Both the position numbers and the translations under genes were made by a program. A stretch of 64,000 nucleotides of DNA, from assembly GCF_008086205.1 (NCBI RefSeq), contig NZ_VSKK01000001.1, positions 1,550,001-1,614,000 of the forward strand, given 5' to 3'. Position 1 is the first letter of the stretch. The number at the start of each line of letters is the position of its first letter. This document shows, piece after piece, positions 1-64,000 of the stretch. The notes beneath the pieces were generated by a model. The model saw only the letters and a program-made list of their open reading frames with translations, had not been told where the DNA came from and did not search any database. The DNA comes from Bizionia myxarmorum. GTDB lineage: Bacteria; Bacteroidota; Bacteroidia; Flavobacteriales; Flavobacteriaceae.

Positions 1-387
1 TTAAATAAGAATGATACCGTAAACTATATTAAGAAGGAAAAGACCTATAAAAAGTAATAAAGTATATAAAACTTGTACAAATTTAACATTAGTTACCTCT
101 AGCCAAGTAACAGTTTGTTTAGGTAGTATAAATAACGCTAGACCAATAAAAAGAGAACTCCAACCAATTAATGTAATAATAAGTTTCCAGTTTGGCTCCC
201 AAATATTATGCAATAGAATATTTATCAACCCAATAATAATAGCCATAAATGAGGACAGGATTAGAAATTTTTCATCCTTTAAATCATTGAAAATTTGTTT
301 TATGCGTTTAGGATTAAATGTTAAAATTACAAAAAAGATAATAAGATACCATCCCCAAAACTTCCCAAGAAAAATTGAATTAGCCAT
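1..387 (-). CDS. Small four-helix membrane protein, unknown function
   Basis: A complete 128-residue frame begins with ATG and ends with TAA at the extreme left edge. It is almost entirely hydrophobic, with four predicted membrane spans at about residues 12-22, 42-60, 70-88 and 104-127, and short charged loops (KRIKQIFNDLKDEK after the first span). No signal peptidase site and no recognised family motif is visible. A TATATTTG promoter element lies 29 bases upstream of the start, so it is probably transcribed alone. It sits beside a dead integrase, so it may be cargo of a decayed integrative element, but that is inference. Confidence 0.6.
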   Translation of the reverse strand: MANSIFLGKFWGWYLIIFFVILTFNPKRIKQIFNDLKDEKFLILSSFMAIIIGLINILLHNIWEPNWKLIITLIGWSSLFIGLALFILPKQTVTWLEVTNVKFVQVLYTLLLFIGLFLLNIVYGIILI

Positions 388-415
388 AGACTTTGCTTAA
401 AGTTAATTATATAAG

Positions 416-423
416 CAAATATA
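416..423 (-). promoter_or_regulatory. Promoter -7 element for the membrane protein
   Basis: TATATTTG on the minus strand matches the Bacteroidetes consensus TAnnTTTG and lies 28 bases before the ATG at 387. Confidence 0.5.
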
Positions 424-548
424 TAGGAAGTCCTTTTTTTTTAAAATGATGCAGGTCATTGTGTGATTTTTAAAAGGAAATAATTTTGAATCAAATAATA
501 AATGGTATCATGAAATGGGTCTTTTTGTTTATCGTTACCGCCCTTTGT

Positions 549-1769
549 CTATAAGACAGTTTTTAAAAGATTCATATCTGAACTTATTTTATTTTCTAGC
601 ACTCGAGGATATATTTGAGTCGTTGTAATTTTTGTATGCCCGAGTATCTTTGATACGGTTTCAATAGGAACACCGTTTGAAAGGGTTATAGTTGTAGCAA
701 AGGTTTGACGTGCCATGTGGAACGTTAGATTTTTCTTAATCCCAACGAAGTTTGCTACTTCCTTTAAATACATATTTAGTTTTTCATTTGTTAATTTGGG
801 TAGTAAAGTCTCGGAAACGGCTGTGACTGGATGGTCTTGGTATTTCTGAACGATTTCTAATGCTTGGGGGAGTAGGGGAACTTTTACAACCGAATCTGTT
901 TTTTGTCTTTTTGTTATTATCCAATTATTGCCATCAATGCCCATTGTTAAATGATCTGGAGTTAAAAACATAATATCAACGTAACTAATACCTGTGTAAC
1001 AGCTGAAAATAAATAGGTCGCGCACGCGATCTAGTCTGTCAGAAATAAAATTTTTATTCTTTAAATTATCTAATTCAGTTTCTGACAGGAATTCTCTGTT
1101 GATTTTTTTAAACGACATTCTAAAGCGTACAAAAGGATCTTTCTCGGACCATTCCATATGAAAGGCAAGCGTTATTATTTTACGTAAACTTTGAATGTGT
1201 TTCATCACTGTATTATGACTTAAAGCCTTGGGGTGTCCAGCTGGGTATAAATTAGTGAGATATATTATGAAATCTGATAAAAACTCAAAATTGAGTTGCT
1301 TTCAAAATATATCGCTGGTATGTTTCTCTTTCTTTAAAAATTTTTTCACGTAGCTTTAGGTAACACCGAAGTTTCTAATGGAACCTGCTGCAAGGGTGTT
1401 GGAGATTTTTTTATTATGGCTTTCTATAATATTGATGATGGTTTTACCTTCATCAATATTTGTATTGGTATAATGCGACTTTATTAATTGTGCGGTAATG
1501 AGCTGACCTTTGAACTTAAAGTCCTAGTATATTTGGAAGAGTTGGGATTTTACTTCCTCTAAATACAAATTTGTTTGTTTGGCATGAGCAGTAGTGCCTT
1601 TTACTTTTTTCTTTGTCAAATCCTGTAAATCGAGATGGATTATTTTTTTTAAGCTGAAGTTTACTCTTTTGCCATCTACAGTAATTCTAATGTAAATTAG
1701 TGCATCATTGTTAATTGCTCTAGTGGTTTGAAGTCAAAAGAGTGTCGAGAATGTGTGTTTTGCTTGCAT
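549..1769 (-). pseudogene. Tyrosine recombinase/integrase, inactivated by four in-frame stops
   Basis: Read from an ATG at 1769 the frame is 407 codons long with no frameshift, the normal length for Bacteroidetes element integrases. It starts MQAKHTFSTLF and runs to SSDMNLLKTVL. Four codons are stops: TGA 1734-1736 (in the place where relatives have Trp), TAG 1524-1526, TAA 1356-1358 and TGA 1302-1304. The N-terminal arm-binding part (ALIYIRITVDGKRVNFSL), the SAM-like core-binding part (about residues 100-210) and the catalytic domain are all recognisable. Catalytic residues remaining: HMAR, LGH and the nucleophile in TTTQIY. The box I arginine is Ser (CYTGIS), as in IntDOT-type integrases. 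Only the last 219 codons are open, which would lack the arm-binding domain and much of the core-binding domain. The neighbouring tRNA-Arg is a plausible attachment site. Confidence 0.93.
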
Positions 1770-1851
1770 AGTTGTCGTCTTTAGAGTTAAATATCTTTAG
1801 GACGAAAGTCAAATCAACTGTGCTAATTCAAAACTGTAGGTTTTTTTCTGA

Positions 1852-1905
1852 AAGTGTCTACTTAGCAGACACTTATACAAAGTGGTACCCAAATAGCAGA
1901 CACTT
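1852..1905. repeat. Short direct and inverted repeat cluster, possible element end
   Basis: The 12-mer TAGCAGACACTT occurs at 1863-1874 and again at 1894-1905. An inverted copy, AAGTGTCT, begins at 1852, so 1852-1874 can form a hairpin. A second inverted match (AAAGTG near 1879) faces the last copy. Iterated ends of this sort are known for IS21-like elements and integrase arm sites; neither is proven here. Nothing coding is supported between the integrase and the tRNA. Confidence 0.35.
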
Positions 1906-1948
1906 TGAATCAAATATACAGAATTTTTATGAATGTCTGAAAAACAAG

Positions 1949-1980
1949 AAACCGCGTAAATCCTAGGATTTGCGCGGTTT
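1949..1980 (-). terminator. Intrinsic terminator of tRNA-Arg
   Basis: A 15-bp inverted repeat, AAACCGCG(T)AAATCC and its complement with a two-base loop and one G-U pair, lies 25 bases past the tRNA 3' end. On the minus strand it is followed by TTGTTTTTC. Confidence 0.75.
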
Positions 1981-2005
1981 TGGTGCTTTTTGATAAAGCT
2001 TTTAG

Positions 2006-2079
2006 TGACCTCGACTGGATTCAAACCAGTAACCTCTTGAGCCGTAATCAAGTGCGCTATTCAGTTGCGCCACGAGGCC
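2006..2079 (-). tRNA. tRNA-Arg, anticodon ACG
   Basis: A full cloverleaf folds from 74 bases: 7-bp acceptor stem (with a G2-U71 wobble), D stem GCGC/GCGC, anticodon stem CTTGA/TCAAG with loop TTACGGC (anticodon ACG, decoding CGN arginine codons), five-base variable loop, and T stem ACTGG/CCAGT. The CCA end is not encoded. Two normally invariant positions are changed together: G19 is A and C56 is T (T loop TTTGAAT), which keeps a tertiary 19-56 Watson-Crick pair as A-U. A15-U48 also pairs. Its own promoter and terminator flank it. Confidence 0.95.
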
Positions 2080-2092
2080 TTTTTTGTGGGTG

Positions 2093-2100
2093 CAAATATA
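2093..2100 (-). promoter_or_regulatory. Promoter -7 element of tRNA-Arg
   Basis: TATATTTG on the minus strand, 13 bases upstream of tRNA position 1. Confidence 0.6.
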
Positions 2101-2371
2101 TTCGTTTTTATAGAATAAGCCAAATAAAATGTGAATTAATCTAAAGCATTTTTTGTTACATACAATTTCCAACCAAAAATAGCCATTTGAAATTTGCTAG
2201 CCTTTGCTAAATCGAGCCGCTGTTTCGTGAAACTCGGTAATATGACTTTATTAATTTTAGCTAATAATTTAAAGAATTGTTTTTTCATATGTTCACCAAA
2301 ATTATTGCGTTACAGATGTTAAAATTAGCAATTTAATAATGTTTAAAATAATTTTTCCTAGAGTAGTTGCT

Positions 2372-2379
2372 TACATTTG
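2372..2379 (+). promoter_or_regulatory. Promoter -7 element of the secreted endonuclease
   Basis: TACATTTG lies 16 bases before the ATG at 2396. An upstream in-frame ATG at 2339 would be ahead of this promoter, so 2396 is preferred as the start. Confidence 0.6.
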
Positions 2380-2395
2380 TAAAAACCCCTTTTTT

Positions 2396-4360
2396 ATGAA
2401 ATATAATTTACTTTTTATTTTCTTATTTTTTATTGGTTTACAGTCCTTCAGCCAAATTGTTATTAACGAACTGGATTGTGATAATCCCGGAATAGATGAT
2501 AAGGAATTTTTAGAACTAAAATCTGATGACGCAAATTTCGATTTAGATGGTTATGTGGTTGTCTTTTTCAATGGATCAAACTCTGGAGGTAATACCAGTT
2601 ACTTCACTGTTAATTTAAATGGTTATACAACAGATGATAATGGATTGTTGCTAATAGGTAGTGATACGGTTACGCCGTTTCCTCAATTATTGATTCCTGC
2701 AAACGTTATTCAGAACGGTGCAGATGCAGTTGCTATTTATCAAGGCAGTGATTCTGATTTTCCAGATAGAACTTTGGCAACCATCACTAATTTAGTAGAT
2801 GTACTTGTTTATGGCACTTCAGATCCTGATGCTGTAGGTTTGTTAACTATTTTTAGTGCACATCCTAACTTTACGGATATTCAACAAATAAATGAAGGTC
2901 CAGGGAATAATACCAATTCGATTCAGTTAAATAATGATGGTACTTATACCGCAACGACACCAACACCACGCGTTTTAAATGATGGAAGTGGCATTATTTA
3001 TAATAGTATTGCAATTTCAACAGATGCAGAGCAATATAATGAAGGTGATATTATGAATATTACATTCACATCTCAAACCAATGTAGATGCGGATGTCACA
3101 TTTTCTTTTTCTCTAAATAATGAAGGCTTTACTGCTGCTGATTACTCTGGAAATACAACCGTAACTATTCTTAATGGTGAAAATACAGTTTCAACAGCTA
3201 TTACTATTATAGATGATACTGAAGATGAAGGTGATGAAGAACCTATTATTAAATTTCAAAATCTACCATATCCATATATTCCATTTAATAATTTCATCAA
3301 ACTTCGTGCTATTGATGATGATTTCACGGTTGCCGATTTTGGCACGCCCTTAAATTCAACCTACGGAATTGTAGCTAGCACACAAGCAAATGGCTATTAT
3401 GATAGTTTAGATGGTTTAGCTGATGTGAATTTAAAGCAAGCCATTCAAGATATTATTGCAAATCCTGATGAGGTTCGCGCGCAAACTTATGCGGATGTGA
3501 TTGATATTTTAAAAGAGGCAGACCAGAATCCAGAAAGAAGTAATGAAGTTTGGTTGGTGTATTTAGAAAAAGGTCGTGCTAAATTAGATTATCAATTAAG
3601 TTCTGTAAGTACGGGCAAATGGAATCGCGAACATACCTTTCCTAGATCTAGAGCGGGATATTACAGCATTGCAGATGATGAAATAGCTGACGGAAAAGAT
3701 ATTTTTTGGGCAACTAACGCCGATTCTTTGCGACATGGAAATTCAGATGCGCATGCTTTAAGAGCCGCAGATGGTCCTGAAAATAGTTCTCGTGGAAATC
3801 AATTCTACGGTGAATATAATGGCCCAGCTGGAACGGTTGGTGGTTTTAAAGGTGATGTAGCGCGAGGCGTATTTTATTTGGCCGTTCGTTATAACGGACT
3901 GGATCTTGTTGACGGTTTTCCTGATGGAAATACAGGCCAGTTTGGCGATTTGCAAACCTTATTGGAATGGCATAGAAATGATCCACCAGATGATTTTGAA
4001 ATGAATAGAAACAATGTTATCTATACTTGGCAAAACAACAGAAACCCTTTTATTGATCAACCAGAGATGGTGGAATATATTTGGGGAAATAATATAGGTA
4101 ATAATTGGAATCAGTCTTTAAGTATTCCTGAAAACACGTTAGACGCTGTTTTGGTTTATCCTAATCCAACCAACGGACGCGTATTTATAAAAGGACTTAA
4201 TAGTAATGCGAAAGCAACAGTTTATTCTTTAGAGGGTAGAGCATTATTTACAGAAACTCTTCATAACCCCTATTTAGATTTAAACTTGTCAAGTGGTATG
4301 TATTTACTACAAATAACGTCAGGTGAAGGCACTACAATTAAAAAGATTGTGGTGAGATAA
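2396..4360 (+). CDS. Secreted endonuclease I family nuclease with LTD-like and Calx-beta-like domains, T9SS type A
   Basis: A 654-residue protein that should be exported and cut nucleic acid outside the cell. The order is: signal peptide (MKYNLLFIFLFFIGLQSFSQ), a lamin-tail-like domain at about 20-185 (IVINELDCDNPGIDDKEFLELKS), a Calx-beta-like segment at about 205-310 (EGDIMNITFTS, DDTEDEG), an endonuclease I domain at about 315-570, and a C-terminal T9SS type A sorting domain at about 580-654 (VYPNPTNGRVFIKG to MYLLQITSGEG). The nuclease signature NREHTFPRS and the later NSDAHALR with SSRGNQFYGE are intact, which suggests activity. The start is set by the promoter at 2372. The likely role is DNA or RNA scavenging for phosphate and nucleosides; the substrate is inferred from the family. 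Confidence 0.88.
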   Translation: MKYNLLFIFLFFIGLQSFSQIVINELDCDNPGIDDKEFLELKSDDANFDLDGYVVVFFNGSNSGGNTSYFTVNLNGYTTDDNGLLLIGSDTVTPFPQLLIPANVIQNGADAVAIYQGSDSDFPDRTLATITNLVDVLVYGTSDPDAVGLLTIFSAHPNFTDIQQINEGPGNNTNSIQLNNDGTYTATTPTPRVLNDGSGIIYNSIAISTDAEQYNEGDIMNITFTSQTNVDADVTFSFSLNNEGFTAADYSGNTTVTILNGENTVSTAITIIDDTEDEGDEEPIIKFQNLPYPYIPFNNFIKLRAIDDDFTVADFGTPLNSTYGIVASTQANGYYDSLDGLADVNLKQAIQDIIANPDEVRAQTYADVIDILKEADQNPERSNEVWLVYLEKGRAKLDYQLSSVSTGKWNREHTFPRSRAGYYSIADDEIADGKDIFWATNADSLRHGNSDAHALRAADGPENSSRGNQFYGEYNGPAGTVGGFKGDVARGVFYLAVRYNGLDLVDGFPDGNTGQFGDLQTLLEWHRNDPPDDFEMNRNNVIYTWQNNRNPFIDQPEMVEYIWGNNIGNNWNQSLSIPENTLDAVLVYPNPTNGRVFIKGLNSNAKATVYSLEGRALFTETLHNPYLDLNLSSGMYLLQITSGEGTTIKKIVVR

Positions 4361-4380
4361 TCATAAATTGAAGTCATAAT

Positions 4381-4410
4381 AAAAGCCCAAACAATTTTGT
4401 TTGGGCTTTT
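4381..4410. terminator. Bidirectional terminator between endonuclease and blaR1-like gene
   Basis: AAAAGCCCAAAC, a six-base loop, then GTTTGGGCTTTT; T-rich on the plus side and A-rich on the left, between two convergent genes. Confidence 0.85.
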
Positions 4411-4429
4411 TATTTAAAGTTAAATCAGG

Positions 4430-6511
4430 TTATTTTTTGTTTTTTGTCGTAATTTCTATAGCGCCATACTTTCCTTTATCGCCGTATTTAGCTTTGGCTG
4501 CTTCATATTTTAATACGTGCATGTCCTGTATAGCATTAGGCGCTAAAGCTTCCATGTCTTTTTTAGTGGATGCTTTACCATTAATAAAAATCAATACGTT
4601 TTCTTGGATTTCCATCACTTTGTTTTGAGCGTTACCAGTGGTAATTAGGATGACGCCATTTTTTCCTTTGTCACCGTATTTTTCAAGTAGGTCATTATCT
4701 TTTATAACATCAGTCTTGATAATGGTACTAGGATCAATAGCATCCATTTCTTTTCTTGATATTTCTTTATCATTTAATAAGATTAGAATTTTTGCATCTT
4801 GTGAAATCGGCTGCATATTACTTACATTGAAATTAAAATTTTCAACGTCCAATTTTAACTGAATAGGTTCAATGGCGGATTCACCGTTAACGGAATGCGC
4901 TCCTTTTGAAACTTTAGATTCATATTTAATGCGGATTCCTATTAGTTCGCCATCAGAATTACGTTTTATTTTATCAAAATTCAAAGTCACGTTTTCTTCT
5001 AAAAAGCGTTTTTTAGTAGCGTTTAAATCGCTATCCGACAAGTCTTTGGTAATAACCACAATGAAATTATTTTCAGGTTTTTTGGTTTCAAACGTAGTTT
5101 TACCATTAAAAATAATGACACCATCTTTTCCGGCTTCGCCATATGTTTTTATAGCATCCTTTTTATTAATGACTTCTATACTCTCTGAAATATTATATTT
5201 TCGCTGGTTTAAATCTTGTTGTCTGTAGTGTTTGCCATTTATTATATAAAGCGGATTTTCCCCCAAACCATCATCTTCTCCTAAAACTTTCTTACTCTTC
5301 AATCGTGTGGCTTTTTCACCAAAAGTCAAATAGTCTTTACTGACTGAAGTGGTTTCTTTTTCTGAAAATTGAAATAGAATATCCTTTTCATCTTCCGAAA
5401 GTCTTATTGAAAACGGCTTGATGGTTTCTGAATTATCTGGTTCAACAGTCATTCTTTTTATGAATTTCGTATCACCATCATGATGGGTTCGTATGGTAAC
5501 TTCCTTAATAGTTTGGTCTGAATTTCTAGAAATTGCTGTGAATTTGATTTTCGCCGTTTTATCAGAAAAATAAGTCTCAATTTCTTTTAATTCCGAATTG
5601 CTAGTATTTGCTGAAACCGTAAAGGATTTAGTTAGAGTTTCATTTAGAGAAACGGTTTTGGCAACATATACAGTTTCCGTATTAAAACTCATTAGAAATA
5701 AGGCTAAAGCAGGAATTACTAATGCATATTTCCAGCTGTTTAAAATGTTTGATTTTGATTTGTGTAACATAATGATTCGTTTTTTGATTAATGAATTATA
5801 AAAATTATTTGTCATCACCAATTGATGAGTTGGTATACTTGCCTTTAATAAAAGACGTTGATAGCTTTGCTTGCAGTCGGTTTCCGACTGTGCTTCGTGA
5901 TCTGCGATAAATTCTAAATTTTGCTGAAGTTCTTTTTTGTAAAACCAGATTATTGGATTAAACCAAAAGATAATACAGAAGAGTTGTGAGAAGATAACAT
6001 CCAGAGAATGCCATTGTTTTACATGCACGCGCTCATGGTTTAAAATAAGCTGAAGTTCTTCATGTTTAAATGAGTCTGGGTTATAAACAATCCAATTAAA
6101 AAATGAAAATGGTGCAAGGGCAGCTTCTGTTGTGACATAATGAATACCATTGCTTCTTTTTGGAGAAGTCCGTTTTATTAATGTGAATAAGGACAACATA
6201 TTAATCGTAAATTTTCCGAAGAAAAATAAAACGCCAGCGCCATATATAGAAAATAACACCTCTGTTAAACTGATGCCTTCTGGAATTTGCTGTTCCGTGA
6301 AAGACCCATCTGATATTATTATGGGGGTGAAATTTTGTGGCGCCACTTCCATGTAAACAGGAATAACAAGTAAAGGAAGAAAAAGACCTATAATAAGGCC
6401 GCTAAATAAAAACCAGCGGTTAGAATTAAAAAACGTTTCACCTTGTAAAAACCATTTATAAGAAACGTAAAATAGGACGATTAGGGCAGAGGCTTTTAGT
6501 AAATACTCCAT
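4430..6511 (-). CDS. BlaR1/MecR1-like M56 membrane metallopeptidase with three TonB-plug-like repeats
   Basis: 693 residues. The N-terminal part has about four membrane helices around an M56 peptidase domain with the zinc motif HERVH (residues 159-163) and downstream EFIADHEA. This is the sensor-protease layout that cleaves a BlaI-type repressor. The C-terminal half holds three copies of a module ending in a glycine-rich TYGEAGKDG, KYGDKGKNG or KYGDKGKYG signature, each starting with a stretch such as NPLYIINGK, ILILLNDK or VLIFINGK. These resemble TonB-dependent receptor plug fragments. It lies two bases after the BlaI-like gene in one operon. The signal sensed is unknown; beta-lactam sensing should not be assumed because no penicillin-binding domain is seen. 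Confidence 0.85.
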   Translation of the reverse strand: MEYLLKASALIVLFYVSYKWFLQGETFFNSNRWFLFSGLIIGLFLPLLVIPVYMEVAPQNFTPIIISDGSFTEQQIPEGISLTEVLFSIYGAGVLFFFGKFTINMLSLFTLIKRTSPKRSNGIHYVTTEAALAPFSFFNWIVYNPDSFKHEELQLILNHERVHVKQWHSLDVIFSQLFCIIFWFNPIIWFYKKELQQNLEFIADHEAQSETDCKQSYQRLLLKASIPTHQLVMTNNFYNSLIKKRIIMLHKSKSNILNSWKYALVIPALALFLMSFNTETVYVAKTVSLNETLTKSFTVSANTSNSELKEIETYFSDKTAKIKFTAISRNSDQTIKEVTIRTHHDGDTKFIKRMTVEPDNSETIKPFSIRLSEDEKDILFQFSEKETTSVSKDYLTFGEKATRLKSKKVLGEDDGLGENPLYIINGKHYRQQDLNQRKYNISESIEVINKKDAIKTYGEAGKDGVIIFNGKTTFETKKPENNFIVVITKDLSDSDLNATKKRFLEENVTLNFDKIKRNSDGELIGIRIKYESKVSKGAHSVNGESAIEPIQLKLDVENFNFNVSNMQPISQDAKILILLNDKEISRKEMDAIDPSTIIKTDVIKDNDLLEKYGDKGKNGVILITTGNAQNKVMEIQENVLIFINGKASTKKDMEALAPNAIQDMHVLKYEAAKAKYGDKGKYGAIEITTKNKK

Positions 6512-6513
6512 AT

Positions 6514-6873
6514 TTAGTTGTCTTTTTCAATTAATGCAATAATTTCTTTCAGTTCAGCTACACTTATTTTTTCTTCTTGGGCAAAAAAGGAAACCACATT
6601 TTTATAAGAGCTGTTAAAATAATTATCAATAGCGGTATTCATGAACTTTTTAGTGTACTGCTCTTTACTAACAATAGGGAAGTACTCATGTGTTTTGCCG
6701 TAAGCTTTGTAACCCACATAGCCTTTTTCCTCTAAATTTCTAATAATAGTAGATAAGGTGTTATAATGCGGTTTTTCGGTTTCTATTTCTGCTAAAACAT
6801 CTTTTACAAAGGCTTTTTCAAGCGTCCATAAAATGTGCATAATCTCTTCTTCTTTATTCGTTAATTTTTCCAT
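6514..6873 (-). CDS. BlaI/MecI/CopY-family transcriptional repressor
   Basis: 119 residues, the usual family size. An N-terminal winged helix (LTNKEEEIMHILWTLEKAFVKDVL, then HYNTLSTIIRNLEEKGYV) is followed by a C-terminal helical dimerisation part (VVSFFAQEEKISVAELKEIIALIE). In the family the dimer sits on a dyad at its own promoter and is cleaved by the partner M56 protease. The gene is first in a two-gene operon with the protease two bases downstream. A dyad overlapping its own promoter at 6932-6967 fits autoregulation. Confidence 0.9.
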   Translation of the reverse strand: MEKLTNKEEEIMHILWTLEKAFVKDVLAEIETEKPHYNTLSTIIRNLEEKGYVGYKAYGKTHEYFPIVSKEQYTKKFMNTAIDNYFNSSYKNVVSFFAQEEKISVAELKEIIALIEKDN

Positions 6874-6922
6874 CGAAAATTTATTTTTGTTCTCACTAAA
6901 GTGGGGATGAATTATTCTGTTT

Positions 6923-6967
6923 CAAATATATAACTATTTTTGTAGTTACGCAACTAAAAATATAGTT
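6923..6967 (-). promoter_or_regulatory. Promoter and candidate operator of the BlaI/BlaR1 operon
   Basis: On the minus strand TATATTTG (6930 to 6923) is a -7 element 50 bases before the BlaI start. Immediately upstream is an imperfect dyad of two 16-base arms, 6932-6947 and 6952-6967, each ending in AACTA/TAGTT, spaced by four bases. It covers the expected -33 region, as a repressor site would. Confidence 0.55.
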
Positions 6968-7012
6968 TTTTAACGAATTTTTTAGTTATTAAAATAAAAT
7001 GGGGATAAATAC

Positions 7013-7020
7013 TATCTTCG
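7013..7020 (+). promoter_or_regulatory. Possible -7 element of the antiporter gene
   Basis: TATCTTCG differs from TAnnTTTG at one base and lies 46 bases before the ATG at 7067. Confidence 0.35.
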
Positions 7021-7066
7021 CGTTTCAATACATCTGTAAGCAGAAGATGTGTAAAATTAAGATGCA

Positions 7067-8026
7067 ATGAGTATAGTTTGGATGTTATTAGGATTGGTTT
7101 TATTGGTTGTGGGAGGTGAGTTTCTCGTGCGTTCTTCAGTAGCTTTATCCTTTAAATTTAATATTTCAAAATTAGTTATCGGTATGACGGTGGTATCATT
7201 TGCCACATCAGCACCCGAATTATTAGTGAGTTTACAAGCCGCTTTAGATGGTTCACCAGATATTGCTTTAGGAAACGTTATAGGTTCTAATATTGCTAAT
7301 ATTGGACTTGTATTAGGAATCACCGCTTTTATTTCGCCACTAACCATTGACAGGGAATTCTATAAGTTGAATTGGCCTATGATGATGCTACTTTCCATAG
7401 TTCTTTACTTTATGCTGCAAAGTGGTTCAGTTCTAGACTTTAAAGAAGGTCTAGCACTGATGATTTCGTTGGTGGTGTTTCTATACATCTTAATACGTCG
7501 CTCTAAAAAAGCCAATAATTCTGAAATTGAAACGGAAGAAGTTAACGAAACGCTTAAAACAACGTCTAATTTTAAAGTCATCGTTTGGTTGATAATTGGT
7601 GGTGCCGCTTTATATTTTGGTAGTGAATGGTTGGTGTTTGGAGCCAAAGAAATTGCTTTTAATATGGGAATTAGTGAGCGTGTTATTTCGGTAACTATGG
7701 TCGCTATTGGAACTAGTGTTCCCGAATTAGCTGCTTCCGTTATTGCTGCTTTGAAAAAGGAAAAGGCTATCTCATTAGGAAATTTAATAGGTTCTAATAT
7801 TTTTAATATTGCTTCCGTTCTGGGACTAACGGCTATGATTCAGCCTATTCCTGTTTTGAACCCTAGTATTTTAGGTGAAGATATGTTTTGGATGATTGGT
7901 TTTGCAGCCATTTTAATTCCGTTAGCATTTCTACCTAAAAAATTAACTATTGGTCGTTATAAAGGCGCACTGCTTTTGGCTTCTTACATTCTTTTCGTGT
8001 ATTTAGCGTTTTTAGGCGATAGTTAA
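7067..8026 (+). CDS. Calcium/sodium antiporter, CaCA family (YrbG-like)
   Basis: A 319-residue inner-membrane exchanger with about ten helices and the two inverted alpha repeats that define the family. Repeat 1 is SFATSAPELLVSLQAAL then ALGNVIGSNIANIGLVLG; repeat 2 is AIGTSVPELAASVIAAL then SLGNLIGSNIFNIASVLG. The acidic residue in each PEL motif and the GSN motifs, which bind the ions, are present. A hydrophilic loop at about residues 144-165 (RRSKKANNSEIETEEVNE) joins the halves. It probably exports Ca2+ using the sodium gradient. It is monocistronic, with its own terminator at 8034. Confidence 0.93.
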   Translation: MSIVWMLLGLVLLVVGGEFLVRSSVALSFKFNISKLVIGMTVVSFATSAPELLVSLQAALDGSPDIALGNVIGSNIANIGLVLGITAFISPLTIDREFYKLNWPMMMLLSIVLYFMLQSGSVLDFKEGLALMISLVVFLYILIRRSKKANNSEIETEEVNETLKTTSNFKVIVWLIIGGAALYFGSEWLVFGAKEIAFNMGISERVISVTMVAIGTSVPELAASVIAALKKEKAISLGNLIGSNIFNIASVLGLTAMIQPIPVLNPSILGEDMFWMIGFAAILIPLAFLPKKLTIGRYKGALLLASYILFVYLAFLGDS

Positions 8027-8033
8027 TAGGGGT

Positions 8034-8056
8034 GTTACTTTTATAAGTAACTTTTT
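8034..8056 (+). terminator. Intrinsic terminator after the antiporter
   Basis: GTTACTT, loop TTAT, AAGTAAC, followed by five T. Confidence 0.7.
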
Positions 8057-8112
8057 CAGATAGATGACCCCAAAAAAAATGGGGGTAATAATATTTTTTT
8101 AAGAAAATAGTT

Positions 8113-8120
8113 TACTTTTG
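8113..8120 (+). promoter_or_regulatory. Promoter -7 element of glnN
   Basis: TACTTTTG, 27 bases before the ATG at 8148. Confidence 0.65.
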
Positions 8121-8147
8121 TGCTATAATTTTAAAAAAACTACGCAA

Positions 8148-10334
8148 ATGTCCACATTACGATTTTATGCTATTAAGGAAACCCTGAATCGCAAACCCAT
8201 TAAAATTGAAGAGAATGAGCGCCGTTCGGCCATCTTTGGTTTAAATGTGTTTAATGAAGATACCATGAGGCAATACCTGACAAAAGAAGCTTTTGTTAGT
8301 GTAATGGATGCCACAAAAAATGGTTCTAAAATAGATCGGCATGTGGCAGATCACATTTCTACAGGAATGAAGGAATGGGCAATTTCAAAAGGTGCTACGC
8401 ATTATACACACTGGTTTCAGCCCCTTACAGGTACAACTGCTGAAAAGCATGATGCCTTTTTTGAACCGATTGGCAATGGTCGCGCTATTGAGAAATTTGG
8501 TGGCGGACAGCTAGTTCAACAAGAACCAGATGCGTCTAGTTTTCCAAATGGCGGTATTCGAAATACCTTTGAAGCCCGTGGCTACACCGCTTGGGATCCA
8601 ACTTCTCCAGCTTTTATTTATGGAACCACCTTATGTATTCCAACTGTTTTCGTTTCTTATACAGGTGAAGCTTTAGATTATAAAACACCCTTATTACGTG
8701 CTTTGCAGGCTGTGGATACTGCAGCTGTAGATGTGTGTAAATATTTTGATAAAAACATTAAAAAAGTCAACGCATCTCTAGGTTGGGAGCAAGAGTACTT
8801 TTTAATTGATAGTGCTTTAGCGGCTTCCCGTCCTGATATTGTATTAACGGGCAGAACCATGCTTGGGCATGCACCAGCTAAAGGTCAGCAATTAGATGAT
8901 CATTATTTTGGAACCATTCCGTCACGAGCTATGCAGTTTATGCGCGATTTGGAAACCGAATGTATGTTATTGGGTATTCCTGTAAAAACCCGTCACAATG
9001 AAGTTGCGCCAAACCAGTTTGAGTTAGCGCCAGTTTTTGATGAAGCCAATTTAGCGGTAGATCATAACTCGTTATTAATGGACTTGATGCATAAAGTTGG
9101 GGAGCGCCATCATTTAAAAGTGCTTTTTCATGAAAAGCCTTTTAAAGGTGTAAACGGTTCTGGAAAGCATAATAACTGGAGTTTAAGTACGGATACAGGT
9201 GTTAACCTTTTCAGTCCAGGAAAAACGCCCATGAGTAATTTACAGTTCTTAACCTTCTTTATAAATGCGATTAAAGCAGTTAATGATCACGAAGAAATTG
9301 TTCGTGCTGCTATTGCTTCAGCTAGTAATGATCATCGTTTAGGTGCTAATGAAGCGCCTCCAGCAATTGTTTCCGTATTTATTGGGGAACAGTTAACCAA
9401 TGTTCTTAATGAGCTACAAAATGTTACTAACGGTAAATTATCACCAGAAGAAAAAACCGATTTAAAACTGAATGTTGTTGGTAAAATTCCTGAAATATTA
9501 TTAGACAATACCGATAGAAACAGAACTTCATCTTTCGCTTTTACAGGAAATAAATTTGAATTTAGAGCGGTTGGTTCTAAAGCAAATTGTGCGAATCCCA
9601 TGACGGTTTTAAATACCATAATGGCCAGGCAGTTAATTGACTTCAAAATCGAAGTTGATGCTTTAATTAAGGATAAAAACCTTAAAAAAGATGAAGCTAT
9701 TTTTAATGTGTTGCGTGAATATATTAAATTATCACAAAATGTATTATTTGAAGGTAACGGATATGGTGAAGAATGGGAAATTGAAGCTGAAAAACGAGGT
9801 TTAAGCAATCATAAAACAACTCCAGAAGCTTTAAAGGCGAAGATTTCAGATAAAGCTATTAAACTTTTTGATGATTTAGGGGTTATGAATCGTGTGGAGT
9901 CTGAAGCGCGTTACGAAATTGAAATGGAAGATTATATCATGCGTATTCAAATTGAGAGCCGCGTGTTAGGTGATATTGCTAGAAATCATATTGTTCCTGT
10001 TGCTGTTCGCTACCAGAATATCTTGATTAAAAACGTGAAAGGTTTAAAAGATATTTATGGTGATGATTTTAAGAAATTTGGTCAAGAGCAACTTAATTTA
10101 ATTGAAGAAATTTCAGAGCATATTGCATCTATAAATTCCAATGTAACACTCATGATAGATGAGCGAAGAACGGCTAACAAAATTGAAGAAATAGATAAGA
10201 AAGCAGAAGCCTATTGTTTCAGGGTAAAACCATTTTTTGATGACATCAGATACCATTGTGATAAACTTGAATTATTGGTGGATGACGAGATTTGGCCACT
10301 AACAAAATACAGAGAATTATTGTTCACTAAATAA
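8148..10334 (+). CDS. glnN: Glutamine synthetase type III
   Basis: 728 residues, the size of GSIII dodecamers and much larger than GSI or GSII. It makes glutamine from glutamate, ammonia and ATP in the cytoplasm. Recognisable family segments include RSAIFGLNVFNEDTMRQYL near the start, GGGQLVQQEPDASSFPNGG, the metal and ATP region SLGWEQEYFLID, KTRHNEVAPNQFELAP, and VNGSGKHNNWSLSTD. An in-frame extension to 8118 runs through the promoter element at 8113-8120, so the ATG at 8148 (MSTLRFYAIKETLNRKP) is the start. It stands alone between a promoter and a terminator. No PII or nitrogen-regulator site could be seen. Confidence 0.96.
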   Translation: MSTLRFYAIKETLNRKPIKIEENERRSAIFGLNVFNEDTMRQYLTKEAFVSVMDATKNGSKIDRHVADHISTGMKEWAISKGATHYTHWFQPLTGTTAEKHDAFFEPIGNGRAIEKFGGGQLVQQEPDASSFPNGGIRNTFEARGYTAWDPTSPAFIYGTTLCIPTVFVSYTGEALDYKTPLLRALQAVDTAAVDVCKYFDKNIKKVNASLGWEQEYFLIDSALAASRPDIVLTGRTMLGHAPAKGQQLDDHYFGTIPSRAMQFMRDLETECMLLGIPVKTRHNEVAPNQFELAPVFDEANLAVDHNSLLMDLMHKVGERHHLKVLFHEKPFKGVNGSGKHNNWSLSTDTGVNLFSPGKTPMSNLQFLTFFINAIKAVNDHEEIVRAAIASASNDHRLGANEAPPAIVSVFIGEQLTNVLNELQNVTNGKLSPEEKTDLKLNVVGKIPEILLDNTDRNRTSSFAFTGNKFEFRAVGSKANCANPMTVLNTIMARQLIDFKIEVDALIKDKNLKKDEAIFNVLREYIKLSQNVLFEGNGYGEEWEIEAEKRGLSNHKTTPEALKAKISDKAIKLFDDLGVMNRVESEARYEIEMEDYIMRIQIESRVLGDIARNHIVPVAVRYQNILIKNVKGLKDIYGDDFKKFGQEQLNLIEEISEHIASINSNVTLMIDERRTANKIEEIDKKAEAYCFRVKPFFDDIRYHCDKLELLVDDEIWPLTKYRELLFTK

Positions 10335-10358
10335 GTGTAATACGAGCCTAATGTCCTG

Positions 10359-10388
10359 AAAAGCCTTTACTTATGTAGGGGTTTTTCA
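10359..10388 (+). terminator. Intrinsic terminator of glnN
   Basis: A 13-bp stem with several G-U pairs, GAAAAGCCTTTAC, loop TTAT, GTAGGGGTTTTTC. Confidence 0.65.
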
Positions 10389-10479
10389 TTTATGGCAGCT
10401 CTATTTATGTAGTTTATCTGGTATAAATTGTATGTTAACGAAAATATGATTCTTCATGCATCACTCTGTAAATAAATCG

Positions 10480-10487
10480 TATTTTTG
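10480..10487 (+). promoter_or_regulatory. Promoter -7 element of a short peptide gene
   Basis: TATTTTTG, 30 bases before the ATG at 10517. Confidence 0.45.
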
Positions 10488-10516
10488 ACATGCTATTAAT
10501 CATTACAAATTATATT

Positions 10517-10624
10517 ATGAAAAGGCTTATTATAAGTGTTCTTATGCTTATGGCTGCTACCCTGATTTTTTCGCAGGCTAATGACAAATTGGAAGACAAT
10601 GCGTCTAAACAAGAAATTGTTAAA
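10517..10624 (+). CDS. 35-residue exported peptide or gene remnant
   Basis: ATG to TAA gives 35 residues: a typical signal peptide (MKRLIISVLMLMAATLIFSQ) and then only 15 residues, ANDKLEDNASKQEIV. The sequence after the stop continues in another frame as KKAEISTTIG and then stops, so this may be a frameshifted or truncated remnant of a longer secreted protein. It does have a promoter element upstream (10480) and a 20-bp terminator hairpin downstream (10681), so a short transcript of about 240 bases is expected. No family was recognised. Confidence 0.35.
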
Positions 10625-10680
10625 AAAGCGGAGATTTCAACAACAATAGGGTAGGTATTATCAGCCCAGTTGTTAAAATG

Positions 10681-10731
10681 ACCATATTTAAATTTTAAAG
10701 CATTGTTAAATCTTTAAAATTTGAATATGGT
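10681..10731 (+). terminator. Strong intrinsic terminator
   Basis: ACCATATTTAAATTTTAAAG pairs over 20 positions (one wobble) with 10712-10731 and is followed by a run of T to 10738. The rest of 10625-10814 holds no gene I can support. Confidence 0.8.
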
Positions 10732-10814
10732 TTTTTTTATTTTCAGGTTGTACAGATGGTTATAGTTTTTGTTTCTGTTAATGAATTTATTCTTAACGTT
10801 TTAAAAACTTAAAT

Positions 10815-11519
10815 ATGAAATGTTTCACATTAAAGTATCAAAAGAGTATATTCAAAAAGCAGGCTTGTTTCCTATTACTTGTTGTAGCTTTTTTTAATGG
10901 ATTAGTTTCTTGGTCTCAAATTAATTCAACTAACCCAACTTTTAACGCCTTACCTCAAACGGACTTCTATGACTATCGCGGTACGAATGCCGTATCCACC
11001 ATGCTAGGTACAGCTTTAATAAACGGAGATTATGCCAATCCTGAATTTGGATACTATTATGGTATTGGCTACAAAAAGTCGCTTATTCCGCATATCAATG
11101 TTAATCTTACTTTTAATAAATTTAATCTTATAGATAAAGGGGTTTTTAAAGATGGCTTTATCTCTATTGATTTCAATGCTGAAATTTTAGCTTTTCCTCA
11201 TGAACGGTTTTCGCCTTTCGGTTTTATTGGTGGCGGTGTTCATGCTTCCAATTATTTTGAATCAGCTGTAGGAAAAGCGCAGGCAGGTTTAGGAATTGAA
11301 TACGTTATTTATGAAAGCTTCATTTTTAGACTTTTTGGAGAGTATAATGAGGTATTTGAGCCTGAATTAACGGACGTTACTGTTCAAACTGAAAATGTGG
11401 TGTATTGGCGAATTGCCGGTGGTTTTAATTTCTACTTCGGCGGAAAAAAGAAGAAAGCCAAATTATTGAATGCCACTTCAACAATTATTAAAACTAACCC
11501 AATTCCTACTGATAAATAG
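10815..11519 (+). CDS. Outer-membrane beta-barrel protein, unknown role
   Basis: 234 residues with a signal peptide (hydrophobic CFLLLVVAFFNGLVSWSQ preceded by a basic KYQKSIFKKQ) and then alternating aromatic and polar strands such as NPEFGYYYGIGYKKSLIPHINVNLTFN and FSPFGFIGGGVHASN, ending with VYWRIAGGFNFYFGGKKKK. This is the pattern of an eight-strand OmpA or OprF-like barrel, with the polybasic turn and a short tail after the last strand. No peptidoglycan-binding domain is present. The next gene, purM, has its own promoter, so the two are not obviously linked. Function unknown. Confidence 0.65.
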   Translation: MKCFTLKYQKSIFKKQACFLLLVVAFFNGLVSWSQINSTNPTFNALPQTDFYDYRGTNAVSTMLGTALINGDYANPEFGYYYGIGYKKSLIPHINVNLTFNKFNLIDKGVFKDGFISIDFNAEILAFPHERFSPFGFIGGGVHASNYFESAVGKAQAGLGIEYVIYESFIFRLFGEYNEVFEPELTDVTVQTENVVYWRIAGGFNFYFGGKKKKAKLLNATSTIIKTNPIPTDK

Positions 11520-11530
11520 ATAAGTATTCT

Positions 11531-11538
11531 TATTTTTG
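11531..11538 (+). promoter_or_regulatory. Promoter -7 element of purM
   Basis: TATTTTTG lies 17 bases before the ATG at 11556; the longer frame beginning with GTG at 11538 would start inside it. Confidence 0.6.
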
Positions 11539-11555
11539 TGGCTCAATTCCAGGAT

Positions 11556-12737
11556 ATGAGTCAAGAAGTCAGTAAAAGATATGCACAACGTGGCGTTTCA
11601 GCCTCAAAAGAGGATGTGCACAACGCTATTAAAAACATAGATAAAGGGCTGTTTCCAAAAGCGTTTTGTAAAATAGTTCCTGATTATCTAACCAACGATT
11701 CAGATTATTGCTTAATCATGCATGCTGATGGTGCCGGAACAAAATCGTCTTTAGCTTATATGTATTGGAAAGAAACCGGCGACTTGTCTGTTTGGAAAGG
11801 TGTTGCACAAGACGCATTAATCATGAATATTGACGATCTAATTTGCGTTGGAGCCACAGATAATATTATGCTTTCTTCAACAATAGGGCGTAATAAAAAT
11901 AATATTCCAGGTGAAGTGCTTTCGGCCATTATAAGCGGAACAGAAGAACTTATTGAAGATTTAAAAGGCTTCGGTGTTACCATTTATTCTACAGGTGGTG
12001 AAACCGCTGATGTTGGGGATTTAGTGCGAACTATTATTGTCGACTCAACCGTTACAGCGCGAATGAAGCGTACGGATGTAATTGATAATGCAAATATTAA
12101 AGCAGGTGATGCTATTGTAGGTCTAGAATCTTTTGGCCAAGCTACTTATGAGAAGAGTTACAATGGTGGTATGGGAAGTAACGGATTAACTTCCGCCAGA
12201 CACGATGTATTTCATAAATATTTAGCAGAAAAATATCCGGAAAGCTTTGATGCGGCAGTGCCTAGCGATTTGGTTTACTCGGGTGCAATGAAATTAACGG
12301 ATTCAGTTCCAAATTCGCCACTTGATGCTGGTAAATTAGTCTTGTCTCCAACACGAACCTATGCGCCAATCATTAAAAAAATTCTTGAAAATTATAGTAG
12401 TGACACTATTCACGGAATGATTCATTGCAGTGGTGGTGCTCAAACTAAAATTCTGCATTTTATAGACAAGCTTCATATTATTAAAGACAATCTATTTCCT
12501 GTTCCACCGTTATTTAAGTTAATTCACGAGCAATCTAAAACAGATTGGAAGGAAATGTATCAAGTCTTTAATTGCGGTCATAGAATGGAGCTATATGTTG
12601 ATCCTGAAGTGGCGGAAGCAATTATTGCTATTTCAAAATCTTATAAAGTTGACGCTAAAATAGTTGGTCGCGTGGAAGATGCTTCAGAAAAAAAACTTAC
12701 AATAAAAAGTGAATTTGGTGAGTTTACTTATCAATAA
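11556..12737 (+). CDS. purM: Phosphoribosylformylglycinamidine cyclo-ligase (AIR synthetase), Bacteroidetes type
   Basis: 393 residues. It catalyses the ATP-dependent ring closure of FGAM to AIR, step five of purine synthesis. It begins MSQEVSKRYAQRGVSASKEDVHNAI, the form common in Bacteroidetes, about 40 residues longer than the enterobacterial enzyme. PurM-fold landmarks are MHADGAGTKSSLAY (substrate and ATP loop), NIDDLICVGATDNIMLSSTIGR, STGGETADVGDLVRT and GMIHCSGGAQTKI. The start is fixed by the promoter at 11531. It is followed after 28 bases by the DUF3078 gene, which probably shares its transcript. Confidence 0.92.
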   Translation: MSQEVSKRYAQRGVSASKEDVHNAIKNIDKGLFPKAFCKIVPDYLTNDSDYCLIMHADGAGTKSSLAYMYWKETGDLSVWKGVAQDALIMNIDDLICVGATDNIMLSSTIGRNKNNIPGEVLSAIISGTEELIEDLKGFGVTIYSTGGETADVGDLVRTIIVDSTVTARMKRTDVIDNANIKAGDAIVGLESFGQATYEKSYNGGMGSNGLTSARHDVFHKYLAEKYPESFDAAVPSDLVYSGAMKLTDSVPNSPLDAGKLVLSPTRTYAPIIKKILENYSSDTIHGMIHCSGGAQTKILHFIDKLHIIKDNLFPVPPLFKLIHEQSKTDWKEMYQVFNCGHRMELYVDPEVAEAIIAISKSYKVDAKIVGRVEDASEKKLTIKSEFGEFTYQ

Positions 12738-12765
12738 ATCATAAATCCTTCAAAAGATTATTTTA

Positions 12766-13734
12766 ATGTTTAGATTTTTAGTTATCACAGTCATTTTACT
12801 TTCCCAATTGGTAAATGCACAACCGGATTCTTTATATTTTAAGCCAGCAGCTAATCCTAATTTGCCTGTTTGGACCAATAAGAATACGGCGGGTTTAGAT
12901 ATTAACGAAGTGGCATTTGTTAACTGGAACTCGGGTGGTAGTAATTCTATTTCCGGATTAATTGGCGTGAATAGTTCCTTGCGTTACGAATACCTTAATT
13001 TTATTTGGGATAGTAATTTGTTAGCGCGTTATGGATTAAATAAACAGGAGGATCAAGAGTTTCGAAAAACAGACGATTTATTGGAAATGAGTTCCAGTGT
13101 AGGCTTTCGGAAGAATAAACGAACTAATTGGTATTATTCCGCTCGATTTAGTTTTAAAACCCAATTTGCTAACGGTTATAACTATCCAAATACCTCTAAT
13201 GAAATTTCTAAATTTATGGCTCCTGGATATTTATTTCTAGGTGGTGGTGTAGAGTATGGTAAGAATATCGATAAATTTTCCACGTATTTTTCGCCATTGA
13301 CCCTTAAAACAACGTTTGTTTTTGATGAAGCCTTATCCGATTCTGGTGCTTTTGGTGTGGAACCTGCTCAATATAATGTGAATGGGGATGTAATTCGTTC
13401 TGGTGAACGTGTGCGCGAAGAATTAGGCATATTATTAACGAGTGCTTTTGAAATGGAGCTTTTTGAAAATATCGGCATCCGAAACTTAATGAGTTTCTAT
13501 ACAGATTACATTAACGATTTTGGAAATGTAGATGTCGATTGGGAAGTTGTTTTAGATTTTAAAGTGAATAATTTCGTTCGCGCCACATTAGGATCTCATT
13601 TACGCTATGACAATGATATTAAAATTCAAGAGGAAGTTGTTAATGTAGATACAGGTAAAACAGAGTATAATGACCTGGGTGCGCGTATTCAATGGAAACA
13701 ATTACTGGGTGTTGGTGTTGTTTACGAATTTTAA
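12766..13734 (+). CDS. DUF3078 domain outer-membrane-type protein
   Basis: 322 residues with a signal peptide (MFRFLVITVILLSQLVNAQ) and a body of alternating beta strands ending in aromatic phenylalanine (LLGVGVVYEF), typical of an outer-membrane barrel. The segment WTNKNTAGLDINEVAFVNWNSGGSNSISGL identifies the DUF3078 family, found across Bacteroidetes and without known function. It lies 28 bases after purM with no terminator between, so it is likely cotranscribed. A 173-base gap follows; I see no gene or riboswitch in it. Confidence 0.85.
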   Translation: MFRFLVITVILLSQLVNAQPDSLYFKPAANPNLPVWTNKNTAGLDINEVAFVNWNSGGSNSISGLIGVNSSLRYEYLNFIWDSNLLARYGLNKQEDQEFRKTDDLLEMSSSVGFRKNKRTNWYYSARFSFKTQFANGYNYPNTSNEISKFMAPGYLFLGGGVEYGKNIDKFSTYFSPLTLKTTFVFDEALSDSGAFGVEPAQYNVNGDVIRSGERVREELGILLTSAFEMELFENIGIRNLMSFYTDYINDFGNVDVDWEVVLDFKVNNFVRATLGSHLRYDNDIKIQEEVVNVDTGKTEYNDLGARIQWKQLLGVGVVYEF

Positions 13735-13907
13735 TTAAAAATAATTATTTGTTAACTTTCTTATGTTGATAAATTAATAATGACCTATAAATCAAATGTT
13801 TACGTTATTTTATTGTAAACTTTATGATTTTAGTCATACATTAAGTTTAAAATTTTCCCGTTATTTACACTTCGTAATAAGCTATTAAATTTTAAACTAT
13901 AATTCCC

Positions 13908-16466
13908 ATGCCTACAAAAACCAAATCCGTTGCATTTCAAAAAACATATACGCAAGAGGAAGCTTTTGAAGCTTCTTTAAAATACTTTAAAGGTGATGAG
14001 CTTGCAGCACGCGTTTGGATCAATAAATATGCTTTAAAAGATTCTCAAGGTCATATTTATGAATTAACACCAAATGATATGCATACGCGTATCGCTAAAG
14101 AAATTGCACGCGTTGAAGCGCGTTATCCTAATCCGATGTCGGAACAGGAAATTTTCGATTTAATAAAAGACTTTAAATATATTGTGCCGCAAGGTAGCCC
14201 CATGGCTGGAATTGGAAATCCTTTTCAAACGGCTTCACTTTCCAACTGTTTTGTTATTGGTAATGATGGCGATTCGGATTCCTATGGTGGCATTATGAAA
14301 ATTGACCAAGAGCAAGTTCAATTAATGAAACGTCGTGGTGGTGTAGGTCACGATTTATCTCATATTCGCCCAAAAGGTTCACCCGTAAAAAACTCGGCTC
14401 TAACATCAACAGGTATTGTGCCGTTTATGGAGCGTTATTCCAATTCCACGCGTGAAGTGGCGCAAGATGGTCGTCGTGGTGCTTTAATGTTGTCAGTTTC
14501 TATAAATCATCTAGATTCTGAAGATTTTATTGATGCCAAATTAGAACAAGGCAAAGTAACGGGTGCCAACGTATCGGTTCGTATGGATGACGAATTCATG
14601 AAAGCAGTTAAAAATAACTCCGAATACACCCAAAAATATCCCATTTTTGGTGATAACCCTAAATTTTCAAAAACGATTGATGCCAATGGTATTTGGAAGA
14701 AAATTGTTCATAATGCTTGGAAATCAGCGGAACCTGGAATTTTATTTTGGGATACCATTATTAATGAATCCGTTCCAGATTGCTATGCCGATTTAGGTTA
14801 TAAAACAGTCTCTACGAATCCATGTGGCGAAATTCCATTATGTCCCTATGACTCTTGTCGTTTATTGGCCATAAACCTATTGTCTTATGTAGATGAGCCG
14901 TTTACAAAACACGCGTCTTTTAACTTCGAATTATTCAAAAAACACGTCGTAGCTGCACAACGCATCATGGATGATATTATCGATTTAGAACTAGAAAAAA
15001 TCGATGCTATTTTAGAGAAAATTGAAGCTGATCCAGAACAGGCTGATATTAAAGCAACAGAACGTAATTTATGGATTAACATTCAGAAAAAAGCGCAAGA
15101 AGGAAGACGTACCGGAATTGGCATCACGGCAGAAGGTGATATGTTAGCGGCTTTAGGTATTCAATATGGAAGCGAAGCAGGAAATGATTTTTCTGTTGAA
15201 GTACATAAAACGCTAGGAATCGAAGCCTACCGTGCTTCAGTTTTAGCAGCCAAAGAACGTGGAGCTTTTGCTATTTTCGATTCAGAACGAGAAAAAAATA
15301 ATCCGTTTATTCAGCGCTTAAAGGCAGCTGATGAAAAATTATATTTTGATATGCTCGAGTATGGTCGTCGTAATATTGCTTTATTAACTATTGCGCCAAC
15401 AGGAACAACGAGTTTAATGACGCAAACATCTTCAGGAATTGAGCCTGTTTTTATGCCAGTTTACAAACGTAGACGCAAGGTAAACCCGAATGATAAACAT
15501 GTTCGTGTGGATTTCGTAGATGAGGTTGGAGATTCTTGGGAAGAATATGTGGTTTTTCACCACCGTTTTAAGCAATGGATGGAAGTAAATGGCATTGATT
15601 CATCTCAAAATTTTTCACAAGATGAATTGAATGACCTAATTAAACAATCACCTTACTATAAAGCAACTTCCAATGATGTGGACTGGTTGAGTAAAGTTAC
15701 CATGCAGGGCGCGGTTCAAAAATGGGTGGATCATTCTATTAGTGTCACCATCAATTTACCAAATGACGTAAGTGAGGAATTGGTAGGAGAATTATACATG
15801 AAAGCTTGGGAAGTAGGTTGTAAAGGTGTTACCGTTTATAGAGATGGTTCACGCTCGGGCGTATTAATTTCAAACGACGAGAAAAAAGATGATAATCAAC
15901 CGGAAACCTTAACGAATTTTCCTGTAAAACGCCCCGAAGTTTTAGAAGCGGATGTGGTGCGTTTTCAGAATAAAAAAGAAAAATGGATTGCTTTTATTGG
16001 CTTGATTGATGGAAAACCTTACGAGATTTTCACCGGTTTAGCAGATGATGAAGATGGCATTTTAATTCCGCGTTGGGCAGAAAATGGTGTTATTATGAAA
16101 AGCAGAAACGAAGATGGTACTTCGCGTTATGATTTTCAATATGAAAACAAGCGTGGTTATAAAACAACTATTGAAGGCTTATCTCATAAATTCAATCCAG
16201 AATTTTGGAACTACGCGAAATTAATTTCAAGTACGTTGCGTCATGGAATGCCGATTGATAATATTGTAGAACTCATTAACAGTTTACAATTAGATAGCGA
16301 ATCCATCAATACTTGGAAAAATGGTGTTGGACGCGCTTTAAAACGCTACGTGGCAGATGGTACTACGGCAAAAGGACATACCTGTTCTGCCTGTAAGTCA
16401 GAAAATTTAATATACCAAGAAGGTTGTTTGACGTGTAAGGACTGCGGTTCTTCAAAATGTGGATAA
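13908..16466 (+). CDS. nrdJ: Class II (adenosylcobalamin-dependent) ribonucleotide reductase
   Basis: 852 residues. It reduces ribonucleotides to deoxyribonucleotides using coenzyme B12 to generate the thiyl radical, so it works with or without oxygen. Visible landmarks: first redox Cys in SNCFV (Cys114), radical-site motif NPCGEIPLCP (Cys306), the phosphate loop APTGTTSLM, and VYRDGSRSGVL. The C-terminus has a four-cysteine ribbon, CSACKSENLIYQEG followed by CLTCKDCGSSKCG, which holds the shuttle cysteines. No B12 riboswitch box was seen upstream. It joins IcmF in this window as a B12-dependent enzyme. Confidence 0.94.
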   Translation: MPTKTKSVAFQKTYTQEEAFEASLKYFKGDELAARVWINKYALKDSQGHIYELTPNDMHTRIAKEIARVEARYPNPMSEQEIFDLIKDFKYIVPQGSPMAGIGNPFQTASLSNCFVIGNDGDSDSYGGIMKIDQEQVQLMKRRGGVGHDLSHIRPKGSPVKNSALTSTGIVPFMERYSNSTREVAQDGRRGALMLSVSINHLDSEDFIDAKLEQGKVTGANVSVRMDDEFMKAVKNNSEYTQKYPIFGDNPKFSKTIDANGIWKKIVHNAWKSAEPGILFWDTIINESVPDCYADLGYKTVSTNPCGEIPLCPYDSCRLLAINLLSYVDEPFTKHASFNFELFKKHVVAAQRIMDDIIDLELEKIDAILEKIEADPEQADIKATERNLWINIQKKAQEGRRTGIGITAEGDMLAALGIQYGSEAGNDFSVEVHKTLGIEAYRASVLAAKERGAFAIFDSEREKNNPFIQRLKAADEKLYFDMLEYGRRNIALLTIAPTGTTSLMTQTSSGIEPVFMPVYKRRRKVNPNDKHVRVDFVDEVGDSWEEYVVFHHRFKQWMEVNGIDSSQNFSQDELNDLIKQSPYYKATSNDVDWLSKVTMQGAVQKWVDHSISVTINLPNDVSEELVGELYMKAWEVGCKGVTVYRDGSRSGVLISNDEKKDDNQPETLTNFPVKRPEVLEADVVRFQNKKEKWIAFIGLIDGKPYEIFTGLADDEDGILIPRWAENGVIMKSRNEDGTSRYDFQYENKRGYKTTIEGLSHKFNPEFWNYAKLISSTLRHGMPIDNIVELINSLQLDSESINTWKNGVGRALKRYVADGTTAKGHTCSACKSENLIYQEGCLTCKDCGSSKCG

Positions 16467-16490
16467 TCTTTAGTAATTAGAAGAAAATTT

Positions 16491-16520
16491 AAGAAGCTGT
16501 TTCAAATGAAATAGCTTCTT
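16491..16520. terminator. Bidirectional terminator between nrdJ and the ABC ATPase gene
   Basis: AAGAAGCTGTTTC, loop AAAT, GAAATAGCTTCTT, followed on the plus strand by a run of T. Confidence 0.8.
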
Positions 16521-16524
16521 TTTT

Positions 16525-17184
16525 TTATAGGGTATTTTCACTAATATATTTATAATCTTCCAGTATTTTTAAATCTGTAATCAATTTAGAATGGCCATCT
16601 TTTATTAAATATAAATTATCGCTAGTTTCAATAATATCACGAAATAAATGATCGGTAATGATGATAATTTTATGTTTTTTTTCTTCAGCAATCAATTTTT
16701 TAATGGTTTCAATATATAAAGGCGCCACATGAGAAAACGGTTCGTCTAACAGCACAATTTTCGTAGGGCTTTTCAAAACTAAATAGGTTTCTATAACGCG
16801 ACGTTCGCCACCCGAAAGTTGCCGGAATTTAAAATTTTTATAAATGACAAAGGATTTAAAATGCGTGGTGAATTCGTCCCAATTCACTTGAAATAATGTA
16901 AAAGCCGTTTTTAGTTTTGAACTATTAGGAGCAATTGGAAGTTGAGGTAGAAATTTAACTAAATTGGTTTGATACAGTGGTTTTAAAATCGGCTTACTAT
17001 CCAATCGAACCAATTTGTATTTGGGTGTAAGCGTGCCAAAAATAATATTTATAATACAGCTCTTTCCGCAACCGTTGCTGCCAAGAATTCCAGTGACTTT
17101 ACCAGTTTCAGCTTTTAGATAAATGCCATTTAGAATGCGTTTTTCTTTAAAATACAACTCGACATTATCTAATTCTAAAATCAT
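16525..17184 (-). CDS. ABC transporter ATP-binding protein
   Basis: 219 residues, a single nucleotide-binding domain. Motifs in order: Walker A GSNGCGKS (about residues 35-42), Q-loop in KFLPQ, signature RQLSGGERR, Walker B KIVLLDEPF and the switch histidine in IIITDH. The helical segment around residues 60-120 is short and unusual, so the family cannot be narrowed beyond a general exporter or processing type. Its start ATG overlaps the stop of the upstream small membrane protein by four bases (ATGA), so the two are translationally coupled and may form one complex. The substrate is unknown. Confidence 0.88.
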   Translation of the reverse strand: MILELDNVELYFKEKRILNGIYLKAETGKVTGILGSNGCGKSCIINIIFGTLTPKYKLVRLDSKPILKPLYQTNLVKFLPQLPIAPNSSKLKTAFTLFQVNWDEFTTHFKSFVIYKNFKFRQLSGGERRVIETYLVLKSPTKIVLLDEPFSHVAPLYIETIKKLIAEEKKHKIIIITDHLFRDIIETSDNLYLIKDGHSKLITDLKILEDYKYISENTL

Positions 17185-17471
17185 ATATAAACACCAATTA
17201 ATTTATAAAAAATCGTGTTTATAAATATATCAATTATATATACCACTCCAAAAAGCTTTAAGGATGATATACCTAGATTCTTATAAAAAATGAGTTTTCG
17301 TTTAGCTGTCGTTTCAGATAAAAAATACCATAAAAACGTTAATAAAAAAAGCTTCGCAATAGCTATAATGATCAGTTTCGTTTCAAAAACCATTAAAAAT
17401 ATGGTCACACAAAAAGACCAAAAAACATAAGGTTTGTAGAATAGTAATATGGCTCCAAAGCGTTGTATCAT
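17181..17471 (-). CDS. Small membrane protein coupled to the ABC ATPase
   Basis: 96 residues from the ATG at 17471 (MIQRFGAILLFYKPYVFWS). The frame can be extended to a TTG at 17561, but that would overlap the divergent prfA promoter, so the ATG is preferred. Three membrane helices are likely at about 9-40, 42-58 and 72-92. It ends with a four-base overlap into the ATPase gene. It is too small for a normal ABC permease of six helices, so it could be a half-module, an accessory subunit, or a remnant; no family was recognised. Confidence 0.6.
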   Translation of the reverse strand: MIQRFGAILLFYKPYVFWSFCVTIFLMVFETKLIIIAIAKLFLLTFLWYFLSETTAKRKLIFYKNLGISSLKLFGVVYIIDIFINTIFYKLIGVYI

Positions 17472-17545
17472 AATTTCAAAACGAAAAATTAGTATAAATA
17501 TTTTTAAAGACCGGCATATAAAATATAACAATTCATAAATTATCG

Positions 17546-17553
17546 TATTTTTG
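17546..17553 (+). promoter_or_regulatory. Promoter -7 element of prfA
   Basis: TATTTTTG, 21 bases before the ATG at 17575; a longer GTG-type reading from 17551 would start inside it. Confidence 0.6.
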
Positions 17554-17574
17554 TGGAACAATTTAAGGAACTAC

Positions 17575-18651
17575 ATGTTAGATAAATTACAGATTATAAA
17601 GCAACGTTTTGATGAAGTGAGTGATTTAATCATTCAACCAGATATTATTACAGATCAGAAACGATATGTCGCTTTAAACAAAGAATATAAAGATTTACGC
17701 GTGTTTATGGACAAGCGAGAAGAATATTTAGAGCTTACAAATAACCTAAAAGAGGCGGAAGAAATTATGGCTGATGGCAGCGATCCTGAAATGGTGGATA
17801 TGGCCAAAATGCAATATGATGATGCTAAAGAAGGTATTCCAAAATTGGAAGATGAGATTAAATTTCTTTTAATTCCGAAAGATCCTACAGACGCTAAAAA
17901 TGCCGTCGTGGAATTACGTGCAGGTACAGGTGGTGATGAGGCCAGTATTTTCGCTGGTGATTTATTTAGAATGTACTCCAAATACTGTGAAAGTAAAGGT
18001 TGGAAAGTGGATACTGTAGATTACAGTGAAGGTACCAACGGTGGATTTAAAGAAATTCAGTTTGAAGTTTCAGGTGATAATGTATATGGAACTTTAAAGT
18101 TTGAAGCTGGCGTGCACCGTGTACAACGTGTGCCGCAAACCGAAACCCAAGGTCGTGTGCATACCAGTGCAGCTACCGTGATGGTGTTTCCAGAAGCTGA
18201 AGAATTTGATGTGGAAATTAATCCAAAAGACGTGCGTGTTGATTTCTTCTGTTCATCAGGTCCTGGTGGTCAGTCGGTAAATACAACTTATTCAGCTGTG
18301 CGTTTAACGCATATTCCAACAGGTTTAGTGGCGCAATGTCAGGATCAGAAATCGCAACATAAAAACAAAGAGAAAGCTTTTAAAGTATTGCGTTCTCGTT
18401 TGTATGATATGGAGTTGGCCAAGAAAATGGAAGAAGATGCCGCTTTACGTGGAACAATGGTAACCTCTGGTGATAGAAGTGCCAAGATTAGAACTTACAA
18501 TTATTCACAAGGTCGCGTAACCGATCATAGAATTGGACTCACGCTTTACGATTTAGGTAATATTGTAAATGGAGATATTCAAAGAATTATAGACGAACTA
18601 ATGCTAGCTGAAAACACGAGAAAGTTAAAAGCGAGTGACGAACATATTTAA
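17575..18651 (+). CDS. prfA: Peptide chain release factor 1
   Basis: 358 residues, standard for RF1. It reads UAA and UAG in the ribosomal A site and triggers peptide release. The catalytic GGQ is at residues 231-233 in [17 protein letters not shown]. The recognition tripeptide is in the region [18 protein letters not shown], in the RF1 position rather than the SPF of RF2. The C-terminal [19 protein letters not shown] is also typical. The start [15 protein letters not shown] is fixed by the promoter. A terminator separates it from pyrF. Confidence 0.96.
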
Positions 18652-18655
18652 TTTT

Positions 18656-18676
18656 AAGCCTCCTTTTTGGAGGTTT
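18656..18676 (+). terminator. Intrinsic terminator of prfA
   Basis: CCTCC, loop TTTTT, GGAGG, followed by eight T; it ends only 11 bases before the pyrF start. Confidence 0.7.
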
Positions 18677-18686
18677 TTTTTATAAC

Positions 18687-19508
18687 ATGACAACACAACA
18701 ACTCACCGAACAAATCAAAAAAAAACAATCCTTTTTATGTATTGGATTGGATGTGGATTTAAACAAAATTCCTCAGCATTTATTGCAAGAAGAAGATCCA
18801 ATTTTCGCCTTCAATAAAGCTATTATTGATGCTACGCATCATTTATGTGTTTCCTATAAACCCAATACCGCTTTTTATGAAGCTTATGGTATAAAAGGTT
18901 GGCAAGCGCTTGAGAAAACTATTCAGTACTTAAACGAAAAGCATCCGGATATTTTTACAATTGCTGATGCGAAACGAGGTGATATTGGAAATACAAGCAG
19001 TATGTATGCCAAAGCTTTTTTTGAAGATTTAGCTTTTGATAGCGTTACAGTGGCGCCTTATATGGGAAAAGATTCTGTAGAACCGTTTTTAGCTTTTAAA
19101 AATAAACACACCATTTTATTGGCTTTAACGTCTAATCAAGGTGCTTTCGATTTTCAAACGCAACTCGTGGATGGCCAAGAATTGTATAAACAGGTTTTAG
19201 AAACATCAAAAACCTGGGAGAATTCTGAAAACCTCATGTATGTTGTTGGTGCTACCAAAGCTGAATATTTAGCTGATATTAGAAAAATTGTACCTAAAAG
19301 TTTTTTGCTAGTTCCTGGTGTAGGAGCTCAAGGTGGAAATTTGCAGGAGGTATGTAAATATGGAATGACTAAAAATGTGGGACTACTTATAAATTCCTCA
19401 AGAGGGATTATTTACGCTTCTAACCAAGAAGATTTTGCGCAAGCGGCAGCTCTCAAGGCTGAAGAGATGCAAAAGGAAATGGCAATTATTTTAAATCATG
19501 CACTATAA
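18687..19508 (+). CDS. pyrF: Orotidine-5'-phosphate decarboxylase, type 2
   Basis: 273 residues. It decarboxylates OMP to UMP, the last step of pyrimidine synthesis. The length and the active-site segment [23 protein letters not shown] (Asp-Lys-Asp tetrad) place it in the longer type 2 subfamily. Other landmarks are [31 protein letters not shown] and [10 protein letters not shown] with a final SSRGI phosphate loop. It lies right after the prfA terminator, so it depends on read-through or an unseen promoter. Its last 11 bases overlap the next gene. Confidence 0.95.
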
Positions 19509-20292
19509 AGATCAACTTAAAAGAACTATAACATTGAAACATACGCCCAAACGTATTATCTGTTTGGTACCGAGTATTACCGAACTAATTTGCGATTTAG
19601 GTTTGGAATCATCACTTGTTGGAATAACTAAATTTTGTGTGCATCCCAAACATATACTTACCATAGTTGAAGTGGTTGGCGGAACAAAACAAGTTCATTA
19701 TGATAAAATAAGGGAGTTAAAACCAGACATTATTCTTTGCAATAAAGAGGAAAATACCCAAGAAATGATTAACGAACTGGAAACCATTTCAACGGTTCAT
19801 ATTAGTGATGTTGATACCGTTTCAGATTGTCTGGAATTGATTGAAATGTTTGGGGAAATTTTTAATTGTTCAGAAAAAGCAAACGATCTTGTCGTAAAAA
19901 TCAGAAAGGCATCAACAGATTTTGAAGCGTATATAAGTACAAAAGAAACTCAAGTTGTGGCTTATTTTATTTGGAAAGATCCTTGGATGGTAGCCGCTAA
20001 CAATACGTTTGTAAATTATATGTTATCTCTAAATAATTTTAAAAATGCTTTTGAAAATGAATCGCGTTACCCAGAAATTTCATTAGACAAAATATACGCT
20101 GACGTTAATTTGGTTTTGCTTTCTAGCGAACCGTATCCGTTTAAAAATGAGCATAAAATGCTTATTCAATCCCAATTTCCTAGTGCTGAATTTATATTGG
20201 TAGATGGTGAAATGTTTTCGTGGTATGGTAGCAGATTGGTTTTAGCCTTTGACTACTTTAAAACGTTACATTACACTGCTTTGAATTCATAA
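19498..20292 (+). CDS. Cytoplasmic BtuF-like helical-backbone substrate-binding protein
   Basis: 264 residues of the fold used by periplasmic binding proteins for B12 and iron chelates (PF01497 type): [32 protein letters not shown], then [27 protein letters not shown], and a C-terminal [13 protein letters not shown]. There is no signal peptide or lipobox; the protein begins [19 protein letters not shown], so as written it stays in the cytoplasm. It overlaps pyrF by 11 bases and is surely cotranscribed. The ligand is unknown; cobalamin is attractive because the window encodes two B12 enzymes, but no transporter genes are next to it. Confidence 0.8.
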
Positions 20293-20470
20293 TAAGTTGC
20301 TTTATTTTTTGCGCTTCTTCGTATAGAGCAGCACTTAATTGCGTGTCTATTTTACCAACATTTTTAGCTTCTCCCATAAGGTTTTGACACTTCTTTTCTA
20401 ATTCATCAAACCCTAAAAAGTGTTTTAAGTCGACCTTGACTTTTCCTATTCTACAAAATTGTGCACTCAT
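20258..20470 (-). CDS. Small helical protein, unknown
   Basis: 70 residues, starting with ATG and overlapping the 3' end of the convergent BtuF-like gene by 35 bases. The core [41 protein letters not shown] is predicted as two helices and resembles small flavobacterial proteins of the Lacal_2735 type; that link is from memory and is weak. It lies just downstream of a second protein with a similar helical pattern (20547-20750). Function unknown. Confidence 0.45.
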   Translation of the reverse strand: MSAQFCRIGKVKVDLKHFLGFDELEKKCQNLMGEAKNVGKIDTQLSAALYEEAQKIKQLIMNSKQCNVTF

Positions 20471-20546
20471 AACTATTTATTTTAGACAGATATACGAGTG
20501 CTAAATATGTTTTGGATGTTGTGAAAAGGTTAAAAATAGTGTTAAA

Positions 20547-20750
20547 TTAAGAAGGAATCGTAGTCTTCGAAGTTTCTCTATTTAAGTACTTTAAGCGATT
20601 TAGTTTGTTTAAAAGCTTAATGGCTTTATATTCTGAAATATCGCTTTGTGCAGAATCTGTTTGTCTCAAGTTGTAAGCTTGCTCAATCAGTTCTTTGTAA
20701 CGCAACTGTAATTTAATTTGGTGCTGCTTTAGTTTTGAAAGATTTTCCAT
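20547..20750 (-). CDS. Small helical protein, unknown
   Basis: 67 residues from the ATG at 20750 (MENLSKLKQHQIKLQLRYK); the frame extends to 20801 but the added residues are hydrophobic and unlike the body. The rest is basic and helical: LQLRYKELIEQAYNLRQTDSAQSDISEYKAIKLLNKLNRL. The layout of a long helix, a polar Ser/Asp-rich turn and a second helix matches the neighbour at 20258-20470, so the two may be diverged duplicates. No function can be given. Confidence 0.45.
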   Translation of the reverse strand: MENLSKLKQHQIKLQLRYKELIEQAYNLRQTDSAQSDISEYKAIKLLNKLNRLKYLNRETSKTTIPS

Positions 20751-20935
20751 TTTTTGCCATATTGATAAATTAAATATATTTAAAATATTGTAATAGAGCA
20801 AATTAAAAATTATAATTTTTGTTAAAAAAAATGCAATTTATTATAAAATTGCATTTTCTAAATCGAATTATATAAGAACTATTGTTCTAGAGACTAAATA
20901 TTTAGAAATCATTTTTTTTTTAAATGATGTCTAAT

Positions 20936-21643
20936 TTAATCTTGTAATGCAAAAACCTTTCTTAAAATATCAGTTGTTCTCGATGTATATTTTGTACGAA
21001 TATCTTTTTCCTGAACAGCTATCATTTTATAAACACCTTTTAATGCCTGATCCGTAACATAATCTGTTAAATCAGGATTAACACTTGATGTAAAAGGAAT
21101 ACTATTATAACGGTTAATTAAGTTAGACCAAATTTGATCAGCACCTACTTTTTTAAAGGAATTGTTAATGATTGGTTGAAATTCTGAATATAAGGCAGTT
21201 TGTGTTTTTCCAGCTAAATAAAGTGTAGCAGCATCATCACTTCCTAATAAAATAGTTTTAGCGTCATTAAAAGTTATGCCTTTAACCGCATTTACAAATA
21301 TAGGTGTAGCCGTTCCAACCGCATCTTCCGCAGCACGATTCAATACCTTTAAACCTTCGTCTGCTAAACTTCCTAAACCAATATCGCGTAAAGCTTTATC
21401 AACCTTTTGTAATTCGGCAGGCAGTAAAATTTTCACTAATTCATTTTTATAGAAACCATCTTGTTTCATAAGTGTGCTTACTTGCAAGTCAATACCTTGA
21501 TCTAATGCTTGGCGTAAACCCGCAGCTATATCCGCATTGGTAACTCCTGGCATATTATCTGGTAAATTATTGACTACTTGTTGCAATTCTGCACAGGCAG
21601 TTACATTTAAAATGAGAACAAAGGCAATTAAACGTTTTATCAT
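20936..21643 (-). CDS. DUF4197 lipoprotein
   Basis: 235 residues starting MIKRLIAFVLILNVTACAEL, a lipoprotein signal with the lipid cysteine at residue 17. The body LPDNMPGVTNADIAAGLRQALDQGID and GSDDAATLYLAGKTQTALYSEFQPIINNSFKKVGADQIW is characteristic of DUF4197, a soluble helical family with no known function. The longer frame to 21739 runs through the promoter element at 21669-21676, so the start at 21643 is chosen. It is divergent from icmF. Confidence 0.88.
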   Translation of the reverse strand: MIKRLIAFVLILNVTACAELQQVVNNLPDNMPGVTNADIAAGLRQALDQGIDLQVSTLMKQDGFYKNELVKILLPAELQKVDKALRDIGLGSLADEGLKVLNRAAEDAVGTATPIFVNAVKGITFNDAKTILLGSDDAATLYLAGKTQTALYSEFQPIINNSFKKVGADQIWSNLINRYNSIPFTSSVNPDLTDYVTDQALKGVYKMIAVQEKDIRTKYTSRTTDILRKVFALQD

Positions 21644-21668
21644 GATTTTTGTATTAAGCGTGTTTCGG

Positions 21669-21676
21669 CAAAGATA
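21669..21676 (-). promoter_or_regulatory. Promoter -7 element of the DUF4197 gene
   Basis: TATCTTTG on the minus strand, 25 bases before the ATG at 21643. Confidence 0.6.
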
Positions 21677-21844
21677 AATATTAACCATTAATATCATTTC
21701 AAAAGCTATTTTAATTTGCGCATTATATAAATGTAGCATCTTGTAAAGTGAAATTTTAAAAATGGATTTAATTTTTATAATAGAAATTCGCTAGTTAAGC
21801 GTGCATCTCCTATAGCTTCCTTTAATTAATACAGTAATATTCCT

Positions 21845-21852
21845 TAAATTTG
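21845..21852 (+). promoter_or_regulatory. Promoter -7 element of icmF
   Basis: TAAATTTG, 27 bases before the ATG at 21880. Confidence 0.55.
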
Positions 21853-21879
21853 CAAAGCAAAAAAAATACCATATTCCGA

Positions 21880-24800
21880 ATGAAAACAATTGTACCCTAT
21901 AAACCAAAGTATAAAGTACGTATAGTAACTGCCGCATCACTTTTTGACGGTCATGACGCAGCCATAAATATTATGCGCCGTATCATTCAATCTACAGGTG
22001 TGGAAGTTATTCATCTTGGTCACGATAGGAGCGTGGAAGAAGTTGTAAATACAGCTATTCAAGAAGATGCCAATGCCATTTGTTTAACATCTTATCAAGG
22101 TGGACATATGGAATACTTTAAATATATGTTTGATTTGCTGACTGAAAAAGGCGCGAATCATATTAAAATCTTCGGTGGTGGAGGTGGTGTGATTTTACCA
22201 TCAGAAATCAAAGAATTAATGGATTATGGTATTGCCCGTATTTACTCACCAGATGATGGTCGTGAAATGGGTTTACAAGGCATGATTAATGATTTAGTAG
22301 AAAAATCTGATTATGCTATTGGCGATATATTAGAGAATGAAATTGATTTATTAGCCAAGAAAAATTCGAAAGCTATTGCGCGGGTCATTTCATCTGCAGA
22401 AAACTTTCCCGAAGTGGCCAAGGATACATTAGATAAAATTCATGAGAAAAATAAAAATTCTAAAACACCTGTTTTAGGAATTACGGGAACTGGTGGTGCA
22501 GGAAAATCCTCATTGGTAGATGAATTAGTTCGTCGTTTCTTAATAGATTTTCCAGAGAAAACAGTGGCATTGGTTTCTGTAGATCCGTCCAAACGAAAAA
22601 CAGGCGGCGCGCTTTTAGGAGATAGAATCCGAATGAACGCCATTAATTCGCCAAGAGTTTATATGCGTAGTTTGGCAACACGCCAATCTAATTTAGCTTT
22701 ATCTAAATATGTGCATGAAGCTGTTCAAGTTTTAAAAGCAGCAGAATATGATTTAATTATTTTAGAAACTTCAGGAATCGGACAATCGGATACCGAAATT
22801 ATCGAACATTCTGATGTGTCTTTATATGTAATGACACCGGAATTTGGTGCGGCCACCCAATTGGAAAAAATTGACATGCTTGATTTTGCCGATTTGGTAG
22901 CTATTAATAAATTTGATAAACGCGGATCGCTTGATGCCTTGCGTGATGTAAAAAAACAATACGTTCGTAACCATTTATTATGGGATGCAAACCCTGAAGA
23001 TTTACCGGTTTACGGAACCATCGCGTCACAATTTAACGATCCAGGAATGAATACGCTTTATAAAGCGATTATGGATACCTTGATTGAAAAAGCGAATTCT
23101 AGTTTAAAATCGACGTTCCATATTTCAGATGAAATGAGCGAAAAGATTTTTGTTATTCCACCTTCTAGAACGCGTTATTTATCTGAAATCGCTGAAAGTA
23201 ATCGCGCTTATGATAAAACAGCCGAGGAACAAGTTGAAGTGGCTCAAAAATTATACGGCATTTACAAAACCATTGGTTCGGTTGCAAACGTGACCTTGAG
23301 TGAGGTTGAAAAGTCTTTCATTGGTAAATTGAGTTTAGAAGAAGAAACGATTTATGAGCAAGCTCAAAATGATACCGATAAAAGCTTTTTAAAATTGCTT
23401 ATTGCTGAATTCGACCGCGTAAAAATGGATTTAGATCCCTATAATTGGGAAGTTATCACGGGTTGGGAAGAGAAAGTAAATAAATATAAAAATCCAATTT
23501 ATTCCTTTAAAGTTCGCGATAAAGAGATTAAAATTGAAACACATACCGAGTCCTTATCACATTCTCAAATACCAAAAGTAGCCTTACCAAAATACCAGGC
23601 TTGGGGTGATATTTTAAGATGGTGTTTACAGGAAAATGTACCGGGAGAATTTCCTTATACGGCTGGTTTATATCCATTCAAACGCACCGGTGAAGATCCA
23701 GCGCGTATGTTTGCCGGTGAAGGTGGACCAGAACGAACTAATAGACGTTTTCATTACGTAAGTGCAGGTTTACCAGCCAAACGTTTATCAACGGCTTTTG
23801 ATAGTGTAACACTTTACGGAAACGATCCGGATTTGAGACCTGATATTTATGGGAAAATTGGAAATGCTGGCGTTTCTATTTGTTGTTTAGATGATGCCAA
23901 GAAATTATATTCTGGTTTTGATTTAGCCAACGTAATGACATCCGTAAGTATGACCATTAATGGGCCAGCTCCTATGTTGTTAGGCTTTTTTATGAATGCC
24001 GCCATTGATCAGCAATGTGAAATGTACATTCAAGAAAACGGTTTAGAAAAAGAAGTAGAGGCTAAAATTGCTAAAATTTACAAAGGTAAAGTGCGCCCGG
24101 AATATCATGGTGAATTACCAGAAAGTAATAATGGTTTAGGTTTAATGCTTTTAGGCGTTACTGGCGATCAAGTTTTACCAGCCGATGTCTATGCCGACAT
24201 TAAGAAGAATACCATTGCACAAGTTCGTGGAACGGTTCAAGCGGATATTTTAAAAGAAGACCAAGCACAAAACACCTGTATTTTCTCAACAGAATTCGCT
24301 TTGCGACTAATGGGCGATGTTCAGGAATATTTTATTGAAAATAATGTCCGAAATTTTTATTCGGTATCTATTTCAGGTTATCATATTGCCGAAGCAGGCG
24401 CCAACCCAATTACCCAATTGGCATTAACGCTTTCTAACGGATTTACGTATGTGGAGTATTATTTAAGTCGTGGCATGGACATTAATAAATTTGGTCCAAA
24501 CCTGTCGTTTTTCTTCTCCAATGGTATCGATCCAGAATATGCGGTTATTGGTCGTGTGGCACGAAAAATATGGTCCAAAGCCATGAAAAATAAATATGGT
24601 GCCAATTCTAGAGCACAAATGTTGAAATATCATATTCAAACATCTGGACGTAGTTTACACGCTCAAGAAATTGATTTTAATGATATCAGAACCACGCTTC
24701 AAGCCTTATACGCTATTTATGATAACTGTAATTCCTTGCACACAAATGCCTATGATGAAGCCATAACCACACCAACAGAGGAATCTGTTCGTCGTGCTAT

Positions 24801-25320
24801 GGCCATTCAGTTAATTATTAATAAGGAGTTAGGTTTAGCTAAAAATGAAAATCCTATTCAAGGCTCTTTTATTATTGAAGAATTAACCGATTTAGTGGAA
24901 GAAGCTGTCTTGTTAGAATTTGATAGAATTACAGAACGAGGCGGTGTTTTAGGTGCTATGGAAACCATGTACCAACGTTCTAAAATTCAAGAAGAGAGTT
25001 TGTATTATGAAACGTTGAAACATAATGGTGAATTTCCAATAATAGGAGTGAATACGTTTTTAAGTTCGCAAGGTTCGCCAACGGTTCAACCTGCGGAAGT
25101 TATTCGTGCTACAGAAGCCGAAAAGCAAAATCAAATCACGACCTTAAAAAATCTGCATGATAGCAAAGACACGACAGAATTATTGAAAGATCTTCAAGTT
25201 AGAGCCATTCATAATGAGAATATTTTTGAAGCTTTAATGGATGTTTGTAAGGTTTGTAGTTTAGGTGAAATTACCGCATCCTTATTTGAGGTTGGTGGTC
25301 AGTATAGACGGAATATGTAA
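21880..25320 (+). CDS. icmF: Fused acyl-CoA mutase IcmF (B12 domain, G-protein chaperone, mutase)
   Basis: 1146 residues combining what other systems split over three proteins. An N-terminal B12-binding domain (about 11-150) carries [13 protein letters not shown], with the lower-ligand His25. A MeaB-like GTPase domain (about 190-415) has the P-loop [12 protein letters not shown] (200-211), a [18 protein letters not shown] switch segment and NKFD (343-346). A long C-terminal mutase barrel includes [25 protein letters not shown]. Members interconvert isobutyryl- and n-butyryl-CoA or related branched acyl-CoAs; methylmalonyl-CoA is less likely given the fusion, but specificity cannot be read here. 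The start is set by the promoter; a longer frame from 21850 overlaps it. Confidence 0.93.
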
Positions 25321-25370
25321 GCTATATTATACAACGTGTTTTGTAAAAAGTGTGTTTATTATAATTATAA

Positions 25371-25402
25371 AAAAAGAGGACAATCATTGTTGTCCTCTTT
25401 TT
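25371..25402. terminator. Bidirectional terminator between icmF and a lipoprotein gene
   Basis: A perfect 13-bp stem, AAAAAGAGGACAA, six-base loop, TTGTCCTCTTTTT. Confidence 0.9.
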
Positions 25403-25504
25403 AGTGGGTAAAACTAGCTTTTAATGTTTATATCTTTATCAGCATGTATCTATTATTGACTCTTTCTGATATTTTATTTCTATTTGTTTTTTTAAAACCG
25501 CGCT

Positions 25505-26428
25505 TTACTTTATAAGCTGTAATTCCTCACGTTTACTTTCGTCTGTTCGTTTTTTTTGATTCCAATACGGTTCGTTTATACTTTTTTTCAATTTGGCTTC
25601 CGTTATTAAACCATCGCCATTATTTTCGGTCCACGATAGTATTTTGTACGGAAATTGTTTTTCTACATGTATACTATATGTTCTATCATTATTGAGGTAT
25701 TCAACGGTATAGTTAGTTGTAGAATCTGTATCTGTTTTGCTAATTTCTGCTTTGGTAGCTTCTAGATTTTTATTAGCAAAACGACTGTATATAATTGAAA
25801 AAATCATGTTGGTTTCTCCTAAAGGCAGTTGTCCTTTATTGATGCGAATCCGAGTCATAAGTTCGTCTTCTAAAAGCGCTATTGGGAGTTTACCTTCAGT
25901 ATCGCCATCTGTTTCAAAGTAAGAGAATTCTTGAAAATGATAATCGGTTTCTTTAAGATTTAGTTGTGTGAACGTATGTCCGCACCATTCCTGAATGCTG
26001 GTGTTTAGCTTTAACGTATTCGGGTGTTCTTTCGCATTTATGGGTGTAAATACAGAAGTAGCAATAGAATAATCGTAGATGCCTGTATTGAATTTTCTAA
26101 AGCTATTTAGTTTCATAACTGATACATTATCTTCACCAGCATCCTCGGGATTGTCTAGTTTTACCTGTTTGCTTAATGAGAATGGTTCTGTTACAAATAC
26201 AAGTACAACTTCACCGTCACGAATTTCGCCATAACGGGATTGTTTAAGTGTATAGCTATTTAATTCGGCTTTACCTGAATACCAATAGGCTTTAAATTCA
26301 TCGTCCACGGCAGCTTCATTCCATTTGATTTCTTCAGAAGCTGTTTTGTTAGCGGCGTTATTTTCTTCTTTACAAGCAAATAAAGAAAAGATTGCCAGTA
26401 AGCAGCATGATTTTAATAGGTGTATCAT
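25505..26428 (-). CDS. Uncharacterised lipoprotein
   Basis: 307 residues with a lipoprotein signal, MIHLLKSCCLLAIFSLFACKEEN, lipid cysteine at residue 19. The mature part is soluble and conserved-looking: EEFKAYWYSGKAELNSYTLKQSRYGEIRDGE is close to this in sequence (DDEFKAYWYSG), followed by EPFSLSKQVKLDNP and IQEWCGHTFTQLNL. A motif-level function is not evident. The gene is alone, convergent with icmF. The 269 bases between it and the next gene hold no gene that I can support. Confidence 0.75.
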   Translation of the reverse strand: MIHLLKSCCLLAIFSLFACKEENNAANKTASEEIKWNEAAVDDEFKAYWYSGKAELNSYTLKQSRYGEIRDGEVVLVFVTEPFSLSKQVKLDNPEDAGEDNVSVMKLNSFRKFNTGIYDYSIATSVFTPINAKEHPNTLKLNTSIQEWCGHTFTQLNLKETDYHFQEFSYFETDGDTEGKLPIALLEDELMTRIRINKGQLPLGETNMIFSIIYSRFANKNLEATKAEISKTDTDSTTNYTVEYLNNDRTYSIHVEKQFPYKILSWTENNGDGLITEAKLKKSINEPYWNQKKRTDESKREELQLIK

Positions 26429-26697
26429 TTCTTATGCGTTTTAATGTGCAGTTAGTTAGGTTTTTTTTTGCCGATTTATTGCTTTGTTTCAGGATGGATT
26501 ACGTATCCGAATAGCAAGCTATATGTCTTAAATTTACAACTAAAATAACACTCTGAAACCACTAATCAAGAAGAATAGTATGTTAATTAATAAGCTAATT
26601 TTAAAGATGAGAGAAGCTTCGTTTAAAATAAAAATTATTTTTTGCATCTTTTTACAATTATTACCGTCTATTATATGAATTTTAAACCCAATATATT

Positions 26698-26799
26698 ATG
26701 AAAAATAAAGAATGTACGTGCGACTGTTCAAGTTGTAAGGCTGGTAATTGTGCGGGGTGTACTTGCGAAAATTGTAGCTGTAGTAATTGCAACTGTTAA
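26698..26799 (+). CDS. Metallothionein-like cysteine-rich peptide
   Basis: 33 residues from ATG to TAA, with 11 cysteines at positions 6, 8, 10, 13, 18, 21, 23, 26, 28, 31 and 33. Five Cys-X-Cys pairs (CTC, CDC, CTC, CSC, CNC), no aromatic residues and no histidine are the composition of a metallothionein that binds Zn, Cd or Cu as thiolate clusters. The sequence is MKNKECTCDCSSCKAGNCAG then CTCENCSCSNCNC. It lies upstream of a SigZ-type sigma factor, with a terminator hairpin between them. The frame is short, but such a cysteine pattern is very unlikely by chance. Confidence 0.75.
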   Translation: MKNKECTCDCSSCKAGNCAGCTCENCSCSNCNC

Positions 26800-26818
26800 G
26801 TTGTATTAAAATAGTATG

Positions 26819-26864
26819 AAAGCAGAACCGAATTCGTATTTTTATACTAAAGCAGTTCTGCTTT
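26819..26864 (+). terminator. Terminator between the metallothionein-like gene and sigma factor
   Basis: AAAGCAGAAC pairs with GTTCTGCTTT across a 26-base loop and is followed by T residues; it lies inside a possible but unlikely upstream extension of the sigma factor frame. Confidence 0.6.
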
Positions 26865-26878
26865 TTAATTGGAAAAGT

Positions 26879-27418
26879 ATGACAACACGAGATATTTGGA
26901 ATATCTATTCAGACGATATTAAACACTTTATTTTAAGCAAAGTAAAAGAACCAGCTGTTGCCGATGATTTACTACAAGAAACGTTTATAAAAGTGCATAC
27001 CAAAAAGGATACCCTTAAAAATGATGATAAACAAAAACCTTGGCTATTTACCGTAGCGCGGTACACGGTTATGGATTATTTTAGAGTGCAAAATATAAAA
27101 ATTACGCTGCCTGAAAGTGAGATTGAAGAGGACGCGTTACATGAGGAGCATACCGAGCATGATTGTTTACATGGTATCATTAAAAGTCTACCTAAAAAAT
27201 ATAGAGACCCCTTATTTTTAGCTGATATAAAGGGTTTGAAACAGGCGGAAGTGGCCAATCAGCTAAATTTACCACTTTCCACAATAAAGTCTCAAATACA
27301 ACGTGGCAGGAAATTGATAACTCAAGGTTTTATGGATTGCTGCGATTTAACTTTAAACGACTCTGGCTACTTGGTAGGAGAAATAAAAGATAAACAGGAC
27401 TGTAAAGTTTGTCAGTAG
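26879..27418 (+). CDS. ECF-type RNA polymerase sigma factor, SigZ-like
   Basis: 179 residues. Region 2 (DDLLQETFIKVH, then PWLFTVARYTVMDYFR) and region 4 (LPKKYRDPLFLADIKGLKQAEVANQL, NLPLSTIKSQIQRGRKLI) give a complete small sigma factor. The C-terminus is unusual for an ECF factor: GFMDCCDLTLNDSGYLVGEIK followed by DCKVCQ, four cysteines that could bind metal, a tail seen in SigZ relatives. The start MTTRDIWNIYSDDIKHF at 26879 is preferred because the longer frame from 26816 reads through a terminator hairpin. No anti-sigma factor is adjacent. Next to a metallothionein-like gene, a role in metal or redox response is plausible. Confidence 0.85.
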   Translation: MTTRDIWNIYSDDIKHFILSKVKEPAVADDLLQETFIKVHTKKDTLKNDDKQKPWLFTVARYTVMDYFRVQNIKITLPESEIEEDALHEEHTEHDCLHGIIKSLPKKYRDPLFLADIKGLKQAEVANQLNLPLSTIKSQIQRGRKLITQGFMDCCDLTLNDSGYLVGEIKDKQDCKVCQ

Positions 27419-27531
27419 AGTAGGCTGTGGATGCTAATTTTCTTAAATTAAAAACCCATCAAAATCCCAATTCCACAATTTAATCGTAAGTTTGCGAGAA
27501 CTTATTTTCGAATTAAACATCAAGCTTATTT

Positions 27532-28143
27532 ATGTCCTTTAAAAAATTCCATCCTTCACTTTTAGAAGCGTTAACAGCTCAAAATATGTTAGCACCATTA
27601 CCATTTCAAAAAGAAATTTTACCGAAATTAAAAGGGGGAATGGATGTGTACGGAATTGCTCCTGAAGGTTCTGGAAAAACAACGGCATTAATTTTAGCAA
27701 CCATTCATAAATTAAAAGCGGAAGCTTTTGAAGATTCTCCCAGAGCATTGATTATGGTTAAGGACAAGCAATCTAGCCTAGATTTAAAGGAGCAGTTTGA
27801 GGTTTTTACAAGTCATACAGATTTACGTGTTTATGCTGCCTATGATGAATATGATATGGAAAAGCAAAAGGAAGAAATTTATTATGGTGTGGACATTATT
27901 ATTGCCACGCCAAAGCGCTTAAATAAACTATATTTCTTAAACGGTATCCATTTAGGTCAACTGCAATTATTCGCTATGGAAGATGCTGAAATCCTTATGC
28001 GTGGTAATTATCAGAATGATATTTTACGTGTTACCGAAAGTTTAAAGAAATGCCAATACGTGATTTTGTCTGAAAAAATGTCTCCAAAATTACGAAGTCT
28101 TCAAGAAAATATGATGGCTAACGCACAAATAGTTAAAGCTTAA
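27532..28143 (+). CDS. Degenerate single-domain DEAD-box helicase-like protein
   Basis: 203 residues covering only the first RecA-like domain. The order is Q-motif-like region (MLAPLPFQKEILPKL), P-loop APEGSGKTT, a motif Ia region (SPRALIMV), IIIATPKRL, motif II changed to MEDAEIL instead of DEAD, and motif III changed to LSEK instead of SAT. The second RecA domain, needed for unwinding, is absent, and the frame ends cleanly with TAA before a convergent gene. It may bind ATP and RNA without helicase activity, or be a regulatory relative. No frameshift or remnant of domain 2 was seen downstream. Confidence 0.8.
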   Translation: MSFKKFHPSLLEALTAQNMLAPLPFQKEILPKLKGGMDVYGIAPEGSGKTTALILATIHKLKAEAFEDSPRALIMVKDKQSSLDLKEQFEVFTSHTDLRVYAAYDEYDMEKQKEEIYYGVDIIIATPKRLNKLYFLNGIHLGQLQLFAMEDAEILMRGNYQNDILRVTESLKKCQYVILSEKMSPKLRSLQENMMANAQIVKA

Positions 28144-28150
28144 AATACGC

Positions 28151-28546
28151 TTATAAACTTAAAGTCCAAGTATGTTGTAGCTGCTTGAATTTTTTTAATT
28201 CAGCGCGTAATAAAGGCAAATAATCTTTACCATTACTATTGCATTTTTCTAACCGTTTTATATTTTTATTTAGCAAATATGTTAATCGTTTTACCGATGC
28301 TATATGCTTGTATTTTTTTTCTGAATAGCGAGCCTCTTCTGCCTTCGCAATTTCCGGCGCTAATGAAACAGATTGTTGAACAATATCTCCCGTAAAGTAT
28401 ATAAACGCGTTTTCTGAACCATCAGATTGTAAGCTAGACAAATCCTGACCCAAGTAGGTAGAAATGCATCGCGAAAGCGTGATAATATCCATAGCCTTTT
28501 GATATATAGGCGAATGGAATAAACTTGAAGAGATATGGGTAATCAT
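28151..28546 (-). CDS. Hypothetical helical protein
   Basis: 131 residues, complete from ATG, mostly helical and basic toward the end (KRLTYLLNKNIKRLEKCNSNG, LRAELKKFKQLQHTW). The N-terminal MITHISSSLFHSPIYQKAMDIITLSRCISTYLGQDLSSLQ contains no signal peptide. Stop lies eight bases from the stop of the convergent helicase-like gene. I do not recognise a family; composition is like the neighbouring genes. Confidence 0.65.
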   Translation of the reverse strand: MITHISSSLFHSPIYQKAMDIITLSRCISTYLGQDLSSLQSDGSENAFIYFTGDIVQQSVSLAPEIAKAEEARYSEKKYKHIASVKRLTYLLNKNIKRLEKCNSNGKDYLPLLRAELKKFKQLQHTWTLSL

Positions 28547-28663
28547 AACACAATAGCAGTTTTATCAAAAATAGCGACAAATTAGCACAAGCCCCTTTTG
28601 ATATTAAAGTAAAACCGTATATTTGATTTAATTATTAAGTAATTACAGTTAATTTACCTTAAA

Positions 28664-29107
28664 ATGAGTATTGACGCCTTAAACTGGAAAATATTGAAGT
28701 GTTTGCAACAGCAGGCACGCATGTCCAATGCCGAAATTGGTCGGCAAGTTGGCATCAGTTCGCCAGCTGTTTCTGAACGGATTAAAAAAATGGAAGATTC
28801 GGGTATTATTCAACACTATCATACAACGGTTTCTCCATTTGAAGCTGGTTATCAGTTAAAGGCTTTAATTACCATTCGCGCATTTATGGGAATGTTGAAG
28901 CCGTTTTTGGAGAAAGTTAAAACTTATGATGAGGTTATTAATTGTTACCGCATTACAGGAAATGAGAATATAGTTATGGAGGTTGTTTTAAAAAACCAGA
29001 AACATTTGGAGCTGTTTATTGATCAGCTGATTGTTTATGGCGAAACTAAAACACAAATTATTTTATCTCATGTTGTAAAGCATAATTCGGTTAAGCCTTT
29101 GAAATAA
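28664..29107 (+). CDS. Lrp/AsnC-family transcriptional regulator
   Basis: 147 residues, the normal size. An N-terminal helix-turn-helix (LNWKILKCLQQQARMSNAEIGRQVGISSPAVSERIKKMEDSGII) is followed by a RAM-type effector domain (LKALITIRAFMG, VINCYRITGNENIVMEVVLKNQKHLELFIDQL). Such proteins form octamers and sense amino acids. It ends 15 bases before the convergent MFS gene, which may be its target, though convergent order gives no direct support. No operator could be pointed out. Confidence 0.93.
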   Translation: MSIDALNWKILKCLQQQARMSNAEIGRQVGISSPAVSERIKKMEDSGIIQHYHTTVSPFEAGYQLKALITIRAFMGMLKPFLEKVKTYDEVINCYRITGNENIVMEVVLKNQKHLELFIDQLIVYGETKTQIILSHVVKHNSVKPLK

Positions 29108-29122
29108 AAGTTTTTTTTGATT

Positions 29123-30334
29123 TCAATTAGTAGCTTCGTCCTTCTTCATATAACGTATTAGAAGCCATAAAAATGCCATGCAAATTACAGCTAACAGTGA
29201 CATAATATACCAGGTGTTTTCAAATCCTAAAGCATCGGCCATGTGCATGCCAGCATTATGTCCGAAAATATGCGCTATAGAAAAGGCTATACTATAAAGC
29301 GCCATATATTCGCCTTGATTTCCTTTTTTAGCGCGTTCCATAGCAAAAGCGTTAGAGAACGGAAAGGTTATCATTTCTCCAACGGTCATAAAGAGCATAC
29401 CAATTACTAAAATGCCCATCCAAGGTGTGATATTTAAAACCAAAAAGCTTATTCCTACTAATATGGCGCCAATTATCATAAGAGCTGGTTTGCTATATCG
29501 GGTGCTTTCTAACCATTTTATTAAGGGCATTTCTAAAAGAAAAATAAACGCACCATTTAATCCCAATAAAATTCCAATATCAAGTTCAGATAAATGGTGA
29601 ATCTCTTTATAGTAAATAGGCATCGTAGAAAAGTATTGTAGAAATACGATTCCAAACATAGTCATAGCCGCCAGAAATATGAAGTATGATTTATCTTTAT
29701 AGGCTGACTCTGGGTTCGTATTCACAATATCATCTTGTGTTTTAGCCTTTTTAGGATGCAATACATTCATCAATAATATGGTGGCGAGTATACAGGAAAT
29801 ACCATCAATCCAAAATAATCCTGCATAGCTCATGGTTACAATAATGATACCTCCAATAGCTGGACCAGCAGAAAAACCAAGATTTATGGCTAATCGAATC
29901 AGTGTAACCGAACGTGTTTTGTTTTCTGCCTTACTGTAAGCGCTTAAAGCTACAAACATAGCAGGACGAAACATATCAGCAACTAACATCACTAAAAATA
30001 TACCAAATGAAATACTCGCAAATGTGTGTAAAAACTGCAGGCCAATAAATAAAATTCCGGTACCTAATAAACTCCGGACCATGACTTTATAATAGCCAAT
30101 TTTATCAGTTAATTTTCCGCCAAGCCAAGAACCGCAAACAGAACCTAAACCAAAAGCCGACATAACCCAACCTACTTGACCTAAACTTAAGTTTAAATCG
30201 GTTGTTAGATATAAGGACAAAAATGGAATAACCATAGTGCCAGCACGATTGATTAAGGTAATCAATGCTAGCCACCATATTTCAGGCGACAAGCCGCGAA
30301 AGGTGTTAATATAGCCGAAATATAATTTTTTCAT
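29123..30334 (-). CDS. MFS transporter under leader-peptide attenuation
   Basis: 403 residues with about 12 membrane helices in two halves joined by a loop near LHPKKAKTQDDIVNTNPES. The conserved MFS loop GGKLTDKIGYYKVMVRSLLG is present between helices 2 and 3. The frame can extend to 30391, but those codons lie inside the terminator stem at 30362-30388, so the ATG at 30334 (MKKLYFGYINTFRGLSPEIW) is the start. It is a drug or metabolite exporter by family resemblance; the substrate cannot be read. A promoter, a 26-residue leader ORF and a terminator lie upstream, which argues that its expression is set by translation of the leader. Confidence 0.85.
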   Translation of the reverse strand: MKKLYFGYINTFRGLSPEIWWLALITLINRAGTMVIPFLSLYLTTDLNLSLGQVGWVMSAFGLGSVCGSWLGGKLTDKIGYYKVMVRSLLGTGILFIGLQFLHTFASISFGIFLVMLVADMFRPAMFVALSAYSKAENKTRSVTLIRLAINLGFSAGPAIGGIIIVTMSYAGLFWIDGISCILATILLMNVLHPKKAKTQDDIVNTNPESAYKDKSYFIFLAAMTMFGIVFLQYFSTMPIYYKEIHHLSELDIGILLGLNGAFIFLLEMPLIKWLESTRYSKPALMIIGAILVGISFLVLNITPWMGILVIGMLFMTVGEMITFPFSNAFAMERAKKGNQGEYMALYSIAFSIAHIFGHNAGMHMADALGFENTWYIMSLLAVICMAFLWLLIRYMKKDEATN

Positions 30335-30361
30335 TCCAATGGGTGGGTGTTTTATAAAACC

Positions 30362-30455
30362 AAAAAATCCGACGCAATGGTCGGACTTCAATGTATTCGC
30401 TTTTTTAAAAATTAGTAATCACGCACACAATAGGTCCAACTCATACGAGATGAGT
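30362..30455 (-). promoter_or_regulatory. Attenuator with alternative RNA pairing upstream of the MFS gene
   Basis: On the minus-strand RNA: segment 1 ACUCAU (30455-30450), segment 2 AUGAGUUGGAC (30444-30434), segment 3 GUCCGAC (30386-30380) and segment 4 GUCGGA (30373-30368) followed by six U. Segments 1:2 pair over 6 bp, 2:3 over 7 bp with one G-U, and 3:4 form a terminator of 6 to 9 bp. Segments 1 and 2 are inside the leader ORF and 3 and 4 are after its stop. Stalling early would free segment 2 to pair with 3 and block termination. Confidence 0.65.
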
Positions 30456-30492
30456 AGCGAGGTTTTCTATATAATGTGACTCTAATGTTCAT
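30412..30492 (-). CDS. Leader peptide of the MFS transporter gene
   Basis: A 26-residue frame, ATG to TAA, beginning MNIRVTLYRKPRYSSRMSW and ending TYCVRDY. It starts 22 bases after a TAGATTTG promoter element, the same spacing as other genes in this window. It is rich in Arg (5) and Tyr (4). The Arg-Lys-Pro-Arg at residues 9-12 includes a basic-X-basic motif of the sort on which macrolide-bound ribosomes stall. A ribosome paused there would cover segment 1 of the attenuator. It was too short to be flagged by length and has no known family. Confidence 0.65.
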   Translation of the reverse strand: MNIRVTLYRKPRYSSRMSWTYCVRDY

Positions 30493-30513
30493 GTTTTTAT
30501 AATAATTGCTCAC

Positions 30514-30521
30514 CAAATCTA
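30514..30521 (-). promoter_or_regulatory. Promoter -7 element of the leader-MFS transcript
   Basis: TAGATTTG on the minus strand, 21 bases before the leader ATG at 30492. Confidence 0.6.
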
Positions 30522-30541
30522 AACAAAATATGAATAAGTTG

Positions 30542-30549
30542 TACTTTTG
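30542..30549 (+). promoter_or_regulatory. Promoter -7 element of the DUF1684 gene
   Basis: TACTTTTG, 21 bases before the ATG at 30571; divergent from the leader promoter. Confidence 0.6.
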
Positions 30550-30570
30550 AAATTAATTTAAATTTTACCC

Positions 30571-31176
30571 ATGAAAACGTTACTTGGTTTCCTACTGTTT
30601 TTTTCTATTGTTGGTTGTGCTCAAAAAAAAGAACCACTTTTAGGCGAAACAGATTGGCAGCGTGAGCAAAATGCCGATTTTAAAGATGCGAGCAAATCGC
30701 CATTAAAAGCAAAAGACAGAAAGGTTTTTAAAACATTAGACTTTTTCCCTGTCGATTCTTCATTTATAGTTTCAGCTACTTTAAAAAGAACCCCAGATTC
30801 GGAATGGTTTTTAATGCAAACGACTACAGATCGCGTTTCAAATGAACGAATTTATGGTGTAATTACTTTTGAATTGAAAGGAAAAAATTATGCATTGGCT
30901 ATTTATCAAGGACAAGAGTTGATGAAACAAGAAGGTTTTGAAGACTATTTGTTTCTGCCATTTATTGATAATACCAACGGTGAAACTACTTATGGCGGCG
31001 GCCGTTATTTGGATTTACGTATTCCTGAAAATGATGTGATAATTGTTGATTTCAACAAATCTTACAATCCTTATTGTGCCTACGATGAAAAATATTCCTG
31101 CCCCATTGTGCCACGCGATAATTATGTGGATGTGGAAGTGAAAGCAGGCGTAAAAGCATTTGCTAAAAACGATTAG
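30571..31176 (+). CDS. DUF1684 lipoprotein
   Basis: 201 residues with a lipoprotein signal MKTLLGFLLFFSIVGCAQKK (lipid cysteine at 16). The body has the DUF1684 signature: RKVFKTLDFFPVDSSFIVSATL early, then LAIYQGQELMKQEGFEDYLFLPFIDNTNGETTYGGGRYLDL and DFNKSYNPYCAYDEKYSCPIVPRDN near the end. The family is widespread and its function is unknown. It is transcribed alone from a clear promoter and is convergent with crcB. Confidence 0.9.
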   Translation: MKTLLGFLLFFSIVGCAQKKEPLLGETDWQREQNADFKDASKSPLKAKDRKVFKTLDFFPVDSSFIVSATLKRTPDSEWFLMQTTTDRVSNERIYGVITFELKGKNYALAIYQGQELMKQEGFEDYLFLPFIDNTNGETTYGGGRYLDLRIPENDVIIVDFNKSYNPYCAYDEKYSCPIVPRDNYVDVEVKAGVKAFAKND

Positions 31177-31182
31177 TCCATT

Positions 31183-31548
31183 TTACTTCACTAAAAACAT
31201 TCCCAAGAAAACAGCCAAAAATCCAAGAGCAAAACTAGCAATGGTATAAATAGCGAAACTCATAAAATCACCTGATTTTAAAAACACATGATTTTCATAA
31301 GCGAACGCTGAAAAGGTTGTAAATCCACCACAAAATCCGGTAGCAATAAGTGCGATGTGGTTTTCAGAAAGTGAATTATGTTTGGCGGCTAATCCCAGAA
31401 TAACACCAATAAGAAGACTACCTAAAATATTAGTCAAGAAGGTGCCATAGGGAATACCGCTATTTGGATTGTTTAAAAATTTTCCTATTATAAAACGGAG
31501 CGCACTTCCAAAGCCACCGCCAATAAAAACCAATAGGATTTGCTTCAT
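31183..31548 (-). CDS. crcB: Fluoride channel CrcB/Fluc
   Basis: 121 residues, four membrane helices, forming a dual-topology dimer that lets fluoride out of the cell. The family motifs are all present: GGGFGSALRF near the start, the conserved asparagine in GTFLTNILGSLLIG, and GFCGGFTTFSAFAYE with its phenylalanine box. It lies seven bases after the SRPBCC/GyrI gene and is probably cotranscribed. No fluoride riboswitch was seen upstream of the operon. Confidence 0.95.
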   Translation of the reverse strand: MKQILLVFIGGGFGSALRFIIGKFLNNPNSGIPYGTFLTNILGSLLIGVILGLAAKHNSLSENHIALIATGFCGGFTTFSAFAYENHVFLKSGDFMSFAIYTIASFALGFLAVFLGMFLVK

Positions 31549-31555
31549 TTGTAGA

Positions 31556-32575
31556 TTAGTTAATGGCTATGAAAATTTCAGTAATCCAATTTGCAGGGTT
31601 TGGTTGTAGGCTAGGTTCTGTTAAATAAACCTCCAGCATCGGTCCCATTTCTGTGGCTTCCATATTGTATTGACTAATATAATTATTGGTCGCATCCCAA
31701 GCTTCTTTTAAATTAGAATAGTTTCCCTTTAAAGTCGTTTTTATAGCCTTAAAAGGCTCCAATTGGCCTGCTAAAATATCGCTTTGTGTGGTTGCTATTT
31801 GGGTAGTTGTTGGAATACAAATTGAAAACATTACTGCATTATTAGCTTCGTCCCAGTTGTGATATAAAATGAATGGTGCACCAGCCATAGCTATATTGTT
31901 TTTCAAAGCATAGCTTTTTACTTTAGGCATTAATTTTTGAATGGTTGTTTGAATATCTGAAATTTTGCTAGAAGTAGAACTGTAAATATAAAAACCACCG
32001 CCATGTTGGGCAATTCCATCCACTTTTACAGAATAAACTTCCATAGAAGCCAAAACTTCACTCGTTAGTTTTTCAAGGCCTCGCTCAAAATCAGGACCGA
32101 TCATTTTATCGTGTCCGCCATTTAAAAGTGCATATCCTTTTTCATAAAAACTTAAATTTTCTGAAGACATCGTCCAAGAAACTTCTGTTTCGTTTGTATC
32201 ATTTTGAATAAATTCCCATTGCATTTTAGCCACTTCAAACTTATTATATTGAAATTCTTGTTCTATAGTTTGGTAAGGAACCCTATTAATTGTTTTAATC
32301 AAACCCATACTTTCACCGTTGGTCCAACTGTAGGTTCCGTTTAAATTTGAGGTAGAATCCACTAACTCAATTTTTGTTTCCGAATCTTTATCAATCCAAG
32401 GCGACCACGATTCCCAGTTCTTGAAATCAATAACGCGATTGTAAACAACCTGTGCAGGCGCTGCAACTGTTCGCGTTCTGGTCACGTTAAAATCATTAGG
32501 TTGCACCGCAATATAAATAGATGCACCAATGATTAATATGAGTAAAAAAAACAGAATATATTTAAATGTTTTCAT
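31556..32575 (-). CDS. Membrane-anchored SRPBCC plus GyrI-like ligand-binding protein
   Basis: 339 residues. An N-terminal anchor (YILFFLLILIIGASIYIAV) is followed by an SRPBCC (polyketide cyclase-type) domain at about 30-165 (AAPAQVVYNRVIDFKNWESWSPW, VSWTMSSENLSFYEKGYALL) and a GyrI/AraC-effector-like domain at about 175-339 (YSVKVDGIAQHGGGFYIYSS, EVYLTEPSLQPNP). Both folds bind small hydrophobic molecules, so this is likely an outward-facing binding protein. It is first in an operon with crcB. Confidence 0.8.
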   Translation of the reverse strand: MKTFKYILFFLLILIIGASIYIAVQPNDFNVTRTRTVAAPAQVVYNRVIDFKNWESWSPWIDKDSETKIELVDSTSNLNGTYSWTNGESMGLIKTINRVPYQTIEQEFQYNKFEVAKMQWEFIQNDTNETEVSWTMSSENLSFYEKGYALLNGGHDKMIGPDFERGLEKLTSEVLASMEVYSVKVDGIAQHGGGFYIYSSTSSKISDIQTTIQKLMPKVKSYALKNNIAMAGAPFILYHNWDEANNAVMFSICIPTTTQIATTQSDILAGQLEPFKAIKTTLKGNYSNLKEAWDATNNYISQYNMEATEMGPMLEVYLTEPSLQPNPANWITEIFIAIN

Positions 32576-32594
32576 GTTGGATTGGGTTAGAAAT

Positions 32595-32602
32595 CAAAGA
32601 TA
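32595..32602 (-). promoter_or_regulatory. Promoter -7 element of the SRPBCC-crcB operon
   Basis: TATCTTTG on the minus strand, 19 bases before the ATG at 32575. Confidence 0.6.
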
Positions 32603-32630
32603 AACAATTTTATGCGTTAATAATTAATGT

Positions 32631-32638
32631 TACATTTG
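32631..32638 (+). promoter_or_regulatory. Promoter -7 element of the M49 peptidase gene
   Basis: TACATTTG, 25 bases before the ATG at 32664. Confidence 0.6.
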
Positions 32639-32663
32639 TGAAATACTAATAAACACAAAACAA

Positions 32664-34709
32664 ATGAAACTAAAACTTATAATGGGTTTGGCTATTATGG
32701 CGCCTTTTTTATATTCATGTAACAATGATAAATCTGAACCCAAAGCCGATCCGGCAGAAACTGAAACCAAAGTTGTAGCAGATTTTGATCATAATGTGGA
32801 GCAATTTGCAGACATTAAGATCTTACGTTACCAAATTCCAGGTTGGGATAACTTAACCCTGAAAGAACAAAAACTGGTTTATTATTTAGGTCAAGCTGGT
32901 TTAGCAGGGCGAGATATTTCATGGGATCAGAATTACAGACATAATTTAACCATCAGAAAAGCTTTAGAAAATGTGTATTCTAATTATTCAGGTGATAAAA
33001 CAACTGCTGATTGGACTTCTTTTGAAACCTATCTAAAACGTATCTGGTTCAGTAATGGCGTTCACCATCACTATTCTAATGATAAAATGAAACCTGAATT
33101 TTCTAAAGACTATTTAGTTGGATTATTATCTGAAACCAATACAAAATTAGAAGGTGACGCTTTAGAGGTTTTATTTAACGATAAAGATTCTAAAAAAGTA
33201 AACCAAGATAAAAATGTGGATAATGTGTTATTATCTGCGGTTAACTTTTATGGTCCAGATGTAACTATGGCAGAAGTTGAAGCATTTTATAAATCTAAAA
33301 AATCGCCAGACGCTAAAAAGCCTTTATCTTTTGGATTGAATTCTAAATTGGTAAAAGAAAATGGGAAAGTAGTCGCAAAAACTTATAAATCAGGTGGCTT
33401 ATATGGTGCAGCTATAGATAATATTATTCCTTGGTTAGAAAAAGCGCAAGGTGTTGCTGAAAATAAAGCGCAAGGTGATGCTATTGCCTTATTAATTCAA
33501 TATTACAAAACAGGTGATTTACAAACTTGGGATGATTATAACGTAGCTTGGACAGCTGCCACAGAAGGAAATATTGATTATATAAACAGTTTTATTGAAG
33601 TATACAATGATCCATTAGGTTACACGGGAAGTTATGAAGCTATCGTGCAAATTAAGGATTTTGATATGTCGGAAAAAATGGCTGTTTTATCTGAAAACGC
33701 GCAATGGTTTGAGGATAATTCACCGCTAATGGAAGACCATAAAAAGAAAAATGTGGTTGGTGTTTCTTATAAAGTAGTAAATGTGGCGGCTGAAGCTGGT
33801 GATGCGTCTCCAAGCACGCCAATTGGTGTAAACTTACCAAATGCAAACTGGATTCGTGCTGAAGTTGGTTCAAAATCGGTTTCATTAGGAAACATTATCA
33901 ATGCTTACAATAATGCAGGAAGTACTGGTCGTTTGAAAGAATTTGCTCATGATGAAGAGGAAATTAAATTAGAAGAAAAATACGGGCAAGTAGCTGATAA
34001 ATTACACACAGCTTTACATGAAGTTGTTGGCCATGCTTCGGGACAATTAAATCCAGGTGTTGGTGAAACGAAAGAAACGCTTAAAAATTACGCATCTACT
34101 TTAGAAGAAGGTCGCGCAGATTTAGTAGGGCTTTATTATTTATACAATCCTAAATTACAAGAATTAGGGTTAGTAGATGATTGGAAATCTTTAGGAATGG
34201 CAGCTTATGATGGTTATATCAGAAATGGTTTAATGACGCAGCTTATTCGTTTAAATATTGGCGACAACGTTGAAGAAGCGCATATGCGTAACAGACAATG
34301 GGTAAGTGCTTGGGTTTTTGAAAAAGGAAAAGATGCCAAAGTTATTGAAAAAGTAAGTCGTGATGGTAAAACATATTTCAATATTACGGATTATGATAAA
34401 TTACACGATTTATTTGGTCAATTATTACGTGAAACGCAACGTATCAAATCTGAAGGCGATTTTGCAGCAGTGCAAGCTTTAGTTGAAGATTATGGTGTTA
34501 AAGTAGATCAAGACATTCACGCTGAAGTTTTAGAACGAAATGCGCAGTTTAAATCAGCAGCTTACAGCGGTTTTGTAAATCCTGTATTGGTTCCAGAAAT
34601 GGATGATAATGGTGAAATCACAAAAATTAATGTGGTTCAGCCAGAATCGTTTCCAAAGCAAATGTTAGAGTATAGCGCTAATTTTAATTTCCTTCCGGAA
34701 GTTAATTAA
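32664..34709 (+). CDS. Dipeptidyl-peptidase III-like M49 metallopeptidase, lipoprotein
   Basis: 681 residues. The lipoprotein signal is MKLKLIMGLAIMAPFLYSCNND (lipid cysteine at 19). The zinc motif HEVVGH is at 452-457 and the second motif EEGRAD at 481-486, which is the M49 pattern. M49 enzymes release dipeptides from the N-terminus of short peptides. The N-terminal domain is of typical size. Being lipid-anchored, it most likely digests imported oligopeptides in the periplasm or on the outer membrane. It is alone, with promoter and terminator. Confidence 0.92.
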   Translation: MKLKLIMGLAIMAPFLYSCNNDKSEPKADPAETETKVVADFDHNVEQFADIKILRYQIPGWDNLTLKEQKLVYYLGQAGLAGRDISWDQNYRHNLTIRKALENVYSNYSGDKTTADWTSFETYLKRIWFSNGVHHHYSNDKMKPEFSKDYLVGLLSETNTKLEGDALEVLFNDKDSKKVNQDKNVDNVLLSAVNFYGPDVTMAEVEAFYKSKKSPDAKKPLSFGLNSKLVKENGKVVAKTYKSGGLYGAAIDNIIPWLEKAQGVAENKAQGDAIALLIQYYKTGDLQTWDDYNVAWTAATEGNIDYINSFIEVYNDPLGYTGSYEAIVQIKDFDMSEKMAVLSENAQWFEDNSPLMEDHKKKNVVGVSYKVVNVAAEAGDASPSTPIGVNLPNANWIRAEVGSKSVSLGNIINAYNNAGSTGRLKEFAHDEEEIKLEEKYGQVADKLHTALHEVVGHASGQLNPGVGETKETLKNYASTLEEGRADLVGLYYLYNPKLQELGLVDDWKSLGMAAYDGYIRNGLMTQLIRLNIGDNVEEAHMRNRQWVSAWVFEKGKDAKVIEKVSRDGKTYFNITDYDKLHDLFGQLLRETQRIKSEGDFAAVQALVEDYGVKVDQDIHAEVLERNAQFKSAAYSGFVNPVLVPEMDDNGEITKINVVQPESFPKQMLEYSANFNFLPEVN

Positions 34710-34728
34710 TGCGAAATATTAAGCATAG

Positions 34729-34762
34729 AAAAAGCCTCAACAGTAATATGTTGAGGCTTTTT
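34729..34762. terminator. Bidirectional terminator after the M49 gene
   Basis: AAAAAGCCTCAACA, six-base loop, TGTTGAGGCTTTTT. Confidence 0.9.
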
Positions 34763-34804
34763 TATTAGTGAAAATTTACATTTAGAAAAGTATCACTTAC
34801 TATC

Positions 34805-34990
34805 TTATTGGAAAAGCCATTTTATAGAAACTATAAAAAGAACAAAACAGATAAAAGCTATTAAAACCCAAATGTTTCCCTTATAATGCTTTCTGTGTAA
34901 GACGATATCTTTTCTATATGCATAAATTAAAATGATTATAAAAACAATGGCAAATAAGCTGCCGAAAATTATTTGATTGGTACTAAACAT
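34805..34990 (-). CDS. Small two-helix membrane protein
   Basis: 61 residues starting MFSTNQIIFGSLFAIVFIIILIYAY, with a second helix IWVLIAFICFVLFIVSIKW. Between them is a basic loop, RKDIVLHRKHYKG. The start is set at 34990 because an upstream in-frame ATG at 35008 lies within the promoter element at 35006-35013. It resembles short membrane proteins that recur in Flavobacteriaceae and have no known role. Confidence 0.65.
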   Translation of the reverse strand: MFSTNQIIFGSLFAIVFIIILIYAYRKDIVLHRKHYKGNIWVLIAFICFVLFIVSIKWLFQ

Positions 34991-35005
34991 GGCATTAAAT
35001 TTTGG

Positions 35006-35013
35006 CAAATTTA
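35006..35013 (-). promoter_or_regulatory. Promoter -7 element of the small membrane protein
   Basis: TAAATTTG on the minus strand, 15 bases before the ATG at 34990. Confidence 0.5.
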
Positions 35014-35182
35014 CAAAAACAAACCCATAAGAAGCCGTTTTAATTCTATGGAATTATTAAGAAACAAGTCTAGTGTTAATCCACTTCTCATTAATTTCCC
35101 TTTTTAAATAAATCACTGAAATTTCGACTGTTTAAAGTATCATTTTGTAATTTGATAGCTTAAAAAATTAAACTCACCAACT

Positions 35183-35572
35183 ATGAAAAATAAAATTGAA
35201 GCCGTTAAAGCTTTTCACACCTCTTTTAAAATTGGACATCTTGATTCACCAAAGGCCGATTTAGGAGCCGCAAAGAATATGTTGCGTTATAAGCTGATGC
35301 GTGAAGAGAATGAGGAATATTTAGAAGCTACTACTAACAACGATTTGGTTGAGGTTGCGGACGCTTTAGGTGATATGCTCTATATTTTATGCGGCACCAT
35401 CATTGAACACGGTATGCAACATAAAATTGAAGCTGTTTTTAACGAAATTCAACGCAGTAATATGAGTAAATTAGGAGCAGATGGGGAGCCTATTTATCGC
35501 GAAGATGGGAAAGTACTAAAAGGACCAAATTACTTTACACCTGATATCAAAAAGATTCTAGATACCGAATAA
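35183..35572 (+). CDS. MazG-like nucleoside triphosphate pyrophosphohydrolase
   Basis: 129 residues. The metal-binding pattern of all-alpha NTP pyrophosphohydrolases is clear: MREENEEYLEA followed by DLVEVADALGDMLYI (EExxE and ExxD). The C-terminal part has SNMSKLGADGEPIYREDGKVLKGPNYFTPD, a phosphate-binding tail as seen in phosphoribosyl-ATP pyrophosphatase-like members. It probably hydrolyses non-canonical NTPs to NMP and pyrophosphate. Substrate not determined. Confidence 0.88.
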   Translation: MKNKIEAVKAFHTSFKIGHLDSPKADLGAAKNMLRYKLMREENEEYLEATTNNDLVEVADALGDMLYILCGTIIEHGMQHKIEAVFNEIQRSNMSKLGADGEPIYREDGKVLKGPNYFTPDIKKILDTE

Positions 35573-35573
35573 A

Positions 35574-35597
35574 AAAAGCAGCCAACGGGCTGCTTTT
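35574..35597. terminator. Bidirectional terminator between MazG-like gene and ilvE
   Basis: AAAAGCAGCC, loop AACG, GGCTGCTTTT. Confidence 0.85.
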
Positions 35598-35615
35598 AAT
35601 TTTAATCTATAATTC

Positions 35616-36686
35616 TTATTTAATTTCATAACGCCATCCGTGCTTGTCATCGGACAGGTTATGTTGAATGTTTAATAAATATTTTTTAAACAAAGTTGCG
35701 TAAGCATCGTCTTGATCAGGAATTTCGAAAACTTCTTCCGAATGCTCAAAAGCAGAAATCGGACTAATTACAGCCGCAGTTCCTGTTCCAAAAATTTCTT
35801 TTAAACTACCATTTCTTGCAGCTTCTTTTATTTCACTAACCGTAACGCGACGAACGTCAACTTTTATGTTATTATCTTCCGCTAACTGAATAATACTTTT
35901 TCTAGTAATGCCATCCAAAATACGATCACTGATAGGTGCCGTTACCAAAGTATCATTAATTCTAAAAAAGATATTCATAGTACCAGCTTCTTCCAAATAC
36001 TCATGGGAACTAGCGTCGGTCCAAATAATTTGTTGGTATCCTTTTTTCTGTGCTAAACTGGTTGGGTAAAATTGCGCAGCATAGTTTCCGGCAGCTTTTG
36101 CAAAACCTACACCACCATTTGCAGAGCGACTATAAGTTTCAGCAAAAAGAACACGAACTTTCCCTGTGTAATACGCTTTTGCAGGCGAACAGATAATCAT
36201 GAATCTGTAAGCTTGTGCTGGCGCTGCAGAAATTGCAGGTTCAATAGCAAATACAAAAGGTCTAATATATAAGGAGTTTCCAATACCTGGCTTAATCCAA
36301 TCTTTATCCATTTTCATCAAGGTCGTTAAACCTTCCATGAAATAATCTTTTGGAAATTCAGGAATCGCTAATCGCGCAGCTGAAATATTAATACGTCTAT
36401 GATTGTCTTCTGGACGGAATAAAAACGCTTTGCCATCGTCATCTTTGTAGGCTTTCATACCTTCAAAAACAGCTTGTCCATAATGTAAAACACGTGCAGA
36501 AGGTTCAATAGTCATAGGTTGATAAGGCACAATTTTTGGCTGTTGCCATGCGCCATCTATATAATCACAGTAAAACATATGATCTATAAATTTCTTACCA
36601 AAATCTAAATTATTAAAATCAACGTCGTTAATTTTTGTCTTGTCAGACGTTTCTATATCGATTTCCTGATGTATTGAATTCTGCAT
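35616..36686 (-). CDS. ilvE: Branched-chain amino acid aminotransferase
   Basis: 356 residues. It transfers amino groups between glutamate and the keto acids of leucine, isoleucine and valine, using PLP. The Schiff-base lysine is Lys197 in GFAKAAGNYAAQFYP; other landmarks are VLHYGQAVFEGMKAY, EEAGTMNIFF, DGITRKSI and FGTGTAAVISP. The frame extends to 36722, but that ATG overlaps the promoter element at 36710-36717, so the start MQNSIHQEIDIE at 36686 is chosen. It is monocistronic. Confidence 0.94.
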   Translation of the reverse strand: MQNSIHQEIDIETSDKTKINDVDFNNLDFGKKFIDHMFYCDYIDGAWQQPKIVPYQPMTIEPSARVLHYGQAVFEGMKAYKDDDGKAFLFRPEDNHRRINISAARLAIPEFPKDYFMEGLTTLMKMDKDWIKPGIGNSLYIRPFVFAIEPAISAAPAQAYRFMIICSPAKAYYTGKVRVLFAETYSRSANGGVGFAKAAGNYAAQFYPTSLAQKKGYQQIIWTDASSHEYLEEAGTMNIFFRINDTLVTAPISDRILDGITRKSIIQLAEDNNIKVDVRRVTVSEIKEAARNGSLKEIFGTGTAAVISPISAFEHSEEVFEIPDQDDAYATLFKKYLLNIQHNLSDDKHGWRYEIK

Positions 36687-36709
36687 AATTTTATAACCTT
36701 TTGGTTTTG

Positions 36710-36717
36710 CAAAAGTA
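36710..36717 (-). promoter_or_regulatory. Promoter -7 element of ilvE
   Basis: TACTTTTG on the minus strand, 23 bases before the ATG at 36686. Confidence 0.6.
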
Positions 36718-36763
36718 CTCATTTTTAGAATTATAAAAAACTTAAAATTTACTTAAAAAAACC

Positions 36764-36771
36764 TATATTTG
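36764..36771 (+). promoter_or_regulatory. Promoter -7 element of the DUF4920 operon
   Basis: TATATTTG, 27 bases before the ATG at 36799. Confidence 0.6.
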
Positions 36772-36798
36772 GCATTCCAATTTTAAAAAATAGAAAAG

Positions 36799-37314
36799 AT
36801 GAAACATATATTTATTGCTATTTCCTTGATGTTTAGTATCATGTCTTGTAATAATTCCGATAAAAACACAGATGCTGTAGAATTAGTTGAAGTAGAAACC
36901 ACGGAATTAGCTTATGCATCTTTTGGTGATAAAATTGAAGCAGATAACGCTTTGACTGCTGCTGAAATTAATGAGAAATATAAAAACATGAAGCCGGGTG
37001 ACACCTTACAAACTAAAGTAATGGCCAAAGTGAATAGTGTTTGTCAAGCCAAAGGTTGCTGGATGCGTTTAGGATTGGACAATGACGAAGAAGTCATGGT
37101 TAAATTTAAAGATTACGGTTTTTTTATGCCGAAAAACATCGCTGATAAAGACGTTATTATTAATGGTAAAGCTTACGTTACAGAGGTTTCGGTAGACGAG
37201 CAACGTCATTATGCTGAAGATGCTGGAAAAACATCAGAAGAAATTGCTGCTATTACAGAACCAAAACGCACGTTGTCTTTTGAAGCCGATGGTGTTTTGT
37301 TAATTGAAGACTAA
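36799..37314 (+). CDS. DUF4920 lipoprotein
   Basis: 171 residues with signal MKHIFIAISLMFSIMSCNN (lipid cysteine at 17). The conserved core is LQTKVMAKVNSVCQAKGCWMRLGL, then VMVKFKDYGFFMPKNIADKDVIINGKAYV, the DUF4920 signature, an OB-like small domain with two cysteines. It shares one base with the next gene (TAATG), so the two are translationally coupled. Because its partner carries a heme motif, a role in periplasmic redox or metal handling is a reasonable guess. Confidence 0.88.
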   Translation: MKHIFIAISLMFSIMSCNNSDKNTDAVELVEVETTELAYASFGDKIEADNALTAAEINEKYKNMKPGDTLQTKVMAKVNSVCQAKGCWMRLGLDNDEEVMVKFKDYGFFMPKNIADKDVIINGKAYVTEVSVDEQRHYAEDAGKTSEEIAAITEPKRTLSFEADGVLLIED

Positions 37315-37760
37315 TGAAGCAAATTTTAGGCTTATTAGTTATACTTTTTTTTATGTTCGGCTGTAATAACTCCGAAGAAAAAATGCTGCCTGAAAAAGTG
37401 GAAAAACAAGACATTGTTTATGATATGTACGAGCCGTCCGAAATGGCGAATCTTATGAATCAGATGTATGCTTATAATTTAACCATTAAAAACGCCATTG
37501 TTGCAGGCGAAGACATTGAAGAATTTCCTTTAGACTTCTTAAAAATCCATTCTGCTGAATTATCGGATTTTAAAAAACGCAATCTTACTTTTGAAAGTTT
37601 CTCAAAGCTTTTCATAGATGCGGAAAAAGAATTGTATAATCCAGATTCAGAGATTTCAGAAACCGACCGATTTAATAATGTGGTAAATCTTTGCATTTCC
37701 TGTCACCAAACGGAATGCACCGGGCCTATTCCACGTATTAAAAAGTTGTTAATCCAGTAA
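37314..37760 (+). CDS. Lipoprotein with a single CxxCH heme-binding motif
   Basis: 148 residues. Lipoprotein signal MKQILGLLVILFFMFGCNNSE (lipid cysteine at 17), a helical body (EMANLMNQMYAYNLTIKNAI and FKKRNLTFESFSKLFIDAEKEL), and a C-terminal CISCH at residues 127-131 followed by TECTGPIPRIKKLL. The arrangement of a helical bundle with the heme motif near the end resembles cytochrome c-prime type proteins. It starts within the stop codon of the DUF4920 gene and ends two bases before mnmD. Confidence 0.75.
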   Translation: MKQILGLLVILFFMFGCNNSEEKMLPEKVEKQDIVYDMYEPSEMANLMNQMYAYNLTIKNAIVAGEDIEEFPLDFLKIHSAELSDFKKRNLTFESFSKLFIDAEKELYNPDSEISETDRFNNVVNLCISCHQTECTGPIPRIKKLLIQ

Positions 37761-37762
37761 TT

Positions 37763-38446
37763 TTGAAACGTCAAATAATTACAACGGGTGATGGTTCTAA
37801 AACCATTCAAATTGAAGATTGGAATGAACAATACCATTCCATTCATGGCGCTATTCAAGAAGCAAATCATGTATTTATTAAAACGGGTTTTGATTACGTT
37901 ACAGCCAACTCTAAAGTAGATAAAATTGCTATCCTTGAAATTGGTTTTGGCACGGGTTTAAATGCGATAATTACCTTATTAAAAACTATTAAAGATCAAA
38001 TTACCGTTGATTATGTGGGTGTGGAGGCTTATCCTGTTATACTTTCGGAAATAGAACAACTCAATTATCCAGAACTTTTAGAGGATGAATTGGCTTCAGA
38101 AAAGTTTAAAGCCATGCACAATTGCCCATGGGAAATTCAAACAGAAATTTCTGATAATTTTCAACTTACCAAATACCAAAAAAGATTTGAAGCTATTTCA
38201 AATTCCAATCAATTTAACCTGATTTATTTTGATGCTTTTGGAGCACGAATTCAGCCAGAATTGTGGACCGAAGCTATTTTCCAAAAAATGTATAGAGCTT
38301 TGAAACCCCATGGTGTTTTAGTTACATACGCTGCAAAGGGAAGTGTGCGTCGTGCCATGCAAGCTGTTGGTTTTAACGTCGAGCGCTTGCCTGGACCTCC
38401 TGGAAAACGTGAAATGTTGAGGGCTACAAAAATATTTAGTGAATAG
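37763..38446 (+). CDS. mnmD: tRNA 5-methylaminomethyl-2-thiouridine methyltransferase
   Basis: 227 residues. It is the stand-alone MnmD half of bacterial MnmC, which adds the final methyl group to the wobble base of tRNAs for Lys, Glu and Gln. Landmarks are EDWNEQYHSIHGAIQEANHVFI, the SAM loop ILEIGFGTGLNAI, FNLIYFDAFGARIQPELW and TYAAKGSVRRAMQAVGF with PGPPGKREMLRA. The start is a TTG at 37763, the only in-frame start at the right place. It is third in the DUF4920 operon. Confidence 0.9.
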   Translation: MKRQIITTGDGSKTIQIEDWNEQYHSIHGAIQEANHVFIKTGFDYVTANSKVDKIAILEIGFGTGLNAIITLLKTIKDQITVDYVGVEAYPVILSEIEQLNYPELLEDELASEKFKAMHNCPWEIQTEISDNFQLTKYQKRFEAISNSNQFNLIYFDAFGARIQPELWTEAIFQKMYRALKPHGVLVTYAAKGSVRRAMQAVGFNVERLPGPPGKREMLRATKIFSE

Positions 38447-38612
38447 AATTAAATAGCATACTTTTTATCTTAACAGTATTTCTAATTTATAAACCATCAC
38501 ATTTATAAAAGTGGATTATTCTTATAGCTAATCTTGTCTTAAATCTGTTAAACCTTCATTAAATGCCGTAAGATTCAGCACCTCAATACCTATCTTTATA
38601 TAAAAATTGTGA

Positions 38613-39518
38613 ATGAAGGTTTTAATTACAGGCGCTACAGGGTTAATCGGTAAGGCTATTACTGAACAATGTCATAAACAAAATATGACGGTTCATTACT
38701 TAACCACTTCCAAAGAAAAAATTAAACATACAGAAGATTATAAAGGTTTTTATTGGAACCCAACCGAAAATAAAATTGATTTGGCATGTTTGGATGGTGT
38801 AGACGCGATTATTAATTTGGCGGGTGCATCTATTGCGCATCGTTGGACGGCGAGTTATAAAAACACCATTATAAATAGTAGATTAGACACGCTCCGATTA
38901 ATTAAAGAAACACTTCAAAATAATGAGCACAGCGTTAAACATGTTATTTCCGCTAGTGCTATAGGAATTTATCCAGATTCATTAACTAATTATTATGAAG
39001 AAGATACAACAGCTGTATCAACTAGTTTTTTAGGAACGGTTGTAGAGCAATGGGAAAAAATGACGGATACATTTAAGGAACTCGACGTTTTAGTTTCTAA
39101 AGTGCGAATTGGTTTGGTATTAGATGAAAATGACGGTGCTTTACCACAAATTGTAAAACCCATTAAATTTAACCTTGGTGCTGCCTTTGGAAGTGGTGAT
39201 CAATGGCAATCGTGGATTCACATTAATGATTTAGCAGGTGTTTTTGTTTTTGTATTAACGCATCAAATAGAAGGTGTTTCTAACGGTGTTGCTCCAAATC
39301 CTATAACGAATACGGAGTTAACAAAAACGGTAGCTTGCGTTTTAAAAAAGAAATTGTTCTTACCTAATATACCAAAAGCTATGATGTCGCTTATTTTAGG
39401 CGAGATGCATGTCTTACTGTTTGAAAGCCAACGCGTAAGTAGTAAAAAAATAGAAGAAGCAGGTTATCAATTTGAATTTGTACATATTAAACCTGCCTTA
39501 CAAGATCTTTTGACATAA
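38613..39518 (+). CDS. TIGR01777-type NAD-dependent epimerase
   Basis: 301 residues of the extended short-chain dehydrogenase fold. The nucleotide loop is MKVLITGATGLIGKAI; INLAGASIAHRWTASYKNTIINSR and SASAIGIYPD carry the active-site region, where the usual Tyr-x3-Lys is not conserved, as in this subfamily. WQSWIHINDLAGVFVF and GVSNGVAPNPITN identify the family. The function is unknown; relatives are often called cell-division inhibitor SulA homologs by annotation, without support. The gene has its own terminator. Confidence 0.9.
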   Translation: MKVLITGATGLIGKAITEQCHKQNMTVHYLTTSKEKIKHTEDYKGFYWNPTENKIDLACLDGVDAIINLAGASIAHRWTASYKNTIINSRLDTLRLIKETLQNNEHSVKHVISASAIGIYPDSLTNYYEEDTTAVSTSFLGTVVEQWEKMTDTFKELDVLVSKVRIGLVLDENDGALPQIVKPIKFNLGAAFGSGDQWQSWIHINDLAGVFVFVLTHQIEGVSNGVAPNPITNTELTKTVACVLKKKLFLPNIPKAMMSLILGEMHVLLFESQRVSSKKIEEAGYQFEFVHIKPALQDLLT

Positions 39519-39548
39519 AAAAATCCGCTACTAGTGTAGCGGATTTTT
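39519..39548. terminator. Bidirectional terminator between the epimerase and yceI genes
   Basis: AAAAATCCGCTAC, loop TAGT, GTAGCGGATTTTT. Confidence 0.9.
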
Positions 39549-39568
39549 AATAGTATTTACAAATTTAA

Positions 39569-40222
39569 TTATGCTTTGTTAGCAGTAATTGTAAGTTGTA
39601 ATTCCATTTCATCATTGATGAATTTATCTCCTAAATTATCAAAAAATGATTTTGAACCATATTTCACATTCCATTTAGAACGATCAATAGTAAATGTTTC
39701 GCTTGTAATAGTTACAGAACCATTGTTTTCAGTTACTGTTACTGGAATAGTTACGTTGTTTTCAGTATCTTTCATTTTAAGATTTCCTGAAAGCATAGCT
39801 TTACCATTTTCATTTGTAAATCCTGTTACTTCAAAAGCAGATGCTGGAAAAGCTTCTACATCAAAGAAATCTGGACTTTTTAAATGACCTGATAATTTAG
39901 CGTGATCTTCACTATCAACTGGAAGATCTGTTACATTAAGTGAAGCCATATCAATAATAAAACTTCCACTTTCAACAGCATCACCATTTAAAGTAAATAC
40001 GCCGCTCTCAACTTTAATTGTACCTGTATGAGATCCAGTAGGTTTGAAACCTTTCCACATAATAGTTGAAGCTTCTGTATCAACTAAGTATTTTGTAGAA
40101 ACTTCTGTAACTTCTGCAGCAACTTCTGCATCTGTGGTTTCAACTTCAGCCGCTTTATCTTTACAGCTTGTAAAAGTAATAGCTAATGCTAATGTCAAAA
40201 TTGTTAAAAAACGATTTTTCAT
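39569..40222 (-). CDS. YceI-family lipid-binding lipoprotein
   Basis: 217 residues with lipoprotein signal MKNRFLTILTLALAITFTSCKD (lipid cysteine at 20) and a low-complexity Glu/Val/Thr spacer (about 24-42). The mature domain has the YceI pattern: STIMWKGFKPTGSHTGTIKVESGVF, SGHLKSPDFFDVEAFPASAFEV, LKMKDTENNVTIPVTV and FTIDRSKWNVKYGS. The family forms a beta-barrel that binds isoprenoid chains such as polyprenyl pyrophosphate. It is divergent from grpE. Confidence 0.93.
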   Translation of the reverse strand: MKNRFLTILTLALAITFTSCKDKAAEVETTDAEVAAEVTEVSTKYLVDTEASTIMWKGFKPTGSHTGTIKVESGVFTLNGDAVESGSFIIDMASLNVTDLPVDSEDHAKLSGHLKSPDFFDVEAFPASAFEVTGFTNENGKAMLSGNLKMKDTENNVTIPVTVTENNGSVTITSETFTIDRSKWNVKYGSKSFFDNLGDKFINDEMELQLTITANKA

Positions 40223-40251
40223 TGTTATAAATTTATTTTAGTGTTAAGCGG

Positions 40252-40259
40252 CAAAAGTA
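40252..40259 (-). promoter_or_regulatory. Promoter -7 element of the yceI gene
   Basis: TACTTTTG on the minus strand, 29 bases before the ATG at 40222. Confidence 0.6.
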
Positions 40260-40329
40260 CAACAATCCCACTAAATTTTATAAAAATTAAATTTAATTTA
40301 TTTCGTGACATTTTGACATTTTTTGGATA

Positions 40330-40348
40330 ATGGCAGTACTTTTGCCAT
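40330..40348 (+). promoter_or_regulatory. Promoter and palindrome of the grpE-dnaJ operon
   Basis: ATGGCA, seven bases, TGCCAT forms a 6-bp dyad across the -7 element TACTTTTG (40337-40344), 37 bases before the grpE start. It may be an operator. It is not a CIRCE site. Confidence 0.5.
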
Positions 40349-40381
40349 CCATTAAAAGTATTTAAAAAATAAGGGTACAAC

Positions 40382-40924
40382 ATGAGCAAAAAAGATAAAA
40401 ACGACGATTCTGCAAATGAGCAGATAGATGATCAGCATATAGATAATTCGGAGGAAACGACAGAAGATACGAGAACGGTTGAAGAACAGTTGCAAGATTC
40501 TTTAGCGCAAGAAAAAGATAAATTTTTACGCTTGTTTGCTGAATTTGAAAATTATAAAAGACGTACTGCCAAAGAACGCAGTGATTTATTTAAAACGGCA
40601 GGTCAAGACGTCATGGTAGCTTTATTGCCAATTTTAGATGATTTTGATCGTGCTTACAACGAAATATCAAAAACTAAAGAAAAAGATCTTTTAAAAGGTG
40701 TGGAGTTAATTCGAAATAAACTGAATTACACACTTGAAAATAAAGGTTTGGAACTTATGGAATTAAAAACCGGTGATGATTTCAATGCAGATAATCATGA
40801 AGCCATCACGCAAATCCCAGCACCTACAGATGCTTTAAAAGGTAAAATTATTGATGTAGTTGAAAAGGGATATAGGTTGGGTGATAAAATAATACGATTT
40901 CCAAAAGTAGTTATAGGACAATAA
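40382..40924 (+). CDS. grpE: Nucleotide exchange factor GrpE
   Basis: 180 residues. It opens the DnaK nucleotide pocket. A long acidic N-terminal tail (residues 1-35, [18 protein letters not shown]) leads into a coiled-coil helix ([32 protein letters not shown]) and the C-terminal beta domain ending [21 protein letters not shown], the standard signature. It is followed after one base by dnaJ, so the pair is one operon; dnaK is not in the window. Confidence 0.96.
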
Positions 40925-40925
40925 T

Positions 40926-42059
40926 ATGGCAAAAAAAGATTATTACGAGATTTTAAATATTGATAAAAATGCCACGGCAGTCGAAATAAAAAAGGCATAC
41001 CGTAAAAAGGCATTAAAATATCATCCTGATAAAAATCCAGATAATAAAGAAGCAGAGTCTAAATTTAAGGAAGCAGCAGAAGCTTACGAAATATTAAGTA
41101 ACGCCGATAAGAAATCACGTTATGACCAATTTGGCCATCAAGCTTTTGATGGTAACGGTGGTTTTAGCGGCGGTAATATGAATATGGATGACATATTCAG
41201 TCAGTTTGGCGACATTTTTGGCGGTGCATTTGGCGGCGGCGGTGGTTTTTCTGGATTTGGAGGCGGTTATGGCGGTGGCGGACAACGTCGCGTTAAAGGA
41301 ACCAATATGCGAATTCGCGTTAAATTAACGTTGGAAGAGATTGCTAACGGTGTTGAGAAAAAAGTTAAAGTCAGACGTAAAGTTCAAGCGCCCGGAACCA
41401 CTTATAAAACCTGTGATGTTTGTAATGGTGCTGGTCAAGTAATGCGCGTTACAAACACTATTTTAGGTAGAATGCAAACAGCATCTACTTGTACTAATTG
41501 TGGTGGCGCAGGACAAATTATTGACAAAAAACCAAATGATGCCGATGCACAAGGTATGTTGGTTCAAGAAGAAACCGTTTCAATTAAAATTCCTGCTGGC
41601 GTAGTAGACGGCATGCAATTAAAAGTTACAGGAAAAGGTAATGAAGCACCAGGAGGCAATAGTGTTTCCGGTGATTTATTAGTAGCGATTGAAGAAGAAA
41701 ATCATGCAACTTTACAGCGTGAAGGTGATAATTTGCATTATGATTTGTATGTAAGTTTACCAGATGCCGTTCTTGGAACTTCAAAAGAAATAGATACTGT
41801 AACAGGAAAAGTGCGTATTAAAATTGAAGCGGGCGTGCAGTCTGGGAAAATTTTAAGATTACGTGGTAAAGGGATTCCATCCATAAATGGATATGGAAAA
41901 GGTGATTTATTAGTACATGTAAATGTATGGACACCGAAAACCTTAAATAAGCAACAAAAAGATTTTTTCGAAACCATGAAGGATGATGAGCATTTTCAAC
42001 CGAAACCAGAAATTGGTGACAAATCATTTTTTGAAAAAGTAAAAGATATGTTTTCGTAA
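40926..42059 (+). CDS. dnaJ: Chaperone DnaJ, with a reduced zinc-finger region
   Basis: 377 residues. The J domain (about 1-70) has the HPD tripeptide in YHPDKNP, followed by a Gly/Phe-rich linker (about 78-120). The zinc region keeps only two CxxCxGxG motifs, CDVCNGAG and CTNCGGAG, where canonical DnaJ has four, so one zinc site is expected instead of two. The C-terminal substrate-binding domains ([31 protein letters not shown]) are intact. It follows grpE directly and ends at a strong terminator. Confidence 0.95.
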
Positions 42060-42078
42060 ACAATAAGATACCTCAATG

Positions 42079-42103
42079 AAAATCCGCCTTTATGGCGGAT
42101 TTT
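42079..42103 (+). terminator. Intrinsic terminator of grpE-dnaJ
   Basis: AAAATCCGCC, loop TTTAT, GGCGGATTTT. Confidence 0.85.
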
Positions 42104-42158
42104 TTATTTTTAAATTAAGTTATTTGATTTCTTTCTGTTATGGTTCAATAAAAAGTAC

Positions 42159-42166
42159 TATATTTG
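42159..42166 (+). promoter_or_regulatory. Promoter -7 element of a candidate small RNA
   Basis: TATATTTG, with an expected start about 6-7 bases downstream. No long reading frame follows before a terminator at 42219. Confidence 0.5.
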
Positions 42167-42171
42167 GTTTA

Positions 42172-42258
42172 TTACTATGATTCATAGTAATAATTTTTCT
42201 TTTTCATAGCAATTTTTTCCCATCCTTAAGCGTAAGTTTTAGGATGGGTTTTGTTTTT
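42172..42258 (+). ncRNA. Candidate small noncoding RNA
   Basis: A transcript of about 85 bases is predicted from the promoter at 42159 to a terminator. It starts with a near-perfect palindrome (ATTACTATGA T TCATAGTAAT, 42171-42191), then a U-rich single-stranded stretch, then the terminator stem CCCATCCT/AGGATGGG (42219-42226, 42241-42248) with a T-rich tail. The only ATG frame is ten codons and ends in the middle. It lies between dnaJ and the ABC operon. It could instead be an attenuated leader for that operon, which seems to have its own promoter. Confidence 0.4.
42219..42248 (+). terminator. Terminator of the candidate small RNA
   Basis: CCCATCCT, 14-base loop with an inner CTTA/TAAG pair, AGGATGGG, then TTTTGTTTTT. 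Confidence 0.7.
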
Positions 42259-42347
42259 AAGACCATTTGCTTAATTTCTATTTAATAATTTCGGTGAACA
42301 GTCGTACATTTAATATATTTACGTCTTACACTTAATTAACATCAGGT

Positions 42348-43274
42348 ATGGGTAACTTATTAGAAGCGCACAACGTTTCTAAAAAATTCGGGAATTATAC
42401 GGCATTAAACAACGTTTCTATTGATGTTCCTCAAGGCAGTATTTTTGGGCTTTTAGGGCCAAATGGTGCAGGAAAAACAACACTTATTCGCGTTATAAAT
42501 CAGATTACCATGCCAGATTCGGGCCATGTTATTTTAGATAATCAACCTTTACAAAATCATCACGTTAAAGATATTGGCTACTTGCCCGAAGAGCGCGGCC
42601 TTTATAAATCCATGAAAGTGGGGGAACAAGCGCTTTATCTAGCACAGCTAAAAGGCTTGAGTAAAGCCGAAGCAAGAAAGCGACTTGCCTATTGGTTTGA
42701 TAGATTGGATATGGGCGACTGGTGGAATAAGAAAATCCAGGAACTTTCTAAAGGGATGGCTCAAAAAGTCCAGTTTATTGTTACCGTTTTACATGAACCT
42801 AAATTGCTGATTTTTGATGAACCCTTTTCGGGTTTTGACCCCATTAATGCTATTTTAATTAAGGACGAAATTTTACGACTTCGAGATGAAGGCGCTACCG
42901 TGATATTTTCAACACACCGTATGGAATCTGTTGAGGAATTATGTGATCATATTGCATTAATTCACCAGTCTAATAAAATTCTAGATGGCAAATTAATCGA
43001 TATTAAAAAACAATTCAAAACCAATACGTTTGAAATTGGAATTCGAGCCACCAACGAATTGGCTTTAGAGATAGAACTATCTGAAAAATTCACGGTGACA
43101 CCAACCAGTTTTAAAACGTTGGGAAATGAATTAAAGCGTAATATTAAATTGGCTGAAAATCAATCGCCAAACGATTTATTAAGCTTTTTAACCAGTAGAG
43201 GTGAAGTATCACATTTTGTAGAAATAATACCAACTGCTAATGATATTTTTATTCAAGCAGTAAAGAATAATTAG
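42348..43274 (+). CDS. ABC exporter ATP-binding subunit (NatA type)
   Basis: 308 residues. Motifs: Walker A GPNGAGKTT (about 36-44), signature ELSKGMAQKVQF, Walker B LLIFDEPFSGFDP, and the switch histidine in IFSTHRMES. A C-terminal extension of about 95 residues (TNTFEIGIRATNELALEIELS) is typical of the NatA/EcsA-like subgroup. It is separated by two bases from the permease gene and heads a four-gene operon (42348-46655). The transported substrate is not evident. Confidence 0.92.
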   Translation: MGNLLEAHNVSKKFGNYTALNNVSIDVPQGSIFGLLGPNGAGKTTLIRVINQITMPDSGHVILDNQPLQNHHVKDIGYLPEERGLYKSMKVGEQALYLAQLKGLSKAEARKRLAYWFDRLDMGDWWNKKIQELSKGMAQKVQFIVTVLHEPKLLIFDEPFSGFDPINAILIKDEILRLRDEGATVIFSTHRMESVEELCDHIALIHQSNKILDGKLIDIKKQFKTNTFEIGIRATNELALEIELSEKFTVTPTSFKTLGNELKRNIKLAENQSPNDLLSFLTSRGEVSHFVEIIPTANDIFIQAVKNN

Positions 43275-43276
43275 TT

Positions 43277-44587
43277 ATGAATCATTTACCTCTCATCATA
43301 AAACGCGAGTATTTTACGAAAGTTAAAAACAAGTCGTTTATAATCATGACTGTTTTAAGTCCAATGATTATGATTGCTTTAATTGCGGTTGTAGCGTATT
43401 TGTCTCAAATAAATAAGAATTCAGAACGCACCATCGCTATTTTAGATGAATCTGGATTGGTTTCACCTATTTTCCAAAATTCAGAAAACACAGAATATAT
43501 TGTTTTGGAGAATATGTCTTTGGAGGCGGCCAAAACACTTACTGAAACACAAGGAAACTACGGTTTACTTTACATTGGTAAATTTACCGATGTCAAGGAC
43601 GCTGATAAATTTATTAAATTTTATTCGGAAGAGTCGCCTTCTATCACGCTTATCAACAGAATGGAAAGCAAACTAGAAAAGCATTTAACCGATTTAAAGT
43701 TAGAAAGCCAAGGTGTTGACATTGAAAAAATTAAATCTTCAGAAACCCGTGTAACCATAACTCAAGAGAGTTTTATGGGCCAGAAAACATCAAAAATTGA
43801 TAGTATTGTTAAACTCGTTTTTGGTGGTGCTGCAGGTTATTTGTTGTTTATGTTTATCATTATTTATGGGAATATGATTATGCGTAGCGTGATTGAAGAA
43901 AAAACGAGTCGGATTATTGAAATTATAATTTCTTCCGTGAAACCAATGCAACTCATGCTCGGTAAAATTATAGGAACGTCTTTAGCCGGTGTTACACAAT
44001 TTGTTATTTGGATTATTTTAGGAGGTTTACTCCTAACTATTATTTCGGGTATTTTCGGGATAAATTTAATGGAAGCGTCGCCTTCTGGACAATTATTAAG
44101 TCAAGCAAGTACCGATTCCAATATACCGGATGTGGCGCAAAGTGTAATAATGGCTTTCTATAAATTGCCGTTAACCAATTTAATTTTCGCTTTTCTCCTG
44201 TTTTTTATTGCTGGTTATTTACTTTATAGTTCATTATATGCTGCAATTGGTGCAGCTGTGGATAATGAAACCGATACGCAGCAATTTTTATTTCCTATTT
44301 TAATGCCGCTTATTTTAGCCGTTTATATTGGGTTTTTCACGGTTATTGAAAATCCACACGGAACCATTTCAACTATTTTCTCATTTATTCCATTTACATC
44401 GCCAGTCGTTATGCTTATGCGTATTCCGTTTGGTGTTCCTATATGGCAACAGGTTGTATCTTTAATTATTTTAATTGCTACCTTTATTTTCACCGTTTGG
44501 TTTGCTGCCAAAATATACCGAGTAGGTATTTTAATGTATGGTAAAAAACCTAGTTACAGAGACATATTAAAGTGGATAAAATATTAA
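43277..44587 (+). CDS. ABC exporter permease (NatB/YhaP type)
   Basis: 436 residues. One N-terminal helix (SFIIMTVLSPMIMIALIAVVA) is followed by a large extracytoplasmic domain (about 45-165) and then five C-terminal helices with the conserved MIMRSVIEEKTSRIIEIIISSVKPMQLMLGKIIG motif of ABC-2 type NatB permeases. It ends with a short cytoplasmic tail. With the upstream ATPase it forms a complete exporter. Sodium or an antimicrobial compound is a family-based guess only. Confidence 0.9.
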   Translation: MNHLPLIIKREYFTKVKNKSFIIMTVLSPMIMIALIAVVAYLSQINKNSERTIAILDESGLVSPIFQNSENTEYIVLENMSLEAAKTLTETQGNYGLLYIGKFTDVKDADKFIKFYSEESPSITLINRMESKLEKHLTDLKLESQGVDIEKIKSSETRVTITQESFMGQKTSKIDSIVKLVFGGAAGYLLFMFIIIYGNMIMRSVIEEKTSRIIEIIISSVKPMQLMLGKIIGTSLAGVTQFVIWIILGGLLLTIISGIFGINLMEASPSGQLLSQASTDSNIPDVAQSVIMAFYKLPLTNLIFAFLLFFIAGYLLYSSLYAAIGAAVDNETDTQQFLFPILMPLILAVYIGFFTVIENPHGTISTIFSFIPFTSPVVMLMRIPFGVPIWQQVVSLIILIATFIFTVWFAAKIYRVGILMYGKKPSYRDILKWIKY

Positions 44588-44595
44588 ATTAAAGC

Positions 44596-45483
44596 ATGCA
44601 GAATAATTTAGATAATATAGAAGAGGCTGTTACCGAAAGTGGCATTTGGGAAACTTTTATCGATTTTTTAAATTTAGGCTTCGAGTTTGGTGATCAAGAA
44701 AATCCGTTTAGTATCACCGTTGGTCTCGTTTTATTGATCATCGTTATTTTTTTAGTGACAAGTATCATTTTAAATTTTCTGAAACGGCTTTATGCCAGGC
44801 GTTTGCCCCAGGAAGATAAAGCCAAATTCAACACGGTTTTTTCTTTCGGTAGATGGCTAATTTATCTAATTGTGCTACTAATTATTGTTGATTCTATAGG
44901 CATCAACGTTACTACTGTTTTTGCTGCATCAGCAGCCTTATTAATTGGTATTGGTCTCGCGCTTCAAACCTTGTTTCAAGATATTATTTCTGGTGTAATT
45001 ATGCTTATAGATCAAAGTTTACATGTTGGCGATATTATTGAAATTGAAGGGAAAGTAGGGCGTGTAGAAGAAATTAAATTACGAACCACACGTGCTGTTA
45101 CTATTGATAATCGCGTATTGGTTATTCCCAATCACTTGTATCTAACAAATAGCTTATACAATTGGACACAAAACGATATTTCCACGCGTGAGAGTATTTC
45201 AATTGGAGTGGCCTATGGGAGTGATACGCTTTTGGTAAAACGTTTATTGATGCAAGCAGCAAATTCGCATCCAGAAGTTTTAGATCAAGAGTCAACAGTG
45301 GTGTTATTTACTGATTTTGGAGATAGTTCTTTAAGTTTTAAAGTTATTTTTACGGTTCGTGATAGTTTTAAATCGCAATTTCCTAAAAGTGATATCCGTT
45401 TTGAAATTGATAAACTTTTTAGAGAACACGATATTTCCATACCTTTCCCACAAAGAGATATTCATATTATTGAGAAAAAATAA
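44596..45483 (+). CDS. Small-conductance mechanosensitive channel, MscS family
   Basis: 295 residues. Helices at about 38-60 and 78-96 lead into the pore helix TTVFAASAALLIGIGLALQTLFQDIISG, which has the Ala/Gly packing of MscS TM3. The beta domain follows (LHVGDIIEIEGKVGRVEEIKLRTTRAVTIDNRVLVIPN), then the alpha-beta vestibule. Such channels release solutes during hypo-osmotic shock. Eight bases separate it from both neighbours in the operon. Confidence 0.94.
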   Translation: MQNNLDNIEEAVTESGIWETFIDFLNLGFEFGDQENPFSITVGLVLLIIVIFLVTSIILNFLKRLYARRLPQEDKAKFNTVFSFGRWLIYLIVLLIIVDSIGINVTTVFAASAALLIGIGLALQTLFQDIISGVIMLIDQSLHVGDIIEIEGKVGRVEEIKLRTTRAVTIDNRVLVIPNHLYLTNSLYNWTQNDISTRESISIGVAYGSDTLLVKRLLMQAANSHPEVLDQESTVVLFTDFGDSSLSFKVIFTVRDSFKSQFPKSDIRFEIDKLFREHDISIPFPQRDIHIIEKK

Positions 45484-45491
45484 TAAATATT

Positions 45492-46655
45492 ATGCCAAAA
45501 ATATTAGTAATAGAAGATGAAGCGTCTATTAGACGTGTGCTTGTAAAAATTCTTTCAGAAGAAAATGACACCTATGAAGTTGAAGAAGCCGTTGATGGTT
45601 TAGAAGGCATTGAGAAAATACGCGATAATGACTACGATTTAGTGTTTTGCGATATTAAAATGCCGAAAATGGATGGTGTTGAAGTTTTAGAAGCGGCCAA
45701 AAAAATTAAACCGGAAATCCCTATCGTTATGATTTCTGGGCACGGCGATTTAGATACGGCTGTAAATACGATGCGTTTAGGTGCTTTCGATTATATTTCA
45801 AAACCACCCGATTTAAACCGCTTATTAAATACCGTTCGAATTGCTTTAGACACCAAGGTTTTGGTGGTTGAAAATAAAATGCTGAAAAAGAAAGTCAGCA
45901 AGAATTACGAAATGATAGGTGAAAGTGACGCCATTTCTCATATTAAAGATATGATTGAAAAAGTAGCGCAAACTGATGCTCGTGTGCTTATTACAGGTCC
46001 AAACGGAACTGGAAAAGAATTAGTAGCGCATTGGTTACATCAAAAAAGCGACCGTTCTAAAGGTAATTTGGTAGAAGTAAATTGTGCTGCTATTCCTTCA
46101 GAATTAATTGAAAGTGAATTATTCGGTCATGTAAAAGGGGCTTTTACGAGTGCCATAAAAGATCGTGCTGGTAAATTTGAAGCCGCCAATGGTGGTACTA
46201 TTTTTCTAGACGAAATTGGCGATATGAGTTTATCCGCTCAAGCCAAAGTGTTGCGAGCGCTTCAAGAGAACAAAATTCAGCGTGTGGGTAATGACAAGGA
46301 TATCAAAGTGGATGTTCGGGTTATTGCGGCAACTAATAAAAATTTAAATGTTGAAATTGCAGAAGGTCGTTTCCGTGAAGATTTATACCATCGTTTAGCG
46401 GTTATTTTAATTCAGGTGCCGTCATTAAATGACAGACGAGAAGATATTCCATTGTTAATCAACTATTTTTCTGAAAAAATATCTAGTGAACATGGAACGG
46501 TTAAAAAGGAATTTTCAGATAAAGCTATTCAGCAATTACAAGAATATGATTGGACAGGAAATATAAGGGAACTTCGCAATGTGGTGGAACGATTAATCAT
46601 CCTAGGTGAAAAAGAAATTAGTGTGGACGATGTGAAAATGTTCGCCTCTAAATAA
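45492..46655 (+). CDS. NtrC-like response regulator without a DNA-binding domain
   Basis: 387 residues: receiver domain (about 1-118, phosphoacceptor Asp in VFCDIKMPKMDG, Lys in SKPPD) and an AAA+ domain (about 140-375) with Walker A TGPNGTGKE, Walker B GGTIFLDEIGD and RFREDLYHRLAV. The sigma-54 contact loop reads GAFTSA, not GAFTGA. The protein ends ISVDDVKMFASK with no C-terminal Fis-type helix-turn-helix. A terminator follows directly. It may act without binding DNA, or through another regulator. It is the last gene of the ABC-MscS operon; no histidine kinase is adjacent. Confidence 0.9.
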   Translation: MPKILVIEDEASIRRVLVKILSEENDTYEVEEAVDGLEGIEKIRDNDYDLVFCDIKMPKMDGVEVLEAAKKIKPEIPIVMISGHGDLDTAVNTMRLGAFDYISKPPDLNRLLNTVRIALDTKVLVVENKMLKKKVSKNYEMIGESDAISHIKDMIEKVAQTDARVLITGPNGTGKELVAHWLHQKSDRSKGNLVEVNCAAIPSELIESELFGHVKGAFTSAIKDRAGKFEAANGGTIFLDEIGDMSLSAQAKVLRALQENKIQRVGNDKDIKVDVRVIAATNKNLNVEIAEGRFREDLYHRLAVILIQVPSLNDRREDIPLLINYFSEKISSEHGTVKKEFSDKAIQQLQEYDWTGNIRELRNVVERLIILGEKEISVDDVKMFASK

Positions 46656-46660
46656 ATTTA

Positions 46661-46686
46661 AAATGTCTGAAACGCTTCAGGCATTT
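46661..46686 (+). terminator. Intrinsic terminator of the ABC-MscS-regulator operon
   Basis: AAATGTCTGAA, loop ACGC, TTCAGGCATTT, then about eight T. Confidence 0.85.
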
Positions 46687-46799
46687 TTTTTTTGATGTCA
46701 TTTCAAAATTTATCAGCTTTAATCCAAAATACAAAGCGCTTTTATAGCGTTAATATTTATGTATATTTATAACTTAATTCTAATTTCAAAGTCCATTAT

Positions 46800-47678
46800 A
46801 TGAAATCCATAAAACCAGACGATTTTAAAATCAATGCAGACGTTGACTTAAAAGATCTTGATACCAAGTTCGATTTAAAAGTCGATAAAGATAAAATTGA
46901 AGATGAATTAGAAGATGTTTGTAAAGATCTAGCAAAAATTCAAAACGCCATGTACGCACATGGAAAATATGCGGTTTTAATTTGTATTCAAGGTATGGAT
47001 ACCGCTGGAAAAGACAGTCTGATTCGTGAAGTTTTTAAGGAACTTAATGCGCGTGGTGTAGTGGTTCATAGTTTTAAAACACCTACAGATTTAGAACTGA
47101 AACACGATTATTTATGGCGTCATTATGTGGCGTTGCCTGCTCGGGGTAAGTTTGGTGTATTTAACAGAACGCATTATGAAAATGTTTTGGTAACGCGTGT
47201 GCATCCTGAATATATTTTGAATGAAAATTTACCAGATGTTTTATCCCTAGAGGATATTGATGTAGCTTTTTGGGATAAACGTTTTGAGCAAATCAATAAT
47301 TTTGAAAAAACGATTGCTCAAAATGGTACGATTATTTTTAAATTCTTTTTAAATATTTCGAATGAAGAACAAAAAAATAGATTGTTAAGACGTTTGGATA
47401 AAAAGAGTAAAAACTGGAAGTTTTCTCCAGGCGATTTGAAAGAGCGCAAACTTTGGGATCAATATCAAGCCTGTTATCAAGAAGCTATTTCTAGAACGGC
47501 CAAACCGCATGCGCCTTGGTTCGTCATCCCTTCTGATGATAAACCAACAGCTAGATACATTGTTGCCAAAATCCTTTATGATACTTTAAAGTCTTACAAC
47601 GATATTCGTGAACCCGAATTGGATGACGCTATAAAAGCGCAAATCCCAGCTTATAGAAAGCAGTTGGAAAATGAATAA
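46800..47678 (+). CDS. Polyphosphate kinase 2 family phosphotransferase
   Basis: 292 residues. The P-loop variant GMDTAGKDS and lid region FGVFNRTHYENVLVTRVHPE, with WDKRFEQINNFEKTIAQNG and FFLNISNEEQKNRLLRRL, define the PPK2 family. It moves phosphate between polyphosphate and AMP, ADP or GDP. The single-domain size fits the class that recharges nucleotides from polyphosphate, but the class cannot be fixed without an alignment. It is monocistronic. Confidence 0.92.
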   Translation: MKSIKPDDFKINADVDLKDLDTKFDLKVDKDKIEDELEDVCKDLAKIQNAMYAHGKYAVLICIQGMDTAGKDSLIREVFKELNARGVVVHSFKTPTDLELKHDYLWRHYVALPARGKFGVFNRTHYENVLVTRVHPEYILNENLPDVLSLEDIDVAFWDKRFEQINNFEKTIAQNGTIIFKFFLNISNEEQKNRLLRRLDKKSKNWKFSPGDLKERKLWDQYQACYQEAISRTAKPHAPWFVIPSDDKPTARYIVAKILYDTLKSYNDIREPELDDAIKAQIPAYRKQLENE

Positions 47679-47729
47679 TATTATAATTTCTATTAGAATT
47701 TAATCTAAATATTTAACCTTACTACTTTT

Positions 47730-49100
47730 ATGAAGCCTTGTTTTTTTGCTGTAATTTTCTTTTTAGTATTTAATGTGTCTGCACAAACGGATGCTGAAAT
47801 ATTTAAATCTATTTATTCAACCTCTTTAACGAATGGTAAAAGTTATCATTGGCTAGATTATTTGTCCAATCAAATTGGTGGCCGATTATCAGGTTCTTTA
47901 AATGCTGAAAAAGCCGTGGCTTACACAAAGGAAGAATTAGAATTATTGGGTTTAGATAAAGTTTGGTTGCAGCCAGTTATGGTTCCAAAATGGGTAAGAG
48001 GCGGCAAAGAATATGCGTTTATTGAAACCGCTTCTGGTTTAACCAGCACCGTTAATATATGCGCATTGGGCGGATCTATTGCAACGCCTATCGGTGGTTT
48101 AAAAGCGCAGATTGTTGAAGTTAAAAGTATAGAAGCACTAAAAACTTTAGGTAAATCGGCCGTTTCAGGAAAAATCGTGTTTTTTAATGGCGCCATGCAA
48201 GCGGATTTAATTCAAACTTTTGAAGCTTACAGTGGCTGTTCAGAACAACGTTATGCCGGTGCCATGGAAGCTGGAAAGCTTGGTGCTGTAGGCGTCATTG
48301 TACGTTCCTTGAACTTGCGTTTAGATGATTTTCCACATACAGGAAGCATGACTTATGGCGATTTGCCAAATTCACAACGCATTCCATCAGCAGCTATTAG
48401 TACGAACGATGCCGAGAAGTTAAGCAGCATGTTAGCGTTGGATAAGAATATTAAATTATTTTTTAATCAGACGTGTCAGCAGTTACAAGACGTACAGTCA
48501 TATAATGTGATCGGTGAAATTACAGGAAGTCAATTTCCTAATGAATATATCATTGTTGGCGGCCATTTAGACTCTTGGGATTTAGGTGATGGCTCTCATG
48601 ATGATGGTGCTGGAACCGTGCAATCCATGGAAGTTTTACGCTTATTAAAAGAAAGTGACATAAAACCAAAACGTAGCATTCGGGTGGTGTTGTTTATGAA
48701 CGAAGAAAACGGTTTACGCGGTGCCACAAAATATGCCGAAATAGCCAAGCAGAAAGGCGAAAATCATATTTTTTCTTTAGAAAGTGATTCCGGCGGATTT
48801 ACACCACGCGGTTTTGATTTTCAATCTGATGATGCTTTTATGACGAAAGTTGAGGGTTGGAAATCCTTATTTAAACCCTATTTAATACATTATTTTGAAA
48901 AAGGGTATAGCGGAGCAGATGTGGCACCATTAAAAACAGATTCTAATGTATGTGCCGGCTTACGTCCAGATTCTCAACGCTATTTTGATCACCATCACTC
49001 GGACAATGATCTTTTTGAACATGTAAACAAACGTGAATTGGAATTAGGCGCCGCTACCATGGCAAGTTTGATTTATTTGGTAGATAAATATGGAATTTAG
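47730..49100 (+). CDS. Secreted M28-family zinc aminopeptidase with a PA-like insert
   Basis: 456 residues with signal MKPCFFAVIFFLVFNVSAQ. A PA-type domain sits at about 125-235 (SGKIVFFNGAM, GAVGVIVRSLNL). The M28 domain has the metal ligands in GGHLDSWDLGDGSHDDGAGT, VLFMNEENGLRG and the final HHHSDNDLFEHV. It would release N-terminal amino acids from peptides outside the cytoplasm. It lacks a T9SS sorting domain, so it is probably periplasmic. The gene lies 51 bases after PPK2 without a terminator. Confidence 0.92.
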   Translation: MKPCFFAVIFFLVFNVSAQTDAEIFKSIYSTSLTNGKSYHWLDYLSNQIGGRLSGSLNAEKAVAYTKEELELLGLDKVWLQPVMVPKWVRGGKEYAFIETASGLTSTVNICALGGSIATPIGGLKAQIVEVKSIEALKTLGKSAVSGKIVFFNGAMQADLIQTFEAYSGCSEQRYAGAMEAGKLGAVGVIVRSLNLRLDDFPHTGSMTYGDLPNSQRIPSAAISTNDAEKLSSMLALDKNIKLFFNQTCQQLQDVQSYNVIGEITGSQFPNEYIIVGGHLDSWDLGDGSHDDGAGTVQSMEVLRLLKESDIKPKRSIRVVLFMNEENGLRGATKYAEIAKQKGENHIFSLESDSGGFTPRGFDFQSDDAFMTKVEGWKSLFKPYLIHYFEKGYSGADVAPLKTDSNVCAGLRPDSQRYFDHHHSDNDLFEHVNKRELELGAATMASLIYLVDKYGI

Positions 49101-49157
49101 AAAGCGTCTATACTTCCTATTAAAACTAAACTAGATTTAGCAATAAAACCCAGGCCC

Positions 49158-49538
49158 ATGGAAAAAGCACATCTACATCAAATACATCCTGTTTTACCAG
49201 TTCAAGATATGGTATCCGCCTTATTTTTCTACGTGCATAAACTCGGTTTTGAAATTGCATTTGCAGATAGTCCTAAAGAACCAACTTATGCTGGAATCCG
49301 ACGTGGCGCTATTGAAATACATTTACAGAAACAGGATAAAAAATCAGGGCAAAGTGGTTTAGGTGCTGCCAACTTGCGGATTGTAGTTCAAAACATGGAG
49401 CGTTTGTATGTGGAATATGAAGCTAATGGGGTTTTTCAAGGACCTGTTCAAATTACTAAAACGGCATTTGGAACCAAGGAATTTACAGTGATTGATATGC
49501 ATCAAAACAGCTTAACATTTTATGCTCAAAGTAGTTAA
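49158..49538 (+). CDS. VOC-superfamily protein, bleomycin-resistance type
   Basis: 126 residues containing two halves of the vicinal-oxygen-chelate fold: PVLPVQDMVSALFFYVHKLGFEIAF and AANLRIVVQNMERLYVEYEANGVFQGPV, ending FTVIDMHQNSLTFYAQ. The size and the order match bleomycin-binding or glyoxalase-like proteins. Metal and drug binding are not confirmed. It is 57 bases after the M28 gene and may share its transcript. Confidence 0.85.
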   Translation: MEKAHLHQIHPVLPVQDMVSALFFYVHKLGFEIAFADSPKEPTYAGIRRGAIEIHLQKQDKKSGQSGLGAANLRIVVQNMERLYVEYEANGVFQGPVQITKTAFGTKEFTVIDMHQNSLTFYAQSS

Positions 49539-49733
49539 TTGATAATGCTTTCATCAAAACATTCTTAACCAAGATATTAATAGCTTACTTATACAGATTA
49601 AAAAGGGATCTTAAATTTATATCATCTAGCACTTAAACGTCTAGCAGGTTCGTTTTATCCAAAAATTCATTTTTTTTAAGTTTAGCATTTCGGTTTTTGT
49701 ACATTTAAACCGCTATTAACTTAATATAATAAA

Positions 49734-50741
49734 ATGAAAAAAAAATTACTCTTCTTATCGACATTTGTAACGCTTTTAGGTTACGCTCAAGCACCCATTA
49801 ACAATTTTTTTAGTATTCCTTTATCATCTTATGCTATTGTAGAATCTACACCAGCACTAGATCAAACCGTTGCCGGCCCAGGCATTACATGGAATTTCAC
49901 CAATTTAACCGCATTAGGCACAAATACAGATTCCTATGCTGCGCCTTCTGCTGCCGATTTAGGTACTTACCCAGGAACTACGGAAGTTCTGACGGTTACA
50001 ACAACAGGTTTACCGGAACAAAATAATATTTTCGCCAAAAAAGTGGGAACGGCTTTTTCGTTTACAGGACTTTCTGCATCGGGAATAACCTTAAATTATG
50101 CCACTAATAATGCGTTATTGGGTAATTTCCCTATGACGTATACTAATTCTAATTCAGATAGTGTTGCAGGAAATTTCACAAGTGATGCGGCATCTGGAAC
50201 TTTTACAGGAACTATTACAACAACAGTGGATGCTCATGGAACTTTAAATATGAATGATCTTGGTCAAGGTGCATATAGTGGAAACGTAACACGATTAAAA
50301 GTTGTTCAAAATTTAAACTTGTCTGTTTTTATTTTTAATGGAACCGTTGATCAAACATCGTATTACTATTATGACAATATGAATGGTAATGTTGTATTTA
50401 GATCTAATACGGCCGTTATTGTTTTTACTTTTGCCGGCGTTAATGATACCATAACACTTATGGAAAGTTTCTTAACGAATCCGCTGTCCACAACTAAAAA
50501 CGATTTAGTTCAAAATACGTTTCAGGTAATTCCTAATCCTGTTACTGATGTAGTAAATATTCATTATAATGCGCCAAACACGATTCAGTCTATTCAGATT
50601 TCAGATATGAATGGTCGTATAATTATTCGTAATAATGAGGCTTCAAAATCGGTAGATGTTTCCGCTTTACAAAGTGGACTTTACATGGTTACGATTCAAA
50701 CATCTAGTGGTGTTTTAACGAAGAAGTTTCTTAAGAAATAA
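49734..50741 (+). CDS. Secreted protein with T9SS type A sorting domain
   Basis: 335 residues: signal peptide MKKKLLFLSTFVTLLGYAQ, a beta-rich body at about 20-255 rich in Thr, Ser and Asn (for example TTVDAHGTLNMNDLGQGAYSG), and a C-terminal type A sorting domain, FQVIPNPVTDVVNIHY to SGLYMVTIQTSSGVLTKKFLKK. The body has no recognised enzyme motif, so a structural or binding role is likely. It is monocistronic, upstream of sucC. Confidence 0.85.
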   Translation: MKKKLLFLSTFVTLLGYAQAPINNFFSIPLSSYAIVESTPALDQTVAGPGITWNFTNLTALGTNTDSYAAPSAADLGTYPGTTEVLTVTTTGLPEQNNIFAKKVGTAFSFTGLSASGITLNYATNNALLGNFPMTYTNSNSDSVAGNFTSDAASGTFTGTITTTVDAHGTLNMNDLGQGAYSGNVTRLKVVQNLNLSVFIFNGTVDQTSYYYYDNMNGNVVFRSNTAVIVFTFAGVNDTITLMESFLTNPLSTTKNDLVQNTFQVIPNPVTDVVNIHYNAPNTIQSIQISDMNGRIIIRNNEASKSVDVSALQSGLYMVTIQTSSGVLTKKFLKK

Positions 50742-50800
50742 ATTTTCAAGCAAACCGCAAACAACTTTTGAAATTTATTGTTTAAAAGCGTTAGGTTGAT

Positions 50801-50808
50801 TACTTTTG
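50801..50808 (+). promoter_or_regulatory. Promoter -7 element of sucC
   Basis: TACTTTTG with a TTG 20 bases upstream (50778); the start codon is 57 bases downstream and the leader holds a small TTTTCTC/GAGAAAA hairpin. Confidence 0.6.
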
Positions 50809-50865
50809 TGCAACGAAAATTTAATGATTTTCTCTTTCTGAGAAAACGACAAACGAATTTATAAG

Positions 50866-52059
50866 ATGAATTTACACGAATATCAAGGAAAAGAAATGTT
50901 AAGTAGTTTTGGTGTACGTATCCAGCGTGGTATAGTTGCTCAAAATGCTCAAGAAGCAGTTGCAGCTGCCAAAAAACTAACAGAAGATACAGGTACGGGC
51001 TGGCACGTAATTAAAGCGCAAGTTCATGCTGGTGGACGTGGTAAAGGTGGTGGAGTTAAGCTTGCAAAGAACCTTGAAGAGGTGGAAAGAATTGCAGGTG
51101 AAATCATTGGAATGGATTTAGTAACGCCACAAACTACTGCTGAAGGTAAGCGTGTTCATCAAGTATTAGTTGCTGAAGATGTTTATTATCCTGGAGATAA
51201 TGAACCAGAAGAATATTATATGTCTGTTTTATTAAATCGTGCTACAGGTCGTAACATGATTATGTATTCTACGGAAGGTGGAATGGATATTGAAACCGTT
51301 GCTGAAGAAACGCCTCATTTAATTTTTACGGAAGAAGTAGATCCTGCTGTTGGTATTATGCCATTTCAAGCACGTCGTATTGCTTTCAATTTAGGTCTTT
51401 CTGGTAATGCTTTTAAAGAAATGACCAAGTTTGTTACCGCTTTATATACAGCTTATGACAAGTCTGATGCTTCTTTATTTGAAATTAACCCGGTGTTAAA
51501 AACAAGTGATGATAAAATTATGGCTGTGGATGCGAAAGTAACCATAGATGATAATTCATTATTTCGTCATAAAGATTATACGGCTTTACGTGATTTACGT
51601 GAAGAAAATGCAATTGAAGTAGAAGCTCAGGAATCTGGACTTAACTATGTTGATCTTGACGGTAACGTGGGTTGTATGGTAAATGGTGCAGGTCTTGCAA
51701 TGGCAACTATGGATTTAATTAAGCAAGCAGGTGGTGAGCCAGCAAACTTTTTAGATGTTGGTGGTACAGCTGATGCCGCTCGTGTGGAAGTAGCTTTTGA
51801 ATTGATTTTAAGAGATCCAAACGTGAAAGCTATCCTTATCAACATATTTGGTGGTATTGTTCGTTGTGACCGTGTTGCGCAAGGTGTAATTGATGCTTAC
51901 AAAAACATGGGTAATATTGAAGTGCCAATTATTGTGCGTCTTCAAGGTACCAATGCTGATATTGCAAAAGAGTTAATTGATAATTCTGGATTAGCCGTTA
52001 TGAGTGCTACAGAATTCCAAGAAGCTGCTGATAAAGTACATGAAGTATTATCTAAATAA
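50866..52059 (+). CDS. sucC: Succinate-CoA ligase subunit beta
   Basis: 397 residues. It forms the ATP-grasp subunit of the TCA enzyme that converts succinyl-CoA to succinate with nucleoside diphosphate phosphorylation. Landmarks: MNLHEYQGKEMLSSFGV, VKAQVHAGGRGKGGGVKLA (here IKAQVHAGGRGK), FEINPVL and ALINIFGGIVRCD (here AILINIFGG). The alpha subunit sucD is not adjacent; a strong terminator follows, as is common in Flavobacteriaceae where the two are apart. Confidence 0.95.
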   Translation: MNLHEYQGKEMLSSFGVRIQRGIVAQNAQEAVAAAKKLTEDTGTGWHVIKAQVHAGGRGKGGGVKLAKNLEEVERIAGEIIGMDLVTPQTTAEGKRVHQVLVAEDVYYPGDNEPEEYYMSVLLNRATGRNMIMYSTEGGMDIETVAEETPHLIFTEEVDPAVGIMPFQARRIAFNLGLSGNAFKEMTKFVTALYTAYDKSDASLFEINPVLKTSDDKIMAVDAKVTIDDNSLFRHKDYTALRDLREENAIEVEAQESGLNYVDLDGNVGCMVNGAGLAMATMDLIKQAGGEPANFLDVGGTADAARVEVAFELILRDPNVKAILINIFGGIVRCDRVAQGVIDAYKNMGNIEVPIIVRLQGTNADIAKELIDNSGLAVMSATEFQEAADKVHEVLSK

Positions 52060-52079
52060 TTAGATATTTTAATCATAAA

Positions 52080-52110
52080 AAAAAGCTCTCAAATAATTTG
52101 AGAGCTTTTT
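52080..52110. terminator. Bidirectional terminator after sucC
   Basis: AAAAAGCTCTCAAA, loop TAA, TTTGAGAGCTTTTT. Confidence 0.88.
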
Positions 52111-52261
52111 TAGTTTATAAAAGTAAACCAAATTCGGTTTTAGGATTGTTACTTCATCTGCAGTTCGAAATGATAGAAAAGGTTCAATTTTAATATTTTA
52201 TTGAATTGAAGCTTTTTAAAATGAGCCTACTAAATCGGTGCTCTTAAAGTCTAAAAACACC

Positions 52262-52561
52262 TTACTTTTTTTCTGGTTTTTTAACCGCTGGTTTTTTTGC
52301 TGCTTCAACTTTTGGATGTGCAGTTGGTTTGGCTTTCTTTTCAGTTTTTGGACCACGTAAGTGAATTACTAAACCGTTTAAGAAATTTCGGAGTATTTGG
52401 TCACCACATTCCATGTATTTTGGATGATCTTCTTTTCTGAAAATAGCACCTAATTCACTGGTAGTAATTCTAAAATCTACGAGTTCTAAAATTTTGACGA
52501 TTTCGTCATCGCGAAGTTGCAATGCAACACGTAATTTTTTGAAAATATCGTTGTTTGTCAT
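52262..52561 (-). CDS. DUF1456 protein with a single repeat and lysine-rich tail
   Basis: 99 residues. The family core, MTNNDIFKKLRVALQLRDDEIVKILEL then FRITTSELGAIFRKEDHPKYMECGDQILRNFLNGL, is one copy; enterobacterial YehS has two. It ends in a Lys, Ala and Pro-rich tail (about 74-99, KKPAVKKPEKK), similar to tails that contact nucleic acid. The function of the family is unknown. Convergent with sucC. Confidence 0.85.
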   Translation of the reverse strand: MTNNDIFKKLRVALQLRDDEIVKILELVDFRITTSELGAIFRKEDHPKYMECGDQILRNFLNGLVIHLRGPKTEKKAKPTAHPKVEAAKKPAVKKPEKK

Positions 52562-52784
52562 AGTGCTTACTATTAGTTTGTTTTACACGCCGAATTATGA
52601 AAAACCGACGAAATGCATTTTTTGTATAAATAACTGAAAATCAATTAATTAAATCGTTAATTTGGAGTAATAGTAGGAAATTAACGTTAAAATGCATTCA
52701 AATTTTCGACAAGTTACAATTTATCACGGATTATTAAATAGTCTTTGTGCGTATCTTTATACACTAAATATTAATCCATTCCTC

Positions 52785-53189
52785 ATGATAATTAACCGGG
52801 TTGAAAAATTAAGTCTCCTGTCAGAAATGATTTCATTTGCTAAAAATGAAAGCGACTTGAAACCAATAGAATACAGTTTTCTATTGGCGATAGCGAGGCA
52901 ACTTGAAATTTCACGAGAAGATTTTGATTACCTGATTGAAAACCCCATTAATTACGTGCATTTAAAATCGCATAGCGAACGTATTGTACAATTCCATCGC
53001 TTGGTTTTATTGATGAATATAGACGACGACAATTCACCAAAAGAAAAGATTAAACTTCATAATTACGGATTACGGATGGGTTTAAGCCATGAATCCATTA
53101 ATAAAGTATTGTATTTAATGGAAAGCTTTCCTAATAAAATTGTTCCGCCAGACGTGTTAATCGATATTTTTAAAGTACAATATAATTAA
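52785..53189 (+). CDS. TerB-like helical protein
   Basis: 134 residues from the ATG at 52785 (MIINRVEKLSLLSEMISFAKNE). A TATCTTTA promoter-like box at 52752-52759 sits in the longer frame, which favours this start over 52692. The all-helical pattern, including EYSFLLAIARQLEISREDFDYLIENP and LHNYGLRMGLSHESINKVLYLM, resembles the tellurite-resistance TerB fold, which may bind metal. Its stop is directly next to the stop of uvrB on the other strand. Confidence 0.65.
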   Translation: MIINRVEKLSLLSEMISFAKNESDLKPIEYSFLLAIARQLEISREDFDYLIENPINYVHLKSHSERIVQFHRLVLLMNIDDDNSPKEKIKLHNYGLRMGLSHESINKVLYLMESFPNKIVPPDVLIDIFKVQYN

Positions 53190-55193
53190 CTACACCTTCA
53201 ACTTCTCTAATTTATCTTGATAACTTTTAATTAAATCCCTGAATTGAGCCGCTTCTAAAAAGTCTAAAGCTTTGGCAGCTTGTTCCATTTGTTTCCGGTT
53301 TTCACGGATTTTCTTTTCTAACTCCCCTTTATTCAAATACTGATTTTCAGGTTCTGCAGCTTTGGCAGCTTCCAACGCGTAACTATAGGTACTAACCGAG
53401 TTTTTAGTTAACGCGTTATCTAAACTTTTGTTTAACGCTGTTGGCACCATATTGTGTTTGGTGTTGTATGCAATTTGTTTTTCGCGTCTGTACTCGGTTT
53501 CATCCATCGTTTTTTGCATGCTTTTAGTAATTTTATCAGCATACATAATGGCTTTACCGTTGAGGTTTCTTGCGGCACGGCCAACCGTTTGTGTTAATGA
53601 TCTTGCCGAACGTAAAAAACCTTCCTTATCGGCATCTAAAATGGCAACTAATGATACTTCTGGTAAATCTAAACCTTCACGAAGTAAGTTAACGCCAACT
53701 AAAACATCAAAAAGACCTTTTCGCAAGTCCTGCATAATTTCCACACGTTCCAAAGTATCCACATCACTGTGAATATAGCGGCTGCGAATTTGAATCCGAT
53801 CTAGATATTTAGTCAGTTCTTCCGCCATACGCTTGGTTAAAGTGGTTACTAAAGTGCGTTCGTCTTTTTCAATACGCTGGTGAATTTCTTCAATTAAATC
53901 ATCAATCTGATTTAAACTTGGTCGTACTTCAATTACCGGATCTAACAATCCTGTTGGGCGAATAATCTGCTCCACAAAAACACCATCGGTTTTTTGTAGT
54001 TCATAATCGGCTGGAGTGGCACTCACATAAATAACCTGATTTTGAAGGGCTTCAAATTCTTCAAATTTCAAAGGACGGTTATCCATAGCGGCTGGTAAAC
54101 GGAATCCGTAATCTACTAAATTTAATTTTCTGCTGAAATCCCCACCATACATAGCATGGACTTGTGAAATGGTTACGTGACTTTCATCCACAACCATCAA
54201 ATAATCGTCTGGGAAATAATCCAATAAACAGAACGGTCTCGTGCCAGGTAATCTGCCGTCTAAATAGCGCGAATAGTTTTCAATACCCGAGCAATAACCC
54301 AATTCCCGAATCATTTCTAAATCAAATTCGGTTCTTTCTTTTAAGCGTTTTGCTTCTAAATGTTTTCCTATTTCTTTGAAGTAATCATATTGCAACACCA
54401 AGTCGTCCTGAATGCTTTTTATAGCACCTTGTAAAACGTCTGGTGACGTTACAAACATATTGGCTGGGTAAATATTGAGTCGGTCGTATTTTTCAATCAG
54501 CTCATTAGTTTGCACATTAAAGGCTTCAATTTCTTCAATTTCATCGCCAAAAAAGTGAATTCGGAAAGCATGATCATCATAACTTGGAAACACATCAACC
54601 GTATCGCCTTTTATGCGGAAATTACCATGATTAAAATCGGCTTCCGTTCTAGAATATAAACTTTGAACTAAACGGTGTAATAATTTTGTTCGTGAAATAA
54701 CTTGATCACGTTCTATAGAAATAACGTTTTTTTGAAATTCTACTGGGTTTCCAATACCGTATAAACAGGAAACTGATGCTACAACAATCACATCACGTCT
54801 GCCCGAAAGTAGGGAAGAGGTTGTGCTTAATCGCATTTTTTCTATTTCCTCGTTTATAGATAAATCCTTTTCAATATAAACTCCAGAAACAGGAATGTAG
54901 GCTTCCGGTTGGTAATAATCGTAGTAAGACACAAAATATTCTACCGCATTTTCAGGAAAAAACTGCTTAAATTCAGAATATAATTGAGCAGCTAATGTTT
55001 TGTTATGCGCTAAAACCAAGGTTGGTTTTTGTGTTTCTTCAATAACATTGGCAACCGTAAATGTTTTTCCGGAACCTGTAACACCTAAAAGCGTTTGGTA
55101 CTTTTCTTTCGAGTCAATGCCTTGCACTAATTTTTTAATAGCTTGAGGTTGATCGCCAGTTGGTTTAAATTCGGATTGTATTTTGAATTTCAT
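53190..55193 (-). CDS. uvrB: Excinuclease ABC subunit B
   Basis: 667 residues, standard for UvrB. It verifies damage with UvrA and positions UvrC during nucleotide-excision repair. Motifs: Walker A GVTGSGKTFT (about 37-46), the beta-hairpin region YYDYYQPEAYIP, helicase motifs DESHVT, SATP and VGRAARN, and a C-terminal UVR domain KQMEQAAKALDFLEAAQFRD that contacts UvrC. It is alone on its transcript. Its last codon abuts the stop of the TerB-like gene. Confidence 0.96.
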   Translation of the reverse strand: MKFKIQSEFKPTGDQPQAIKKLVQGIDSKEKYQTLLGVTGSGKTFTVANVIEETQKPTLVLAHNKTLAAQLYSEFKQFFPENAVEYFVSYYDYYQPEAYIPVSGVYIEKDLSINEEIEKMRLSTTSSLLSGRRDVIVVASVSCLYGIGNPVEFQKNVISIERDQVISRTKLLHRLVQSLYSRTEADFNHGNFRIKGDTVDVFPSYDDHAFRIHFFGDEIEEIEAFNVQTNELIEKYDRLNIYPANMFVTSPDVLQGAIKSIQDDLVLQYDYFKEIGKHLEAKRLKERTEFDLEMIRELGYCSGIENYSRYLDGRLPGTRPFCLLDYFPDDYLMVVDESHVTISQVHAMYGGDFSRKLNLVDYGFRLPAAMDNRPLKFEEFEALQNQVIYVSATPADYELQKTDGVFVEQIIRPTGLLDPVIEVRPSLNQIDDLIEEIHQRIEKDERTLVTTLTKRMAEELTKYLDRIQIRSRYIHSDVDTLERVEIMQDLRKGLFDVLVGVNLLREGLDLPEVSLVAILDADKEGFLRSARSLTQTVGRAARNLNGKAIMYADKITKSMQKTMDETEYRREKQIAYNTKHNMVPTALNKSLDNALTKNSVSTYSYALEAAKAAEPENQYLNKGELEKKIRENRKQMEQAAKALDFLEAAQFRDLIKSYQDKLEKLKV

Positions 55194-55297
55194 GTATTTT
55201 TTTTAATCATTTTTCGCTGTTTCCGCAGTATAGAGACGGATTGCAAATAATTTTACCATTTGGTAATCACTATTTTGCAATGCTTTTTTGAATATTG

Positions 55298-55305
55298 CAA
55301 AATTA
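55298..55305 (-). promoter_or_regulatory. Possible -7 element of uvrB
   Basis: TAATTTTG on the minus strand, 104 bases before the uvrB start; a longer leader than usual in this window. Confidence 0.35.
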
Positions 55306-55405
55306 CAGAAAACCTATCCTATTTTTTAATGCGCTGAAATTTTCTATGGTAGCGCTAACAAGGATAGTAACGAATTGTTCAATTAGTCGTAAATACTTGT
55401 AGTTA

Positions 55406-57736
55406 CTATCTGACCAACGAAAAGTGTCCTAAATATTCTTTTCCATTAGGCATGGTTGCACGATACCAATAATCCTCAGAACCTAAATCTTGACCGTTGT
55501 AGGTGCCATTCCATCCAGAACTCACGGCATTTAACTGTTTGATAAGTTTTCCATATCTATCAAAAATAGAAATCTTTAATTGTCGTGTGCTTGCGTTTAT
55601 ACCTAAAGGTCTCCATACATCATTTTGACCATCGCCATTTGGTGTGAAAAATTTAGGAAAACCCAATACTGAAACTTCTTGCGTAATAAAACCGCAGCCT
55701 CTGGTGTCATTAACCGTTATCGTGTGAATTCCCGCGGAAACATTTGTGAAAGTGGCACTATTTTGAAAACTACCAGAATCTAATGCAAATTCATAAATGC
55801 CTTCACCTGAAACTGAAATAGTAATGGTATTATTGGAAGAGGCTTCTTGAACTGAAATATCTGTAATTGTTGGACTGTTGGATGCTAATACTTCAATTAT
55901 TCTTGTTGATGAACAACCGTCCGAATTAGTCACAAGAACCGAGTAGGTTCCTATTTCATTAATTTCAATTTGAGCTGAATTCTGCATCAAATCGGTTCCA
56001 TTTAAAAACCATTCATAATCGTAATTATTCGTCTGACCACTTGGAATTCCTGATGAAATTGAAATGGTAGTTGGTGACAAATTTAGACAGTAGTAAACGC
56101 TATAGTCTGGAAGCAATTCAGGTTTATCAAAAACGAGTAAATCTAAAGTAGTGAACGCATAACAGTTTCCATTATCGCTTATTTTTATAAATAAAGTATC
56201 CGAATTTGGACTATTCGTATTTTCATAAGTTCCCGAAATAGGATTGCTTTGACTCTCCATGTCTACTTGCGATGCGTAGAAAGAAACGGAAGCTGTATTT
56301 GGAACATCTGGTTGTGAAACTATAAATGTTGATAAATCTGAGATGTTAAAAGTCGTGATGCCATCAAAATCGGTATCACAAGCGGAAAAAGCTGGCAGGT
56401 TTACAGCATTATTAGCAATGTCTAAAATTACTTCCGCAATTGCAGGACAGCCATTAGAATTTAATACACGGGCAAAAACCGTTTGTAAAACAGTTGTATT
56501 ACTAAAATTACCTGGATTTGTAATAACATCGTTGCTTGCTGATTCTGCACCGGCAAAACTGGTGTAAAAATTTTCAATATTCAGTTGCTGATCATTATTA
56601 GTAACAGCATTTCTGGCACCCCACAAATTGTAGGTTGTAAGTCCGTTTAAATCTAAATCACAACCAATAAGTGTGGTATTTGATACAATAGGATCTGGCG
56701 CGTATTCTATAATTATATTCCCAGAACTCAAACAGGCTCCATCAATTACTACTTCAACAGCATAGTCGCCTGGCTGCGAAACGGTGTAAGTAGCATTCAC
56801 TTCTCCTGGAATTTCCGTTCCGTTTCTAAACCATTTATAGGTGTTGTTTCCGGGTTGAAATGCATTTAATTCTAAAGTTTCATCCGTGCAAAGTGCCCTG
56901 TTTTCAGCAATGATGCGATCTCTTCCTAAATTAGAACTTAATTGAAAACTGCCTGCTTCTAAAAAAACGGCAGAATCATAGCGATAGTTTATATGGTCTG
57001 CAATTACCAACTTTACATGATACGTTGTGTTAGGAACAACATTCGCGACTGCTGTTAAAACTTTCGTTTGACCATTAAAATTTATAGGCGCATTTGGACC
57101 ATTCCAACCACCAAAATACTGTGAATTAATAGGGTCGCAGTATCCTGGAATTCCGGAGTGAACAGTAGTAACCTTTATAGGTGTTTGAGTTCTAGGAACA
57201 ATAGCTATATTGGTATATTGTGTTTCGTTTTCTGGGCGAATAAGGAATCCGAATAAATCAGAATAGCGACAGGTATTAGGATCTCCTTGCTGATATTCTT
57301 CCGAAGCAAAAATGTAGCGGAAGCTAATTTGATTGGCAATGGCTTCAAAAGTAAATTCTAAAGTGGTGGCGTTAACGGTTTGGGATTCATTAAGAACATC
57401 TTGCAAATCTTGATCGCCAGCCCAATTCGGCGCATCATCATCACTTAAACTTGTATTGGGACCGGCCGCATTTTGCAAGCGTCCAGTAGAAAGAATAATA
57501 CCACTTTGAAAAGGGAAATTGGAATTGTTGTTTTCAAAATACCCATAACTTAAATCGGTTCCATTAAAATTTCCACTAATGGCGTTTGTCACAACAACGT
57601 TGGAAATACAATCGCTGTCAATAAGTACATCTTCAACAAGTTCTTGCGGTCTATAAATGCGGGCGTCAACCTCCACATTTTGAGACCACGACAGTAACGA
57701 TAAAAAACAGGTAATTATAAAAAGGGCATTTTTCAT
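55406..57736 (-). CDS. Choice-of-anchor L surface protein, T9SS type B
   Basis: 776 residues from the ATG at 57736 (MKNALFIITCFLSLLSWSQ, a signal peptide). The choice-of-anchor L domain is at about 20-270 (YGYFENNNSNFPFQSGIILSTG, YIFASEEYQQGDPNTCRYSD). An Ig-like region follows, then two copies of a Cys-Asp-rich repeat (CDLDLNGLTTYNL; CDTDFDGITTFNISD), another Ig-like part and a type B sorting domain (FFTPNGDGQNDVWRP to IFDRYGKLIKQL). It is exported by T9SS and probably attached to the cell surface. A longer frame from 57772 overlaps the promoter. Confidence 0.9.
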   Translation of the reverse strand: MKNALFIITCFLSLLSWSQNVEVDARIYRPQELVEDVLIDSDCISNVVVTNAISGNFNGTDLSYGYFENNNSNFPFQSGIILSTGRLQNAAGPNTSLSDDDAPNWAGDQDLQDVLNESQTVNATTLEFTFEAIANQISFRYIFASEEYQQGDPNTCRYSDLFGFLIRPENETQYTNIAIVPRTQTPIKVTTVHSGIPGYCDPINSQYFGGWNGPNAPINFNGQTKVLTAVANVVPNTTYHVKLVIADHINYRYDSAVFLEAGSFQLSSNLGRDRIIAENRALCTDETLELNAFQPGNNTYKWFRNGTEIPGEVNATYTVSQPGDYAVEVVIDGACLSSGNIIIEYAPDPIVSNTTLIGCDLDLNGLTTYNLWGARNAVTNNDQQLNIENFYTSFAGAESASNDVITNPGNFSNTTVLQTVFARVLNSNGCPAIAEVILDIANNAVNLPAFSACDTDFDGITTFNISDLSTFIVSQPDVPNTASVSFYASQVDMESQSNPISGTYENTNSPNSDTLFIKISDNGNCYAFTTLDLLVFDKPELLPDYSVYYCLNLSPTTISISSGIPSGQTNNYDYEWFLNGTDLMQNSAQIEINEIGTYSVLVTNSDGCSSTRIIEVLASNSPTITDISVQEASSNNTITISVSGEGIYEFALDSGSFQNSATFTNVSAGIHTITVNDTRGCGFITQEVSVLGFPKFFTPNGDGQNDVWRPLGINASTRQLKISIFDRYGKLIKQLNAVSSGWNGTYNGQDLGSEDYWYRATMPNGKEYLGHFSLVR

Positions 57737-57753
57737 TCCTAGCAATTGGACTG

Positions 57754-57761
57754 CAAAGATA
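57754..57761 (-). promoter_or_regulatory. Promoter -7 element of the 776-residue surface protein
   Basis: TATCTTTG on the minus strand, 17 bases before the ATG at 57736. Confidence 0.6.
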
Positions 57762-57831
57762 CGTAATAACATTTTTTATAACACAAAAGCTAACCTAGCA
57801 TTTTTTTTCTGGTGATATCCTGAAATAGACT

Positions 57832-60800
57832 CTAGCGTTTTAGTGTGAAATGTCTTTTTACTTCGAAAAATATATCTCCTTTTTTTACTTTGGCAACAAA
57901 CCAATAATCGTTTGTTGGCATATTCTGACCATTATAAGTTCCGTCCCAACCCGCAGATGTGTGGCTTAAGGTTTTTAATAGTTTACCATAACGATCAAAA
58001 ATATAAACTATGGTACCTGGAATTTGATCCACGCCTGTAATATGCCAAGTATCATTTTGGCCGTCATTATTGGGTGTAAAAAATAAAGGTGCATCAATAA
58101 TAACGATGTCTTTTATAGCCGAAGCACAGCCATTTATATCATATATTTCTATGGTATGAGGTCCTAAAATAACGTTATAAAAAACGTTGGATGATTGCGG
58201 TATACCATTATCTAAAATATACATGTAATTTCCAATGCCACTGATGGTAACTGTTATATTGTTTGGATTGGAAAAATCCACGGTTTCGGTGAATTCAATG
58301 GTAGCTTGTTCTGATTCTATTACAGTAAAGCTTACAGAAGTAGAACAACCATAGTCCGTTGTTACCGTTACTGAATAAGAACCTACTTGCGTAATTTCAA
58401 TTTCAGAAGTTGTAGCATTTGTTGACCATAAATACGTATCGGTATTAAAACCTGTATCCGCGCTTACAATAAGTGGCAAATTATCCAAACAAATGGCTTG
58501 ATCTGGAATTTCTACTAGGGGTTTCCGTTGAATTAATGTTGAAAAATTGGTGATGCTAAAACAACCTGTAGCTCTGTTTTCAACACGTGCATAAATAGTT
58601 TGTTCATGAAACGCATTGTATTCTAAATCGGTAATTGGATTTATATTATTAATAGCTTCAATTTCTAATTCGAAATAATTTATCGAAAAACTATCAGGAT
58701 TTTGAGTTCCTAATATTATATCGTTTTGCTGTGCCAAATTGAAAACAAGCATGCCATCATAATCATCATCACAAGCTTCCAAATTGGGCGGCATGGTTGC
58801 CGTTGGACTTGGATTAACAAACAATATAAAATTGCTAACAGCATAACAACCAGAATTGATGCCTTCAGCGCGAACGTGAATAATATCGTTTGGTGAACTG
58901 TAATTATAATTGGTATCTAAAGGATCTTGAGCTGTTTCAGCATTTGTTTGCGACGCGTAAAATGTGACATTTACATTTGCCTGTGCGCCAATTAAACTTT
59001 CAATAGTTTCTTGTAAATCAAAGATATTATCGTCCGTATCGCAAATAGGAAACGTGGTAATTGGGTTAATGTCTGGTGGTAAATTCACTTGTAATTCTAA
59101 AGGAACCGTCACATAACATTCTGAAATAGTATTCTTAACACGAATATAAACCGTTTGCGGATTTGCCGTATTAACATAAGCTCTAGGGTTTGGAATGGCA
59201 TTTATATTGGCTTCCAAATCATCTAAATTCTCGTAATAGGTTACTAAAATATTATTTTGTCTAATTTCTAAAACTTCTGTTTCTGTAATAGTTAAATCGA
59301 AAGAAGCAAAGCCATCATTATCTGTATCACAGGTTTCCATAATAGACGCCTGATTAACGCGGGGAACTTGGATTACATTTAATCCAAACTGTGCAATGTC
59401 ATGACAATAAGTGCCGTTTTCTACACGAGCATAAATTTGTTGCGGGTTACTTTCATTAGTATAATTTAAACCAATTTCATTTTCTGAATTTTCGGCATCT
59501 TCTACACTTGTGTAAAACGTAATAGTCAAATTTTCAGGACTGCCTTGGCTCATTTGAGATTGAACAGTAGTTAAATTGAAACTTTCAAACGTATCATTGG
59601 AGATGTCATCACATAAAAAAACACTAATTGGTGGCGTGTATACTGGAATGGAGCCGACTTCAATAGTAAATGTACTTAAGCCGAAACAGCTTATATCGCT
59701 GATATTTTCCACACGGATATGGATTATTTGTGGATTTTGCTGATTTTCATAAACCGCAGATTTATCAAGGATATTGGTCCTGTTTAATGCGTCATTCTGG
59801 TTTAGAAAATATAAAACACGTTTGTCTTCTTGTCCATTTAAAATTTCGTCATCTTTCTCTTCAAAAATAAATTCAGCTGTTTGATTGCCATCGGTTTCAC
59901 AGCTATTAAAATCGGAAATCGGTAGGAAAACAGGAAGTGTATTAACAATAATATCAAAACTTTCAATGGCAAAACATCCTGTGATAATACGCTCAATTCG
60001 TGTAAATACAGTTTGAGTATTGGCATTGTAAGCTGTTGTATTCGAAATAGGATTGGTTTTAGTTTCTGCCTGTAAAAGCGTGTTATGAAAGGTAATATCT
60101 AAACCAGCGGTGTTTGGAACTATTTCAGAAATTTTAGCATCTAAATTTATAATAGTAAAACCATCTTGATTATCATCACAGATAATTTCATCTTGATGAT
60201 GTGTTGTGGAAGGTGCTGGCAGTACTTCAATTTCTAAAGATTCAACATCAAAACAACCGGTACTATTATTTCGAACACGTACATAAACTACAAAAGGGTT
60301 AGATGTATTATCATAAAAACGTGGTAACGGATTGGTGTTATCTAACGCGTTTTGCTCATTAATAAAATAGCTGGCGCTGGAATTTGGAATTCCTGTTGTT
60401 ACAGAAGCGTTAAAACTAAATAAGTCTACAGACGTGAAGGTGTCATCATCCGTATCACAAAAGGTCACCGCATTTAAAGGCTGTAATATTAAAGCAGGGT
60501 GAATAACGAGATTAATTTCGGAATCAGCCGAGCAATCTTGATTCGCAATTTGAATGAATACCGTATGTGGCGAATCCGTTACTTCATAAGGTACTGTTTG
60601 GTCTATAGCATTTATACCTGCCGTTAAGTCGACTAAAGTTTCATAAAACGTTACGGTGGTATCCGCTTGTCCGTTTAAAATAGTGTTTGCTGAATTCGCT
60701 AAATTAAATTCGGCAATGCCATCGTTGGAGGCATCATCACAAATATAAAAGTTACGAATATTACTGTCATTAATTAATAAATTGGCGTGTAATTCAATGG

Positions 60801-62664
60801 ATGCAATCGTGGCGCAACCGGTTACATTGTCTACAACACGAATAAATATAATTTGAAAATTCTGGACTGTGTTGGCGTAATTGGTAATATTAGCAATAGG
60901 ATTGGCGCCAGTTTGGGCATCCGCATTGGTTTCATGAAAAGATGTGGTAACGTTGGTTAAACCATCAAGAACTTCATCAATGATGGAGGTTAAATCGAAA
61001 TTCTCATAACCGCCATCATCTTGGGCGCAAGCGTCAATAGTGTGTCTTTGTCCATCAATATCTGGACTGTCTAAAACCGAAATATCCAAAGTTGCCGTAT
61101 TTATACAACCGGTACGAATATCAATGACACTCACATAAAGTTGATCATTTTGCGTAATATTAGAATACGGAATTGGAACTGGATTTTCACCATTTTGTGC
61201 ATCCGTTTGGTTATAATGGTAAGTTATCTGGTAGTTAGGATTGTCTCCTGTAATTTCTGAATCTTTTACCGTTAAATCAATGAGCGTAAAATTATCACCA
61301 TTCCCATCGGCATCACAAACTTCTAAAAGCGTGGGTGCAGTAATATTTGGTGCCGGATTCACAATAAGATTGAATGTGCCAAAAGCTAAACACCCATTAT
61401 CCGTATCTAAAATACGCACGTAAATTACCTGCGGGTTTACGGAATTCTGGACAGGTGCGGAAATAGGAAAACTTCCGTCCTGCGCATTGTTAAGATTGAA
61501 GTGATAGGAGATGTTATAATTACCAGCGGGAACAGCATCTAAAACTTCAGCATCTTTTATGGATAAATTGAAACTATAAATACCGTCATTACTAGGATCA
61601 TCACAAACTATAAAATCTGAAATAGTATCGGCCGATTGGGTGGAACTTAAGGTGATATTTACAGTGTCTTCAATTTCGCAAGTGGTATTATTAATTGGAA
61701 TAGAAATAGCAACTGTATATATTCCGGAAGTATTTACGGCTAATGACGGATTGGTTTCACCTAGAATTGGAATACCATTTTCTAGCCATGTATATGAAGC
61801 TAAAGGATTTTGAATATCTCCGTTTAAAATGACACTGTCTGCACATGTTGTAATATCTGGACCTAAATTTACCGAAGCGTTGAAACTATTACCTTGAATA
61901 AAAACAGCCGAATCGAAATTTTCATCTTGTTGATCGGCAATTACCAACTTAATATGATATTGCACATTAGGTTGAATGGCAGTAGAAGCCGTTAACACGG
62001 TAGTTCTACCATTAAAATTGGTATCGCCTAAACTATAGCCTTCAAAATATTGCTCATTTTCCGCAGGACAAAATCCTACAATTTCAGGATGGATGGTACT
62101 GGTATTTACATCCGTACTCGTTCCGGGTATAAGCGCAATATTTACATAGGGATCTGCGGAACCCGTTTCTTTAATAAGGAATGCAAAACCATCAGAATAT
62201 TCACATGGATAATTGGCATAATACTCTTCAGAGGCTAAAATATAATTAAACTGAACTTGGTTGGAAACGGAAATAAAATCGAATTGTATAGCGGTTGCAT
62301 TTAGCGTGTTGGTTATGCCTAAAGCCTCTTCTAAATCTGAATCTGTTAGCCAATCTGGTGTACCATCATTCAGCGGATTCACATTGGTTACATTTCCTCC
62401 CGAAACAGCGGCACCAGTAGATAATAAAATTCCGTTATCAAAAGGGAATGTTGAATCTGCGCGTTCAAAATATCCAAAACTTTTTAGGTTATTGATGCTC
62501 CCATTAACAAGAGATTGCACATTAGAAATTTCTACACAACCATCAATTAAACGCTCTTCAATAAGCTCTTGTGCCGAAAAGTTATCTGAAATGGATATCT
62601 TTTGAGCAAAACCTTGGTTTAAAAATGCCAAGAAAAAGCACGTGAAAAAGAGACTATACTTCAT
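57832..62664 (-). CDS. Giant choice-of-anchor L adhesin-like protein with 11 repeats, T9SS type B
   Basis: 1610 residues. Signal peptide MKYSLFFTCFFLAFLNQGFAQ, choice-of-anchor L domain (about 22-275, SFGYFERADSTFPFDNGILLSTG, ILASEEYYANYPCEYSDGF), an Ig-like segment, then 11 tandem repeats of about 90-100 residues, each opening with a Cys-Asp-rich turn such as CDTDNDGFASFDL and closing on a strand such as NPQTVYIRVKNT. An Ig-like region and the type B sorting domain (FFTPNNDGQNDTWHITG, VYIFDRYGKLLKTL) end the protein. It is a paralogue of the neighbour at 55406 with the same ends and an expanded middle. The repeats suggest an adhesive filament that needs calcium. Confidence 0.9.
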   Translation of the reverse strand: MKYSLFFTCFFLAFLNQGFAQKISISDNFSAQELIEERLIDGCVEISNVQSLVNGSINNLKSFGYFERADSTFPFDNGILLSTGAAVSGGNVTNVNPLNDGTPDWLTDSDLEEALGITNTLNATAIQFDFISVSNQVQFNYILASEEYYANYPCEYSDGFAFLIKETGSADPYVNIALIPGTSTDVNTSTIHPEIVGFCPAENEQYFEGYSLGDTNFNGRTTVLTASTAIQPNVQYHIKLVIADQQDENFDSAVFIQGNSFNASVNLGPDITTCADSVILNGDIQNPLASYTWLENGIPILGETNPSLAVNTSGIYTVAISIPINNTTCEIEDTVNITLSSTQSADTISDFIVCDDPSNDGIYSFNLSIKDAEVLDAVPAGNYNISYHFNLNNAQDGSFPISAPVQNSVNPQVIYVRILDTDNGCLAFGTFNLIVNPAPNITAPTLLEVCDADGNGDNFTLIDLTVKDSEITGDNPNYQITYHYNQTDAQNGENPVPIPYSNITQNDQLYVSVIDIRTGCINTATLDISVLDSPDIDGQRHTIDACAQDDGGYENFDLTSIIDEVLDGLTNVTTSFHETNADAQTGANPIANITNYANTVQNFQIIFIRVVDNVTGCATIASIELHANLLINDSNIRNFYICDDASNDGIAEFNLANSANTILNGQADTTVTFYETLVDLTAGINAIDQTVPYEVTDSPHTVFIQIANQDCSADSEINLVIHPALILQPLNAVTFCDTDDDTFTSVDLFSFNASVTTGIPNSSASYFINEQNALDNTNPLPRFYDNTSNPFVVYVRVRNNSTGCFDVESLEIEVLPAPSTTHHQDEIICDDNQDGFTIINLDAKISEIVPNTAGLDITFHNTLLQAETKTNPISNTTAYNANTQTVFTRIERIITGCFAIESFDIIVNTLPVFLPISDFNSCETDGNQTAEFIFEEKDDEILNGQEDKRVLYFLNQNDALNRTNILDKSAVYENQQNPQIIHIRVENISDISCFGLSTFTIEVGSIPVYTPPISVFLCDDISNDTFESFNLTTVQSQMSQGSPENLTITFYTSVEDAENSENEIGLNYTNESNPQQIYARVENGTYCHDIAQFGLNVIQVPRVNQASIMETCDTDNDGFASFDLTITETEVLEIRQNNILVTYYENLDDLEANINAIPNPRAYVNTANPQTVYIRVKNTISECYVTVPLELQVNLPPDINPITTFPICDTDDNIFDLQETIESLIGAQANVNVTFYASQTNAETAQDPLDTNYNYSSPNDIIHVRAEGINSGCYAVSNFILFVNPSPTATMPPNLEACDDDYDGMLVFNLAQQNDIILGTQNPDSFSINYFELEIEAINNINPITDLEYNAFHEQTIYARVENRATGCFSITNFSTLIQRKPLVEIPDQAICLDNLPLIVSADTGFNTDTYLWSTNATTSEIEITQVGSYSVTVTTDYGCSTSVSFTVIESEQATIEFTETVDFSNPNNITVTISGIGNYMYILDNGIPQSSNVFYNVILGPHTIEIYDINGCASAIKDIVIIDAPLFFTPNNDGQNDTWHITGVDQIPGTIVYIFDRYGKLLKTLSHTSAGWDGTYNGQNMPTNDYWFVAKVKKGDIFFEVKRHFTLKR
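58540..61625 (-). repeat. Eleven tandem Cys-Asp repeats inside the giant adhesin gene
   Basis: Eleven copies are spaced by about 270-310 bases. Openings include VCDDPSNDGIYSF, VCDADGNGDNF, FCDTDDDTFTS, ICDDNQDGF, SCETDGNQTAEF, LCDDISNDTFESF, TCDTDNDGFASF, ICDTDDNIF and ACDDDYDGM. Between each pair a second pattern of the type TFYxxxxDAxxxxNPI and VYVRVxNxxTGC recurs. The DNA copies are diverged, so the array is old. Confidence 0.85.
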
Positions 62665-62715
62665 TATTTAAAAGAATGTGAGGTTGTAACTATCAGATTT
62701 GAGGTGTAATATGCG

Positions 62716-62723
62716 CAAAGATA
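62716..62723 (-). promoter_or_regulatory. Promoter -7 element of the giant adhesin gene
   Basis: TATCTTTG on the minus strand, 51 bases before the ATG at 62664. Confidence 0.55.
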
Positions 62724-62775
62724 CTAAATAATCAGACGAATGGTTGTATTAATCGTTTAAATGCAAATATTTAAT

Positions 62776-64000
62776 CTAATAGGTTATAAAAACCCAACCC
62801 GTAACAGGTTTAAAGTTGTTATCATTTAAATGAAGTACATAAAAGTAGGTGGCAACCGGGACGCGATTACCATGATTTATAATGCCTTTGTTTATGTCAC
62901 CTTTCCATGGTAAATCATTATTTCCTTCAAAAATTAAAGTGCCCCAGCGGTTATAAATTAGTAGTTGATGTTCTTCAAAAATATTATATAAACCTTGAAT
63001 ATCAAACCAATCGTTAAAGCCATCTTGATTTGGTGTGAAGACTTGGGGAATATGAGGTGGGCAATTTTTTACGATTAAATTAAAGTTATAAAAACTAAAG
63101 CATATTTCCGAGTTAACTCTAATAAATATTTCTTGTGGGGCTGCTCTATTTTCAAAATATTCTGGATTTAAAATTTCGTTTTCTTCAGCGAAAAGATCGA
63201 CTATAGATTCATAGAAACTTATGTCTTCAATATTTACATATTCAATATATTGAAGTTGTTCTGTTAAGTTGAAAATGGCGCTGTCAAAACTTAAATCGCA
63301 AGATTCTAAAGGTTTTAATGGAGTAGCTTCAGGAATTGGAATTAAAGTAATTTGCTGTGACGTTATATTGTTGAATTCGTTTAACTCCGTTACTAAGCCC
63401 GTTCCGTTTCCAATATCATCCACAATTATTTTTAGAGTGAAATTATCTGGAATAGAATCCGGAATATTTAAAATTATAGATAGTGCTTCAAAACCATCAA
63501 TAGGAATACTATTTTGGGTTGCACTTTGAGCAACCAGAAAACCGTCCGCATAAAATGCTATTGGCGTTGCGTTTGGTAAAATGTCTGTTGAGTTAATATT
63601 ATATACCGTGAAATTGACATTAACATTTCTAGTAGCACATTCTAATTCATAATTATCCACAACAATTGTGGCATCCGGAAGTTGACTATTAAGTACCGTA
63701 ATAATGTTATTCAGAATAATTAAATCGGCCCGAATAACGCCAAATTCATCAACAGCGCCTGTTGTCAATTTTATTTCAACGCTATTATCACCTATAGCAA
63801 TGTTGTTTTCAATGTTATAAACATCTAAATCGCCATTATAAAATTTGTCACTTCCTGTAAAGGAATTGGTGCCGTTAAAAGCATTGTTTGCAGGATTTAA
63901 AGGCGGATTCGATAGGATGTTGTTATTAATTAAAAGTGATTCGCCGTAATTTAAATTAACATCACCTTCCCAAGCTAAAAAACCAATTTTAGCGCCAATA
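62776..64000 (-). CDS. T9SS type B surface protein, 5' end beyond the window
   Basis: The frame is open from the right edge to 62776 (about 408 codons); a reading that starts at the TTG at 63768 is only an internal codon, because the 77 codons upstream (for example GFLAWEGDVNLNYGES and DKFYNGDLDVYNIENN) are open and protein-like. The visible part has a CARDB-like segment (NYELECATRNVNVNFTVYNI), one Cys-Asp repeat (ESCDLSFDSAIFNLTEQL) and a type B sorting domain (HIPQVFTPNQDGFNDWFDI, LLIYNRWGTLIFEG). It is the third tandem gene of this type. Confidence 0.85.
   Translation of the reverse strand, partial: IGAKIGFLAWEGDVNLNYGESLLINNNILSNPPLNPANNAFNGTNSFTGSDKFYNGDLDVYNIENNIAIGDNSVEIKLTTGAVDEFGVIRADLIILNNIITVLNSQLPDATIVVDNYELECATRNVNVNFTVYNINSTDILPNATPIAFYADGFLVAQSATQNSIPIDGFEALSIILNIPDSIPDNFTLKIIVDDIGNGTGLVTELNEFNNITSQQITLIPIPEATPLKPLESCDLSFDSAIFNLTEQLQYIEYVNIEDISFYESIVDLFAEENEILNPEYFENRAAPQEIFIRVNSEICFSFYNFNLIVKNCPPHIPQVFTPNQDGFNDWFDIQGLYNIFEEHQLLIYNRWGTLIFEGNNDLPWKGDINKGIINHGNRVPVATYFYVLHLNDNNFKPVTGWVFITY

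Follow-up and report, generated by a model that had tools for sequence, protein, structure and literature searches.

SmtB and RicR, the known regulators of metallothioneins in bacteria, are repressors and not sigma factors, and to our knowledge bacterial metallothioneins are otherwise controlled by metal-responsive repressors. A sigma factor that responds to metal has been described in Myxococcus xanthus, where CorE is a metal-dependent ECF sigma factor without a linked anti-sigma factor; in the accessible text of its description, CorE requires a C-terminal cysteine-rich domain of 38 residues (cysteines 181, 184, 189, 192, 194 and 206), its named targets are copper-handling genes, and the 21 CorE-like proteins catalogued in 2011 include no member from Bacteroidetes (PMC3107203). 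The available part of another account gives CXC as the linker motif of CorE-like proteins and states that about 85% of ECF238 members lack it (PMC8999054). A further reference point is SigZ of the Bacillota, whose promoter has a C at -34 according to the accessible text of a SigW structure paper (PMC6713349) and for which a B. subtilis survey, in its available sections, lists no function (PMC10141391).

Here, in a window of 64,000 nucleotides from Bizionia myxarmorum (contig NZ_VSKK01000001.1, positions 1,550,001 to 1,614,000), we analysed a two-gene cassette that is carried by many marine bacteria of the Flavobacteriaceae and that resembles a self-sufficient alarm combined with a sponge for toxic metal ions, e.g. 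zinc or cadmium. From sequence comparison, the genomic module and its autoregulation are well supported, and its anatomy and neighbours make a metal the likely signal. All parts of the cassette lie on the forward strand, and no description of such a peptide-sigma pair was found in the open-licence literature, to which our search was confined.

The gene at 26698-26799 encodes a metallothionein-like peptide that, as the preliminary description had it and the reading of the ORF confirms, has 33 residues and 11 cysteines; one-third of the peptide is thus cysteine, and there is no histidine and no aromatic residue. The spacing CxCxCxxCx4CxxCxCxxCxCxxCxC is conserved: among 43 peptide sequences chosen for diversity, the 11 cysteine columns and M1 are invariant and G16 and N32 nearly so, and across 68 distinct 33-codon peptide genes four cysteine cells differ. 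The median dN/dS of these 68 genes is 0.18 (1,119 usable pairs of 2,278) and every cysteine column uses both cysteine codons; by these codon comparisons, selection acts on the peptide at the protein level. From general metallothionein chemistry, 11 cysteines would be expected to take up about 3-4 divalent ions. It is small and cysteine-rich, with CxC/CxxC clusters of conserved spacing, and it shares with the bacterial metallothioneins SmtA, MymT and BmtA a very small size, a cysteine content of about one-third and the combination of CxC and CxxC. It differs from them in lacking histidine and aromatic residues and in having no match in Pfam or NCBIfam (E up to 1) or in the PDB (E up to 10), and hence no sequence match there to a described metallothionein family.

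The sigma factor gene lies within a long ORF of 200 aa (26816-27418) that is real, and its likely start is Met 26879, which gives a protein of 179 aa (26879-27418). We favour this start because the SigZ profile NF007215 matches the long ORF only from residue 22 onwards and because aligned orthologues start at the matching methionine; a start at 26816 would put the hairpin described below within the coding region, and a further in-frame upstream ATG is found in 14 of 92 orthologues. Both Sigma70_r2 and Sigma70_r4_2 exceed their Pfam cut-offs, and the closest named relatives are from Bizionia species, with identities of up to 82%. The protein contains only five cysteines, C96 in the linker between sigma2 and sigma4 and C154, C155, C175 and C178 in the C-terminal tail. 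Together with H91 they are invariant in alignments of 58 and 22 sequences, the larger of which holds the window sequence and 57 of the 70 named-locus references after near-identical sequences had been thinned (L079, L075 and L110 were omitted from some alignments or start counts, for lack of a start pattern, lack of a peptide pattern match and a contig end). We propose that H91-x4-C96 (27149-27166) may supply metal ligands and that C154-C155 with C175xxC178 (27338-27415) may form the metal sensor. In an AlphaFold2 model (m2045557b5e7e; pLDDT 81.4, with a low pTM of 0.44), the CC pair is predicted to end the last sigma4 helix and to be followed by short strands and a loop carrying the CxxC, and a search of solved structures matched general ECF sigma factors only. 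As a weak control from the same genome, the four of eight other sigma loci with a usable ORF have zero or one cysteine in their last 30 residues.

No anti-sigma factor adjoins the gene, in agreement with what had been noted at first sight: the neighbouring ORFs match no anti-sigma family, and the cassette is flanked by an unmatched lipoprotein-like ORF on the opposite strand and a DEAD-box fragment. The C-terminus of a mutase-like ORF (21850-25320 in the window) recurs immediately before the cassette in 31 of the 66 loci whose flanks are complete (L009-L080), a neighbourhood that is perhaps the ancestral site of the cassette.

The preliminary description had called the protein a SigZ-type sigma factor with a four-cysteine tail. 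The tail stands, but formal membership does not, since SigZ (NF007215/TIGR02959) is the best profile match with scores below both cut-offs (166.9 against 212 and 154.8 against 168.65). SigZ of Priestia likewise has a CC at the end of sigma4, but it lacks the terminal CxxC and has no annotated cysteine-rich peptide gene next to it. At a single locus, that of sigZ in Priestia megaterium, an exact TGCATC-N16-CGTC site lies beside the gene. As far as CorE and CorE2 (formerly ECF44, now ECF238) are characterised in the accessible texts, the likeness lies in a short cysteine-rich C-terminal extension, a linker cysteine, the lack of a linked anti-sigma factor, which holds for the window protein as well, and targets in metal handling, predicted ones in the case of the window protein. 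The differences are that the tail here has four cysteines in the arrangement CC-x19-CxxC and not the CorE spacing, that the linker carries H91-x4-C96 and not CXC, and that the main target predicted here is the metallothionein-like peptide encoded by the sigma factor's own operon, whereas the CorE targets named in those texts are copper-handling genes. Because the tail spacing differs from that of the CorE domain, the analogy is a mechanistic one only: the protein may work like CorE, but with its different linker and tail patterns it does not formally qualify for that group.

The initial proposal of a linked module, in which the sigma tail is the sensor and the peptide the buffer, had been accompanied by the suggestion to search for the pair in other Flavobacteriaceae, and in such relatives the two genes are indeed linked, so that the core of the proposal withstands the refuting condition of unlinked genes that had been named with it. 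In a locus survey with one genome per species, for which 80 of 106 relatives were taken in, a peptide reading frame lies just upstream and on the same strand in 72 of the 72 loci whose sigma factor has at least 48% identity (L009-L080); one of these peptides is frameshifted (L075) and a few Aquimarina copies are eroded. The loci L081-L088, with sigma factors of 26-32% identity, fall outside the 72 and have no such peptide. In an unselected test, 149 Flavobacteriaceae genomes were searched independently for the sigma factor (at least 154 bits) and for the peptide profile: all 23 sigma-positive genomes have an adjoining peptide (one pair at a contig end), and 8 of the other 126 have a peptide. 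The eight sigma-less peptides are mostly divergent and the stretches fetched around them hold no such promoter, so the peptide can evidently also be run otherwise. Judged from these genomes, the linkage of peptide and sigma factor is real and old and not due to chance. Across the phylum, 5 of 395 genomes matched the peptide profile, the listed part of this sample leaning towards complete genomes of few genera; all five are Flavobacteriaceae, and with none of the 395 adding a case from beyond the family, an occurrence outside it was rejected. In the eroded Aquimarina peptides (L071, L073, L074, L076 and L077) there are fewer cysteines and, once, an altered C-terminus, and the sigma tail is intact.

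Ahead of the peptide gene lies an ECF-type promoter, TGCATC-N16-CGTCTA (26643-26670), whose general form TGCRTC-N16-NGTC is shared by all 88 distinct upstream regions; its spacer is always exactly 16 nt long, and in 87 of the regions it stands 25-34 nt ahead of the peptide ATG. A strict version of the pattern gave 37 sites in 34 of the 149 Flavobacteriaceae genomes, compared with 7 for a reversed control pattern. It is present at the peptide in 21 of the 23 sigma-positive genomes, the other two (G113 and G142) having one-base variants there, and the remaining sites fall in sigma-positive (3) and sigma-negative (13) genomes. With a slightly tighter pattern, 397 genomes yielded 64 sites, compared with 12 for the control. 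Of the 64, 42 lie at the peptide and 15 within ORFs, and the remaining 7 are intergenic sites in other places (coordinates served to assign 20 of the 64). One intergenic site (G125) belongs to a SigZ-like/arsM-like cluster, and at those in G012, G050 and G123 no clear target gene was seen. The exact site occurs in the Bizionia genome at the peptide operon only, and in 7 sigma-positive genomes sites with one mismatch stay at about control level apart from the peptide and two CDF genes, which led us to reject a broad regulon. From this distribution, the predicted regulon in most species is the cassette alone, and the co-occurrence of gene and motif suggests that the sigma factor itself reads the TGCRTC-N16-NGTC promoter. 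At one locus (L287 in G690), a DUF3703 gene (148-483) stands directly before the peptide-sigma pair, with a TGCATC-N16-AGTC promoter of its own that is another of the 7 intergenic sites.

Between the two genes, as had been noticed from the start, sits a hairpin (26818-26865), which falls in the gap once Met 26879 is taken as the sigma start. Its folding energy is -17.1 kcal/mol (z -2.66), a value that none of 200 shuffled sequences equalled, and it ends in a short T run; a simple terminator scan made no call here because its rule accepts short loops only. All 84 distinct peptide-sigma gaps that were folded have a z-score below -2, with a median of -5.0 (L064 and L104 were excluded for gap length); an unbroken stem of at least 8 pairs is present in 77 and a T-rich 3' flank in 63. 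As the gap sequences vary widely and the stem persists, the structure seems to be what is conserved, and a search of the gap against Rfam matched no known RNA element. The simplest reading is that the hairpin acts as an imperfect terminator, which would give much peptide and little sigma factor. The suggestion that this hairpin might separate two independently controlled genes is not supported: no promoter could be recognised other than the one ahead of the peptide, and the hairpin recurs in all 84 gaps, which makes a single transcript with attenuated readthrough the likelier arrangement, and the order of promoter, peptide, hairpin and sigma gene argues for one operon. That this operon is autoregulated we regard, from its layout, as very probable. 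A separate promoter for the sigma gene was considered and rejected; a sigma-70 scan gave 7 sites against 5.6 expected, none of which would explain the gap, the scan being a weak one because the primary promoters of Bacteroidota differ from its model.

Where the promoter is found elsewhere, it offers a link to metals, which was spotted after the scan and not predicted beforehand. Two of the 7 intergenic sites, both exact, precede genes for CDF cation exporters by 24 nt in G083 and 18 nt in G131, both of which hold the cassette, and a third CDF gene (G119) has the near-site TGCATC-N16-CGTA. For both CDF proteins with an exact site, the best specific model is the zinc transporter ZitB, at a score below its cut-off. 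In all, the sigma-positive genomes, 23 in number, provided 27 readable CDF-family genes (29 loci fetched, 2 of them without an ORF); the site was found at 3 of these genes, and it is absent from the single CDF gene of the Bizionia genome. The invariant cysteine/histidine set and the sites at putative zinc exporter genes fit metal sensing by the sigma factor. We consider it quite likely that the signal is a metal or metalloid, and hold the chances that it is zinc or cadmium in particular to be evenly balanced, these two being the best single guess mainly because of the three CDF promoters. In G136, a sigma-less peptide lies directly behind genes for a CDF exporter and a hydrolase-like protein on the same strand (L147, 1719-3686), and the three genes possibly form one operon.

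Among more distant SigZ-like sigma factors, at about 30-43% identity, most also have a CC behind sigma4. Several adjoin arsM, ArsP-type permease or ArsI/CadI-type genes (L124 in G121, L118/L171 in G125, L113/L170 in G109, L156 in G042, and L254), and some of those near arsenic or metal genes have a TGCRTC-N16-NGTC promoter nearby; one paralogue beside arsM just reaches the TIGR02959 cut-off (168.7). Others (L158, L163, L172 and L173) have a single cysteine behind sigma4 or show no metal gene in the stretch read, and a SigZ-like cluster on an Arenibacter plasmid includes a thioredoxin-like gene and an oxidoreductase. Furthermore, there is a second class of peptides, 37-41 aa long with about 14 cysteines, upstream of SigZ-like sigma factors (L112, L114, L115, L116, L117 and L153). 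In these six loci the order of promoter, peptide and sigma gene is repeated with the promoter TGTATC-N16-NGTC; by eye, an inverted repeat is evident in the gaps of L112, L114, L115, L116 and L117, and the gap of L153 is very short. Where listed, the identity of these sigma factors to that of the window is 31-35%, and most have a CC linker and a CC/CxxC tail.

Taken together, we think it likely that the locus is a compact, autoregulated metal-response cassette in which a CorE-like, metal-sensing sigma factor is dedicated to a metallothionein-like buffer. An excess of a thiophilic divalent metal, most plausibly Zn2+ or Cd2+, would be bound by the linker and tail ligands and make the sigma factor competent, as in Myxococcus CorE/CorE2, upon which it would drive its own operon. 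The hairpin would end most transcripts after the peptide gene, yielding much peptide and little sigma factor, and the peptide would chelate the metal and so switch the sigma factor off. The same promoter may, in a few species, have come to serve a ZitB-like zinc or cation exporter as well.

The sensed metal could instead be Cu(I), Hg(II) or arsenite. Eleven-cysteine peptides bind Cu(I) as well as Cd(II), and sister sigma factors adjoin arsM and ArsP-type permease genes, but the exporters recruited in this class are CDF proteins nearest to ZitB and no ars or cop gene was seen behind the strict site in genomes holding this sigma factor, and we judge these ions to be unlikely signals, if not by a wide measure. 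It is more doubtful still that the cassette senses thiol oxidation, with the tail as a redox switch, perhaps around a structural zinc, and the peptide as a store of thiols or zinc released on oxidation. Adjacent CC and CxxC are common redox motifs and both are present in the tail; however, the handful of additional sites for which a target can be recognised indicate cation exporters, and sister SigZ-like sigma factors adjoin arsenic and metal genes. The Arenibacter cluster with its thioredoxin-like and oxidoreductase genes would fit sensing of oxidants and of metals alike.

Other readings concern the peptide. Its fixed pairing with one sigma factor, the lack of another anti-sigma factor nearby and the fact that each of the two peptide classes goes with a sigma class of its own would suit a small anti-sigma or metal-stripping partner for which bulk buffering is secondary; yet peptides exist without any close sigma factor, and the position of the hairpin suggests that the peptide is made in excess, and we rate this role as rather unlikely. 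A short cysteine-rich ORF followed by a hairpin and a regulator gene is also the classic layout of an attenuator, in which ribosomes stalling on cysteine codons when cysteine is short would control readthrough into the sigma gene. A leader peptide that merely counts cysteine codons is at odds with the low dN/dS, the conserved columns and the mixed cysteine codons; the exact cysteine spacing and the retention of G16 and N32, the recurrence of the peptide without the sigma factor in 8 genomes and the folding of the hairpins as simple stems make such a leader highly improbable.

The metal-response cassette that we prefer can be extended, tentatively and with somewhat less than even confidence, to a closed circuit. 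In it, a single protein, the sigma factor, would both sense the metal and have its own operon as essentially its sole target, and the peptide, made in excess because of the hairpin, would strip the metal from the sigma factor and thereby act as its anti-sigma factor; there would be at least two orthogonal versions (TGCATC with a 33-aa peptide and TGTATC with a 37-41-aa peptide). If this is true, it would represent a widespread system of metal homeostasis in Bacteroidota that has yet to be named, and the two promoter versions could act as orthogonal metal biosensors. The preferred reading, if true, would give the Flavobacteriaceae a metallothionein with a dedicated regulator of its own and would mean that, alongside CorE, ECF sigma factors have a second way of sensing metal through a cysteine tail. 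For SigZ-like sigma factors it would suggest both a promoter sequence and a class of signal.

On the margins of this family, unrelated-looking small cysteine-rich ORFs lie beside SigZ-like sigma factors at L154 (45 aa), L174 (59 aa) and L081 (75 aa), with TGC[AG]TC-type promoters at the first two. A plasmid collection holds 1,196 records, 967 of them from Klebsiella, with a distantly similar sigma factor (29% identity in the Klebsiella rows listed). On a Priestia megaterium plasmid (L252, about 3438-3463), TGCATCTTTTTTCATTTTATCTCGTC lies just upstream of sigZ and is aimed at a divergent aldo/keto reductase gene, which raises the possibility that this gene is a SigZ target across phyla.

Follow-up and report, generated by a model that had tools for sequence, protein, structure and literature searches.

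The window analysed here is a 64,000-nucleotide stretch of Bizionia myxarmorum DNA. On its minus strand, a gene for an MFS transporter of 403 aa (positions 29123 to 30334) is preceded, in 5′ to 3′ order, by a promoter box, a short leader open reading frame (ORF), and an intrinsic terminator. An earlier note on this DNA had placed a promoter element, a 26-codon ORF, a terminator, and the MFS start at 30334 on this strand, and all four are present where it put them. The promoter −7 box, TAGATTTG (30514 to 30521, minus strand), matches the flavobacterial TAnnTTTG motif, an assignment based on sequence and conservation. A TAnnTTTG box is located 25 to 32 nt from the start codon in 64 of 74 related leaders (chance expectation, 3%), and transcription would start near 30507. 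A scan for sigma-70 promoters found none at the leader, and a sigma-70-like promoter was dropped in favor of the flavobacterial box.

The MFS protein matches Pfam MFS_1 with an E value of 5.6e-58, and the drug exporter NorA is both its best PDB match (E value, 1e-12) and its nearest solved relative. It scores far below every NCBIfam resistance cut-off, and its plasmid relatives comprise only distant or unannotated MFS genes, which give no clue to the substrate. Drug export is a reasonable guess from these similarities. A DUF1684 gene (30571 to 31176, plus strand) is divergent from the MFS gene, and 70 of 80 relatives have it in their flanks; the back-to-back promoter box TACTTTTG (30542 to 30549, plus strand) probably drives it. 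Many relatives also retain CAAAAGTACAACTT, which lies between the boxes of the two promoters. Downstream, a gene for an Lrp/AsnC-type regulator (28664 to 29107, plus strand) is convergent with the MFS gene with 15 bp between the stops, and the flanking regions of 52 of the 80 relatives contain one as well. It is possible that this protein is a second regulator of the pump. Because the surroundings are conserved alongside the MFS gene, the locus looks vertically inherited.

The leader ORF (30412 to 30492, minus strand) has 26 codons plus the stop and reads MNIRVTLYRKPRYSSRMSWTYCVRDY in translation, with Arg-Lys-Pro-Arg at residues 9 to 12 (R9, K10, P11, and R12), as the earlier note had read it. 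The three pairings proposed there likewise exist on the minus strand. Segment 1 (ACTCAT, 30450 to 30455) pairs with ATGAGT (30439 to 30444) to give pairing 1:2, and segment 2 (GTTGGAC, 30434 to 30440), the 5′ strand of the antiterminator, pairs with segment 3 (GTCCGAC, 30380 to 30386) at −10.7 kcal/mol. Segment 3 is both the antiterminator 3′ strand and the terminator 5′ arm, and pairing 3:4 is the terminator itself (30362 to 30389, minus strand), which consists of a 10-pair stem (30364 to 30389) plus a U tract. Pairing 1:2 makes up the tip of a long hairpin, P1, which folds nearly the whole leader ORF onto itself. The outer strands of P1, identified by folding and by compensatory events in the aligned helix, are ATTAGAGTCAC (30476 to 30486, minus strand) and GTGATTACTAAT (30411 to 30422, minus strand), the latter overlapping the leader stop codon.

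In a scan for a promoter, an upstream ORF, and a terminator ahead of a gene, this pattern occurs once in the whole 64-kb window, and the single-sequence fold of the leader is mildly unusual relative to shuffled sequences (z, −1.6). The anatomy of the leader is real and far above chance, and the deciding evidence is comparative, not the single-sequence fold. Elsewhere in the window, a terminator-like hairpin at 18656 to 18690 (plus strand) lies approximately 30 nt 5′ of a 273-codon ORF. A 16-codon ORF, without a TAnnTTTG box, is located upstream of it, and the hairpin could be the terminator of an upstream gene.

For the comparison we used 80 contigs with an orthologous MFS gene (67 to 88% identity). 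A homologous leader ORF of approximately 20 to 28 codons is located upstream of the MFS gene in nearly all 80 of these flavobacterial genomes. A first, ATG-based selection gave 74 leaders in addition to the window's own. Inspection by eye identified a leader ORF with a GTG start in L050, L064, and L073, an ATG leader ORF in L065 that lay outside the first selection, and an insertion in L057 that displaces the leader further upstream. A covariance model was built from an alignment of 61 leaders, and it matched 193 of 299 sampled Flavobacteriaceae genomes at E ≤ 0.01, the weak matches including chance terminators. Forty matches of ≤85 bits were inspected: 31 immediately precede an MFS orthologue, and nine are chance-like. 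We judge that true leaders are present in approximately 100 of the 299 genomes.

The host genome has one clear copy according to the model. The same leader was not found before other genes, all inspected strong or full-length matches being upstream of MFS orthologues. Close MFS orthologues outside Flavobacteriaceae (52 to 60% identity) are without the leader. Within the family, neither an upstream ORF nor a terminator precedes the MFS gene (48% identical) in L165 and L166 (genomes G127 and G398), where regulation of the gene either differs or has been lost. The leader family therefore appears, on these sequence comparisons, to be found in Flavobacteriaceae only and to be widespread there, in marine members and their relatives.

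The way in which the leader ORF varies is informative. In the 61-leader alignment, which was made with a codon-unaware aligner, all 131 gap runs within the ORF are three (129 runs) or six (two runs) positions long, while past the leader stop codon the runs have lengths of 1, 2, 3, and 4. The start codons are retained as ATG, or as GTG in the three contigs named above. That the inner indels are all multiples of three argues strongly for translation of the leader ORF. Together with the conservation of a promoter box immediately before the leader ORF and terminator, the frame-preserving indels and retained start codons also speak against an ordinary terminator with an ORF that is there by accident, or a translation-independent RNA switch. 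Even though 2:3 and 3:4 can compete thermodynamically without a ribosome, we consider this explanation extremely unlikely.

The frame is kept, but the peptide is not. Over codons 2 to 12, the entropies at codon positions 1, 2, and 3 are 0.90, 1.18, and 1.13, that is, without an excess at the third position. In codon 8, the second base is variable (TAT/TGT, Tyr/Cys) and the third base is fixed, which fits an RNA helix tolerating G-U pairs and does not fit constraint on the peptide. The distant orthologues (MFS proteins 43 to 69% identical) have unrelated leader peptides, for example MKSNTYTQNFSVVRNRKPGEGMY, MTNRYIVLNNTQVCETTSGMPMY, and MNTRQYIRIQQVVTKGHNFGSAVY; conservation of the peptide in relatives, one of the checks that the earlier note had named, thus fails in these members. 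Despite the unrelated peptides, the promoter, the length of the ORF, the terminator, and the complementarity all persist in them. Collectively, the comparison shows leader codons that appear to be under nucleotide constraint, without constraint at the level of amino acids.

This bears directly on the trigger. The earlier note had proposed that a macrolide-bound ribosome stalls at the basic-X-basic motif in Arg-Lys-Pro-Arg (Lys-Pro-Arg, residues 10 to 12), masks segment 1, and thereby allows 2:3 to form. Lys-Pro-Arg does occur in the window's leader, the stall position would, judging from the size of the ribosome footprint, be geometrically suitable in this one species, and mef(E), likewise an MFS gene, has a basic-X-basic leader, MTASMRLR (PMC4335068). 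However, the four closest relatives (MFS proteins 85 to 88% identical) have KPC, KPC, KSH, and KPT at this position, and [KR]x[KR] within residues 2 to 14 is rarer in 97 leaders (11%) than in shuffled peptides (28%). With these frequencies, and with a leader that lacks amino-acid-level constraint, a macrolide-specific arrest is very improbable. Of the earlier proposal, the attenuator with three competing pairings under the control of an ORF is supported, whereas the macrolide stall at Arg-Lys-Pro-Arg is not.

The first half of the leader commonly contains Thr, Lys, Ile, Gln, and Tyr, which leaves a small chance of a peptide or tRNA signal. One form that such a signal might take is arrest by a single drug class (e.g., a lincosamide, pleuromutilin, or phenicol), either through a loose motif such as T-Y-x(1-3)-Q or at the start codon. 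Most leaders, divergent ones among them, have Thr, Tyr, and Gln in the 5′ half, and the vmlR, vga(A), and cplR leaders show start-codon stalling by several drugs (PMC12121999). The position and spacing of these residues shift between leaders, however, and codon 8, variable at position 2 (Tyr/Cys) and fixed at position 3, follows the pattern of an RNA helix; this type of arrest is unlikely.

Another form is a trp-type attenuator that responds to amino-acid starvation, with the MFS protein acting as a transporter of amino acids or metabolites. The leader-peptide attenuators reported for amino-acid operons of Flavobacterium psychrophilum (PMC9723704) and the convergent Lrp/AsnC-family gene next door, which recurs near the MFS gene in 52 of 80 relatives, would be consistent with it. 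However, no single amino acid forms a run or is in surplus in the leaders, as would mark a trp-type leader. Only a near-universal Thr is constant, and it stands among many other residues. Moreover, the MFS protein is nearest to drug exporters, and the starvation attenuator is accordingly rated as distinctly unlikely.

The RNA pairings have been kept to different degrees. The terminator was found after the leader ORF in 74 of 75 leaders by script and in the remaining one (L071) by eye; 97.8% of the alignment cells in its helix are paired, and 12 double compensatory events were counted on the MFS tree compared with 0 in slid controls. The outer helix of P1 (alignment columns 13 to 20 with 78 to 85) has seven double events versus 0 to 2 in slid controls, while the inner P1 helices have zero and are characterized by conserved complementarity alone. 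The antiterminator comprises two helices, 2:3, in which 89% of the cells are paired, and an inner helix, ATATTGT/ACAATAT (78%), the latter extending 2:3 in most relatives. For 2:3, the number of double events on the tree is modest (3 versus 0 to 2 in controls), and because these events are few, the support for this pairing comes mainly from conserved complementarity and a swap test.

In the swap test with 22 divergent leaders, segment 2 paired with its own terminator arm better than with the arms of other leaders, by 2.6 kcal/mol on average, with 17% of the swaps doing as well, and the pairing is also stronger than in codon shuffles (mean z, −2.8). In L158 (genome G079), GGGCGATTGGT stands opposite ACCAATCGCCC, giving, as judged by eye, 11 perfect pairs with a different sequence. 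The earlier note had named covariance of segments 1 to 4 and conservation of 2:3 in relatives as checks. The former is borne out for the terminator, modestly so for 2:3, and not for the inner part of P1; the latter is borne out by the fraction of paired cells, the shuffles, and the swaps. In the RNAalifold consensus, the terminator alone appears, and P1 and 2:3 are missing, presumably because they are mutually exclusive. These comparisons indicate that the terminator, P1, and (less strongly) 2:3 are kept through compensating changes, and the comparative pattern supports a ribosome-controlled transcription attenuator.

Modeling suggests how the competing structures could be used. Before the terminator 3′ arm has been made, P1 is predicted to fold first (median, 24 expected pairs), and the antiterminator is preferred once segment 3 emerges. 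Masking of the first 42 nt yields 2:3 in the model, and with a ribosome covering the RNA up to the stop codon, 2:3 is impossible. In thermodynamic folding without a ribosome, 2:3 often wins (median, 8.8 expected pairs), such that the role of P1 may be a kinetic one. With the complete transcript, the terminator is favored in most relatives even under masking; hence, the decision would have to fall during transcription, as in other attenuators.

We suggest the following sequence of events. Transcription would begin near 30507, and during normal growth the ribosome would traverse the leader as far as the region of the stop codon, covering segment 2 together with the ORF's 3′ half. With segment 2 covered, segment 3 would pair with segment 4, the terminator would form, and the MFS gene would remain untranscribed. 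A ribosome that is stopped or slowed within roughly the first 12 codons would instead open P1 and leave segment 2 free to pair with segment 3, such that the polymerase would continue past the terminator site into the MFS gene. The leader would, in other words, sense the arrival of ribosomes at its end. For a leader that is not translated at all, thermodynamics would predict read-through, while the selected P1 hairpin hints that kinetics could give termination.

On the comparative and modeling evidence, we regard it as highly probable that the MFS gene is under a translation-coupled attenuator. The explanation that best covers the data as a whole, a ribosome-dependent transcription attenuator that senses translation of the leader to its end, is probably correct. 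Since pairing extends along the whole ORF and its peptide can change freely, any of many early codons should do as the stall site, and several classes of inhibitor would be expected to induce. Sensing of general translation inhibition, rather than a specific arrest peptide, is thus somewhat favored, and the pump could respond to many inhibitors of translation, or to a severe shortage of tRNA. That the leader acts throughout the family as a translation-stress sensor, in which frame and RNA pairing are kept, the peptide is free, and any class of ribosome inhibitor induces a core multidrug exporter, is a tentative view to which we give slightly less than an even chance.

Searches of Rfam 15 at gathering and relaxed thresholds gave no credible match to the leader, and searches of the open literature, apart from a list of 64 structured 5′ regions in the F. 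psychrophilum transcriptome, gave no description of it. The leader would thus represent an undescribed family, one that may act like bmrB-bmrCD, mef(E)L, and toiL. In Bacillus subtilis bmrB-bmrCD (PMC4191407), as here, a leader ORF that is translated and has alternative stem-loops precedes a terminator and a transporter gene. Induction of bmrCD needs translation of bmrB, the inducers being chloramphenicol, erythromycin, and lincomycin (PMC4191407). Read-through into this multidrug transporter has been proven experimentally for several 50S-targeting antibiotics, whereas induction of the flavobacterial gene is a prediction. The Bacillota system also differs in having an ABC transporter, a 53-codon leader, and a terminator inside the ORF; a sequence relation between the two is not expected.

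In mef(E)L-mef(E)/mel of Streptococcus (PMC4335068), a short leader ORF and an intrinsic terminator likewise precede an MFS efflux gene. That leader has eight codons (MTASMRLR), a conserved macrolide arrest motif, and a location on mobile elements, whereas the flavobacterial peptide is not conserved and its locus appears vertically inherited. The toiL-topAI system of Escherichia coli (PMC12121999) shares base pairing across the ORF, such that many codons can serve as stall sites. ToiL senses many antibiotics because pairing spans its whole ORF (PMC12121999), and while several antibiotic classes are sensed there, multi-drug sensing by the flavobacterial leader is an expectation. Unlike the flavobacterial leader, toiL acts via a ribosome-binding site and Rho, without an intrinsic terminator, and controls a toxin-antitoxin pair. 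Closer in phylogeny, the F. psychrophilum attenuators combine a leader peptide with attenuation in the same family but are reported before biosynthetic operons (PMC9723704). The tetQ leader of Bacteroides (review, PMC5418344) is a drug-resistance attenuator from the same phylum; it differs in acting by translational attenuation of a gene for ribosomal protection (PMC5418344).

Antibiotic-sensing leaders have hardly been described so far in Flavobacteriaceae, a large and ecologically important family, for which the model offers a testable mechanism of inducible intrinsic drug export. If it is correct, a sensor shared across the family would induce a core, vertically inherited exporter in bacteria without ordinary Shine-Dalgarno initiation. 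The approximately 100 natural variants also make it possible to ask what in a leader has to be kept (frame and pairing) and what can be given up (peptide).

Two further observations concern the variants. In L025, L026, L028, L032, L035, L051, L053, and L057, which belong to several genera, an extra 60 to 100 nt or more are present between the terminator and the MFS start. These stretches, in which short palindromes occur (GTTGCGTAGCAAC and GTCTGAGCGCAGTCGAAGAC are examples), look like small mobile palindromic repeats. In L042, upstream of 3001, inspection by eye suggests that the leader ORF has been lost and that the promoter and terminator have been retained, and this contig constitutes a natural test of how the terminator behaves without a leader ORF.
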